Assembly (NCBI GenBank): GCA_947258885.1
Contig: CAMYKD010000045.1
Span: forward strand, 1-46,660
From: an uncultured Kiloniellales bacterium
Lineage (GTDB): Bacteria; Pseudomonadota; Alphaproteobacteria; Kiloniellales; JAKSDN01
Direction of reading: 5' to 3'
DNA length: 46,660 bases
The translations under genes were made by a program, and so were the position numbers. The notes beneath the pieces are model-generated. The model ran no database searches. It was given only the letters and a program-made list of their open reading frames with translations, and was not told where the DNA came from. Below are positions 1-46,660 of the stretch, piece after piece. Numbering within the stretch: the stretch's first letter is position 1; each line of letters begins with the position of its first letter.

Positions 1-1061
1 GCCACGATCGGATTGGAAAGGTAGCGGGACACATAGAGGGCCACCGCGAACACGACCATCAGGGAAATGACGAGCACGGCGGAAAAGAACCGAATGGCCG
101 GGGAGAAGTCCTTAAACAGGAGTGCGGACGGTATGGCGACCGCGACCCGGAGGAACGGTCTTCCCGGCGCGATGGCGAAGTCCTGGAACGCCACGATGCC
201 CCTGTCCAACCTGGCGAATTCCAGATTTCCCTGAAACCCGCCGGTCAAGTATTCGCTGGGGTCGAACGTGGCCTCGTCATTTTCCGGCCGTTGCAAGGCC
301 CTGCCTTTTCCATCGAAGACCCAGATGGGGTTTTCCTCGAGAAAGGTCACCGTGCGCAGCCCGTCCAGAAAGTCGTCCAGCTTGTGACGGATCACGACCA
401 CGCCGCCGAACGATCCGGTGTCCAGGTCGATCTTGGCAAGTCCGGCAACGAAGGAGACCATCCCGTTTCGATCGACAAACGGACCGCTTGTCTCCATTTC
501 CCTTGGCGGCATGAACCATTCCATACCCCCCGACGAAAGCAGGAGCGGGATGGATTTCAGCAGTTTGAAAAGCCGAGCGGAGGCTTCAAAAGCAGCGGGG
601 TCCGTTATACCTGCCGATTCCGATCGGCCTGTCTCGAGATTGATGGGTTCCCGGCGACGCACCTTACCGACGGCCTCGATCATGACATCTCCGTCGGCGT
701 TCACGAAGCTCGCGCTGTGAAAATCTCCGAAATCTCCGAGCAGTTGGAGAAACATCCGCTCCAGTTTTTTCTGCGCGACGATCCGCTCGACCACGGATGC
801 TTGCAGATAGTCGTCAAGCGCCGAAGATGCGGCGATCGTGCTCAGGGACCTCTTGAGCTCCGTGATAAATTGCTGAGCGAAAATCTGGTGAATGGTATCG
901 ATTTGTTGGGCGATGTTCTCCTTCGTCCGTCGTTCAATGGAGTCGCGGCTGAAGCTGTAAGCCAGAAAAATCAGAATGCTGCTTGTGGCGATGTTCACCA
1001 GCATGAAAAAGAACAGGATTCGCAGGAAGATCGAGATCCCGCTTTTCTTGGAGGTTGCCAT
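1..1061 (-). CDS. membrane sensor protein, N-terminal part (cut by window edge)
   Basis: The ATG at 1061 has GGGAG about ten bases upstream and follows the stop of the binding-protein gene by eight bases. The frame is open to base 1, so the first ~353 residues are visible. Residues ~11-36 form a membrane helix, residues ~37-320 an extracytoplasmic ligand-binding region (Cache-like in size and placement), and ~323-343 a second helix that leads into SRYLSNPIV, typical of the start of a HAMP linker. The output domain lies outside the window; it could be a histidine kinase, a diguanylate cyclase or a chemoreceptor. Being the third gene of a run with two periplasmic binding proteins and no permease suggests that it reads their ligand occupancy. 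The two-helix sensor architecture is directly seen; the partner relationship is inferred. Confidence 0.75.
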   Translation of the reverse strand, partial: MATSKKSGISIFLRILFFFMLVNIATSSILIFLAYSFSRDSIERRTKENIAQQIDTIHQIFAQQFITELKRSLSTIAASSALDDYLQASVVERIVAQKKLERMFLQLLGDFGDFHSASFVNADGDVMIEAVGKVRRREPINLETGRSESAGITDPAAFEASARLFKLLKSIPLLLSSGGMEWFMPPREMETSGPFVDRNGMVSFVAGLAKIDLDTGSFGGVVVIRHKLDDFLDGLRTVTFLEENPIWVFDGKGRALQRPENDEATFDPSEYLTGGFQGNLEFARLDRGIVAFQDFAIAPGRPFLRVAVAIPSALLFKDFSPAIRFFSAVLVISLMVVFAVALYVSRYLSNPIV

Positions 1062-1069
1062 CGGAAAGA

Positions 1070-2164
1070 TCACTCCCGAAGGGCGACAGATTCTTCCACG
1101 ACTATGTCGATGATGTCCATCCGGTCTTCGATCGCAATGCCGAGCATCTCCGCGCGTTTGCGATTGATCATCAAGGGCCCTCGTTGCGGCGTGGTGGTTC
1201 GCATACGGCTGGGATTCAAACCTTGTTCCAGGATGTCGTAGGCCATCTCGAAGGCCTTGTAGCTCTGGTTGTATCCGGAATCGTTCGCCGTCAGCAGCAT
1301 GCCCTCCCGGACGAATTGATCCTCGTGGGAGGCCTCCGGTTTGCCGACGTTCTCCAGGTACCATCTGCCCACCGTCAGCATGTCGACATGGTTTCCGTCG
1401 TCGTCCCGGAAGGTGTCGTGATTGAGCATGAAGAATGCGTCGACCGTCTCGGCCAACTCGAGAACCCTTTGCTGGAACTCCGAGTAGGAGTTGGTCACCA
1501 CGACGTCCACGAGCTCTAGGGGCAGCTTCCCGCTTCGCGCCAGCACCTGGATCTGCTTGACATTGGGGCGCGCCGTGACGGAGTCGCAGGCCAGAATGGC
1601 GAAGGTCCTGGCGTTCGGCACGAGCGCGTGCAGGAACTCCAAGCTCTCTTTGTGATAGCCGGTCTGCCAGACCCCGGTGACGTTGTGGCCGGGGTTGTCC
1701 ATGCTGTCCACGAGACCGTACTTCAAGGGTAGCCCATTGATGCCCCAGAAGACGACGGGCGTGTCGGTGTCCAGGAGTTGGTTGCCGATATAGTTGGCGG
1801 CGTTGTCGTCGCCGAGCAGCACGAGGTCGGGTTGGAATGCCTCGATCGCCTGCATGATTCTATGCGTCGTCCTGGCGATGTGTTGTGCGCTGTTCTTCCG
1901 CTTGGTGTCCATCCAGTCCTTCTTGACGACGGCCTTCGAGCTTTCGACGTAGTCGTTCTCCGCGAAAGCCTCGATCTGCCGCGCGTCGTCCAGATAGCCG
2001 TAGGTCAGCATCGCCTCGCCCAGGCCCCTTTGGGTCGACTGGGACCACAGATATTCCTTGTGGTAGCTGCTCACCACGAAGACCCGCTTCTTCTCCGCTG
2101 CGTCGGCTGACGACCCCATGCAGAGCAGAAGGAACAGCGCCGCGACTGCTTGCCACTTTCTCAT
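1070..2164 (-). CDS. periplasmic substrate-binding protein, ABC_sub_bind-like
   Basis: A 364-residue exported protein. ATG at 2164 is preferred over the TTG at 2176 because GGAGAGG sits just upstream of it and it gives a clean signal peptide (hydrophobic core AVAALFLLLCMG, cleavage near ADA-A). The mature part starts with a beta strand (RVFVVSSYH) and has alternating alpha/beta units such as PDLVLLGDDNAANYIG and TPVVFWGING, as in the ABC_sub_bind family (PF04392, from memory of the family). Members of this family often occur without permeases, next to sensor proteins. Here the gene is followed after eight bases by a membrane sensor and preceded by a Tat-exported binding protein, which fits a sensing role better than transport. 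The ligand is unknown. Confidence 0.8.
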   Translation of the reverse strand: MRKWQAVAALFLLLCMGSSADAAEKKRVFVVSSYHKEYLWSQSTQRGLGEAMLTYGYLDDARQIEAFAENDYVESSKAVVKKDWMDTKRKNSAQHIARTTHRIMQAIEAFQPDLVLLGDDNAANYIGNQLLDTDTPVVFWGINGLPLKYGLVDSMDNPGHNVTGVWQTGYHKESLEFLHALVPNARTFAILACDSVTARPNVKQIQVLARSGKLPLELVDVVVTNSYSEFQQRVLELAETVDAFFMLNHDTFRDDDGNHVDMLTVGRWYLENVGKPEASHEDQFVREGMLLTANDSGYNQSYKAFEMAYDILEQGLNPSRMRTTTPQRGPLMINRKRAEMLGIAIEDRMDIIDIVVEESVALRE

Positions 2165-2242
2165 CGACCTCTCCAAACTGTCTTGCCGCTGTCTACGAAC
2201 CGGCAGGGAAACCCAAAGCCATGGCGTGCGCTGTCCGGCGCC

Positions 2243-3586
2243 TTACACCACGCCCCTTTCGCGCCATTTTTCGAAGATCCGCCTGGCTTCCCTATCGCCC
2301 ACGCTGAGCGCCTCTTCGGGGCTCATAGTGCCTTTGGCGGTCTGGGTGAACATGGTCGAGATGATCCAGCTGTTGAAGATCTCGTCTTCGGCAGCGTTCG
2401 CAAAACCGGGATGGCCAAGATTGGTAACCCAGCTCGAGATGTCGTCGAAGACGGCATACTTGTCCGCCGGCGTCGCCTGGGGATCGCTCGAAATGAGAGT
2501 CCGCAGATCCGGAACCATGTCCGGGAAACAGGGGAAATTATAGAACTGGCTGGCCCGGAACACTTCGTTGGAGTGCCCGACATAGTCCACCAAGAACTGT
2601 TTTGCGCCCTCGATGTTTTCCGCGAACTCCCAGATGACGTAGACGTCCATCAGGTGAGGCAACCCGATCCGGCGAACCGGTCCCTGGGGGGCCTTGGCCA
2701 GCCAGATATCCTTTGCAACGGGAATCCTCTGGTTTTCGCCGGTGCGGGTGATCGAGATCGCGTTGAGGACGAGCGAGCCCTTGCCCGCCAACATGTGGCG
2801 GTTATTGGACGAGGGGTCCCAGGCAAAGACCTCGTCGGTCATCGCCTCTTGATAGAGCGCCTTGACGAACTTCAGGGCTTCCAGGGTCTGCCTGGAGTTG
2901 AGCACGACATGTCCCGCTTCATCCTGGACCGACGACCCCGACGCGGCCATGAGAGAGCGCAAAAACACGTTGGTATCGAGCTCGGGCGCCAAGCCCAGCC
3001 CTACGGGATTGCCGTGCTTTTGTTTGATCTTGCGTCCGCCGACCCTCACGTCGTCCCAGGTGTCGGGATACATTCCGACGTCGTCCCACAGATCTTTCCG
3101 GTAATTGATCGGATCCGGGACGTAGCTGTCCGAGAATCCATAGTACTTGCCCGTCTTCGGGTTGTATGTGCTCGTCATGGCGAGTTCGACCGGCTTGCCG
3201 TACCTGCGTTCGCACTCCTCGTAGATCTCCCGGTGGTCGATGACGTGCTCCTCGTAGCTCGGCGGCGGGCTCACGAACATGAAGAGGTCGTGACCATTCT
3301 GGGCGGCGACCTCGGCTGCGGCGCGGCTGTTCAGGCTCGTCATTCCGACGTTGTCCACGATGACTTCGGTGCCGTTGCTACGGCCCCATTCCTTGACATA
3401 GACGTTGTTGAACCAGTGGTCGAATTCAGGGACGAAGTGGTTCCATTGCAGGATCTTCAAGGTCTTGTGGGCCTTGCTATTTGCGCGGCGCGGCACGAAC
3501 ACGGCGGGTGCCAAACCTGCTGCGAGAGCGGCACTGCCGGCGGTCTTGATCAGACGGCGCCTCGAACATTTCCTGGGGTTGGTCAT
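2243..3586 (-). CDS. Tat-exported extracellular solute-binding protein, family 1
   Basis: 447 residues with a twin-arginine signal (SRRRLIKTAGSAALAAGLAP, residues 8-27) followed by PAVFVP and a mature start near residue 37 (KTLKILQWNHFVPEFDHW). The fold signature is that of family 1 extracellular solute-binding proteins (sugar, glycerol-3-phosphate or polyamine type): an N-terminal lobe with an ILQWNHF strand, a VPDPINYRKDLW segment, and hinge-region helices. Length is normal for the family. No MalF/MalG-like permeases or ATPase follow; instead an ABC_sub_bind protein starts 78 bases downstream, then a membrane sensor. The start at 3586 has only a weak GAGACAG upstream. Tat export suggests folding, possibly with a cofactor, before export, but none can be seen. 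Confidence 0.85.
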   Translation of the reverse strand: MTNPRKCSRRRLIKTAGSAALAAGLAPAVFVPRRANSKAHKTLKILQWNHFVPEFDHWFNNVYVKEWGRSNGTEVIVDNVGMTSLNSRAAAEVAAQNGHDLFMFVSPPPSYEEHVIDHREIYEECERRYGKPVELAMTSTYNPKTGKYYGFSDSYVPDPINYRKDLWDDVGMYPDTWDDVRVGGRKIKQKHGNPVGLGLAPELDTNVFLRSLMAASGSSVQDEAGHVVLNSRQTLEALKFVKALYQEAMTDEVFAWDPSSNNRHMLAGKGSLVLNAISITRTGENQRIPVAKDIWLAKAPQGPVRRIGLPHLMDVYVIWEFAENIEGAKQFLVDYVGHSNEVFRASQFYNFPCFPDMVPDLRTLISSDPQATPADKYAVFDDISSWVTNLGHPGFANAAEDEIFNSWIISTMFTQTAKGTMSPEEALSVGDREARRIFEKWRERGVV

Positions 3587-3920
3587 AACTGTCTCATATC
3601 CTGTGCTTCATCGACCCCCGATGTGCGAAACCGACAGGTGACGACACGGCTCAAGCAGGGCGCTCTGGTTCGAGGTTCACCAAGAAACCTGGCGCAAAAC
3701 AAGGGGCTGGCCACGTGTCCGAGCAAGCTGACAATCCATCCAACCCGTTTGCTATCACTCAAACTGGCTAGCTGTTATTAGCTAGCTATTAAGGCTTAAA
3801 AACACCTTAAACCGTCGAAAGTGAGCAAGGCGCGAATCCCGGGACAGCTGAACTCCAGAGGGAGCGGGCGGAGCTCGGCCCGGTCGCGCCGCGGCCCGCC
3901 CCGCCGCCGTCGCGTGGCGG
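3587..3920. other. intergenic stretch without a gene, A/T-rich core with inverted repeat
   Basis: No convincing coding frame lies between the end of livF and the Tat binding-protein gene. The part 3721-3815 is distinctly A/T-rich compared with the liv operon and contains the inverted repeat listed separately. The promoter for the binding-protein/sensor cassette should lie here, but no clear -35/-10 pair could be chosen. Confidence 0.6.
3767..3786. promoter_or_regulatory. candidate operator: GCTAGCT-N6-AGCTAGC
   Basis: A perfect 7-bp inverted repeat, GCTAGCT, spacer GTTATT, AGCTAGC, in an A/T-rich stretch 180 bases upstream of the Tat binding-protein gene. There is no T-run on either side, so a regulator-binding site is more likely than a terminator. 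Each half-site contains the palindrome GCTAGC, so it could also be two separate sites. Function is inferred from symmetry and position only. Confidence 0.35.
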
Positions 3921-4616
3921 TCAGACCTCGAGCCATTCCCGGCGGATCGGTTCGTTGGCGCGCAGGTCCTCGGGAGTGCCCTCGAACACGATTTCGCCGT
4001 GGCCCATGACGTAGACCCGCGCCGAGATGCGCAGCGCGATCGTCAGCTTCTGCTCGACCAGCAGGATCGAGAGGCCCCGGCCGGCCATCTCGTTCAACAG
4101 CTCGGCGACCGTCTCGACCAGCTGCGGCGCCAGGCCTTCCGTCGGCTCGTCGACCATGATCAGGTCCGGGTCGCCCATCAGGGTGCGGCACATGGTCAGC
4201 ATCTGCTGCTCGCCGCCCGACAGCACGCCGCCTTCCGTATCGGCCCGCTCGCGCAGGGCGGGGAAGAGGTCGAACAGATCCTCCATGGACCAGCGCCCAG
4301 TTTGGCGCGCGCTCTTTTGGCCCAGCAGCAGGTTCTGGCGGACGGTGAGCGTGGGGAAGATGTCGCGGTTCTCGGGCACGTAGCCGAGGCCGAGCCGGGC
4401 GATGTCGTGGCTCTTCATGCCGGCGATCTCCCGGCCCTTGAACTTGATGGAGCCCCGGGGCTCGACCTCCCCCATGATCGCCTTGATGGTGGTCGAGCGG
4501 CCGACCCCGTTGCGGCCGAGCAGGCCGACGATCTCGCCCGCCCCCACCTGCAGGGTCACCCCGCGCAGGATGTGGCTCTTGCCGTAGTAGGCGTGGAGGC
4601 CGCGCACGTCCAGCAT
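3921..4616 (-). CDS. livF: branched-chain amino acid-type ABC transporter ATPase (LivF-like), Walker A Lys replaced by Arg
   Basis: 231 residues, the length of LivF. ABC signature LSGGEQQMLTMCR, Walker B LIMVDEPTEGLAP and the H-loop region are present. The Walker A motif reads GRNGVGRST: the invariant Lys (residue 40) is Arg, encoded by CGC, and the surrounding motif is otherwise intact. The start at 4616 lies one base past the stop of livG, so the gene is translationally coupled as last gene of a five-gene transporter. It would pair with LivG on the LivH/LivM permeases in the cytoplasmic membrane. The Lys to Arg change may be a lineage variant that still works in a heterodimer, or may weaken ATP hydrolysis at one site; the sequence does not decide. 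Confidence 0.9.
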   Translation of the reverse strand: MLDVRGLHAYYGKSHILRGVTLQVGAGEIVGLLGRNGVGRSTTIKAIMGEVEPRGSIKFKGREIAGMKSHDIARLGLGYVPENRDIFPTLTVRQNLLLGQKSARQTGRWSMEDLFDLFPALRERADTEGGVLSGGEQQMLTMCRTLMGDPDLIMVDEPTEGLAPQLVETVAELLNEMAGRGLSILLVEQKLTIALRISARVYVMGHGEIVFEGTPEDLRANEPIRREWLEV

Positions 4617-4617
4617 G

Positions 4618-5370
4618 TCAGGCGGCCTCGGGCCCCAGGTAGGCCTCCCGCACGGCGGTATTGGCGCGGATCTCGGCCGGCGGGCCCGAGGCGACGATCT
4701 GGCCGTAGACCAGGACCGAGATGGTCTCGGCCAGGTCGAAGACGACGCCCATGTCGTGCTCCACGATGACCAGGGTTCGGTCCTGCGAGATCTTGCGGAT
4801 CAGCGCGACCGCCTGCTCGGTCTCGCTGCGGCTCATGCCCGCCGTGGGCTCGTCGAGCAGGATCACGTCGGCGCCGGAGGCCAGGGTGATGGCGATCTCC
4901 AGGGCGCGCTGGTCCGAATATGACAGAAGGCCCGCCGGGACGTTGCGGCGCGAGCCGAGCCCGGTCTGCTCCATGATCGCCTCGCTCCGCTCCGCCAGGT
5001 CGCGCCGGCGGCCGACGAAATGCCAGAAGGAGTAGCGGTAGCCCAGGTCCCAGAGCATGGCGCACCGGACGTTCTCGAGCACGCTCATGCGTGGGAAGAT
5101 GTTCGTGACCTGGAAGCTGCGGCTCAGGCCCCTGCGGGCGATCTCGTAGGGCGGCTTGTCGGTGATGTCCGCGCCCTTGAGGAGGATGCGCCCCGAGGTC
5201 ACCGGGTGGAGGCCCGTGATCAGGTTGTAGAGCGTCGACTTGCCCGCGCCGTTGGGCCCGATCACGGCATGGATCCGGCCTTTTTCGATCGCCAGCTCGA
5301 CGCCGCGGATGATCTCCGTCTTGCCGAAGCTCTTGCGCAGGTTCCGCAGCTCGAGGGCATGGGCCGTCAT
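4618..5370 (-). CDS. livG: branched-chain amino acid-type ABC transporter ATPase (LivG-like)
   Basis: 250 residues. Walker A is canonical (GPNGAGKSTLYNLI, ~residue 37), with Q-loop SRSFQVTNIF, Walker B VILLDEPTAGMS and H-loop VIVEHDM. The signature helix is LSYSDQRALEIA rather than LSGGQ, a form common in LivG-type subunits. The ATG at 5370 overlaps the livM stop by four bases (ATGA), so start choice is firm. It forms the ATPase heterodimer with the livF product, whose Walker A Lys is Arg; this subunit therefore probably provides the fully canonical Walker A of the pair. Confidence 0.92.
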   Translation of the reverse strand: MTAHALELRNLRKSFGKTEIIRGVELAIEKGRIHAVIGPNGAGKSTLYNLITGLHPVTSGRILLKGADITDKPPYEIARRGLSRSFQVTNIFPRMSVLENVRCAMLWDLGYRYSFWHFVGRRRDLAERSEAIMEQTGLGSRRNVPAGLLSYSDQRALEIAITLASGADVILLDEPTAGMSRSETEQAVALIRKISQDRTLVIVEHDMGVVFDLAETISVLVYGQIVASGPPAEIRANTAVREAYLGPEAA

Positions 5371-6632
5371 CGGGCGGCCCCCGCCTTCACGGTCTCGATG
5401 GCGTCGGCGTAGCTGGCGGCCATGGGCCGGTAGGCGCGCCGGCAGGCCTCGGCGCCGAGCGCCGCGACGCCGGCGCAGACGAGCCACGGCAGCAGGCTCG
5501 CCGCGTCCACCGGCACCGAGTAGAGGCTCGTCCCGGTGTCCCTGGTCGATCGCGTGGACATGAAGTAGATCAGCTCGATCAGCCCGATCGCCCCGAGGCA
5601 GGCGACGATCGTGGCGCCGATGCCCAGCGCATAGGGCCGGACCATCGGCCGGAACAGCCGGACGTCCGTCTTCCAAATGGACTCGTGCATGAGGATCAGG
5701 CCGGACAGCCCGCCCTGCGCGAACATGACGGTCACCATGAACAGGATCCCGAGATAGAGCAGCCACGCCTCGGTGATGCCGCTCAGGTTGCTGTTCAGGA
5801 AGGCGATGACGACGGCGCCGAAGATCGGGCCTATGAAGGCCCTGGCGCCGCCGATCCACACCATGAACAACACCAGCCCGGACTGCCCCACGCCGACGGT
5901 CTCGAAGCCCACGTGCTCCACGTTGAGCGCATGCAGCGCGCCAGCCATCCCCGCGAAGAACGACGACAGCGCGAAGGCCAGCCAGCGCACCCGGTGGGTG
6001 CTGTAGCCGACGAACTGCAGGCGCTCGGGATTGTCGCGCACGGCGTTGGACATGCGCCCGAAGGGGGTATGGGTGAGCGCGTACATGGCCAGGGTCGCCA
6101 GCAGGCACCAGGCGGCGATCAGGTAGTAGACCTGTATGTCGGGGCCGTAGGTGATGCCGAAGGGCTCGGGCCCCGCCCAACGGTCCGTCTGGACGCCCTC
6201 CTCGCCGTTGAAGAACACGATCAGGATCAGCGTCAAGGCCGTCATCATCTCGGCGAATCCCAGCGAGATCATGGCGAAGACGGTCCCCGCCCGGCGCGTG
6301 GACACGAAGCCGATGGGAATCCCGAACAAGAGCCCCACCAGCCCTCCCACGAGGGGCAGGAGGCTCACCGGGACGTAGGGCAGCGTGCCCGCGCCGATGC
6401 CGTTAAGGACGTGGGCGACGCTGTAGCCGGCGAGCCCGAAGTAGACCGCGTGTCCGAAGGACAGCATCCCCCCCTGGCCGAGCAGCATGTTGTAGGCGAG
6501 CGAGAAGATGATCAGCACGCCCATCTGATTGAGCGTGGTGATCGCGAAGCCCGAGGAGAAGATCCACGGCAGCACGAGCACGACCGCGACGGCCGCGAGC
6601 CAGATCCCCGAGCGCCGCGCCAGGCCGGCCAT
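5367..6632 (-). CDS. livM: branched-chain amino acid-type ABC transporter permease (LivM-like), extended C-terminus
   Basis: 421 residues. ATG at 6632 shares its A with the livH stop (TGATG), so the upstream continuation of the frame is ignored. The N-terminal ~330 residues have the LivM pattern of membrane helices with the LLGQGGMLSFGHAVYFGLAGY motif. The C-terminal ~90 residues go beyond the usual length and carry two more hydrophobic segments (ALGIGATIVACLGAIGLIEL and SLLPWLVCAGVAALGAEA) followed by a short cytoplasmic-looking tail. It forms the pore with LivH. The extension could be a subfamily trait; substrate class cannot be read from it. Confidence 0.9.
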   Translation of the reverse strand: MAGLARRSGIWLAAVAVVLVLPWIFSSGFAITTLNQMGVLIIFSLAYNMLLGQGGMLSFGHAVYFGLAGYSVAHVLNGIGAGTLPYVPVSLLPLVGGLVGLLFGIPIGFVSTRRAGTVFAMISLGFAEMMTALTLILIVFFNGEEGVQTDRWAGPEPFGITYGPDIQVYYLIAAWCLLATLAMYALTHTPFGRMSNAVRDNPERLQFVGYSTHRVRWLAFALSSFFAGMAGALHALNVEHVGFETVGVGQSGLVLFMVWIGGARAFIGPIFGAVVIAFLNSNLSGITEAWLLYLGILFMVTVMFAQGGLSGLILMHESIWKTDVRLFRPMVRPYALGIGATIVACLGAIGLIELIYFMSTRSTRDTGTSLYSVPVDAASLLPWLVCAGVAALGAEACRRAYRPMAASYADAIETVKAGAAR

Positions 6633-7579
6633 CACACGTCCCGCGTCCCGAAGAGGCCGCGCGGCCGGACGATGAGGATCAGCACCAGCAGGAAATAGGG
6701 CAGTACCGGCGCGATGCTCGCGGTGGTCAGCCGCACCAGGTCCTGCATGATCCCCGTCACGTCCCGCTCGACGCCGAAGACGGCGAAAAGGGGATAGAAG
6801 GAGAGGTCGTAGGAGATCGCCAGATTGTCCACGATCCCGATGAACAGCGCCGCGACCAGCGCCCCCCAGAGCGAGCCCAGGCCGCCGATGACGATGACCA
6901 CGAAGACGATGGGGCCCAGGGTGATCGCCATCGCCGGCTCGGTGCCGAGCACGTTGCCGCCGATCACGCCCGCGAGCCCGGCCAGCGCGCAGCCGAAGCC
7001 GAAGGTCCACATGAAGATTCTGGGCACGTCGTGGCCCAGCGCGGAGACGATGTTCGGCTGGGTGAGCGCCGCCTGGATGATGAGGCCGATGCGGGTCTTG
7101 GCGATGAACAGGAAGAGCGCCGCGAAGATCGCTACGGAAATCACCAGCATGAACAGGCGATAGGCCGAGTAGTCGAGGCCCTGCCAGCTGAAGGCGGCGA
7201 AGTTCATGGACGCCGGGATGTCGTAGGGCATCGGCACCTTGCCCCAGATCAGCTGGACGACCTCCTCGATGACGAAGGCCAGCCCGAAGGTGAACAACAG
7301 CTCCGCGACATGGCCGAACTTGTGCACGGGCCGGAGCCCCCAGCGCTCCACCGCGGCGCCGATCACGCCGACGATGAGGGGCGCTACGACGAGCCCCGGC
7401 CAGAATCCGACGTAGGCGCTGATCTGATAGGCGAGATAGGCCCCCAGCATGAAGAAGCTGGCATGCGCGAAATTGAGCACCCCCATCATACTGAAAATGA
7501 GGGTGAGCCCGCTCGCCAGCATGAACAGCAGCATGCCGTAGAGGATCCCGTTGAACAGGGAGAAGGCGAAGACTTCCAT
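6632..7579 (-). CDS. livH: branched-chain amino acid-type ABC transporter permease (LivH-like)
   Basis: 315 residues, with eight or so membrane helices and the LivH-typical segments LIFSMMGVLNFAHASFFMLG near the N-terminus and VIGGLGSLWGALVAALFIG near residue 235. It ends IVRPRGLFGTRDV, the usual LivH tail. It overlaps livM by one base. The start at 7579 lies 85 bases after the binding-protein stop, across a strong hairpin. The substrate is probably an amino acid or amide, but this family also carries urea, short amides and aromatic acids. Confidence 0.92.
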   Translation of the reverse strand: MEVFAFSLFNGILYGMLLFMLASGLTLIFSMMGVLNFAHASFFMLGAYLAYQISAYVGFWPGLVVAPLIVGVIGAAVERWGLRPVHKFGHVAELLFTFGLAFVIEEVVQLIWGKVPMPYDIPASMNFAAFSWQGLDYSAYRLFMLVISVAIFAALFLFIAKTRIGLIIQAALTQPNIVSALGHDVPRIFMWTFGFGCALAGLAGVIGGNVLGTEPAMAITLGPIVFVVIVIGGLGSLWGALVAALFIGIVDNLAISYDLSFYPLFAVFGVERDVTGIMQDLVRLTTASIAPVLPYFLLVLILIVRPRGLFGTRDV

Positions 7580-7593
7580 GCGGCCCCCCGCGG

Positions 7594-7642
7594 CGCGTCC
7601 GTGCCCCGCCGGCCCCGCCCTGGGCCTGCGGGGTCGGACGCG
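7594..7642 (-). promoter_or_regulatory. strong intercistronic hairpin between livK-like gene and livH
   Basis: The outer arms CGCGTCCG (7594-7601) and CGGACGCG (7635-7642) pair perfectly. Inside them CCCCGC pairs with GCGGGG, and shorter GG/CC pairs continue towards the loop. No U-run follows on the minus strand, so it is probably not a full terminator. Such structures after a binding-protein gene commonly stabilise its mRNA or attenuate transcription, giving more binding protein than permease. Confidence 0.6.
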
Positions 7643-7664
7643 GCCTACCTGCCGGACCTATCGG

Positions 7665-8924
7665 TCAGCCCGGGCGGTCCATCTGGCAGCTCGTCGGCAG
7701 GGTGGTGTCCGCGCGCTCCACGACGCCGTCCGTCTTGAACCCTATGCCGAAATCCTTGCCCTTGTAGATCAGGTGCTTGGGAACGTCGGAGGTCAGCGTG
7801 CTGACCACCAGCGGCATCTGCATCTGATGGTCGTCCGCGCGCATCTTGACCTCGCCCAGGGGCCCCGGGAAGGTCATGCCCTCCAGCTTCCCGGCGACCG
7901 GAATCGGGTCGGCGGTGCCCGCCGCGTCGATGGCCGCCGCCAGCTGTTCGATGAGCCAGCGGTATCTGTCCGGATACCAGGTGCTTTCGTAGGCTTCGAT
8001 ATAGCTCTTCATGTAGTCGCGCAGGTCCTCCGGGAGGCCGTCCTGGTTCTCGTGCATCTCGGTGACCTGCTTGAGGTTCACCTTCTTGCCGGCGTCGCCG
8101 TAGCCGCCGATCGAGCTCGGGATGCCGCCGTAGACGGTGTAGAAAGTGGCGCCAAGGCCGGAATCGACGGCGCCCTTGACGAAGCGATGCAGGTCGGGGC
8201 CCCAGTTGCCCGTCAGGACGGTGTCGGCCCCCGAGGCCTTGATCTTGGCGATATAGGGGGTGAAATCCAGGACCTTGCCGAAGGGCACGATCAGCTCGTC
8301 GCCCACCAGCTCCACGTCGGTCGCACGCTCCTTCAGCAGCTTGTTGGCGGCGGCCTGGAACGACTTGCCGTAGGCGTAGTTCTGGTTCAGCAGGTAGAGC
8401 TTCTCGACGCCGGGGTCGCGGCTGATCTGCGTCACCAGCGCCGCCACCTTCATGTCCACGTTGGCATCGAAACGGAAGTGCCAGAACGAGCACAACTCGT
8501 TCGTGAAGGCCGTGGTGACCGCCGAGTGATTCAGGAACACGATCTCCTTGCCCGGGTTCCGCTTGTTGTGCTTGTCGAGGAACTTGATGATGTTGAGCGC
8601 GTGGTTGGAGCCGACCCCCTGAATGACGTAGCTCAGGCCCATATCCACCGCCTTCTTGAGCTGTTCTGTTGTCTTTTCCGCCTTCATGGCGTTGTCGAGC
8701 CCGATGATCTCCAGCTTCCGGCCGCCCAGCACGCCACCGCGCGCGTTGACCCGGTCCGCGGCGTGGTTGAAGTTGTCGAGCGCCTCGCTCCCGATTGCCG
8801 CGATCGGCCCCGACAGCGGCTCGATCAAGCCGATACGGATATTCTCCGCCGCAAGGGCGGACAGGCTCGCGACGCCGACGGCGAGCGCGCCGGCGACGCC
8901 GACGGCAAGTTTCAGCTTCCCCAT
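7665..8924 (-). CDS. periplasmic branched-chain amino acid-type substrate-binding protein (LivK-like)
   Basis: 419 residues, first gene of the transporter operon. Signal peptide residues 1-25 (LAVGVAGALAVGVASLSALA, cut before AENIRIG). The mature start IRIGLIEPLSGPIAAIGSE is typical of type I periplasmic binding proteins of the HAAT family, followed by DRVNARGGVLGGRKLEII. Both lobes are complete. The start at 8924 has GGGGAGG seven bases upstream. Ligand identity cannot be derived; the protein is somewhat longer than LivK of enterobacteria (about 370), like many alphaproteobacterial paralogues. Confidence 0.9.
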   Translation of the reverse strand: MGKLKLAVGVAGALAVGVASLSALAAENIRIGLIEPLSGPIAAIGSEALDNFNHAADRVNARGGVLGGRKLEIIGLDNAMKAEKTTEQLKKAVDMGLSYVIQGVGSNHALNIIKFLDKHNKRNPGKEIVFLNHSAVTTAFTNELCSFWHFRFDANVDMKVAALVTQISRDPGVEKLYLLNQNYAYGKSFQAAANKLLKERATDVELVGDELIVPFGKVLDFTPYIAKIKASGADTVLTGNWGPDLHRFVKGAVDSGLGATFYTVYGGIPSSIGGYGDAGKKVNLKQVTEMHENQDGLPEDLRDYMKSYIEAYESTWYPDRYRWLIEQLAAAIDAAGTADPIPVAGKLEGMTFPGPLGEVKMRADDHQMQMPLVVSTLTSDVPKHLIYKGKDFGIGFKTDGVVERADTTLPTSCQMDRPG

Positions 8925-8947
8925 GGTTGCCTCCCCTAGATGCTCCC

Positions 8948-8966
8948 GCGCCGGCGAACCCGGCGC
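8948..8966 (-). promoter_or_regulatory. leader hairpin upstream of livK-like gene
   Basis: GCGCCGG, five-base loop, CCGGCGC: a perfect 7-bp stem 24 bases upstream of the ATG, in the presumed 5' leader of the transporter mRNA. On the plus strand it is followed by GTGCTTTTCTT, which makes it terminator-like in that direction, but no plus-strand gene precedes it. The rest of 8967-9181 holds no recognised gene; it must contain the operon promoter, which I could not pinpoint. Confidence 0.4.
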
Positions 8967-9181
8967 GTGCTTTTCTTGATTGGTCTTGCTGGCCTTTTCC
9001 CGATCGCGGAAAGTCTAGACCAACCTGAAGTCGCAGGCAAATTCACCCGCCCCGCATCGAACGGGGGTGGCGGCCCACCCCCGCGCCCGATTTGGCGATC
9101 GTCGGGCCGGCCCCACTCCTCGAGGGCCGCACCCTCGACACGGCGCGCCAGCCGGCCCGCAACGTTTAGTTTAGTCCGGTC

Positions 9182-9210
9182 TTGAAAGAAACTCCCGAAG
9201 GTATTAGAAT
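9182..9210 (+). promoter_or_regulatory. sigma70-type promoter, TTGAAA-N17-TAGAAT
   Basis: -35 TTGAAA at 9182-9187 and -10 TAGAAT at 9205-9210, with a 17-base spacer, both close to consensus. The expected transcription start near 9217 is only a few bases from the ATG at 9221, so the mRNA would be leaderless or nearly so. No Shine-Dalgarno sequence precedes the ATG. Confidence 0.65.
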
Positions 9211-9220
9211 AGCTCGCATT

Positions 9221-9535
9221 ATGCGCATTCTCGCAACAACCATAGCCCTTGCGGCGCTTTCGGTGGCCCCGGCGGCGGGCCTGGCGGCGGAGCAGGTCTG
9301 CTATGAGTGCTTTGCCAAGGCCTGTTACGATCATTTCGCGGAAAAGGCCGGCGCCATCAACCAGCAGCTGGACGAAGACCTATCCGGCGTCGAGCGCCAG
9401 CTGGCGGAGATGCAGCTCGCCGCCGCGCAGAAGGCCGAGGTGCAGGGCGCGACCGAGGCAGTCCTCCAGGGCAACGCGGACCGCCGGAAGAAGCTGGCCT
9501 ACGAGAGCCTGGGCACCTGCCTCGCCGGACAGTGA
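9221..9535 (+). CDS. small exported cysteine-containing protein of unknown function
   Basis: 104 residues from ATG 9221. An upstream TTG at 9182 is in frame but is the -35 box of the promoter, so the ATG is preferred. Signal peptide MRILATTIALAALSVAPAAG, cut near LAAE. The mature protein has Cys in CYECFAKACYDHF near its start and one more near the end (GTCLAGQ), enough for two disulfides. Between these lies a helical, Gln/Ala/Glu-rich stretch (QLAEMQLAAAQKAEVQ) likely to be a coiled coil. I do not recognise the family. It stands alone, 274 bases upstream of the next gene. Confidence 0.65.
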   Translation: MRILATTIALAALSVAPAAGLAAEQVCYECFAKACYDHFAEKAGAINQQLDEDLSGVERQLAEMQLAAAQKAEVQGATEAVLQGNADRRKKLAYESLGTCLAGQ

Positions 9536-9809
9536 CGCCGGGCGTGCCGGCAGGCCGGTCGGGCGCCGGTGCCGACCAGGTCGCGCGGCGGCTCTTGGGT
9601 CATGACCATCCCTCCCGATCTTGAAAGCGCCGAGACCGGCAGGTCGGATCGAGCCTGGCTTGCCGCCGCGCAGAATCATGTGTGCGGTTAGTCACAGACG
9701 GTCTTTGCACAGCCCGGCAAGATGGGATGATACCTTCGCGAACGCGCTGTCCGGCACGCGGCAAGAGCCGGGCCAACGGAGGCGCGTTCGAGGCAGGGAG
9801 GCCGCCCCC

Positions 9810-10061
9810 ATGGACGAGTTCGTCATCGTAATCTACCCGCGCCCGCGGGACGTAGTTGTCGACGGCCGGGTCACGGCGAGGACCCGCGAGACCTTCATCC
9901 TGGACACCGGACACCACAAGTTCTCGCTCGCCGGCCCCGACAACTACGGGCCCAGCTCGCAGACCCACCTGGTCGAGAACACCACGGCGACCGATCCCTT
10001 CGTGGTCGTGTTCACGCAGAAGTCGACCGTGGCCAAACTGGTCCCCGACCACCAGACCTGA
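9810..10061 (+). CDS. small conserved-looking hypothetical protein upstream of patatin-like lipoprotein
   Basis: 83 residues. ATG 9810 has AGGGAGG eight bases upstream. No signal peptide or membrane segment; the composition suggests a small all-beta protein (FVIVIYPRPRDVVVDG, ETFILDTGHHKFSL, DPFVVVFTQK). It ends 11 bases before the GTG of the patatin-like lipoprotein gene, so the two are almost certainly co-transcribed. The pairing suggests a joint role, for example as partner or inhibitor of a lipase, but nothing in the sequence shows this. Family not recognised. Confidence 0.65.
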   Translation: MDEFVIVIYPRPRDVVVDGRVTARTRETFILDTGHHKFSLAGPDNYGPSSQTHLVENTTATDPFVVVFTQKSTVAKLVPDHQT

Positions 10062-10072
10062 GGGAGGGCACA

Positions 10073-11542
10073 GTGCAGATCCGAAAGACGCTCCTGGCGC
10101 TTGGGCTGGCCGTGGCCCTCGCCGGATGCGAGACGGTGCGCTTCCTCGAGAACGAGCCGTTTCCCGCCGGCGACCCGGAGGCCGGCTACCGCTACGACAA
10201 GCTCGCCGAGCACACCACCGGGAACTCCGAGGAGGTCTTCGTCATCCTGACCTTCTCCGGCGGCGGCACCCGGGCGGCGGCCCTGGCCTACGGCGTGCTC
10301 GAGAAGCTGCGCAACACGATGATCACCGTCGACGGCCGGGAGCGCAGCCTGCTGCAGGAGGTCGACGTCGTCTCGTCCAACTCCGGCGGCAGCTACACCG
10401 CCGCCTACTACGGGCTGTTTCGCGAAAAGATGTTCGACGACGGACCGGAGCCCGAGCGCCACTTCACGCGCCAGGTCCTCGAACGGGACATCGAGGGGGA
10501 GATCCTGCGCCGCGTGTTCTTCTCGCCGCTCAACTGGTTCCGCCTCGCCTCGATCGCCTTCAACCGGAGCGACCTGACCGCCGAGTTCTACGACAAGGAG
10601 ATCTTCGACCGGCAGAAATTCGGCGACCTGACGGAGCTGGGCCGCCCCTTCGTCATCATCAACGCCAACGACACGACGAAAGGGACCCGCTTCGAGTTCA
10701 CCCAGGAGCACTTCGACCTGATCTGCTCGGACCTCACGGACTATCCGCTCGCCCGGGCGGTCATGGCCTCCTCGGCGGTCCACGGCCTGTTCGGCGTCGT
10801 CCGCCTGCGCAACTACGACAAGGCAAACTGCCCGGAGCCCGTCTGGGTCGGGCTCGCCCTGGGCGACGAGACCCGAAATCGCGGCGACCTCGACGCCAAT
10901 CGGGAGCGCTACGAGCTGGCCCGGCTCGCGCGCTCCTACCGGGACAAGGACGGCGCGGCCGACCCGACGACCGAGTACTACGTCCACCTCGCCGACGGCG
11001 GGCCGGTGGACAACCTCGGCCTGCGCGCGCCCTTGCTGGCACTGCGCTCGACCGACCCCTCGTGGAGCGTCCTGCGCTTGCTGAACCGCAGGAAGGTCAA
11101 GACGATCGCGGTGATCAGCGTGAACGCGGCCTCCGAGCCGGACAGCGACCTGGAGAAGGACATATCCGGTCCCGGCCCGCTGTCGCTGGTCGGCAGCGCC
11201 GTAACCGGCGCGATGGATACCGTGACCCTCGATTCGATCCAGGTGACCGACACCAAGATCCGCGAGCGGATCCGGTCCCTCAAGGCGCTGGGCTGGCCGG
11301 TCAAGCACTACGGGCCGATCCTGATCGACTTCGAGCACATCGGCGATGCCGAGCTGCGCCATTGCTTCAAGAACATCGGCACGCGCCTGACCTTGAAGAA
11401 GCGCACGACCCGCGGCCTGCGCAAGATCGCCTACCAGTTGGTCCACGAGTCCGACGGGTTCCAGAAGTTCCTACGCGACATGGATGGCCGCGAACTCCCC
11501 GTGCCCGACCCGCAGCCGGGCCGGCCCCTTTGCAGGCTGTAG
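10073..11542 (+). CDS. patatin-like phospholipase lipoprotein
   Basis: 489 residues with GTG start at 10073 behind GGGAGGG. A type II signal peptide ends in the lipobox LAGC with Cys19 as lipid anchor and Glu at +2, which favours outer membrane. The patatin fold is shown by the oxyanion loop GGGTRAA (63-69), nucleophile motif SNSGG (Ser104) and the DGG box with Asp308 (HLADGGPVDNLGLR), giving the Ser-Asp dyad. The first Gly of GXSXG is Ser. Likely a lipid acyl hydrolase acting at the envelope. It forms an operon with the 83-residue gene upstream. The 3' end faces the radical SAM gene, 16 bases away. Confidence 0.85.
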   Translation: MQIRKTLLALGLAVALAGCETVRFLENEPFPAGDPEAGYRYDKLAEHTTGNSEEVFVILTFSGGGTRAAALAYGVLEKLRNTMITVDGRERSLLQEVDVVSSNSGGSYTAAYYGLFREKMFDDGPEPERHFTRQVLERDIEGEILRRVFFSPLNWFRLASIAFNRSDLTAEFYDKEIFDRQKFGDLTELGRPFVIINANDTTKGTRFEFTQEHFDLICSDLTDYPLARAVMASSAVHGLFGVVRLRNYDKANCPEPVWVGLALGDETRNRGDLDANRERYELARLARSYRDKDGAADPTTEYYVHLADGGPVDNLGLRAPLLALRSTDPSWSVLRLLNRRKVKTIAVISVNAASEPDSDLEKDISGPGPLSLVGSAVTGAMDTVTLDSIQVTDTKIRERIRSLKALGWPVKHYGPILIDFEHIGDAELRHCFKNIGTRLTLKKRTTRGLRKIAYQLVHESDGFQKFLRDMDGRELPVPDPQPGRPLCRL

Positions 11543-11558
11543 CGCCCGTTCTCAGCCC

Positions 11559-12668
<1,110 letters not shown>

Positions 12669-12811
12669 CTTGGCCGGCCCCGAAAGGCAGGATTCGAAAG
12701 GCCACCGACGGGCCGCGGGGGTACAAGATCGCCGCCCCCGTCCTACATGACATATAGGCGGGGGGAGCACGCGCCGCAATCGGCGCGCCGGGGGAGACTG
12801 GAGGCGCGGTC

Positions 12812-13609
12812 ATGTTGCGCCGAGCGGCCGTGGCGGGCAGCTTCTACCCGGAGGATCCGGCGATCCTGACCGCCGTCATCGAGGACTTCCTGGCGGAGGC
12901 CGACGGCACGGCCTCGGAAGGCCCCCTGAAGGCGATCATCGCGCCCCATGCGGGCTACATCTATTCGGGACCGGTCGCGGCCCAGGCCTATGCCGCGCTC
13001 CGGCCTCGGGCCGAGCCGATCCTACGCGTCGTACTGCTCGGCCCGGCGCACTACCTGCCTTTCACCGGCATCGCGGCCCCCGCGGCCACGGAATTCGAGA
13101 CGCCCTTGGGGTCGGTCCCGGTGGACCGGGCGGCGCTCGGCGCGATCGGCGGGCTGCCGCAAGTGGTGGTGGCCGAGGAGGCGCACGCGCCGGAACATTC
13201 CCTGGAGGTGCAGATCCCCTTCCTCCAGGTGGTCCTGGGCGCGATCGAGATCGCGCCGCTGGTCGTCGGCCGGGCCCGGCCCGCCGAGGTCGCGGAGGTG
13301 CTCGAGCGGCTCTGGGGCGGGGGCGAGACGCTGATCGTGGTGAGCTCGGACCTGTCGCACTACCTCGACTACGAGACGGCGCGACGGCGCGACGCGAGGA
13401 CGGCCGCCGCGATCGAGTCCCTCGACGTGTCCGGCCTAGGGCCCGAGGACGCCTGCGGCTACCTGCCGATCGCCGGACTGGTGCAAACCGCCAGGTCCCG
13501 CGCCATGACCGTGCGACAGCTCGACCTGCGCAACTCCGGCGACACCGCCGGGCCGCGCGACGGCGTGGTCGGCTACGGCGCCTGGGCGTTCGGGGAAATG
13601 AGCGCGTGA
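12812..13609 (+). CDS. amrB: AmmeMemoRadiSam system protein B (MEMO-like)
   Basis: 265 residues with GGAGG upstream of ATG 12812. MEMO-family features: N-terminal AAVAGSFYP, the metal-site segment APHAGYIYSG (His46), LLGPAHY, APEHSLEVQIPFLQ and SSDLSHYLDY. These are the histidines and acids that resemble extradiol dioxygenase-type metal sites. Length is normal. It diverges from amrS and is followed by a terminator hairpin, so it is likely monocistronic. The function in bacteria is unknown beyond association with the radical SAM enzyme. Confidence 0.9.
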   Translation: MLRRAAVAGSFYPEDPAILTAVIEDFLAEADGTASEGPLKAIIAPHAGYIYSGPVAAQAYAALRPRAEPILRVVLLGPAHYLPFTGIAAPAATEFETPLGSVPVDRAALGAIGGLPQVVVAEEAHAPEHSLEVQIPFLQVVLGAIEIAPLVVGRARPAEVAEVLERLWGGGETLIVVSSDLSHYLDYETARRRDARTAAAIESLDVSGLGPEDACGYLPIAGLVQTARSRAMTVRQLDLRNSGDTAGPRDGVVGYGAWAFGEMSA

Positions 13610-13616
13610 GACTATC

Positions 13617-13647
13617 GCCGGGCCCTACGGACGGCCCGGCTTGTTTC
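13617..13647 (+). terminator. Rho-independent terminator after amrB
   Basis: Stem GCCGGGCC / GGCCCGGC with an eight-base loop, followed by TTGTTTC. It begins eight bases after the amrB stop codon. Confidence 0.7.
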
Positions 13648-13659
13648 TGATATGCATCA

Positions 13660-16557
13660 ATGCGCGGTTCGGCCCCTTTGGCCACGATGCGCAGCGCAAC
13701 CGCGTGTGGCGACATGTCCAGCAGCAAGCAGGTCCGGGTTGAGACGGCGAGCCCCCCCAAGCCGCCGCCGCGCGCCGAGAACGCGGGGTCGCGGCTGCTG
13801 CGGGTCGTCCGCGACCTCGCGGTCGAGCTGCACCCGCGCCGGGCCAAGACGCTGGGCGTGGCGCTCGACAGCGCGCTCGACCGCGACCTGGGGTTCGACA
13901 GCCTCGGGCGTGTCGAGCTTCTGCTGCGCGTCGAGCGCGCCTTCGGCGTGCGCCTGCCCGAAGAGCTGCTGGGCCAGGCGGAAACCCCGCGCGACCTGCT
14001 GAACGCGGTGCTCGCGGCCGAGCCGGGCGCGGCCGGGCGGGTCCGCGAGGAGGCCGGCCTGCCCGCCCTGGCGGCGGTCGAGACCGCCCCCCATGACGCG
14101 CGGACCCTGACCGAGGTGCTGGACTGGCACGTGGCCGCCCATCCGGACCGGCCGCACGTCCTGCTGCCGGGCGGCGCGGGCGGAGAGACCACCCTCACCT
14201 ACCAAGGCCTGGCCGAGCCGGCCCGGGCGGTCGCCCGCGGCCTGCGCCGGGCGGGCCTCGCGCCGGGCGGCCGGGTCGCCGTCATGCTGCCGACCGGCGC
14301 CGACTTCTTCCACGCCTTCTTCGGGGCGCTCTATGCCGGCGGCGTTCCCGTGCCGATCTATCCGCCGCTGCGCCGCTCGCAGATCGAGGAGCACCTGCGC
14401 CGCCAGGCGGGCATCCTGCTGAACGCCGGCGCGGAGATCCTGATCGCCACGCCCGAGGCGCGCGAATTGGCCGGCCTGCTCAAGCCCCTTTCGGGCGACC
14501 TGCGGCGGCTGGCGGCCGTCGCGGAGCTGGCGGCCGACGGAACCGAAGCCTTGCCGGAGGCCCCGGCGGCCGGGTCCATGGCGCTGATCCAGTACACCTC
14601 GGGCAGCACCGGCGATCCCAAGGGCGTCGTGCTGAGCCACGACAACCTGCTGAGCAACATCCGCGCCATGGGCGAGCGGATGAACGCGGGCGCGTCCGAC
14701 GTCTTCGTCAGCTGGCTGCCGCTGTACCACGACATGGGGCTGATCGGCGCCTGGCTCGGCACCCTCTACTATGCCGCGCCGGCGGTCATCCTGTCGCCGC
14801 TCCGCTTCATGGCCCGGCCCCACAGCTGGCTGTGGGCCATCCACCGCCACCGCGCCACGCTTTCGGCCGCGCCCAACTTCGCCTTCGAGCTCTGCCTGCA
14901 CAAGGTCAAGGAGAGTGCGCTCGAAGGCCTCGACCTAAGCTCGCTGCGCATGGTGGCCAACGGCGCCGAGCCGGTCAGCGCCGAGACGATCCGCCGCTTC
15001 ACCGAGCGCTTTGCGCCCTACGGCTTCCGGCCCGAAGCCATGGCCCCGGTCTATGGCCTGGCCGAATCCTCCGTCGGCCTCGCCTTTCCGCCGCCCGGCC
15101 GGCGCCCGATCGTCGACCGCATATGGCGCGAAGCGCTGGTGCGCCGAAGCGAGGCCCTGCCGGCGCCAGAGGCCGACCCGGACGCGCTGGAGCTCGTCTC
15201 CTGCGGCCAGCCGCTGCCCGGCCACGAGATCCGCGTCGTCGACGCGCGGCAGCGCGAGCTCGGCGAGCGCCGCCAGGGCCGGCTCGAGTTCCGCGGGCCC
15301 TCGGCGACCCGCGGCTACTTCCGCAACGCGGCCAAGACCCGCGAGCTTTTCGCCGGCGACTGGCTGGACAGCGGCGACCTGGCCTACGTCGCCGGCGGCG
15401 AGATCTTCATCACCGGACGCGTCAAGGACATGGTCATCCGCGCCGGGCGCAACATCTATCCCCAGGAGGTCGAAGCGGCCGTCGGCAAGGTCGAGGGGCT
15501 GCGCCGGGGCTGCACCGCCGTGTTCGGCAGCCCCGATCCCAAGAGCGGCACCGAACGTCTGGTGGTGCTGGCCGAGACCCGGGCGAGCGAGCCCGAGGCC
15601 CTGGCCGAGCTGCACCGCCGGGTCGTGGCGGCCGCGGTCGCGGTGCTGGACGAGCCGCCCGAGGAGGTCGTCCTGGCGCCGCCCCACAGCGTGCCCAAGA
15701 CCTCGAGCGGCAAGCTGCGCCGCGCCGCCGCCCGGCGGCTCTACGAGGAGGGCCGGATCGGCGCCCGGCCGCGCGCCCTGTGGTGGCAGGTCGCCCGCCT
15801 CACCCTTGCCGGGCTGCGGCCGCGCGCCCGGCACGCCCTGGCCGGCCTCGCCGAGCTGCTCTACGCCGGCTACTGGTGGACGGTGCTCGTGGTCACCGCC
15901 GGGATCGCCTGGCCGCTGGTCGTGCTGCTGCCCCGGCGCGCCTGGCGCTGGGCGCTGCTGCGGCCTTTGACGCGCCTCGCCCTGCGGCTGATGGGCACGC
16001 CGCTCGCGGTCACCGGGCTGGAGAACCTGCCGGCGGCGGGGGCGATCCTGGTGGCCAACCACGCCAGCTACCTCGACAGCCTGGTGCTGGTCGCGGCCCT
16101 GCCCGGCGAGACCGCCTTCGTCGCAAAGACGGAGCTGGCCGCCCAATTCGTCGCCGGGCGCTTCCTGCCGCGCATCGGCGCCCTCTTCGTCGATCGGGCC
16201 GAGCCGGAACGCGGCACCCAGGACACCCAAATCATCCTGGCCGCGGCCCATGCCGGGCGCCGGCTGCTGTTCTTCCCGGAGGGCACGCTGAGCCGGATGC
16301 CGGGCCTCATGGCGTTCCGTCTGGGCGCCTTCGTGGCCGCGGTCGAGGCGAGCCTGCCGGTGGTGCCGGTCACGCTGCGCGGCACCCGCTCGATCCTGCG
16401 CGGCGACCAGTGGTTCCCAAGGCGCGGCGCGATCAGCCTCCACGTCGGCCGGCCGATTCCGCCGGACGGCCAGGGTTTCGCTGCGGCGCTGCGGCTGCGC
16501 GACGGGGCGCGCGCCGCGATCCTGGCGCGCTGCGGAGAGCCGGACCTCGGCCAATAG
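13660..16557 (+). CDS. ACP - fatty acyl-AMP ligase - acyltransferase fusion protein
   Basis: About 965 residues in three parts. Residues ~45-115 are an acyl carrier domain with phosphopantetheine site DLGFDSLG (Ser81). Residues ~145-700 are an ANL adenylating domain of the fatty acyl-AMP ligase kind (P-loop YTSGSTGDPKG near 312-322, WLPLYHDMGLIG, APNFAFELC, FITGRVKDMVIRAGRNIYP, C-terminal KTSSGKLRR). Then come membrane-active helices (~735-770) and a PlsC-type acyltransferase with NHASYLD (HX4D at 801-806) and FPEGT. It could activate a fatty acid, load it on its own ACP and pass it to a lysolipid or another acceptor. Start is uncertain: ATGs at 13660, 13687 and 13714 are all in frame and none has a clear ribosome-binding site. 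Confidence 0.85.
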   Translation: MRGSAPLATMRSATACGDMSSSKQVRVETASPPKPPPRAENAGSRLLRVVRDLAVELHPRRAKTLGVALDSALDRDLGFDSLGRVELLLRVERAFGVRLPEELLGQAETPRDLLNAVLAAEPGAAGRVREEAGLPALAAVETAPHDARTLTEVLDWHVAAHPDRPHVLLPGGAGGETTLTYQGLAEPARAVARGLRRAGLAPGGRVAVMLPTGADFFHAFFGALYAGGVPVPIYPPLRRSQIEEHLRRQAGILLNAGAEILIATPEARELAGLLKPLSGDLRRLAAVAELAADGTEALPEAPAAGSMALIQYTSGSTGDPKGVVLSHDNLLSNIRAMGERMNAGASDVFVSWLPLYHDMGLIGAWLGTLYYAAPAVILSPLRFMARPHSWLWAIHRHRATLSAAPNFAFELCLHKVKESALEGLDLSSLRMVANGAEPVSAETIRRFTERFAPYGFRPEAMAPVYGLAESSVGLAFPPPGRRPIVDRIWREALVRRSEALPAPEADPDALELVSCGQPLPGHEIRVVDARQRELGERRQGRLEFRGPSATRGYFRNAAKTRELFAGDWLDSGDLAYVAGGEIFITGRVKDMVIRAGRNIYPQEVEAAVGKVEGLRRGCTAVFGSPDPKSGTERLVVLAETRASEPEALAELHRRVVAAAVAVLDEPPEEVVLAPPHSVPKTSSGKLRRAAARRLYEEGRIGARPRALWWQVARLTLAGLRPRARHALAGLAELLYAGYWWTVLVVTAGIAWPLVVLLPRRAWRWALLRPLTRLALRLMGTPLAVTGLENLPAAGAILVANHASYLDSLVLVAALPGETAFVAKTELAAQFVAGRFLPRIGALFVDRAEPERGTQDTQIILAAAHAGRRLLFFPEGTLSRMPGLMAFRLGAFVAAVEASLPVVPVTLRGTRSILRGDQWFPRRGAISLHVGRPIPPDGQGFAAALRLRDGARAAILARCGEPDLGQ

Positions 16558-16627
16558 CGCCATCCATGGCACGGGCGCATCCGGATCCCGGGGAACAAGT
16601 CAGATCTATGCGCGGCTGGTTGCAACT

Positions 16628-16659
16628 TGTTAACCTACAAAAGATAGCATTTATCTATC
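16628..16659 (+). promoter_or_regulatory. A/T-rich candidate promoter/operator upstream of REC-PilZ gene
   Basis: TTGTTA (16628-16633) and TATCTA (16652-16657) are spaced by 18 bases and could be a sigma70-type promoter. The segment also contains the inverted repeat GATAG-N7-CTATC (16643-16659), which may be an operator. It stands out by its A/T content from the flanking GC-rich sequence. Assignment by similarity to consensus only. Confidence 0.35.
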
Positions 16660-16699
16660 CGCCCACCCGCTCCTGGTCCCGGGCGGCCGGTAATTGACC

Positions 16700-17458
16700 A
16701 TGCACGTGCTGCTCGTAGAAGACGACGAGGTCCTGACGCCGATCGTGGAGGCCGCCCTCCGCGACGCCGGCCATACCTGCGAAACGACCGAGCAGGGCGC
16801 TCAGGCCGTCGCGCTCGCCAAGAAGAACAGCTACGACGTCATGGTCGTGGACGCCGACCTGCCGGACATGGAGGGCTGCCAGGTCGTCCGGCTCCTGAAG
16901 GTCGAGGGAATCGATATCCCGGTGGTGATGCAATCCGGCCTGATGGACCTGAACCTGCCCTTCGTGGCGGCGTCCCTCGGCGTCAAGAAATTCCTCACCA
17001 AGCCGTTCAGCGCGCGCGAGCTGATCGGCCATGTGGAGGCCGTCGCCGGGACTCCCGGCCAGGCCGTGCCGGACGCCGCGCCCGGGCTCGCCCCCGCGCC
17101 CGCCCCTGGACCCGCCCCTGGACCCGCCCCGGAGGCCCGCGTCGCGCCGCCCCCACCGCGACCGGCCGCCCCCCAACCGGCCCCGCCTCCCCGATCCGCG
17201 CCGATCCCGGCGGCCGGGAACGTCGAACGCCGCCAGGTCGCCCGCGCCAAGGTCTACCAGGCGGCCTTGATCCTGGACGGGGACAGACAGATCCCCTGCG
17301 TGATCCTCGACCGCTCGGACAAGGGCGGGGCGCTCAGGATCACGGACCCGGACCAGCCCTGCCCCACCCTGTTCACGCTGAAGCCCCTCGACGGGCCCGA
17401 ATGCCGCTGCGAGGTGCGGTGGCGCCGGGGCGACCGCATCGGCGTCGAGTTCAGATAG
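16700..17458 (+). CDS. response regulator receiver domain fused to PilZ c-di-GMP-binding domain
   Basis: 252 residues; ATG 16700 is preferred to the TTG two codons upstream. Residues 1-115 form a REC domain with acidic pair Glu7/Asp8/Asp9, phospho-acceptor Asp51 (VVDADLP), Ser79 in the switch position and Lys101 (LTKPF). Residues ~118-175 are a flexible Ala/Pro linker. Residues ~176-252 form a PilZ domain with both c-di-GMP signatures: RQVAR (178-182, RxxxR) and DRSDKG (204-209, D/NxSxxG). It should connect phosphorelay input to c-di-GMP reading, affecting motility, adhesion or exopolysaccharide. No kinase gene is adjacent. Its stop overlaps the end of the convergent small gene by eight bases. 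Confidence 0.85.
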   Translation: MHVLLVEDDEVLTPIVEAALRDAGHTCETTEQGAQAVALAKKNSYDVMVVDADLPDMEGCQVVRLLKVEGIDIPVVMQSGLMDLNLPFVAASLGVKKFLTKPFSARELIGHVEAVAGTPGQAVPDAAPGLAPAPAPGPAPGPAPEARVAPPPPRPAAPQPAPPPRSAPIPAAGNVERRQVARAKVYQAALILDGDRQIPCVILDRSDKGGALRITDPDQPCPTLFTLKPLDGPECRCEVRWRRGDRIGVEFR

Positions 17459-17684
17459 CCGATCCGGTCCGGTCGTACATCACCAGCTCCCAACGCCCGG
17501 CGCCGCCGTCGTGGCGCAGGATGTAGGCCGCACCGTCGCTCCCCTTGACCTTGAAATAGCGGTGGTCCGGGGCGAGCCATTGGTCCAGCACCTCGGCCAC
17601 CTCGACCGCCCGCTCGCCGAGGAAGAAGCGGCGCGGCGTCTCCTCGCCGCGATACCCCGCGGTACAGTCGACGCGCAGCACCAT
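17451..17684 (-). CDS. small conserved protein (YILRHD motif), function unknown
   Basis: 77 residues from ATG 17684; a longer frame exists, but the conserved-looking part begins MVLRVDCTAGYRGEETPRRF. The rest (AVEVAEVLDQWLAPDHRYFK, DGAAYILRHD, WELVMYDR) resembles a small soluble family seen in many proteobacteria as a stand-alone beta-rich protein; I recall the pattern but no established function. The gene is convergent with and overlaps the REC-PilZ gene by eight bases at the 3' ends. A GGGTC palindromic repeat lies upstream at 17800. Confidence 0.7.
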   Translation of the reverse strand: MVLRVDCTAGYRGEETPRRFFLGERAVEVAEVLDQWLAPDHRYFKVKGSDGAAYILRHDGGAGRWELVMYDRTGSAI

Positions 17685-17799
17685 AGAAGGCTCGCACACG
17701 GCTGGGCTCCCGGACGTCCTGGAGTTGCAATGGCCGAGGATCATGACCGCGAGACCCGGACCCGTCAAACCGCTCCGCGACGAGGTGCCGCGCGGCCAC

Positions 17800-17824
17800 G
17801 AAATTAGGGTCTGACCCTAATTTC
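17800..17824. repeat. perfect palindrome of the GGGTC-T-GACCC type
   Basis: Two 12-base arms, GAAATTAGGGTC and GACCCTAATTTC, around a single central T. The same core (GGGGTC-N-GACCCC, flanked by AAATT/AATTT) returns at 17927-17951, 17965-18007 and 44351-44443. The pattern resembles REP-type palindromes that are spread by RAYT-class transposases, but no such transposase is in the window. Confidence 0.75.
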
Positions 17825-17926
17825 TCCTTCGATCGTTCTCGGCCGGCCAGGACACCGGGATCGCCGGCGGCGGGCTGCCGGATGCGGCACAGGCGCGCTA
17901 CAGACCGCCGACCCGGTGAAATCGGC

Positions 17927-18007
17927 AAAAATGGGGTCAGACCATAATTTTACCAATTCCGTCGAAATTGGGGTCCGACCCTGATTTGGATCCGACCCTG
18001 ATTTGGA
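17927..18007. repeat. degenerate GGGGTC palindromes with 17-bp tandem duplication
   Basis: An imperfect palindrome AAAAATGGGGTC-A-GACCATAATTTT lies at 17927-17951. A second copy starts at 17965 (GAAATTGGGGTCCGACCC) and its right half, TCCGACCCTGATTTGGA, is exactly duplicated in tandem (17974-17990 and 17991-18007). The whole block sits between the small convergent gene and the end of the agmatine deiminase gene. The remainder of 17685-18020 contains no recognised gene. Confidence 0.7.
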
Positions 18008-18020
18008 TCGTTTCGGCCGG

Positions 18021-19037
18021 TCAGGGCACGGGCTGCTGCTGGGTGAGGCCGTGGATGCCGCCGCCGCCGGCGGCGATGTCGAGGGCGGGGATCTGGACGA
18101 CACGGCGGTCCGGAAAGCAGCGGACCACGGTCTCGTAGGCCTTCTGGTCCGCCGGGTCCTCGAAGGACGGCATGACGACGCCGCCGTTCGCGATATAGAC
18201 GTTGACGTAGGAGAGGCCCAGGCGCCGGCCGTCGTCGCCCGTCCGCGCCTTCGGCTGCTCGACCTCGATCACCTCGAGCGGCCGGCCCCTGGCGTCGCGG
18301 GCGGCGCGCAGGCGCACCAGATTATCGGCCAGCGCCTTGTGGTTGGCGTCCTCCGGGTCGCTCGCGGCGAGCGCCAGGACCACGCCCGGCGCGGCGAAGC
18401 AGGCCAGGTTGTCGACGTGCCCGTCGGTCTCGTCGTCGACCAGCCCCTCGCCCAGCCAGATCACCTTGCGGATGCCCAGGTGGCCGGCCAGCATCCGCTC
18501 GATCTCCTCGCGCCACAGGTTCGGGTTGCGGTTGGGGTTCAGGAGGCACTGCTCGGTCGTGATCAGCGTGCCCTCGCCGTCGACCTGGACCGCACCGCCC
18601 TCGAGCACCAGCGGCGCCTCGACGCGCTCGACCCCGAGATGGTCCAGCACCGCCGCGGCCAGCGCCGCGTCCCGGTCGCAGGGCAGGGTCCTCTCGCCCC
18701 AGCCGTTGAACCGCCAGTCGATGCCGGCGAGCCCGCCCTTGCCGTCGACCACGAAGCTGGGGCCGGTGTCGCGCATCCAGCAGTCGTCCTGCGCCATCGG
18801 CAGGCAGGAGACGCCCGAGGAGAAGCGCAGGCTGACCTCGGCCAGGGTCTCCGGATTGGCGGCCATGGTGACCGGCTCGAAGGCGGCGATCGCCTTGGCG
18901 ACCTCGACCGCGGCGTCGCGCGCCGCCTCCAGGCGCGGCCCCCACAGGCCCTCGCGGCAGGGCCAGGCCATCCAGCAGCGGCTGTGCGGCGCCCATTCGG
19001 CGGGCATGTGGAATCCGCGTTCGGCGGGAAGCGGCAT
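18021..19037 (-). CDS. aguA: agmatine deiminase family protein with catalytic Cys replaced by Gly
   Basis: 338 residues, full length for bacterial agmatine deiminase, which converts agmatine to N-carbamoylputrescine and ammonia. Conserved pieces are present: EWAPHSRCWMAWP near the N-terminus, DDCWMRDTGPSFV, VLEGGAVQVDGEG, LNPNRNPN, DDETDGHVDNLACF (catalytic His) and the C-terminal GGGGIHGLTQQQP. In the family the last motif is GGG-x-IHCxTQQ with the nucleophilic Cys; here the residue is Gly330, codon GGC (plus-strand 18048-18050), one base from TGC. Without it the normal thiouronium chemistry should fail. The rest of the frame is clean. It may be a pseudoenzyme, an early inactivation, or a base error. 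Start ATG 19037 has AAAGGGACA upstream. Confidence 0.88.
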   Translation of the reverse strand: MPLPAERGFHMPAEWAPHSRCWMAWPCREGLWGPRLEAARDAAVEVAKAIAAFEPVTMAANPETLAEVSLRFSSGVSCLPMAQDDCWMRDTGPSFVVDGKGGLAGIDWRFNGWGERTLPCDRDAALAAAVLDHLGVERVEAPLVLEGGAVQVDGEGTLITTEQCLLNPNRNPNLWREEIERMLAGHLGIRKVIWLGEGLVDDETDGHVDNLACFAAPGVVLALAASDPEDANHKALADNLVRLRAARDARGRPLEVIEVEQPKARTGDDGRRLGLSYVNVYIANGGVVMPSFEDPADQKAYETVVRCFPDRRVVQIPALDIAAGGGGIHGLTQQQPVP

Positions 19038-19152
19038 GGCGTGTCACTGTCCCTTTCAGTGGCAGGTTCCGAGGCCCGAGTCTATGCGAGGTTGAGGCCG
19101 GTGGCAAACCGCCGCGGCGCCTCCTCCCCGGCGCGCCCGTGGGCCCGGGCAC

Positions 19153-19557
19153 TCAGATCAGGATCACGACCAGCAGGACGATGACCAGGACGACCAGCAC
19201 GGTCTCCAGGGACGCGATGTCGGCCGCACCGGCCGGAAGCTTGTCCAGCCTGCCGGCGATCAAGGCGATCTCGTCGTCGCTCAGGCTCTCGGTCCGCGCC
19301 GCGGCCTCGTCCGGATCGACACCCTCGGCCTCGAGCTGGTCGCGCACCTCGCCGCGCTCGATGAAGGCGCGGATGCGCGCGCGCTCGGCCTCCCGGCCGT
19401 CCGCCAGCCCGGCCGCCGGCGCCTCGATGACCGCCTCGGTCGACACCATCCCGGCCCGCGCCGGTCCCACCGCCAACCCTACCACCAGCCACAGACCCGC
19501 GACCGCCGCTATCGCGACAAGGCCGAACGCCCGCGTGTTCCTCGGCAAGAGCTCCAT
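19153..19557 (-). CDS. PA2779-like small membrane protein
   Basis: 134 residues from ATG 19557 (AGGGA eight bases upstream). An N-terminal hydrophobic segment (AFGLVAIAAVAGLWLVVGLA) is followed by a signal-like AGMVSTEAVIEAP, a charged helical middle (EAERARIRAFIERGEVRDQL, LSDDEIALIAGRLDKLPAGA) and a C-terminal helix VLVVLVIVLLVVILI. This layout, with the D-E-hxxhxxRLDxLPAG segment, is that of PA2779-family proteins. In other genomes these often neighbour a PA2778-type cysteine peptidase; none is adjacent here. Function unknown. Confidence 0.75.
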   Translation of the reverse strand: MELLPRNTRAFGLVAIAAVAGLWLVVGLAVGPARAGMVSTEAVIEAPAAGLADGREAERARIRAFIERGEVRDQLEAEGVDPDEAAARTESLSDDEIALIAGRLDKLPAGAADIASLETVLVVLVIVLLVVILI

Positions 19558-19747
19558 CACGACATCCCTCTCTGCTTGCTCTCCGTGCCGCTCGCCTCCG
19601 AGAGCGTCCCCGCCACGATAATCCCGATTCGCCCGTCAAGGCCAGAGCCTAGGGAGGACCGCGGCCCGCGCCGGCGGAGCGATCTCACGCTTCGCCTGGC
19701 CGGGGCCGACGTGACCAATGCGACTCCCTGGCGCGAACTTGGAAGCG

Positions 19748-19776
19748 TTGCGCGGCCCCCGGCCCGTCCCTATACT
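19748..19776 (+). promoter_or_regulatory. sigma70-type promoter, TTGCGC-N17-TATACT
   Basis: -35 TTGCGC (19748-19753) and -10 TATACT (19771-19776), 17-base spacer. Transcription would start near 19783, giving a leader of about 30 bases before the GTG at 19813. Confidence 0.5.
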
Positions 19777-19812
19777 CCGCCCGGCCAACCCCCGACAGGT
19801 TGCTCACGCCCC

Positions 19813-20772
19813 GTGCTGGTTAGCGTTCTCAAGCCCCTGATCAAGCGCCTACCGCCGATCGCGCGCCTGATCGCCCAGCGGGACGCCTTGGCCGCACAGG
19901 TCGCGGCCCTGCAAGACCGAGACCGGGCAACAGGGTTCGGCTTCCCCCCCGGCCATTTCCATTCGCCTATCCCGGACTTGGATCAGATCGCCGCGGATGC
20001 CGATCGGATCTTTGCCCCGCCGCCCAGCGAAATCGCCGGGGTCGATCTACGCGAAGCGGCCCAGTTGGAGCTTTTCGCGGCTCTGGCCGGTTACTACGGC
20101 GAGCTGCCGTTCCCGGTCCGGGAGACCAGGGGGTTTCGCTATTACTATGAGAATCCCTATTACAGCTATTCCGACGGCATCACGCTCTACGCGATGATGC
20201 GTCACTTCAAGCCCCGGCGCATCGTCGAGATCGGCTCGGGCTTTTCCTCGGGCCTGATGCTCGACTGCAACGAGCGTTTCTTCGAGAACGCGATCGAGCT
20301 GACGTTCGTCGACCCCTATCCGGTGAACCTGCGCAAGATCCTGCGCGCGGCCGATAAATCGCGGGTGACCGTGATCGAGCAGCGGGCCCAGGACCTGTCG
20401 CCGTCGCTCTTCGCGACCTTGCGGGCCAACGATATTCTCTTCATCGATTCGACCCACGTTTCCAAGATCGACAGCGACGTCAATTGGCTGTTCTTCGAAT
20501 TCCTGCCGGCGCTCGATCCCGGGGTGCTGATTCACATCCACGACATCTTCTATCCCTTCGAGTATCCGCGCGCCTGGGTCGAAGAGGGCCGGGCCTGGAG
20601 CGAACTCTACCTGCTGCGCGCTTTCCTGCAGTACAACACGGCTTTCGAGATACTCTACTTCAACACCTACCTGGAGCATTTCCACGAAGCGCTTTTTGCC
20701 GAGAAGATGCCCCTCTGCCTCAAGAACAAAGGCGGCAGCATTTGGCTCCGCCGAGGAGGTAAGAGTTCGTAA
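19813..20772 (+). CDS. class I SAM-dependent methyltransferase
   Basis: 319 residues from GTG 19813, chosen because it lies downstream of the promoter and begins a natural N-terminus (LVSVLKPLIKRLPPIARLIA) followed by a short coiled coil (QRDALAAQVAALQDRD). A linker GFPPGHFHSPIPDLDQI precedes the Rossmann core: motif I VEIGSGFSSG (SAM-binding), acidic motif II TFVDPYP, IFIDSTHVSK, then LIHIHDIFYPFEYP. This resembles the methyltransferase_24 group found among glycan- and secondary-metabolite-modifying enzymes. The substrate is unknown. It stands alone on its strand; transposase remnants follow directly. Confidence 0.8.
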   Translation: MLVSVLKPLIKRLPPIARLIAQRDALAAQVAALQDRDRATGFGFPPGHFHSPIPDLDQIAADADRIFAPPPSEIAGVDLREAAQLELFAALAGYYGELPFPVRETRGFRYYYENPYYSYSDGITLYAMMRHFKPRRIVEIGSGFSSGLMLDCNERFFENAIELTFVDPYPVNLRKILRAADKSRVTVIEQRAQDLSPSLFATLRANDILFIDSTHVSKIDSDVNWLFFEFLPALDPGVLIHIHDIFYPFEYPRAWVEEGRAWSELYLLRAFLQYNTAFEILYFNTYLEHFHEALFAEKMPLCLKNKGGSIWLRRGGKSS

Positions 20773-20803
20773 TCACGATCGACGGACACGCGATCGCGTC
20801 ACG

Positions 20804-20930
20804 ATGGCCTTGGCGGCGATTTTTCGGGGCAACGGCATCGGCGCTTTCATCGAGCAGGTCTGTAACCGCCAAAGGCTCCACTCGGCGCTCGCCCACAGAT
20901 CACCGATGGAGTTTCAACCAGAACGCCTGT
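20804..20930 (+). pseudogene. IS3-family transposase remnant (C-terminal fragment of OrfB)
   Basis: The reading frame here encodes IGAFIEQVCNRQRLHSALAH followed by RSPMEFQPE, the conserved C-terminal end of IS3-family integrase-core transposases (pattern YNxxRLHSALGYxSPxEFE). Only about 40 residues remain; the DDE catalytic core and the left end of the element are absent. It begins 31 bases after the methyltransferase stop, so an insertion once landed here and was mostly deleted. The stretch 20931-21213 holds no gene, only a hairpin and the dispersed repeat listed below. Confidence 0.75.
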
Positions 20931-20996
20931 GCCGCTGTGCAGCAGCCCGCGCATCCGGTCACAACCAACTGTCCCTAGTTTCTTATCTCAGCACAG

Positions 20997-21025
20997 GGGT
21001 GCTGGACTGCACCCGTTTCCTTTTC
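20997..21025 (+). terminator. terminator-like hairpin
   Basis: Stem GGGTGC / GCACCC with a six-base loop TGGACT, followed by GTTTCCTTTTC. It lies downstream of the methyltransferase gene and the transposase remnant. It may be the end of the former insertion sequence or serve as terminator. Confidence 0.4.
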
Positions 21026-21070
21026 GTCAGCACCGGACCGTGACCCGGTGGTCCAGGCAGGCGTCTGCGG

Positions 21071-21182
21071 CTCTGTAGTAAAACTTGTTTATTTTCAAAG
21101 ACTTGCGGGACACACCCGACCGGACGGCGGCCTATAACCCATTGAGAACAAATACACTTTTACTGCGTATGGGCTCGTTTGC
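21071..21182 (+). repeat. dispersed ~112-bp repeat, copy 1
   Basis: Aligns almost end to end with the minus strand of 46467-46579. Shared blocks are CTCTGT-GT-AAA, TTTTCAAAG, GGCCT-TAACC-ATTGA, and ATGGGCTCGTTTGC at the right end. The copies differ by scattered substitutions and are more divergent in the middle. This copy lies 3' of an IS3 remnant and ends near the stop of the YcgN-like gene. It could be a non-autonomous element or a conserved structured RNA; no coding frame is shared. Confidence 0.65.
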
Positions 21183-21213
21183 TTTTTTGGAACCGCGCCC
21201 CTGCCCTCGCCCC

Positions 21214-21618
21214 CTAGTCCGGCCAGTCGGCCTCCTCCTCGTCGACCAGGGCGCCGCGCATGGAGGGGCCGTCGATGTGGACCCGCCCGGGGTCGCCCGA
21301 GACCAAATAGTGCCAGTCCGGCAGGTCGTGGCCGAAGGCGACGAGGCGGTAGGCGCAGGTCGCCGGCAGCCAGTCCAGAGCGCGCACGTTCTGGGGCGTG
21401 ATCCGGGCGCAGTCGGGCACGTTCGCCTGCCGGTTGGCGTAGTCGGAGCACTGGTGTGCGCAGCGGTCGAAGAAGTTGCAGACCGCGTTCGACAGCGCGA
21501 CCTCGCCGGTCTCCTCGTCCTCGACCCGGATTTGGCAGCAGAGGCCGCAGCGGTCGCAGAGCGACTCCCACTCCGCCTCGCTCATCGCTTCGAGCGCCTT
21601 GTCGTGCCAGAAGGCCAT
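21214..21618 (-). CDS. YcgN-like cysteine cluster protein (UPF0260)
   Basis: 134 residues; ATG 21618. Contains the cysteine pattern of the UPF0260/YcgN family: LCDRCGLCCQIRVEDEETGE (two CxxC-type pairs, possibly binding iron-sulfur or zinc), then VCNFFDRCAHQCSDYANRQA, PDCARI and LPATCAYRL, and the conserved GHDLPDWHYLVSGD. Length is normal. The biochemical role is unknown. It is 39 bases downstream of aspS on the same strand, so it is probably co-transcribed with it. Confidence 0.85.
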   Translation of the reverse strand: MAFWHDKALEAMSEAEWESLCDRCGLCCQIRVEDEETGEVALSNAVCNFFDRCAHQCSDYANRQANVPDCARITPQNVRALDWLPATCAYRLVAFGHDLPDWHYLVSGDPGRVHIDGPSMRGALVDEEEADWPD

Positions 21619-21657
21619 GGCGTTCTCTCCGCGCCGGTGCCGCTCCGGCCCCGCGCC

Positions 21658-23403
21658 CTACGCCTCCGGCAGGTCGAGCTTGATCGAGAGCTCCTTGAGG
21701 CGGCGGGGCTCGATCTCGGCGGGGGCCTGCATCATCAGGTCCTCGGCCTTCTGGGTCATGGGGAAGGCGACGACCTCGCGGATGTTCGGCTCCTCGGCCA
21801 GCAGCATGACGATGCGGTCGATGCCCGGCGCCGAGCCGCCGTGCGGCGGCGCGCCGTAGCGGAGCGCCTGGAACAGCCCGGCGAAGCGCGTCTCGACCTC
21901 CCCGGCCGTGTAGCCGGCGATCTCGAAGGCCTTCAGCATGACCTCGGGCAGGTGGTTCCGGATCGCGCCGGAGGAAAGCTCCACGCCGTTGCACACGATG
22001 TCGTATTGCCAGGCCTTGATCGCCAGCGGGTCCTCGCCCTCGAGCGCCTCGAGGCCGCCCTGGGGCATGGAAAAGGGGTTGTGGGAGAAGCCGATCTCGC
22101 CGGTCTCCTCGTCCAGCTCGAACATCGGGAAGTCGACGATCCAGCAGAAGCGGAAGACGTCCTTGGCCAAGAGGTCGAGGTCGCGGCCCAGCTTGTCGCG
22201 CACCGTGCCGGCGAACTTCGCCGCCGCGCCCCTCCGGTCGCAGGCGAAGAAGACCGCGATCGCCTCGACCCGCTCGGCATCGAGGTTCTTGGCGATCGGG
22301 CCCTTGGGCCCGCCCTCGGCGTAGACGATGTAGCCGAGGCCGGCCGCGCCCTCGCCCCGCGCCCAGTCGTTCAGCTTGTCGAAGAAGCTGCGCGGCCGGG
22401 CGGCGGCACCCGGCGCCGGGATCGCGCGCACCACGGCGCCGCCCTCGACCGCCTTGGCGAAGACGCCGAAGCCGCCGCCGCGGAAGGCCTCGGTCACCTC
22501 GGCGATCTCGATCGGGTTGCGCAGGTCCGGCTTGTCGCTGCCGTACTTCAGCATGGCCTCGTCGTAGGCGATGCGCGGGAAGGGCGCGGGGCTGACCTCG
22601 CGGCCGTCGGCGAACTCGTCGAACACCCCGGCCAGCACCGGCTCGAGCGCGGCGAAGACGTCCTCCTGCGTCACGAAGCTCATCTCGAAGTCGAGCTGGT
22701 AGAACTCGCCCGGCGAGCGGTCGGCGCGCGCGTCCTCGTCGCGGAAGCAGGGCGCGATCTGGAAGTAGCGGTCGAAGCCGGCGATCATCAAGAGCTGCTT
22801 GAACATCTGCGGCGCCTGCGGCAGGGCGTAGAACTTGCCCGGGTGGATCCGGCTCGGCACCAGGTAGTCGCGCGCGCCCTCGGGGCTGCTGGCGGTCAGG
22901 ATCGGCGTCTGGAACTCGGTGAAGCCCTGCTCGATCATGCGCCGGCGGATCGCCGCGATGACCTGTCCGCGCTCGACGATGCGCCGCTGCATGCGCTCGC
23001 GCCTAAGGTCCAGATAGCGGTAGCGCAGGCGGAACTCCTCGCCGGCGTCCTCCTCGGCGTTGACCTGCAGCGGCAGGACGGCGGCGGCGGAGAGCAGCGT
23101 GAACTCCTCGGCCCGGACCTCGACCTGGCCGGTCGGCAGCCTGGGGTTGACGGTCTCGGCGGCGCGCTCGACCACCGGCCCGGTCACGGTGACGACGCTC
23201 TCCACGCGCAGCGCCTCGAAGGCCGGGAACAGCGGGCTCGAGACGTCGACCACGCACTGGGTCAACCCGTAGTGGTCGCGCAGGTCGACGAACAGCAGCT
23301 GGCCGTGGTCGCGCTTGCGGTGGACCCAGCCGGACAGGCGGGCCCGGGTGCCCGCGTGCGGCAGCCTCAGTTCGCCACAGGTGTGGGTGCGATAGACGTG
23401 CAT
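21658..23403 (-). CDS. aspS: aspartate--tRNA ligase (bacterial type, possibly non-discriminating)
   Basis: 581 residues. N-terminal OB-fold anticodon-binding domain ([27 protein letters not shown]), class II motif 2 ([20 protein letters not shown]), the bacterial GAD insertion (~residues 280-420), and motif 3 ([14 protein letters not shown]). ATG 23403 has GGAGAAAGG upstream. His33 in RKRDHG occupies the place where discriminating enzymes usually have Leu; in known cases His there goes with charging both tRNA-Asp and tRNA-Asn, with later amidation by GatCAB. That reading is inference from a single position. Confidence 0.95.
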
Positions 23404-23943
23404 CGTGCCTTTCTCCGGGGTCTGGCGAGGCGGGCGGGACGGTCGGGCGCAAAAGGCACGCCGGCGCGGCTCTTGTCAAGGGCGCCCGAGCCTGTGAAAG
23501 GTCCCAAAAACGAGCGCCCCGCGCATGCCGTAGATGCATGGCGGGGCCTCGTTTTCCGGCCTCTCGGGCCGCGCCCGGATGACATTACCGGGCTATCTCT
23601 TTGGTGCCCCGGGCCGCAGCCTCGGGGCGGTCAAATCGTCATATCTCAGGTTTTCGGCGGTCCTCTTCACCACGGCCGCGGTTGCCTTGCTAGGGCCCCC
23701 GATATCAGGTGGTCGGACCGTGGCCCTCCGTCTGAGCGGAGGGCCGGATAAACTGATCCGGTGGGTTCATCCTGTTACGGACCCTCCTTTTGCTGTTGCC
23801 GCTCATCACCGCCATCGCGTGAACCGCGGTCGATCCGCCGCGTGGCGCCGGCGCCACCGTCCCTCGGACGGCGCGCCATTGATGTTGAAAGCATGCGCCC
23901 ACTCGTTCCACCGAGTCAAGAAACAACGCGCGAAATTTGGCCG
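23404..23943. other. 540-base stretch without a recognised gene
   Basis: Open frames exist on both strands but their translations are Arg/Pro-rich or without family resemblance, and none has a good ribosome-binding site. The only structured parts are the hairpins at 23722-23760. The first ~60 bases should carry the aspS promoter and leader. Confidence 0.5.
23722..23760. repeat. two adjacent hairpins
   Basis: GGCCCTCCG (23722-23730) pairs perfectly with CGGAGGGCC (23737-23745) around TCTGAG, and CGGAT (23745-23749) pairs with ATCCG (23756-23760). No T-run follows on either strand. This may be a small palindromic repeat or part of a structured transcript. Confidence 0.4.
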
Positions 23944-24114
23944 CTAACGTCCACGGAACAGCCGGTAGGCCAGGGTCAGAAGCAGCCCCGCCCCCGTGAC
24001 CAGGCCGAACCAGCCGGCCGCCTGCGAGAACGGCGTCTCGGCCAGCAGGATCGCCGCGCCGCCGGCCACCGAGAGCAGACCGAGGACCGCGAAGAAGACG
24101 TTGTCCGAGGACAA
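23944..24114 (-). CDS. small two-helix membrane protein, hypothetical
   Basis: 56 residues from TTG 24114, preceded by GAGATGGGG; no other start codon is available before the upstream in-frame stop. The protein has two membrane segments, VFFAVLGLLSVAGGAAILLA and GWFGLVTGAGLLLTLAYRL, and a basic end FRGR. It follows the larger unknown gene by 43 bases on the same strand. Codon third positions show the normal GC bias of the genome. Family not recognised. Confidence 0.5.
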   Translation of the reverse strand: MSSDNVFFAVLGLLSVAGGAAILLAETPFSQAAGWFGLVTGAGLLLTLAYRLFRGR

Positions 24115-24157
24115 GTGCTACCCCATCTCTTGCCCGCAAGGGCCAACGAGAGCCGGC

Positions 24158-25288
24158 TCATGCCTTGGGTTGCGCGATCCAGTGCTCCCAGATACCGTCC
24201 TTGAGCACGTCGGACCGCAGGAAGCCTTTGAGCCTCCTGTCGAACGGGCCGGAGGAAAGGCACGGCGCTCCACCCTCCTTGCCGACGAACATGGACCTTA
24301 TGCGCGCCGGATCCGACTCGTCGAGAAAATAGTGAGAGAAGCGATCCTGGAACGCGACTGTCAGGATATGCTTGATGTTTCCTCCCGCCGAATGAGACCG
24401 CTTCGCGTCCCACAAGGCGCTCTCACGCGTTTCGGACAGCGCGGCCATTTCGTCCCGGTCCGTCGCGCACCACAGCCGGACGAAGGCCTCGTTCTCCATG
24501 GAGACTGCGCTCGCGAGCACCGACTCGACGAAAGCCTGGAGGCTTTCTCCGTGCGCCACTTTGTTCGGCGTTATCCAGTCCTTCCGATTCGCGAAGAGTT
24601 GGCCGTCGACGTTCAGCGTAATACCGAAGAGGCCCTGCCCAAGCGCAATGGAATGGTCGAAGGGCCGGGATTCATAGTCTTCGCTCCAGCCTTTCCCGAT
24701 CGCCTCCGCGACGTAGTCGAACAGGTCCAGTACCCTGCCTTCGTCGTCAGCCCTCTCGTCCGAGAGCAGGAACCCCTGCGGCGTCTGGCGGAACCCGAAG
24801 CCCGCGACCCGCGAGGTGCTGCTGTCGTATTCGAGATCGACAAGAAGATACTTGGCGCCCTTGTAGAACCATTCGGAGCGGAAGTTGACCACTGCCAGCC
24901 CGCCGATTTCGTCGCGGAACAACCGGGCCGAGTCCGTCACGCCGGCAACATCAGTGCCGGGCACATACGCATGGGCGGCTTGCTCGTAGTTCTGCTTCAG
25001 GACGTTCTCGACATAGCGAATCACGACTTCGTCGGCGGTGACGCTCTCCTTCCTCTTGTTGTCGATCGTGATGTTGGCCAGGAAACCGTCGTAGGAGGTG
25101 CCGGCCCGGACCGAATCGAAGTCCTTCTGGGAAACCTCGACTTCGAAATACCCCGACGTCCGGGCCTCGCCGTAATAGACCGGCCACTTGGTCCGCTGCA
25201 GCGAGACCAGGGCTCCCGCGTAGGAGACGGCCGCAATCCAGGCAAGAACCGCCAAGAGCAGCGCAGGATACAGGCGGCCCATCCGCAC
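24158..25288 (-). CDS. exported protein of unknown family, tandem paralogue 1
   Basis: 376 residues from GTG 25288 (AAGGAG six bases upstream); an ATG two codons later is the alternative. An N-terminal hydrophobic segment (LYPALLLAVLAWIAAVSYAG) is a signal peptide or anchor. It is clearly homologous along its whole length to the product of 25467-26594. Shared blocks: YDGFLAN, EVVIRYVE-VLK, GFGFR-TP-GFLLS-ER, DDEG, DWI-PN, ESDPARIRSMFVGKEG, and a C-terminal LKDG-W--W-AQ. No catalytic motif is recognised. Base composition is lower in G/C than flanking genes. The strongly kept ESDPARIRSMFVGKEG block suggests a functional site. Confidence 0.7.
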   Translation of the reverse strand: MRMGRLYPALLLAVLAWIAAVSYAGALVSLQRTKWPVYYGEARTSGYFEVEVSQKDFDSVRAGTSYDGFLANITIDNKRKESVTADEVVIRYVENVLKQNYEQAAHAYVPGTDVAGVTDSARLFRDEIGGLAVVNFRSEWFYKGAKYLLVDLEYDSSTSRVAGFGFRQTPQGFLLSDERADDEGRVLDLFDYVAEAIGKGWSEDYESRPFDHSIALGQGLFGITLNVDGQLFANRKDWITPNKVAHGESLQAFVESVLASAVSMENEAFVRLWCATDRDEMAALSETRESALWDAKRSHSAGGNIKHILTVAFQDRFSHYFLDESDPARIRSMFVGKEGGAPCLSSGPFDRRLKGFLRSDVLKDGIWEHWIAQPKA

Positions 25289-25346
25289 TCCCCGCTCCTT
25301 CGTATGTAACCTCTCCGGACCGTGACTCTGATTGCAACCGGGCGGT

Positions 25347-25352
25347 AGTATA
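25347..25352 (-). promoter_or_regulatory. -10 box TATACT upstream of tandem paralogue 1
   Basis: TATACT on the minus strand, about 59 bases upstream of the start codon in an A/T-rich 178-base intergenic region. No good -35 box at 16-18 bases. The other paralogue also has TATACT upstream, at 26668-26673. Confidence 0.35.
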
Positions 25353-25466
25353 AGAACACAAACATCACGTTGTACGTATGCGAAGTTAACAAATTCATAA
25401 GATTGGAACCGCTACAAACCGGCCGCCGGCCGGGCCGCTCGCGGCCGAGGCCCACGGCCGGTCGCG

Positions 25467-26594
25467 TCACGATCCGCGCTGTGCGACCCAGAGGGCCCAA
25501 ACGCCGTCCTTGACGACCTCGGATTGCAGCAAGCGGCGAAGTCTCCGATCGCCGGGGCCCTGTGAAAGGCAGAAGCTGTCGCCCTCCTTGCCAACGAACA
25601 TCGACCGTATTCGAGCCGGATCGGACTCCTCGACGAAGTAATGCATGAAATCGTCCCCGAAGGCCATGGTCAGGACGTGCTTGATCCTGCCGAGCGAGGC
25701 GTGCCTTTGTTTCGCCTGCGCCTGTGCATCGTGATCCTGTCCGGCCCCATCGGCCAGCCTGACGAAGTTCTTCGAGCACGACAGCCGGACGGCTGCCGCG
25801 TCCTCCGGCGACGCGGTCTTGGCCAGCGCCTTCTCAACGACCGCCCAGGGAGCGTCGACCTGCGCGCCCTGGTTCGGCGATATCCAGTCCCCCTGCTGGT
25901 CGTGAAGCCGACCGTCGACCTTCAGCGCGGTGCCGAACACGCCCTCGCCGAGCGGAATGGAAAGTTCATCGGGATGGGACGTGTGGTTGTCCAGCCAACC
26001 GTGCCTGAGCCCGTCCGCGACGTAGTCGAGAGCGTCCAGGACGATGCCTTCGTCGTCTGATCTCTCGTGCGAGAGCAGGAATCCCCGCGGCGTGTGGCGA
26101 AAGCCGAAGCCGAAGAAGCGCGAGGCGCCGCCGTCGAACCTGAACTCCGCGATCACGAATCTAGTGCCCAAATAGATCCATTCAGAGAGAAACCCGATCT
26201 CCGTCAGTCCAGCGATTTCCTTGCGGAAGTTGCGGGTCTCGGCGATCGCTTCTGCGCTGTCCGCGCCCGGAGCATAGAGTCGGAGCACTTGATCGTAGTC
26301 TTCCTTCAACACGTGCTCGACATACCGAATCACCACTTCCTGTACCGTGACGCTGTCTTTGCCAAATCCCTCGTCAAAGGCGACGTTGGCCAGAAACCCG
26401 TCGTAACGGACGAGCGCTTGGGTCGAGCCGGTCGGCTTCTCGGCTATCTCGATTTCGAGATGCTCTCCTGTGCTCCCCCCATGATAGTAGAGGGGCCATT
26501 GCACCCGGTTCAGCGAAACCGCGTGCATCGCTTGTGCAGCGGAGACGCTCAAGGCAAACGCTACGATCGCCAGAAAATAGTGGTGACAACGCAT
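25467..26594 (-). CDS. exported protein of unknown family, tandem paralogue 2
   Basis: 375 residues. ATG 26594 with GAGGGT eight bases upstream is preferred to the GTG at 26618, because it gives a clean signal peptide (YFLAIVAFALSVSAAQA, cut before MHAV). It is the paralogue of the downstream gene, collinear with it in all blocks: RYDGFLANV, VQEVVIRYVEHVLK, GFGFRHTPRGFLLSHER, DDEG, DWISPN, ESDPARIRSMFVGKEG, VVKDGVWALWVAQ. The two are separated by 178 bases with their own -10-like boxes, so they may be expressed separately. No recognised domain. Envelope or periplasmic location is likely; a role cannot be assigned. Confidence 0.7.
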   Translation of the reverse strand: MRCHHYFLAIVAFALSVSAAQAMHAVSLNRVQWPLYYHGGSTGEHLEIEIAEKPTGSTQALVRYDGFLANVAFDEGFGKDSVTVQEVVIRYVEHVLKEDYDQVLRLYAPGADSAEAIAETRNFRKEIAGLTEIGFLSEWIYLGTRFVIAEFRFDGGASRFFGFGFRHTPRGFLLSHERSDDEGIVLDALDYVADGLRHGWLDNHTSHPDELSIPLGEGVFGTALKVDGRLHDQQGDWISPNQGAQVDAPWAVVEKALAKTASPEDAAAVRLSCSKNFVRLADGAGQDHDAQAQAKQRHASLGRIKHVLTMAFGDDFMHYFVEESDPARIRSMFVGKEGDSFCLSQGPGDRRLRRLLQSEVVKDGVWALWVAQRGS

Positions 26595-26819
26595 TGATGT
26601 ACCCTCGCCTACTTTCACCTATTGATGGTAATATTTCAAGACATCCTCTCTATAGTATGCTATATCCAGTATATAATTACTTAAAATTGTGATTTATTAG
26701 TGCCATAGGCTCGATGCCAGCCATCGTCGGCCCTTTTCAAACTCGACCGTGGCGGGCGTGGTCGGACTGCTTTGACACCAAACGGCCGCACGGCGCCGCA
26801 CGGCGACCGTTTGCCGCGC
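26595..26819. promoter_or_regulatory. A/T-rich divergent intergenic region with inverted repeat
   Basis: This region separates the paralogue 2 gene (minus) and rnd (plus). It is among the most A/T-rich parts of the window. It contains a minus-strand TATACT box (26668-26673) and the inverted repeat TATAG-TATG-CTATA (26651-26664), a possible operator. No gene is seen in it. Confidence 0.4.
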
Positions 26820-26848
26820 TTTCACCAACCGGCTTTTGCCTGTATACC
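26820..26848 (+). promoter_or_regulatory. candidate promoter of rnd, TTTCAC-N17-TATACC
   Basis: -35 TTTCAC (26820-26825) and -10 TATACC (26843-26848) with a 17-base spacer. Transcription would begin at about 26855, two bases before the ATG, and no Shine-Dalgarno sequence is seen, which predicts a leaderless mRNA. Confidence 0.45.
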
Positions 26849-26856
26849 GCTGGGCC

Positions 26857-28026
26857 ATGACGCTCATCTGCGATTCGGCCGAACTCGCCGCCTTCTGCAC
26901 GCGCCAGGCCGAGGCCGACTTCATCACGGTCGATACCGAATTTCTGCGCGACACGACCTATTGGCCCAAGCTCTGCCTGGTGCAGATCGGCGGCCCGGAG
27001 GAGGTCGCGGCGATCGACACCCTGGCGCCGGACATCGACCTCGCCCCCATGACCGATCTGCTGGGCAACACCAAGCTGCTCAAGGTGTTCCACTCGGCGC
27101 GCCAGGACATGGAGATTTTCTACCACATGACGGGCCGCCTGCCGGCGCCGATCTTCGACACCCAGGTGGCCGCCATGGTGTGCGGCTTCGGCGATTCGGT
27201 CGGCTACGAGACCCTGGCCCGCAAGCTGGCCGGCGCCAGCGTCGACAAGGCCTCGCGCTTCGCCGACTGGTCGCGCCGGCCGCTGACCAAGCGCCAGCTC
27301 GACTACGCGCTGGCCGACGTCGTGCACCTGCGGCCGGTCTACAAGAAGCTCAAGAACAAGCTGGACCGCAACGGCCGGGCCGAGTGGCTCAAGGAAGAGA
27401 TGGACGTGCTCACGACCCCGGCGACCTACGCCCTCGAGCCCAAAACCGCGTGGCAGCGGCTCAAGACCCGCTCGAACGACCGCCGGTACCTGGCGGTCAT
27501 GCGGACGCTCGCCGCCTGGCGGGAAACCGAGGCGCAACGCCGGGACGTGCCGCGGGGCCGGGTGCTGCGCGACGAGCAGCTGTTCGATATCGCGGCCCAC
27601 ACGCCCAAGAACATCGAGGAGCTGGCGCGCACCCGCGGGCTGGGCCGCGATCTGGCCCGGGGCCGGATCGGACAGGCGATCCTCGAGGCGGTCCAGGCCG
27701 GGCTCGCCGTGCCCGAGGGCGACCGCCCCATGCCGGCGCCCAGATCGGACCTGCCGAAAGGGCTCGGTCCCGTGATCGACCTCCTGAAGGTGCTGCTCAA
27801 GATGAGGTGCGAAGAGCACCACGTGGCCCAGCGCCTGGTGGCGAGCACGGCCGACCTGGAGCGCATCGCCGCCGACGACGAGGCGCCGGTGCCGGCCCTC
27901 AAGGGTTGGCGCCGCAAGGTCTTCGGGGCCGACGCGCTGGCGCTGAAGCAGGGGCGCCTGGCGCTCGGCTCCGACGGCAAGACGATCACAGTGGTGCCGG
28001 TCGGTCCGCCCCGCGCCGCCCAGTGA
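26857..28026 (+). CDS. rnd: ribonuclease D
   Basis: 389 residues from ATG 26857 (the TTG seven codons upstream would lie across the -10 box). A DEDDy exonuclease domain is complete: FITVDTEFLRD (Asp, Glu), HSARQDMEIF (Asp) and the Tyr/Asp pair in YALADVVHL. An HRDC domain follows around residues 210-290 (LAAWRETEAQRRDVPRGRVL, IEELARTRGLGRDLARG). It trims 3' ends of tRNA precursors and other stable RNAs. Such a gene is commonly found near aspS and ppx in alphaproteobacteria; here accessory genes separate it from both. Confidence 0.93.
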   Translation: MTLICDSAELAAFCTRQAEADFITVDTEFLRDTTYWPKLCLVQIGGPEEVAAIDTLAPDIDLAPMTDLLGNTKLLKVFHSARQDMEIFYHMTGRLPAPIFDTQVAAMVCGFGDSVGYETLARKLAGASVDKASRFADWSRRPLTKRQLDYALADVVHLRPVYKKLKNKLDRNGRAEWLKEEMDVLTTPATYALEPKTAWQRLKTRSNDRRYLAVMRTLAAWRETEAQRRDVPRGRVLRDEQLFDIAAHTPKNIEELARTRGLGRDLARGRIGQAILEAVQAGLAVPEGDRPMPAPRSDLPKGLGPVIDLLKVLLKMRCEEHHVAQRLVASTADLERIAADDEAPVPALKGWRRKVFGADALALKQGRLALGSDGKTITVVPVGPPRAAQ

Positions 28027-28074
28027 TTGGGCGGCGGGCCTTCAGCCGGGACAAGATGAAACCGGAGCGACCCT

Positions 28075-29862
28075 CTACTCCGCCGCTACTTCGACGCCGG
28101 ACTCGGCCCGCCGCGGACGCGCCTTCCGCGCAGCGCCCCTGGCCGATTCGGTCGCTTCGAAGATCTCCAGCTCGCCCAGGTCTCGGTCACCCGCCGGCGC
28201 GAGCGCGCGATCCATGTAGTGCCGTTTCGCGGGATCTCTGGTCACCCGCCGACAGGCGCGTGCATAGGTCCAGGCAAGCGCTCCGAGGCGCGCGTGCTTG
28301 CGGACGAACTCCCAAGCATAGCGGAGATGGAAGACCACCGGATTTTCGACCGGCAAGCCGGGCCGGCGGTCCTTGCGGTACTTGCGTCTGAGCAGCCCGC
28401 CCTGGAGGGGGTGCACGCCTTCGACGGTCTGGCATCCGTAGAACCACAAAGCCAGGATCAGGATCGCGCTCGGCTCGAGGCCGCAGGCGGCGGCCCGCCG
28501 CATCACGGTCTCGACATGGTCTGGCGTGTAGAACGCATCCCAGGCCCGTCGATAGGTCTTCCGGAAATCCTCGTCGGACATGAGCGGATGGCCGGTGCAA
28601 ACGTGCTCCAGGTCGTACTTGTTCAAGTCCGGATCCATCCAGACGCCCTTTGCGTCCAGCGATCGGTGGTCTTCGGATCCGGGCAGCGGGGTCAGGGAAA
28701 AGAATTCGACCAGGTCGACCGGCAGCTCGCGCTTGATGATCTCGATGTCCCGCATGACGCGCTCGGGCGTGTCGTTCGGCAGCCCGATGATGTAGCCGCA
28801 GTAGGTCATCGCCCGAACGGCCTTCCACGCCTGCAGCATGGCGCGGTATTCGGCGATCCGGTTCTGTTTCTTCTTCGCGGCGAGCAGATTGTCGGGATTG
28901 ATGTTCTCGAGCCCGATGAAGACGCGCCGCACGCCGGCGCGACCCGCCTTCTCGACAAAGCCCGGTATCAGATGGCAGAGGGTGTCGACCTGGATGATGA
29001 AATCGAAGCGCATGCCCTGTCGCTCGCGCAGCTCGATGATCCGGTCGAAAATCGCTTCCCAGTTCCTGTTGCGGGCGAAGTTGTCGTCGGTGATGAAGAA
29101 GCTCGATACGCCCTGGGCGCGGTTCTCGCGGAGGATCTTCTCGATGTCGTCGGCCGTCCGGTAGCGCGACTTGCGGCCCTGGACATTGATGATGGTGCAG
29201 AAGCTGCACTGAAACGGGCAGCCGCGCCCGGAGTCGAAGCTCGTGCGCGCATCGATGTTCCGTCTGACCCGGTTCCTGGGCAGGATCGGGATCGGCGTGC
29301 CCTCGAGGCCGGGCAAGTCCGAGAGATGGTCGTAAAGCGGTTTGAGCTCGTTTCGATAGGCGTCCGCGAGCACCTCCTCGAACCGGCCCTCGGCCTCGCC
29401 CGCGAAGATCGAGATGCCCAGGTCCCAGGCCTCCCGGATCCCGGGGGGAGGCTCGGGCAGCATGGACAGCGAGCCGCTGACGTGGAAGCCGCCGATGCAG
29501 ACCGGAATGCCGGCGGCCCGTAGCGGCCGGGCGATGTCCATGGCCCGCGGGAACTGGTTGGTTTGCACGCCGACCAGGGCCACGAGGCCCCTGCCCCCGC
29601 CTGCTTGGATCGCGCGGATAATCTTCTTCGGCTGAATGCGGGTGTTGGTCTCGTCCTGAGCGGTGATTCGGATATCGACGCTCTCGCCGAGGGTCTCGCG
29701 GTCAATACAATCGAGCGCAATACCGTTCAGCGCCGCCATGGTGTTCGACGGGATTTCCGAGCGCGCCCACTGAATCACATAGCCGTCGTCGTCGTAGTGC
29801 GACGGCTTGATAAGGTACAGGTTGAATGGCTCGCAACGCTGGCAGCCTCCGATGTCTGGCAT
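28075..29862 (-). CDS. B12-binding-domain-type radical SAM protein
   Basis: 595 residues; ATG 29862 behind GAGGTG. Residues ~1-160 resemble a degenerate cobalamin-binding domain (GLVALVGVQTNQFPRAMDIA, IPVCIGGFHVSG) without the DxHxxG motif, so it may not hold B12. Residues ~205-430 are the radical SAM core with CPFQCSFC (CX3CX2C), FFITDDNFARN, FIGLENINPDNL and YIIGLPNDT. The C-terminal ~150 residues include a basic, helical part (LLRRKYRKDRR, FHLRYAWEFVRKHARLGALA) and a disordered basic tail. Similar proteins modify lipids or methylate small molecules, but the substrate here is unknown. It is convergent with rnd, 48 bases apart. Confidence 0.85.
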   Translation of the reverse strand: MPDIGGCQRCEPFNLYLIKPSHYDDDGYVIQWARSEIPSNTMAALNGIALDCIDRETLGESVDIRITAQDETNTRIQPKKIIRAIQAGGGRGLVALVGVQTNQFPRAMDIARPLRAAGIPVCIGGFHVSGSLSMLPEPPPGIREAWDLGISIFAGEAEGRFEEVLADAYRNELKPLYDHLSDLPGLEGTPIPILPRNRVRRNIDARTSFDSGRGCPFQCSFCTIINVQGRKSRYRTADDIEKILRENRAQGVSSFFITDDNFARNRNWEAIFDRIIELRERQGMRFDFIIQVDTLCHLIPGFVEKAGRAGVRRVFIGLENINPDNLLAAKKKQNRIAEYRAMLQAWKAVRAMTYCGYIIGLPNDTPERVMRDIEIIKRELPVDLVEFFSLTPLPGSEDHRSLDAKGVWMDPDLNKYDLEHVCTGHPLMSDEDFRKTYRRAWDAFYTPDHVETVMRRAAACGLEPSAILILALWFYGCQTVEGVHPLQGGLLRRKYRKDRRPGLPVENPVVFHLRYAWEFVRKHARLGALAWTYARACRRVTRDPAKRHYMDRALAPAGDRDLGELEIFEATESARGAARKARPRRAESGVEVAAE

Positions 29863-29987
29863 GGCACCTCAATCTATCAGGAATTCCCCGCAGCATTTGT
29901 GTCGTGCAATCTACACCACTACGCATCGAGCGCGGTAGAGTAATCGCACGTCGCTGCCACAGGGGCTCCCTGCGCCGAGGCGCCGGT

Positions 29988-30275
29988 TCAGATCAGGTCC
30001 CGGCGTGTCTGGAGATATTCTTCCCGCTCGACCTCGCCGCGGGCATAGCGCAGCTCGAGGGCGGCGAGCGCCGGCTCGCGTCCGCCGGGGCGGCCGCCTT
30101 CCGGAGCGGCCGGGAGCGGTGCGACGAGCCCCCAGAGATACCGGACAAGCAGGACGAAGGCCGCGGCCAGAAGGAAAACGAAGACAAGCCCGAAGATGCC
30201 GTGCAGCCCCATGCCCAGTGTCCAGCCGAAACCGTCCAAGCCGAACCCTGCGTCATGGCCATAGCTGTTCCACAT
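29988..30275 (-). CDS. SHOCT domain-containing small membrane protein
   Basis: 95 residues. An N-terminal Gly/aromatic-rich segment (MWNSYGHDAGFGLDGFGW) leads into one membrane helix (GIFGLVFVFLLAAAFVLLVR), a Pro/Gly-rich linker and a C-terminal SHOCT motif (ALAALELRYARGEVEREEYL). SHOCT segments are short oligomerisation or targeting modules. It lies downstream of the Met/His/Gly-rich exported protein, separated by a strong hairpin, and is likely co-transcribed with it. SHOCT proteins of this kind are often close to metal-stress genes; a role in metal response is inferred from context. Confidence 0.8.
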   Translation of the reverse strand: MWNSYGHDAGFGLDGFGWTLGMGLHGIFGLVFVFLLAAAFVLLVRYLWGLVAPLPAAPEGGRPGGREPALAALELRYARGEVEREEYLQTRRDLI

Positions 30276-30300
30276 GATCCACGCTCCCTAGGTGGGGGCG

Positions 30301-30331
30301 GGCGGCCGGTCCGTCGCGCGGACCGGCCGCC
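30301..30331 (-). promoter_or_regulatory. 13-bp perfect intercistronic hairpin
   Basis: GGCGGCCGGTCCG and CGGACCGGCCGCC pair perfectly around a five-base loop. It lies ten bases downstream of the Met/His/Gly-rich protein gene and 26 bases upstream of the SHOCT gene, both on the minus strand. No U-run follows, so it probably attenuates or stabilises rather than stops transcription fully. Confidence 0.6.
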
Positions 30332-30341
30332 GCCCGAAGTG

Positions 30342-30794
30342 TCATTCGCCCCGGGTCACGCGCCCGCTGTGACGGTCGAACACCAGGCGCTCGACCAGCG
30401 ATCCGTCCTTGGTGACGATCTCGCCGACGATGGCGTCCTCGCCCTGTTCGCTGACCTCGCCGAGCTTGAGACGGTCGTTGCCCATCCAGCCGAGCCGGCG
30501 CTCCAGGAGCTTGGTCACGTCCTCGACCGAAAGCTCCTCGCCGGACGCCGCCTGGCCCAGGGGGCAGTCGCCGTGGGCGCCGGGGCCAAAGCCCATCATG
30601 CCGGGGCCCATGTGGCCAAACCTGCCGCCGCCCCAGCCCGGGCCCATCCCGCCGTAACCCATGTGGCCCATCATGCCGGGGCCGCCCTGATAGGCGCCGC
30701 CGCCCGGTCCATGGGCGATACTGGGGGCGGAAAACGCCGCTGCGGCAAGGGCGATGGCGACCGCGGCGGTGATCGTGAGAGTTCTGCGTTTCAT
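30342..30794 (-). CDS. exported Met/His/Gly-rich protein, putative metal-binding
   Basis: 150 residues. Signal peptide residues 1-27 (AAVAIALAAAAFSAPSIAHG). Residues 28-75 are built from Gly with Met and His (GGPGMMGHMGYGGMGPGWGG, then FGHMGPGMMGFGPGAHGDC), a composition typical of copper- or silver-handling periplasmic proteins. The C-terminal ~60 residues are an ordered domain (ELSVEDVTKLLERRLGWMGN, DAIVGEIVTKDGSLVERLVF) ending in DRHSGRVTRGE, with resemblance to PepSY-like small domains. It is divergent from the two-component system, whose sensor carries its own Met/His-rich periplasmic stretch. Metal binding is inferred from composition and context. Confidence 0.75.
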   Translation of the reverse strand: MKRRTLTITAAVAIALAAAAFSAPSIAHGPGGGAYQGGPGMMGHMGYGGMGPGWGGGRFGHMGPGMMGFGPGAHGDCPLGQAASGEELSVEDVTKLLERRLGWMGNDRLKLGEVSEQGEDAIVGEIVTKDGSLVERLVFDRHSGRVTRGE

Positions 30795-30954
30795 GGTTCT
30801 GTCCTCTGATTGGCGTTTACAACTGGCGACAGTGAACCACCGCCGTGTTGCACCGGAATGTCACGGCCGGGCTTTCTTGTAACAGCGTGTTACAGGACGG
30901 CCCGCCGCAACATCCCGTAACCAAAAATCTGCCGTGGCCGGGACCGCGCCAAGG

Positions 30955-30960
30955 TATAGT
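30955..30960 (+). promoter_or_regulatory. -10 box TATAGT directly before the response regulator gene
   Basis: TATAGT ends six bases before the ATG at 30967, so transcription starting at the usual distance would begin at or next to the start codon (leaderless mRNA). No good -35 box is seen, which fits a promoter that needs an activator, perhaps the regulator itself. Confidence 0.4.
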
Positions 30961-30966
30961 CCGGCC

Positions 30967-31710
30967 ATGGAAGGCTCGCCGCACATCCTTATCGTCGACG
31001 ACGACCGCGAGATCCGCGACCTCCTGGCCCGGTTCCTGGACAAGCACGGGCTGCGCGTCGCCACGGCAGCAGACGGACGGGAAATGCAGCAGGTGCTGGA
31101 CGGCAGCCGGATCGACCTGATCGTGCTCGACCTGATGCTGCCCGGCGAGGACGGGCTGACCCTGTGCCGCAATCTGCGGGCCAAATCGCGCATCCCCGTC
31201 ATCATGCTGACGGCCATGGGCGAGGAGACCGACCGCATCGTCGGCCTGGAGATGGGCGCCGACGACTACCTGGCCAAGCCGTTCAACCCGCGCGAGCTTC
31301 TGGCGCGCATCAAGGCGGTTCTGCGCCGGGCCGGAGAGGCCCCCGCGGCGGCACCTGTCGAAGGCGGCGCCGTGCTGGAGTTCGCCGGCTGGACCCTCGA
31401 CCCGGAGCGCCGCGAGCTACAGCGGCCCGACGGCATCATGGTGCCGCTCAGCAGCGGCGAATACGAGCTCCTGGCGGTTTTCGCCACGCACCCCGGCCGC
31501 GTGCTCAGCCGCGACCAGCTCCTGGACCTGGCGCGCGGCCGGGAGGCGCAGCCCTTCGACCGCAGCATCGACGTGCAGGTCAGCCGCCTGCGCCGCAAGA
31601 TCGAGGCCGAGCCCCAGGACCCCGCGCTGATCAAGACCGTGCGGAACGGCGGCTACACCTTCACGCCGAGCGTCCGGCGCCGGCAGAGGTCGGAACGGGG
31701 CCAGGCATGA
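30967..31710 (+). CDS. OmpR-family response regulator
   Basis: 247 residues from ATG 30967; the upstream part of the frame would contain the promoter. REC domain residues 1-125: acidic DDD near residue 12, phospho-acceptor Asp in VLDLMLPGEDG (~51), Thr in MLTAMGEE and Lys in LAKPFNPRE. C-terminal winged helix residues ~140-240 with FDRSIDVQVSRLRRKIE and TVRNGGYTF. The gene overlaps the kinase gene by four bases (ATGA), so the two form a two-component pair. Likely targets are the divergent Met/His/Gly-rich gene and its own promoter, inferred from position. Confidence 0.92.
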   Translation: MEGSPHILIVDDDREIRDLLARFLDKHGLRVATAADGREMQQVLDGSRIDLIVLDLMLPGEDGLTLCRNLRAKSRIPVIMLTAMGEETDRIVGLEMGADDYLAKPFNPRELLARIKAVLRRAGEAPAAAPVEGGAVLEFAGWTLDPERRELQRPDGIMVPLSSGEYELLAVFATHPGRVLSRDQLLDLARGREAQPFDRSIDVQVSRLRRKIEAEPQDPALIKTVRNGGYTFTPSVRRRQRSERGQA

Positions 31711-33158
31711 GGATCTCCCCGAAAAGCCTGGCCGGCCGGACCCTGTTGGTGCTCCTGGTCGGCTTGACCCTATCCAACCTGATCGGCCTGGCGATCTATT
31801 CCGGGGAACGCCACCTGGCCTTGACGACGCAGAGCGGCCGCAACGTCGCCGAGCGCATCGCCACGGTCTTCACAACCTTCGAGGAGGCTGAACCGCCTGC
31901 CCGCCGGACCCTGGCGCGCTCGATGTGGGCGCCCGGGTTCAGCGTCCTTTGGGCAGAGCAGAGCGCGATCCCGACCGAGGACCGGACCTGGCGCGCCGGC
32001 CTGATACGCGCCGCGATCAGCGGCGCCATCGGCGACTTCCCCACGGACCGGATCCGCGTCGTCCAGCGGGAAACCGGGGGCCTGGGCCCGCCACAGGTCC
32101 GGGCCGGTAGACGCCGCGGCTCCTGGATGGCCGGCGAGATGCACATGCGCCACATGCGGGACAGGGGCATGGCCGGGCCGATGACCGGGCCGATGGAGCA
32201 CATGATGCGGGCCTGGCAGGCCGGGCAGGTTCTCGAAGCCTCGCTGCAGCTGACCGACGGCAGCTGGCTCAACTTCGCGCTCCTGACGGCCCGCCCGGAG
32301 CCCCTGTGGTCGTTCCGCCTCCTGCTGTCCATTCTGGTCATGACGGTGGGCGTGATCGCGCTTTCCATCTGGGCGGTGCGCCGCGCGACCAAACCGCTGG
32401 CCGCGTTCTCGCAGGCCGCCGAGCGGCTGGGCCGGGACGTGAACGCGCCGCCGGTCACGGAAGCGGGTCCCAGCGAGGTCAGCCAGCTGGCACGTGCCTT
32501 CAACGAGATGCAGCGCCGCCTCGGGTCCTTCATCCGCGACCGGACTCAGATGCTGGCGGCCATCTCGCACGACCTGCGCACGCCGATCACCCGGCTGCGC
32601 CTGCGCTCGGACTTCGTGGAGGACGAGGAGCAGCGGCAGAAGATGCTGGCCGACCTGGAGCAGATGGAAACGATGATCGCTACCACCCTGGCCTTCGCCC
32701 GCGAGGAGGCCGACGAGGAGCCGCGCAGGCCCTTCGACCTCGCGGTCCTGCTTCACGACCTCTGCGACGCGGCCTCGGACAGCGGCCACGCCGTCGCCTA
32801 TCGCGGCGCGGCGGCCGCGACCTACACGGGCCGGCCGGTGGCCCTGAAGCGGGTGTTCGCCAACCTGGTCGACAACGCGGTCAACTACGGCGGCGGCGGC
32901 GAGGTATCGCTGGCAAGCGCAGCAGACCGGGTGACCGTTACGGTCGAGGACAACGGGCCGGGCATCCCAGAAGACCAGATGGACAAGGTGTTCCAGCCGT
33001 TCTATAGGCTCGAGGGCTCGCGCAGCCGCGACACCGGCGGCGTTGGCCTCGGCCTGGCCTCCGTGCGTTCCATCGTCCGCGCCCACGGCGGCGAGGTGTT
33101 GTTGGCCAACCGGAAAGAGGGCGGGCTGCGCGTCACCGTCGACCTGCCCTACGGCTGA
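31707..33158 (+). CDS. sensor histidine kinase with Met/His-rich periplasmic segment
   Basis: 483 residues. First membrane helix ~11-31, periplasmic domain ~32-200, second helix ~203-223, HAMP (~224-276), HisKA with AAISHDLRTPITRLRLR (phospho-acceptor His ~292) and HATPase_c with N-box LVDNAVNYGG, DNGPGIP and GVGLGLASV. Residues 141-167 of the periplasmic domain hold nine Met and three His (GEMHMRHMRDRG, MAGPMTGPMEHMM), a composition suited to sense Cu(I)/Ag(I) or similar soft metals. Its partner regulator overlaps it. The nearest divergent gene encodes a Met/His/Gly-rich exported protein. The metal-sensing role is inferred. Confidence 0.9.
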   Translation: MRISPKSLAGRTLLVLLVGLTLSNLIGLAIYSGERHLALTTQSGRNVAERIATVFTTFEEAEPPARRTLARSMWAPGFSVLWAEQSAIPTEDRTWRAGLIRAAISGAIGDFPTDRIRVVQRETGGLGPPQVRAGRRRGSWMAGEMHMRHMRDRGMAGPMTGPMEHMMRAWQAGQVLEASLQLTDGSWLNFALLTARPEPLWSFRLLLSILVMTVGVIALSIWAVRRATKPLAAFSQAAERLGRDVNAPPVTEAGPSEVSQLARAFNEMQRRLGSFIRDRTQMLAAISHDLRTPITRLRLRSDFVEDEEQRQKMLADLEQMETMIATTLAFAREEADEEPRRPFDLAVLLHDLCDAASDSGHAVAYRGAAAATYTGRPVALKRVFANLVDNAVNYGGGGEVSLASAADRVTVTVEDNGPGIPEDQMDKVFQPFYRLEGSRSRDTGGVGLGLASVRSIVRAHGGEVLLANRKEGGLRVTVDLPYG

Positions 33159-33174
33159 AGGTCGAGGCCGTTTT

Positions 33175-34677
33175 TCACTCCACGATCCGGCCGCGCCCGG
33201 CACTCGAGGCTTGGACCAGCGCCTGGAAGCGCCGCTCGACCGCCTCGCCAAGAGGGACCGAGCCGTCGCCGGGCAGCACCAAATGCAGCTCGCCGTCCTG
33301 GAGGACCAGTTTCGTGCTTTCCAGCAAGGCGCGCGTGCCGCCCGAGAGCCTGTAGGCGAGGCGCAGCGCAAGCCCCAGGACCCGGGCGCGCTCCGCCTCC
33401 TGCGGCGTCAGGAGGGCGCGCGCGGTCGCCGCCTTGGCCGCATCGGCGCGGCCGTAGCGGTTGTAGACCGCGTAGGCGACGAAGGCGCGCGCCGGGTGGT
33501 CGAGGCCGCTGAAGGGATAGTGCAGGACCCGGTAAAGCGCTTGGGACGCCCGATAGTCCGAGTGCTCGCGCCAGGCGAGATCGGACAGGTGGCAGGCGGC
33601 CTGGCGCAGCCGCCGCGAAGCGGGGTCCTGTTCCGCGAACAGCGGTCCGGTCCACTCGGCGAGGAGGGCGCCGAGGTCGCCGAATCGCCCCTCGCGCGCG
33701 CCCAAATCGGCCGCCGCGGCCAGCAGCGGGTCCTTGGCGCGTTCTTCCGCCGGCAGGCGGTCGAACACGAAGCCCTCCCGCAGCCCATAGGCCGAGAGCA
33801 CCACCTGGTTCGGCTGACAGAGCCGCAGGATACGGCGCAGCAGCAGCGCCGCGTGGGGCAGAATATCCTGCCGGCGGCGCGCCACGCCGGAAATCCCCAC
33901 CAGTGAGCGCTTACCCAACCTGGCCAGGACTCGCGCGAACTCCTCGGCGTCGCGGCGCGACAGGGTGTAGCCCTGGATCACGGGCAGCGGATAACCGACT
34001 TGGCCCATATGGATGCGCGCCAGGTTGCGCCAGGCGCCGCCGACGGCGTAGAAGCTGCGGTCGCGCAGCCGCTCCAGCCAGCCGATACGCTCCAGGCCGC
34101 GGTCGATTTCGCGCCGCACCGCTCCGTCGCCCTCCTTGGCCAGGTCGAGCAGGCGCAGCGTGCCGAGCGACAAGGTGGCCGAGTCGCCCAGGGCTCCGTC
34201 GCCGATCTCGACCAGCTCGAGGCTGCCGCCGCCAAGGTCGCCCATCACGCCGTCGGCGTCGGGCATGCCGGCGAGCACTCCCAGGGCCGAGACGCGCGCC
34301 TCTTCCACGCCGCTCAGGACGCGCACCGCGTGACCGCAGCGCCGCTCGACCTCGGCGATGAATTCGGCGCCGTTTTCCGCCTCGCGCACCGCCGCGGTGG
34401 CCAGCATGTCGACCGTGGCCGCACCCATGCCGCGGGCCATGCGGGTGAAGCGCGGCAGATTGACCAGCGCCATCTCGACCCCCTCTTCCGAGAGCCGGCC
34501 GGTCGATTTCAGCCCCCGGCCCAGGCCGCAGATGACCTTCTCGTTGAACAGCGGGCAGAAGGCACGGGTCAGGCCGTCGAAGATCTCCAGCCGGATCGAG
34601 TTGGAGCCGATATCGACGACCGCGACGCGGCCCCCGCCCGTGGCCTGCCGGCAGCCCGCCACGCCGGTCTGGGCCAT
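33175..34677 (-). CDS. ppx: exopolyphosphatase / Ppx-GppA phosphatase
   Basis: 500 residues from ATG 34677, five bases after the ppk1 stop. The frame continues upstream across ppk1 but that is a shadow. The acetate/sugar kinase-Hsp70-actin fold is marked by VAVVDIGSNSIRLEIFDG, the Glu-containing TAAVREAENGAEF and the phosphate loop GDLGGGSLELVEI. The C-terminal ~180 residues form the helical HD-like part (ACHLSDLAWREHSDYRASQA). It degrades polyphosphate or pppGpp. Operon position directly behind the polyphosphate kinase supports polyphosphate turnover. Confidence 0.93.
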   Translation of the reverse strand: MAQTGVAGCRQATGGGRVAVVDIGSNSIRLEIFDGLTRAFCPLFNEKVICGLGRGLKSTGRLSEEGVEMALVNLPRFTRMARGMGAATVDMLATAAVREAENGAEFIAEVERRCGHAVRVLSGVEEARVSALGVLAGMPDADGVMGDLGGGSLELVEIGDGALGDSATLSLGTLRLLDLAKEGDGAVRREIDRGLERIGWLERLRDRSFYAVGGAWRNLARIHMGQVGYPLPVIQGYTLSRRDAEEFARVLARLGKRSLVGISGVARRRQDILPHAALLLRRILRLCQPNQVVLSAYGLREGFVFDRLPAEERAKDPLLAAAADLGAREGRFGDLGALLAEWTGPLFAEQDPASRRLRQAACHLSDLAWREHSDYRASQALYRVLHYPFSGLDHPARAFVAYAVYNRYGRADAAKAATARALLTPQEAERARVLGLALRLAYRLSGGTRALLESTKLVLQDGELHLVLPGDGSVPLGEAVERRFQALVQASSAGRGRIVE

Positions 34678-34682
34678 GGCGC

Positions 34683-36842
34683 TCAAGGCGACTTGTGGAT
34701 CAGCCGGGGGGTGGCGGTCGGACTCTTCTTGAGCGCCGAGCCCCGGCCGGAGAGGCTGGGATTGGTCATGAAGTAGGTATGGGCGCTGAAGGCGCCGGCG
34801 GCGGCCGGCAGGCGGCTGTAGCTGCCGTCGGCTTCGAGCACCCAGCTCTGGGCCTGGTCCTTGAGGTTGGCGATCATGATCTGGTCGAGGACCTGTCGGT
34901 GGACGGTCGGGTTCTCGATCGGCACGAGGGTTTCGACACGGCGGTCCAGGTTTCGCGGCATCCAGTCCGCCGAGGAGATGAAGACCCTGGCCTCGGGCGA
35001 CGGCAAGCCGTGGCCGTTGCCGAAAGCAACGATGCGGCCGTGCTCGAGAAAGCGGCCGATCAGGCTCTTGACCCGGATGTTCTCGGACAGGCCCGCCACT
35101 CCCGCCCTGAGAGCGCAGATCCCGCGCACCACCAGCTCGATCCGGACCCCGGCCCCAGACGCCCGATAGAGCGCATCGATGATTTGGCTGTCGGCGAGCG
35201 CGTTCAGCTTGGCCCAGATCGCGGCCGGCCGGCCGGCCGCGGCATGGGCGATTTCCGTCTCGATCAGCTCGAGCAGGGTCTCGCGCAGATCGACCGGCGA
35301 GGCCGCCACCTTCTCCAGCCGCTCGGGGCGCGCGTAGCCGGTCATGTAGTTGAACAGGCGCGCGGCGTCCCGGCACAGCGCGGGATCGCAGGTGAAGAAC
35401 GACAGGTCCGTATACACCTTGGCCGTAACCGGGTGGTAGTTGCCGGTGCCGAAGTGGCAATAGGACCTGAGCGTCTTGCTCTCCCGCCGGACCACCAGCG
35501 AGACCTTGGCGTGGGTCTTGAGGCGGATGAAGCCGTAGACCACCTGCACGCCCGCCCGCTCCAGGTTGCGCGCCCAACGGATATTGCGCTCTTCGTCGAA
35601 CCGGGCCTTGAGCTCGACCAGGGCGGTCACCGTCTTGCCGGCCTCGGCCGCCTCGGTCAGCGCCTGGAGGACCGGCGAGTCCTCGCTCGTGCGGTAGAGC
35701 GTCTGCTTGATCGCCACCACCGCGGGGTCTTCGGCGGCCTGGCGGATGAAGCGCACCACCACGTCGAAGCTCTCGTAGGGGTGATGGACGATGATGTCCT
35801 TGGCCCGGATCGCCGCGAAACAGTCGCCGCCGAAATCGCGGATGCGCTCGGGAAAGCGCGCGGAATAGCGCTGAAAGACCAGGTCCGGACGGTCGTCGAC
35901 GATGAGCTGTTCGGTCGCCGAAGGGCCGAGCAGGCCGTCGAGCGCGAACACGTCCTCGGCCGGGACGTTCATCTCGCGCACCACGAAATCCTTGAGGCCC
36001 GCGTCGATATCGGCATTTACGGTGAGGCGTATGACCGATCCCCGACGGCGCCGCTTGAGCGCCGACTCGAAGACCTCGACCAGGTCCTCGGCCTCCTCCT
36101 CGATCTCGATGTCGCTGTCCCGCAGGACCCTGAAGAAGCCGTGGTTGGCCACCTCGAAACCGGGGAACAGGCGGTCGAGGTGCATGCGGACCACCTGCTC
36201 CATGCGGACGAAGCGGATCCGCCGGCCCGGCAGGCGGATGAAGCGCTCGATCTGCTGGGGCAGCGGCAACAGCCCGTTGAGCCTCTCGCCCTCCTCGCCG
36301 CGATAGAGCTCGAGCACCATGGCGAAGCCGAAGTTCGGGATGAACGGAAAGGGATGCGCCGGATCGATGGCGATCGGCGTGAGGACCGGGAAAATCTCGT
36401 TGAAGAAATAATCGTCCAGCCAGGTCCGCTCCTCGGCGCTCAGCTGATCGCTCCTCAGGACGTCGACGCCGGCCTTGCGCAGCGCGACCCTGAGCTCGCT
36501 CCAGCAGGCTTGCTGGCGTTCGAGCAGCGCACTCACCCGGCTGTTGATCGCGGAGAGCTGCTCGGCCGGCGTCAGGCCGTCGGGGCTCGGCTCGGTCAGG
36601 CCGGCGCGGGCCTGTCCCTTGAGGCCGGCCACGCGGACCATGGTGAACTCGTCGAGGTTGTTCGCCGAGATCGACAGGAAGCGCACCCGCTCGAGCGGCG
36701 GATGCTGGAGATTATAGGCCTCGTCCAGCACCCGCTCGTTGAACGCCAGCCAGGAGAGCTCCCGGTTGATGAAGCGTTCGGGCGAATCCGGCGCGACCGC
36801 CGGTACCGATGCCGTTTGCTGCGCGTCGTCCAAGAAGACCAA
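34683..36842 (-). CDS. ppk1: polyphosphate kinase 1
   Basis: 719 residues, the usual PPK1 length. Domains in order: N-domain ([19 protein letters not shown]), head domain, and two PLD-like C-domains with catalytic His motifs [18 protein letters not shown] and [10 protein letters not shown]. It makes polyphosphate from ATP at the membrane periphery. First gene of the ppk1-ppx operon. The start is uncertain: the TTG at 36842 has AGGGA too close, while the TTG three codons later has AGGGA about nine bases away; no ATG is available before the conserved FINRELSW. Both candidate starts change only a few residues. Confidence 0.93.
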
Positions 36843-36920
36843 TCCCTAGCCGTGACGCGGACGCGGATGAGCTCCCGTCCGCCTAGCCCGACTCCAATTC
36901 TACCCCGGATCGCCCGAACA

Positions 36921-37700
36921 TTACAGCGTGCCCGGAAAGGCGCCGCCGTCGATCAGCAGGTTCTGGCCGGTGATGTAGCCGGCGTGCTGGCCGCAAAGGA
37001 AGGCGCAGGCCTCGCCGAACTCCTCCGGACGGCCGAAGCGGCCGGCCGGATTGCTCTCGGCGCGCGCTTTCCAGACCTCGTCGAAGGGCCGGCCGCTGGC
37101 CTCGGACACGCTCTTGACGGTGGCGCGCAGACGGTCGGTCTCGAAGGGGCCGGGCAGCAGCGCGTTGATCGTGACGTTGTGGCGCACCGTCTTGCGCGCG
37201 ATGCCGGCCACGAAGCCGGTCAGGCCCGCCCGGGCGCCGTTCGACAGGCCCAGGATGTCGATCGGCGCCTTGACCGCGGAAGACGTGATGTTGACGATGC
37301 GCCCGAAACGCCGCGCGATCATGCCGTCCACCGTCGCCTTGATCAACTCGATCGGTGTCAGCATGTTGGCGTCGACGGCCTTGATCCAGTCGTCCCGCGT
37401 CCAGTCGCGGAAGTCGCCCGGCGGCGGGCCGCCGGCGTTGTTGATCAGGATATCCGGCTCGGGACAGGCCTCGAGCGCCAGGGCCCGGCCCTCCGGTGTC
37501 GTGATGTCCGCCGCCACGGGGGTCACGGCGACGCCGCTGGCCTCGCCGATCTCCCTGGCGGCCTGCTCGAGCGGCCCGGGCGTGCGCGCCACGATCACCA
37601 GGTCGACGCCCGCGCGCGACAGCGACTCGGCGCAGCCCCGGCCAAGCCCCTTGCTGGCCGCGCAGACGATGGCTTTCTTCCCTTTCAGACCCAGATCCAT
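36921..37700 (-). CDS. SDR-family oxidoreductase lacking the YxxxK active-site motif
   Basis: 259 residues. Rossmann fold with nucleotide motif CAASKGLGRGCAES (variant of TGxxxGxG), VARTPG and INNAGGPPPG. At the active site the Ser is kept (NITSSAVK) but the usual YxxxK is replaced by LSNGARAG. A known SDR subgroup shows this LSNxxRAG form and is annotated as 3-oxoacyl-ACP reductase-like without proven activity. The end PAGRFGRPEEFGEACAFLCG, GYITGQNLLIDGGAFPGTL is regular. It sits between hdaA and ppk1 on the same strand, 28 bases after hdaA's stop. The substrate is unknown. Confidence 0.85.
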   Translation of the reverse strand: MDLGLKGKKAIVCAASKGLGRGCAESLSRAGVDLVIVARTPGPLEQAAREIGEASGVAVTPVAADITTPEGRALALEACPEPDILINNAGGPPPGDFRDWTRDDWIKAVDANMLTPIELIKATVDGMIARRFGRIVNITSSAVKAPIDILGLSNGARAGLTGFVAGIARKTVRHNVTINALLPGPFETDRLRATVKSVSEASGRPFDEVWKARAESNPAGRFGRPEEFGEACAFLCGQHAGYITGQNLLIDGGAFPGTL

Positions 37701-37728
37701 CCCGTTTCTCCCTTCGGTTCGATTCGAT

Positions 37729-38424
37729 TCATTCGACGGGCGATCCCGCCCTCGAGTCGTTCAGGACTTCGCGCGCCAGCGGCACCGTGATCTCGCGCCG
37801 CGACTCCAGGGCGGCCCGGTCGATCGCGTCGACCAGCGCGCGCGCCGCCGCGAACGAGCGCTCCATGCGCGCCAGCAGGAAGCGAACCACCTCGGCGCGG
37901 ACCCTGAGCTGCCGGTCGGCGAAGAGCTTGACCAGCACGGCCTCGACCAGCGCGTCGTCCGGTGCGCCCAGCTCGACGGCCTGGACCGCCGACAGGCGCG
38001 AGCGCAGGTCGGCCAGACCGATGGGCCAGCGGGCCGGCGCGGCGCGTCCGGCGAGCAGCAGATGGCCGCCCCGCTCCACCACTATGTTGTAGAGATGCAG
38101 GACGGTCCGCTCGCGGTCTTGGTCGCCGTCGAGCACGGCATCCAGCCCGTCGAGCAGAACCGCCCCCGACGGTCCCAGAAGCTCGGGCGGGGCGGTCAGG
38201 GCCAGCGCGGCCGGGTCGATCGCCCGCGCCCCGCTGGCCGCGCGCCAAACCTGGGCCAGATGGGTCTTACCGCAACCGGGCGGGCCGTAGAGCGCCAGCG
38301 CGGCGCCGGGCCAGTCGGGCCAGCGGTCGATCCAGGCGACCGCCGTCTGGTTGCTCGGCGCAACCAGGAAGTCCTCGCGATCGAGGGCCGGCCGCTGGCC
38401 TAGATCGAGGGTCAATTGCGCCAT
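37729..38424 (-). CDS. hdaA: HdaA-like DnaA paralogue (regulatory inactivation of DnaA)
   Basis: 231 residues from ATG 38424. The N-terminal MAQLTLDLGQRPAL carries a clamp-binding-like QLTLDL motif, as in Hda proteins, which bind the DNA polymerase sliding clamp. AAA+ core with Walker A GPPGCGKTHL, LLDGLDAVLD as Walker B region, sensor-type RLSAVQAVELGAPDD, and a lid ending near residue 225. There is no DnaA domain IV, as expected. It should promote ATP hydrolysis on DnaA after initiation. It lies eight bases downstream of the AI-2E-family permease gene, so they are likely co-transcribed. Confidence 0.88.
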   Translation of the reverse strand: MAQLTLDLGQRPALDREDFLVAPSNQTAVAWIDRWPDWPGAALALYGPPGCGKTHLAQVWRAASGARAIDPAALALTAPPELLGPSGAVLLDGLDAVLDGDQDRERTVLHLYNIVVERGGHLLLAGRAAPARWPIGLADLRSRLSAVQAVELGAPDDALVEAVLVKLFADRQLRVRAEVVRFLLARMERSFAAARALVDAIDRAALESRREITVPLAREVLNDSRAGSPVE

Positions 38425-38432
38425 GACGGTCC

Positions 38433-39551
38433 TCAGCTCTCGCCGGCCGCGCCGGACTCCGACTCGGCCGGCGCGGGCCGCTCGACGTCGCCCCAATAGA
38501 AGTCGCTGTCCAGATAACGGGCGAGCATGAAGCGGATCAGCACGCCGACCACCGCGGCGACCGGTATGGCGAGGAGCACGCCGACCAGGCCGAACAGCAG
38601 ACCGCCGGCCAGCAACGCGAAGATGACCCAGACCGGATGCAGGCCGACCCGGTCGCCGACCAGCTTGGGGGTCAGGAGATTCCCCTCCAGCACCTGACCG
38701 ACCAGAAAGATGGCGGCCACGACGGCGATGCGGGTCCAGTCGTCGAACTGCGCCAGGGCCATGCCGACCGAGGCGAGCAGACCGACCGCCGAGCCGACGA
38801 AGGGAATGAAGGTCAGCAGGCCGGCCGCCAATCCGATCAGCAGGCCGAAATCGAGCCCCGCCACCGTCAGGCCGGCCGCATAGAAGACGCCGAGCAGCAG
38901 GCAGACCGACGATTGCCCGCGCACGAAACCGGCGAGCATCCGGTCGACCTCGCGGATCTGCCCGCGAATCGTGTCGGCCTGGTGCCGCGGCAGCCAAGCG
39001 TCGATCCGCCGGACCAGCGGGTCCCAGTCGCGCAGCAGGTAGAAGGCGACGACCGGCGTGATCACCAGGAGCGACAGCAGGTTGGCGAGCGCGGCGCCGC
39101 CGCTGATCAGGCGCCCCAGCAGTGTCGTGCTCCAGCCGATCAGTTTCTGCGCCGAGCCCGCCAGCGCCTCCTCGATCTGCGCCATCAGGCCGGGATCGAC
39201 CCGGGACTCGATCACCTGCTGCAACAGGGCGATCTGGCCGCGCAGCGCCTCGATATAGGCCGGCACGCGCGCGATGAAACCGGTCAGCTGCCCGGCGATC
39301 AGCGGCACCAGCAGGAGCAGGCCGCCGGCCACCAGGACCAGGAAAGCCAGGGGCAGAACGGTCGTGGCCAGGGTGCGCGACAGGCCGTGCCCTTCCAGCC
39401 AGTCGCAGATCGGATCGAGCAGATAGGCGATCGCCATGCCGGCGACGAAGGGCAGCAGGATGCCGCTCAGCAGATAGAGCGCGGCGAAGAAGACCGCGAA
39501 GCCGATCAACCAGAACCGCAGCTCGCGCCCGAGGCCGAGATCATGGCTCAT
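38433..39551 (-). CDS. AI-2E family transporter (PerM-like membrane protein)
   Basis: 372 residues. ATG 39551 overlaps the stop of the pgsA-like gene (ATGA). Seven or eight membrane helices in the AI-2E/PerM pattern: FWLIGFAVFFAALYLLSGIL, PFVAGMAIAYLLDP, a long extramembrane helical stretch (~100-150), LLVITPVVAFYLLRDWD, and the C-terminal GNLLTPKLVGDRVGLHPVWV. Family members export small molecules or exchange ions; the autoinducer label is not reliable for all. Location in the purM-hdaA neighbourhood is common in alphaproteobacteria. Confidence 0.9.
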   Translation of the reverse strand: MSHDLGLGRELRFWLIGFAVFFAALYLLSGILLPFVAGMAIAYLLDPICDWLEGHGLSRTLATTVLPLAFLVLVAGGLLLLVPLIAGQLTGFIARVPAYIEALRGQIALLQQVIESRVDPGLMAQIEEALAGSAQKLIGWSTTLLGRLISGGAALANLLSLLVITPVVAFYLLRDWDPLVRRIDAWLPRHQADTIRGQIREVDRMLAGFVRGQSSVCLLLGVFYAAGLTVAGLDFGLLIGLAAGLLTFIPFVGSAVGLLASVGMALAQFDDWTRIAVVAAIFLVGQVLEGNLLTPKLVGDRVGLHPVWVIFALLAGGLLFGLVGVLLAIPVAAVVGVLIRFMLARYLDSDFYWGDVERPAPAESESGAAGES

Positions 39552-40114
39552 GAGTCCCGCTCCATGGTGACCGCGCGACGGCCCCATTTGATCACGTAGG
39601 CCGCCCCGGACACAAACGTCGTCGCCGCCACGACGTAGACCAGCACGTGGACCGCGCCGGCCAGGGACAGCTCCAGGCCCAGTTCCGCCAGCACCATGCC
39701 GGCAAGGATGATCTGCGCCGCCGTATTGGTCTTGCTGACCAGGAGCGGCTCCATTTGGAGCGAGTGGGTCAGGGTGTGGAACAGGATCGCGCCGCCGATG
39801 ATCAGGAGATCGCGGAACACGATCAGGATGACCAGCCACACGGCCAGATGCTCCAGATAGCCGAGCGTGATGTAGACGGCGACGAGCAACGCCTTGTCGG
39901 CCAGGGGATCGAGAAAGGCGCCGACCTGGCTCTCGACCTTGAAATGCTTGGCGATGATGCCGTCCAGCGCATCCGACACGCCGGCCGCGATGAACAGCCA
40001 GAAGGCCGCGTCGTAGTTGCCGATCAAGAGCAGGTGGACGGTTACCGGCACGGCGAGAAGCCGTGCCAGCGTGATCAGATTGGGTAGCCAGGCGAGGGCG
40101 CCGCGGAGACTCAT
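39548..40114 (-). CDS. CDP-alcohol phosphatidyltransferase (PgsA-like)
   Basis: 188 residues from ATG 40114 (an in-frame TTG at 40126 lies inside the inverted repeat of the adjacent element). Several membrane helices and the CDP-alcohol phosphotransferase motif SDALDGIIAK, then GAFLDPLADK: D-x2-D-G-x2-A-K in place of A-R, with the final D-x3-D intact. It most resembles PgsA, which makes phosphatidylglycerophosphate, but other alcohols are possible. The upstream region is occupied by the MITE-like element ending at 40116, so expression must start within or through the element. AGGA lies immediately before the ATG, a poor spacing. Confidence 0.85.
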   Translation of the reverse strand: MSLRGALAWLPNLITLARLLAVPVTVHLLLIGNYDAAFWLFIAAGVSDALDGIIAKHFKVESQVGAFLDPLADKALLVAVYITLGYLEHLAVWLVILIVFRDLLIIGGAILFHTLTHSLQMEPLLVSKTNTAAQIILAGMVLAELGLELSLAGAVHVLVYVVAATTFVSGAAYVIKWGRRAVTMERDS

Positions 40115-40115
40115 T

Positions 40116-40387
40116 CCTAATACCAAAGGTCATAGATAATGACGCATTTCACCGAGGCGATTTTGACCGCCAGCAAGGCGCGCGCTGCGCCGTTGTGCTG
40201 GTACAACAAGCAGTGCGCAACGCGGCTGGCGGTCAAAAGCGCCCGGCCCTGCGGGTGGGGCGTATCGGGGCGCCGGGTGCGTTGCGGCGCTTGCCCGATG
40301 CGCGCATCGCGCTGCGCACCGCGCCTACCCGGGCGACCCGATCCGCTCCCATGAAATGAGTCATTATCTATGACCTTTGGTATAAGG
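40116..40387. mobile_element. 272-bp MITE-like element with 36-bp terminal inverted repeats
   Basis: The ends 40116-40151 and 40352-40387 are inverted repeats that match at 34 of 36 positions. The inner 23 bases from 40120 (beginning ATACCAAAGGTCATAGAT) match perfectly. Inside, TTTTGACCGCCAGC (40161-40174) and GCTGGCGGTCAAAA (40225-40238) form a second perfect inverted repeat that encloses a further hairpin. No coding frame of note. It fills the space between the pgsA-like start codon and the stop codon of the DUF2066 gene almost exactly. Clear target-site duplications were not found. Interpreted as a non-autonomous element; a structured regulatory RNA is the alternative. Confidence 0.75.
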
Positions 40388-40389
40388 TA

Positions 40390-41541
40390 TCACTCGATAC
40401 CCGGCTGATTGTCCGGTTCCGGGAGGGCGGCGTTCAGGGTCAGCTCCCACCACCCCTGGCTCACGTCCTGGGTCAACACCAGGTCCTTGCGGGCCAACGC
40501 CCGGCTCAGTTGGTTCTCGCTGCCGACATAGGTGATCATCAGGTCGACGCTGTCCCGGGTCATGTAGGCCAGGTCGCTCCCCACCACCGAGGCGACGTCG
40601 TCCAGGCGCCGTTTGACTTCCAGCCACTCGGCGAGCGAGGCGACCGGAATCGTCACCATCAGACGGTTCTGATCGGCCAAGCGCAGGAGGTTGTCGGCCT
40701 TCCAGGCCTCCTGGATCTCGCTCACCAAGCCGTCGGCCGCCCGCCTGAACAGGCCGCTCTGCGTCTCGTCGGGCTGCTGGGCATAGCTCAGAACGATGGG
40801 CCGCTGCTCCGACAGCCCGCCGTATCGGCGCGCCACCACCTCAACCCTGGCCCGCCCCGCGGCCGGATCGCCACGCACCCTCAACTGGGCGACCATGACC
40901 TGGTCGACGTCGTAGCGCTGTGCCAAGGCCTCCAGCCGATCCGGATTGCCGTTCAGGGCCTGCCGGGCGTCGATCGCCCCCACGTCGTCCAGATCCCCCA
41001 GCGGCAGGATCATCGGGATCAGCTCGCCGTCCAGCCGCCGCTCGTTCCAGGTGCCGCGCCAGGAGTTGGGATCCCGCCAGAGCCGGGCGCCGCCGCCGGT
41101 GCCCAGCACCGGCAACACCAGCACCGGCCGGCCGCGCGCCTGGGCGAAGGGCACGTCCCTCTGCCCGAGGAACTGGCGCACCGACTCCGGATTGAAGCGG
41201 AAGGTCAGCTTGGCCAGGTAGCGCACCGCGGAGGTGCGTTCCTCGTCCACCGTGAAGTCCGCGACCAGCTGGGCGATCTCGTCCGGCGGGATCTCGGGCA
41301 GGGCCAGCAGATCGCCCCGCGGCACGATGCGCGCCAAGACGGTGGCCATGGCCTGGCGGTGCCCGTCCTCCAGGGCCGCGACCCGGGCGCTCGCCGCGTC
41401 CTCGGCCGTGGCATCGACCGAGATATCGTGGACGGTGAACAGGTCGCCCTGGGCCAAGGCGCGCGCCGGCGAGGGCCAGGGGCCCGCGCCGATCAGCCAC
41501 ACCCCGATCAAGACTCCGACAGACAGTCGCCAGATCCGCAT
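40390..41541 (-). CDS. DUF2066 domain-containing exported protein
   Basis: 383 residues from ATG 41541. Signal peptide residues 1-30 (LSVGVLIGVWLIGAGPWPSP, then ARALAQG). The mature start DLFTVHDISVDATAEDAASA and the following RVAALEDGHRQAM, with FTVDEERTSAVRYLAKLTFR and RPVLVLPVLGTGGGARLWRD, are the marks of DUF2066 proteins, usually found next to purM in alphaproteobacteria and gammaproteobacteria. Function unknown. It is divergent from purM; the stop codon at 40390 touches the MITE-like element. The 93 bases to the purM start must contain both promoters. Confidence 0.85.
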   Translation of the reverse strand: MRIWRLSVGVLIGVWLIGAGPWPSPARALAQGDLFTVHDISVDATAEDAASARVAALEDGHRQAMATVLARIVPRGDLLALPEIPPDEIAQLVADFTVDEERTSAVRYLAKLTFRFNPESVRQFLGQRDVPFAQARGRPVLVLPVLGTGGGARLWRDPNSWRGTWNERRLDGELIPMILPLGDLDDVGAIDARQALNGNPDRLEALAQRYDVDQVMVAQLRVRGDPAAGRARVEVVARRYGGLSEQRPIVLSYAQQPDETQSGLFRRAADGLVSEIQEAWKADNLLRLADQNRLMVTIPVASLAEWLEVKRRLDDVASVVGSDLAYMTRDSVDLMITYVGSENQLSRALARKDLVLTQDVSQGWWELTLNAALPEPDNQPGIE

Positions 41542-41624
41542 TGCAAAGCATCCCGGATGAGATATTTTCGCGCTCTCGGCCGCCGCGCCTGCGGCGCCGC
41601 GGGGCCTTAATACTCCAAGTCGCC

Positions 41625-41637
41625 GGAGGACGCCATA
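41625..41637 (+). promoter_or_regulatory. ribosome-binding site and ATA start codon of purM
   Basis: GGAGG at 41625-41629 is followed after five bases by ATA at 41635-41637, in frame with purM. Between the in-frame stop at 41608 and the GTG at 41692 there is no ATG, GTG, TTG or CTG. The peptide between ATA and GTG ends with YRDAGVDI, a conserved PurM N-terminus, so translation must begin before it. Confidence 0.6.
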
Positions 41638-42726
41638 ACTAGCGATCGCCCCGACCGGGGCCGCAACCACCCGACCTACCGGGACGCCGGCGTGGACATC
41701 GACGCCGGCAACCGACTGGTGGCGGCGATCGAGCCGCTGGCCCGGGCCACGGCGCGGCCCGGCGTCCTGGCCGGCCTGGGCGGATTCGGCGCGCTCTTCG
41801 ACCTCGAGGCGGCGGGCTATCGGGACCCGGTCCTGGTCGCCGGCACCGACGGCGTCGGCACCAAGCTCATGGTCGCGATCGCCGCCGGGCGGCACGATAC
41901 GGTCGGCATCGACCTGGTCGCCATGTGCGTCAACGACCTGGTGGTCCAGGGCGCCGAGCCGCTGTTCTTCCTCGACTACTTCGCGACCGGCAAGCTCGAG
42001 GTCGAGGCCGGCCGGGCGATCGTCGCCGGCATCGCCCAGGGCTGCGAGCAGGCGGGCTGCGCGCTGATCGGCGGCGAAACCGCCGAGATGCCCGGACTCT
42101 ACGCCGAGGGCGACTACGACTTGGCCGGCTTCGCGGTCGGCGCGGTCGAGCGCGAGCGGATCCTGACCGGCGCGGCGGTCGCGCCGGGCGACGTGGTGCT
42201 GGGTTTGGCTTCGAGCGGGCTGCATTCCAACGGCTTCTCCTTGCTGCGCCGGGTCGCCGCCGACCTCGGCCTCGACTATTCGGCGCCGGCGCCCTTCGCC
42301 CCGGAGGCGACGCTGGGCGAGGCCCTGCTGACCCCGACCCGGATCTACGTCAAGGCCTGCCTGGCGGCGCTGGAGACCGGCGCGGTCCGGGCGCTCGCAC
42401 ACATCACCGGCGGCGGCCTGGTCGAGAACCTGCCGCGGGTGCTGCCCGAGGGCGCGGCGGCGGCGATCGACGGATGCGCCTGGCCGGTGCCCGCGGTGTT
42501 CTCCTGGCTGGCCCGCGACGGCGGCGTGCCGGCCGGCGAGATGATACGAACCTTCAATTGCGGCATCGGTATGGCCGTGGTCGCCGAGGCCACCCGCGCC
42601 GCCGAGGTCGAGCAGGCGCTCGCCGGGGCGGGCGAGCAAGTCCACCGCATCGGCCGCATCGAGGCCCGCGCGGACGCCGGGCCGCAGGTCGTCTTCGAGC
42701 CCGGGGGCCCGTCATGGCCCGCCTGA
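41635..42726 (+). CDS. purM: phosphoribosylformylglycinamidine cyclo-ligase
   Basis: 363 residues if translation begins at the ATA at 41635. This start restores the conserved N-terminus [16 protein letters not shown], which the first ordinary start (GTG 41692) would remove in part. The protein has all PurM blocks: [81 protein letters not shown] and [10 protein letters not shown]. It catalyses the fifth step of IMP synthesis (FGAM to AIR). It overlaps purN by 13 bases. A -10-like TAATAC lies at 41608. Apart from its start codon the gene looks fully intact. Confidence 0.93.
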
Positions 42727-43367
42727 AGGTCGGCGTCGTGATCTCGGGCCGGGGCAGCAACCTGCAGGCCCTGATCGAGGCCGCGCGCGATCCGGCCTAT
42801 CCGGCCGAGATCGTGCTGGTCGTCTCGAACGTGCCCGGCACCGGCGGCCTGGCGCGCGCCGAACAGGCAGGCATCCCGGCCGAAACGGTCGACCACCGCG
42901 GCTTCGTGGGCCGCCAGCCCTTCGAGGAAGCGCTCACCGGGACCCTGGAGCGCGCCGGCGTCGAGCTGGTCTGCCTGGCCGGTTTCATGCGCATCGTGAC
43001 CGAGGGCTTCATCGCGCACTGGCACGACCGCCTGATCAACATCCACCCCTCGCTGCTGCCGGCCTTCCCGGGGCTCGACACCCACGCCCGGGCGCTCGCC
43101 GCCGGGGTCAAGCTGGCCGGCTGCACGGTCCATTTCGTGCGCGCCGAGGTCGACCACGGGCCGATCGTCGGCCAGGCGGCGGTGCCGGTCCTGCCCGGCG
43201 ACACGGCCGACGCCCTGGCCGCCCGCGTGCTCGAGGCCGAGCACCGGCTGTTCCCCCTCTGCCTGCGCCTGGTCGCCGAGGGCCGGGTGCGGGTCGCCCA
43301 CGAGGCCACCGAGATCGACGGCCTCGGCCCGCCGGGGGCCCCGCTGATCAACCCGGCGCCGGAGTGA
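42714..43367 (+). CDS. purN: phosphoribosylglycinamide formyltransferase
   Basis: 217 residues. The ATG at 42714 lies inside the end of purM, giving a 13-base overlap and translational coupling. Motifs of the formyl-tetrahydrofolate-dependent enzyme: [17 protein letters not shown] (phosphate loop), [29 protein letters not shown] (catalytic Asn-His) and [16 protein letters not shown] with the catalytic Asp. It formylates GAR in purine synthesis. The C-terminal ~30 residues are a short lineage tail. Confidence 0.95.
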
Positions 43368-43433
43368 GGCTTGCGGTGCGCAGCCGCAGCCGCTAATTAG
43401 AATGCCGGTTTGCAGTCAGGGGAAGAGGAACGC

Positions 43434-43556
43434 ATGCCCGACGACCATATGCTGCACGAGCACCAGAAGGCTTGGCACGGCTTCGTCAAGCTGATGACCT
43501 ACTCGACCGCCGCCGTCATCGTCACCCTGGTCCTCATGGCGATCTTCCTGCTCTGA
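43434..43556 (+). CDS. aa3-type cytochrome c oxidase subunit IV
   Basis: A 40-residue protein. ATG 43434 has GGGGAAGAGG upstream, and TAGAAT at 43398-43403 may be a -10 box. The sequence HEHQKAWHGFVKLMTYSTAA followed by VIVTLVLMAIFLL is the H-x3-W-x2-F pattern plus one membrane helix of the small bacterial subunit IV (COX4_pro_2 type) found in alphaproteobacterial aa3 oxidases. It is away from the main oxidase genes, as is common for this subunit. The high agreement of the 13-residue motif and single helix makes the call firm despite the size. Confidence 0.85.
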   Translation: MPDDHMLHEHQKAWHGFVKLMTYSTAAVIVTLVLMAIFLL

Positions 43557-43697
43557 GCGCGGGTCTTTCGTAGTCCCTCAGACGTTGGGCGGGCGCCTCC
43601 GCGCCCTTGGCTTCGCTCGCACGAGCGCGCGGGGCCGCAGTCGCGGCCCTTGGGGGCTATTCGCAAGGGCACCGGGGCCCTCGGCCTGACCCACATG

Positions 43698-43797
43698 CCC
43701 TCACCCTCCCACTTCGTGGGCCCCTCCCTCTCCCGGTGGGAGAGGGACCTTGGCGCGTCTGGCTCCCTCTCCCATCGGGAGAGGGTCGGGGTGAGGG
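43698..43797. repeat. 100-bp palindromic repeat with two CCCTCTCCC/GGGAGAGGG hairpins
   Basis: Outer arms CCCTCACC (43698) and GGTGAGGG (43797) enclose two perfect hairpins, each CCCTCTCCC, three-base loop, GGGAGAGGG, at 43726-43746 and 43765-43785. Repeats of this type occur between genes in many high-GC proteobacteria. It lies between the 3' end of the oxidase subunit gene and the 3' end of ndk, where it may also act as a bidirectional terminator. The rest of 43557-43847 has no recognised gene. Confidence 0.75.
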
Positions 43798-43847
43798 CGG
43801 GTTGTTTGCCCGTCTGCATCCGGGCCTCAAGGCGAGGCCGGAGCGGC

Positions 43848-44270
43848 TCAGCCGACGATTTCGTCGTCCGGAAAGAAGAAGGCGATCTCGATCGCGGCGT
43901 TCTCGGGGGAGTCCGAGCCGTGTACCGAGTTGGCCTCGATCGATTCGGCGAACTCGGCGCGGATCGTGCCCGGCGCCGCCTCGGCCGGGTTGGTCGCGCC
44001 CATGACCTCGCGGTTCCTCTCGACCGCCTTCTCGCCCTCCAGCACCTGCACCACGACCGGGCCGGAGGTCATGAAGGCGCAGAGGTCGGCGTAGAACGGC
44101 CGCTCGCGATGCACCTCGTAGAAGCCTTCGGCCTGTTCGCGGGTGAGCCGAACGCGCTTCTGGGCGACGATCCTCAGGCCCGCCGCCTCCAGCATGGCGT
44201 TGACCTTGCCGGTGATGTTCCGGCGCGTCGCGTCCGGCTTGATGATCGACAGCGTCCTCTCGACGGCCAT
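43848..44270 (-). CDS. ndk: nucleoside diphosphate kinase
   Basis: 140 residues, the normal length. Starts [18 protein letters not shown] and carries the active-site His in [13 protein letters not shown], plus the nucleotide-contact residues in [17 protein letters not shown]. It transfers gamma phosphate between nucleoside di- and triphosphates. Single gene on the minus strand, convergent with the oxidase subunit gene and divergent from the ABC-F gene. Confidence 0.96.
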
Positions 44271-44350
44271 GGCATGGGTCCCCCAACAATCCGAGTCGCG
44301 GGCGGCCTTATAGCGGCTTTGCCCCGAACCGGCAATGGGGCGGCAATGGC

Positions 44351-44443
44351 GGAAGAAATTGGGGTCGGACCCCATTTCCCCCCTTTTCCGCGGAGGCGCC
44401 GGCCCAGCGTTCGAGAAAATGGGGTCTGACCCCAATTTCTTCC
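44351..44443. repeat. inverted pair of GGGGTC palindromes (REPIN-like)
   Basis: Two palindromes, GAAATTGGGGTC-G-GACCCCATTTCC (44355-44378) and GAAAATGGGGTC-T-GACCCCAATTTC (44415-44439), lie about 36 bases apart. The first is an inverted copy of the second: GGAAGAAATTGGGGTC at the left end recurs exactly as reverse complement at the right end. A pair of oppositely oriented REP palindromes is the layout called REPIN. It sits between ndk and the ABC-F gene and shares its core with the repeats at 17800-18007. Confidence 0.75.
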
Positions 44444-44544
44444 GACCGGGGGCCTAGGCCGGGTGGCCGCGCCCGGCGTCTGAGGGACCACGAAGGACTC
44501 TCCCCGCCTTTCCGCCCCACCCCGGCCCGTGCTATCTCCCCGCC

Positions 44545-46440
<1,896 letters not shown>

Positions 46441-46466
46441 AGTGGCGGCCCGACGCCCCCTTTGGA

Positions 46467-46579
46467 GCAAACGAGCCCATGCACGGTAAATGATCATTCG
46501 ATTTCAATAGGTTAGAGGCCATTCGGGGTTGCGGCCTCGTCTCGTAAACCTTTGAAAACAAAGAAATTTCACCACAGAG
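46467..46579 (-). repeat. dispersed ~112-bp repeat, copy 2
   Basis: Minus-strand copy of the sequence at 21071-21182. Reading on the minus strand it begins CTCTGTGGTGAAATTTC and ends ATGGGCTCGTTTGCTCC. Conserved blocks are at both ends and around CCTATTGA/CCCATTGA, while the middle is more divergent. It lies 26 bases after the ABC-F gene stop. Confidence 0.65.
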
Positions 46580-46588
46580 ATGGGGTGT

Positions 46589-46634
46589 CCCGGCTTGGAG
46601 CCGGGGTGTTCGGTATTGGGGGTGGTTGTCCCCC
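46589..46634. other. two hairpins at the right edge of the window
   Basis: CCCGGCT-TGG-AGCCGGG at 46589-46605 and GGGGG-N7-CCCCC at 46618-46634. No T-run follows either. They may be part of a repeat or element continuing beyond the window; 46635-46660 shows nothing further. Confidence 0.4.
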
Positions 46635-46660
46635 GAGCCGGACGGTTCAAAGCTGGAAGC

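Follow-up and report, generated by a model that had tools for sequence, protein, structure and literature searches.

A genus-restricted pair of apparently exported paralogues in a mosaic-looking cassette between aspS and rnd of a Kiloniellales bacterium

What are the two long proteins encoded between aspS and rnd in an uncultured Kiloniellales bacterium, and how did their genes come to lie there? The window analyzed here, a stretch of 46,660 nucleotides (contig CAMYKD010000045.1 of assembly GCA_947258885.1), carries at this site the genes for proteins A and B (Table 1). A sequence-only reading of the window had described them as tandem paralogues of an unrecognized secreted family, acquired and then duplicated in place.

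Table 1. Features of the aspS-rnd site, in coordinates of the window
Feature	Position	Strand	Remarks
Whole aspS-rnd spacer	23404..26856		3453 bp in the window; 156-211 bp in three sister genera
Small hydrophobic two-helix ORF	23947..24126	(-)	Directly downstream of A; genus-specific
Protein A	24158..25288	(-)	376 aa from GTG 25288; 374 aa from ATG 25282
Region coding A residues ~82-182	24743..25045	(-)	Candidate NTF2-like domain; low-confidence model
Spacer between B and A	25289..25466	(-)	GC 0.58; mostly deleted in G004
Protein B	25467..26594	(-)	375 aa from ATG 26594
A/T-rich region upstream of B	26595..26760	(-)	GC 0.43; presumed B promoter; lacks a sigma-70 consensus

Two diverged paralogues

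Both ORFs are at the positions given in the earlier reading. Proteins A and B are homologous along their full length, as had been read from the sequence, sharing 49% identity over 366 aligned residues (E 3e-123). Smith-Waterman alignment of the two scores 895, whereas none of 500 shuffles exceeds 63. An ATG lies six bases inside the GTG start of A. Each protein has a single hydrophobic stretch, which is N-terminal and ends in an A-x-A-like site. Judged by eye from these features, both apparently carry Sec-type signal peptides and are exported. The mature chains are acidic, with a mass of ~39 kDa. They have just two cysteines in common, both invariant: Cys274 and Cys343, the only cysteines of A, and Cys273 and Cys342 of mature B. 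The best-conserved part of the pair is the C-terminal block ESDPARIRSMFVGKEG (85% identity over 20 columns), which contains conserved polar residues, and the blocks that had been quoted as near-invariant are identical or nearly so between A and B. An internal repeat of N-terminal half against C-terminal half, first suspected by eye and then checked against shuffled controls, was discarded, its hhalign score of 14.9 falling inside the range of the controls (up to 19.0).

A family confined to one genus

Neither protein has a match in Pfam or NCBIfam, a credible match among PDB sequences, or anything credible in PHROGs or PADLOC, where matches to AbiEii (PADLOC, 0.035) and to PHROG 1984 (0.31) were judged to be noise. 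The halves of each protein, searched separately, gave no Pfam match and nothing exceeding chance. Within Pfam, NCBIfam, PHROGs, PADLOC and PDB sequences, the earlier description of an unrecognized family is thus borne out; the profile search that might have revealed a characterized family gave no clear match. The family is new and undescribed, and is ordinary in kind, consisting of lineage-specific orphan genes.

Members occur in all three species examined from the window's genus, namely that of the window itself (G000) and two others represented by metagenome-assembled genomes (MAGs; G003 and G004). At E <= 0.001, a profile built from A and B found no member in the rest of the taxonomic family (four genomes, three genera), in the 58 other genomes of the order (61 in all), or in the class beyond it (remainder of 385 genomes). 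A profile of five sequences likewise returned nothing credible in the remainder of 398 genomes of the phylum. Altogether, ~800 genomes of the phylum outside the genus yielded no member. Among the weak matches in the phylum (E 0.005-0.5), the three best were antisense to or overlapping ordinary genes, or interrupted by stops, and the underlying genes look like a PspA-type protein, rpsB and acetate kinase. A match in the window's own genome (C9, E 0.17) is antisense to a transporter permease. An exact-peptide scan of 84,980 species genomes, the sole search beyond the phylum and one that detects close relatives only, returned two loci, those of G003 and G004. Searches of plasmids, phages and viral contigs gave no relatives of A or B. 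The survey of taxonomic spread and copy number proposed with the earlier reading therefore places the family in the window's genus only; as far as tested, it is confined to that single genus.

Gain of the cassette between aspS and rnd

Curated models identify both neighbors of the pair above their cut-offs: aspS with 785 bits (NF001750) and rnd with 397 bits (TIGR01388). In three sister genera these two genes lie next to each other in divergent orientation, separated by only ~184 bp (G006), 156 bp (G005) and 211 bp (G002). The empty site in these genera indicates that the cassette was gained on the branch leading to the window's genus, loss in all three sister genera being less economical than a single gain. 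The genes also stand apart in third-position GC content, with a GC3 of 0.77-0.83 for A and B compared to 0.98 for aspS and 0.94 for rnd. Acquisition at this site, as first proposed, is upheld by the empty spacer together with this lower GC3, and the empty site in close relatives combined with the restricted distribution characterizes a lineage-restricted acquired cassette.

Two other claims are weaker than first stated. The A/T-rich patch that had been described is strong only upstream of B and mild across the genes themselves: their GC content of 0.62 compares with 0.68 for the window on average and falls at roughly the 11th percentile for windows of this size. Separate promoter-like boxes had also been reported, a claim not supported by a sigma-70 scan, which returned 0 promoter sites where 0.7 would be expected by chance. 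The small ORF downstream of A has TAG as its third codon in the window and TGG in G003 and G004, so that in the window, if translated, it would start at a downstream TTG.

The locus resembles the lineage-restricted ORFan cassettes found between housekeeping genes in its lower GC and GC3, its genus-only distribution, the empty site in sister genera, its gains and losses and its mosaic alleles. It differs from them in encoding two full-length, anciently diverged exported copies of 375 residues instead of short ORFs. With its empty site, lower GC3, old paralogues and mosaic alleles, it is a compact and clear-cut example of orphan-gene gain.

Duplication, copy number and selection

The age of the duplication leaves the earlier proposal that the genes were acquired and then duplicated in place without support. 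Between A and B, dS is 0.92-1.03 (Nei-Gojobori), whereas rnd has a dS of ~0.10 between G000 and the other two species. The duplication therefore long precedes the species, and may have happened before the genes reached the site.

Copy number varies within the genus. G000 encodes both A and B. G003 retains only A at the site; the stretch corresponding to 25410-26784 is absent and is replaced by a 77-bp piece. A 255-bp remnant of a B-like 3' end (84% DNA identity) is found on another contig of G003, adjoining genes for a histidine kinase and a transporter (substrate-binding protein). The remnant lies within a stretch of that contig (L011 1609-2956, C439) that has no clear counterpart in the other genomes. 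In G004, B is intact and a 169-bp deletion has removed the spacer along with the first 12 codons of A. The TGA stop of B there shares bases with a GTG that is in the reading frame of A (GTGA). Read from this arrangement, A of G004 would receive a new, arginine-bearing N-terminus ahead of its unchanged hydrophobic segment, and may still be made, coupled to B.

For A, dN/dS is 0.18-0.30, and for B it is ~0.43, calculated from few changes; rnd gives ~0.03-0.23, varying by pair and method. A is under purifying selection, yet it is evolving faster than the adjoining housekeeping gene.

Mosaic alleles

The main new result is that the cassette looks mosaic. The flanks around aspS and rnd are 96-100% identical between G003 and G004 (250-bp windows), with G000 as the outlier. 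Within the cassette the relationships change. The A alleles of G003 and G004 are 85-94% alike, and their dS is 0.23 in A versus 0.013 in rnd. G004 is instead 96-99% identical to G000 across B and the 5' half of A, a half in which G003 is 84-94% identical to both. Over the 3' half of A, by contrast, G003 is 94-95% and G004 only 90-91% identical to G000. Such a pattern is the trace expected of allele exchange within the genus, part of which strain mixing could mimic in the assembly of MAGs such as G003 and G004; the contigs of both run uninterrupted from aspS to rnd. Homologous recombination appears to have swapped the cassette among the species of this genus.

Elsewhere in the window, the stretch 31689-32438, which contains a sensor-kinase gene beside an OmpR-type regulator, shows only 68-82% identity to both other species in surroundings of 90-97%, and is a second candidate for allele exchange.

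Candidate fold and possible roles

Structure prediction offers a lead on the fold. Two AlphaFold runs, with two and five sequences, gave pLDDT values of 35 and 32, and at this low confidence both models place two helices followed by four strands at residues ~85-176. Foldseek matches to natural structures were mostly NTF2-like or cystatin-like, including 3k7c, 3kzt, 4q53 and 3ecf, with a best E of 3e-3; for these low-pLDDT models no match reached E 0.001. VIA-align matches span residues 80-189 with Z up to 4.8; values under 5 are often reached by unrelated proteins too. Accordingly, an NTF2-like domain near residues 82-182 is a lead that could fall either way.

The nearest comparison is with extracellular NTF2-like domains (DUF4878/3K7C, DUF3828/3KZT and DUF4783), which are likewise exported or lipid-anchored. 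The order of helices and strands predicted for A and B is like theirs, and their structures are among the best natural Foldseek matches. A and B differ in lacking sequence or profile similarity to them, and the comparison leaves the N-terminal segment and the long C-terminal part unaccounted for. DUF3828 and DUF4878 (Pfam PF12883 and PF12870) gave no gathering-score match to the full proteins or their halves, and neither matches the window's genome; a DUF3828 profile aligned to A/B with hhalign scored 9.3, where shuffled columns reach 17.8. An analysis covering three such extracellular DUFs, with 3k7c and 3kzt as two of its structures, proposed that they bind ligands non-catalytically (PMC3924330).

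The reading preferred here combines a diverged, exported, genus-only family, an apparently recombining cassette and an NTF2-like binding role in the periplasm; taken as a whole it is tentative, falling somewhat short of an even chance. A and B would be exported by Sec to the periplasm and fold there as soluble, acidic proteins of ~39 kDa, with one disulfide predicted between the shared cysteines. Each would comprise an NTF2-like alpha+beta cone at ~82-182 as well as a distinct C-terminal part that is better conserved and contains ESDPARIRSMFVGKEG. A small molecule or partner protein might be bound through the NTF2-like pocket, with no catalysis involved. Allele exchange and copy loss suggest that the role is accessory, and niche- or conflict-related as opposed to core. 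The analysis turned up no partner gene, ligand or regulator for the pair; in its immediate neighborhood are aspS and rnd, together with a radical SAM gene and the gene of an OmpR-type regulator.

Conservation of the C-terminal block could also be read as the mark of an active site, making A and B secreted enzymes of an undescribed family. The level of conservation and the polar residues within the block agree with this, but no enzyme family is matched and the conservation of two paralogues cannot separate structural from catalytic constraint, which leaves an enzyme unlikely.

Somewhat less probable still is that A and B are orphan immunity or inhibitor proteins directed against a periplasmic toxin or hydrolase delivered by rivals, with the swapped alleles tracking changing toxins. 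Orphan immunity genes occur without a neighboring effector or secretion-system gene. Diverged tandem paralogues, a predicted periplasmic location, mosaic alleles and copy loss would all suit such a function, and periplasmic immunity proteins such as Tai3 resemble the pair in its predicted location, tandem paralogy and allele exchange. Polymorphic toxin systems, moreover, use NTF2-like domains as immunity proteins (PMC3924330). Among the VIA-align rows for A and B are Tai3, an immunity protein, and the inhibitor IseA (Z 4.1-4.8), but at noise level. Against this function, no toxin, secretion or further immunity genes adjoin the pair, PADLOC gave nothing credible, A is conserved (dN/dS ~0.2-0.3) and not diversifying, and A and B are ~3x longer than Tai3-like proteins and show no sequence match to them.

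Equally improbable is that the genes are nearly neutral, decaying leftover cargo with no important role: the loss of B from the site in G003 with its remnant elsewhere, the deleted 5' end of A in G004 and the higher dN/dS of B fit decay, but no species is without an intact copy, purifying selection on A extends across dS values up to 0.33, and five long copies are free of internal stops and frameshifts.

A bolder reading, in which the undescribed exported family possibly has a new C-terminal fold and forms a recombining immunity or binding module of one genus, is improbable as a whole. Should an immunity or binding role prove true, a new exported family would be added; otherwise A and B are one among many lineage-specific secreted ORFan families.

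Repeats in the window's genus

A MITE-like element of ~265 bp lies in the window at 40119-40389, with inverted ends (ACCAAAGGTCATAGATAATGA... and ...TCATTATCTATGACCTTTGGT) and TA adjoining on both sides. A 90% identical copy occurs in G004 between rnd and the radical SAM gene (L013 5037-5315), an interval in which the window has no such element. A short repeat in G003 (L011 4680-4891, C439) recurs in all three genomes, across dozens of contigs, and is apparently a dispersed repeat family of the window's genus.
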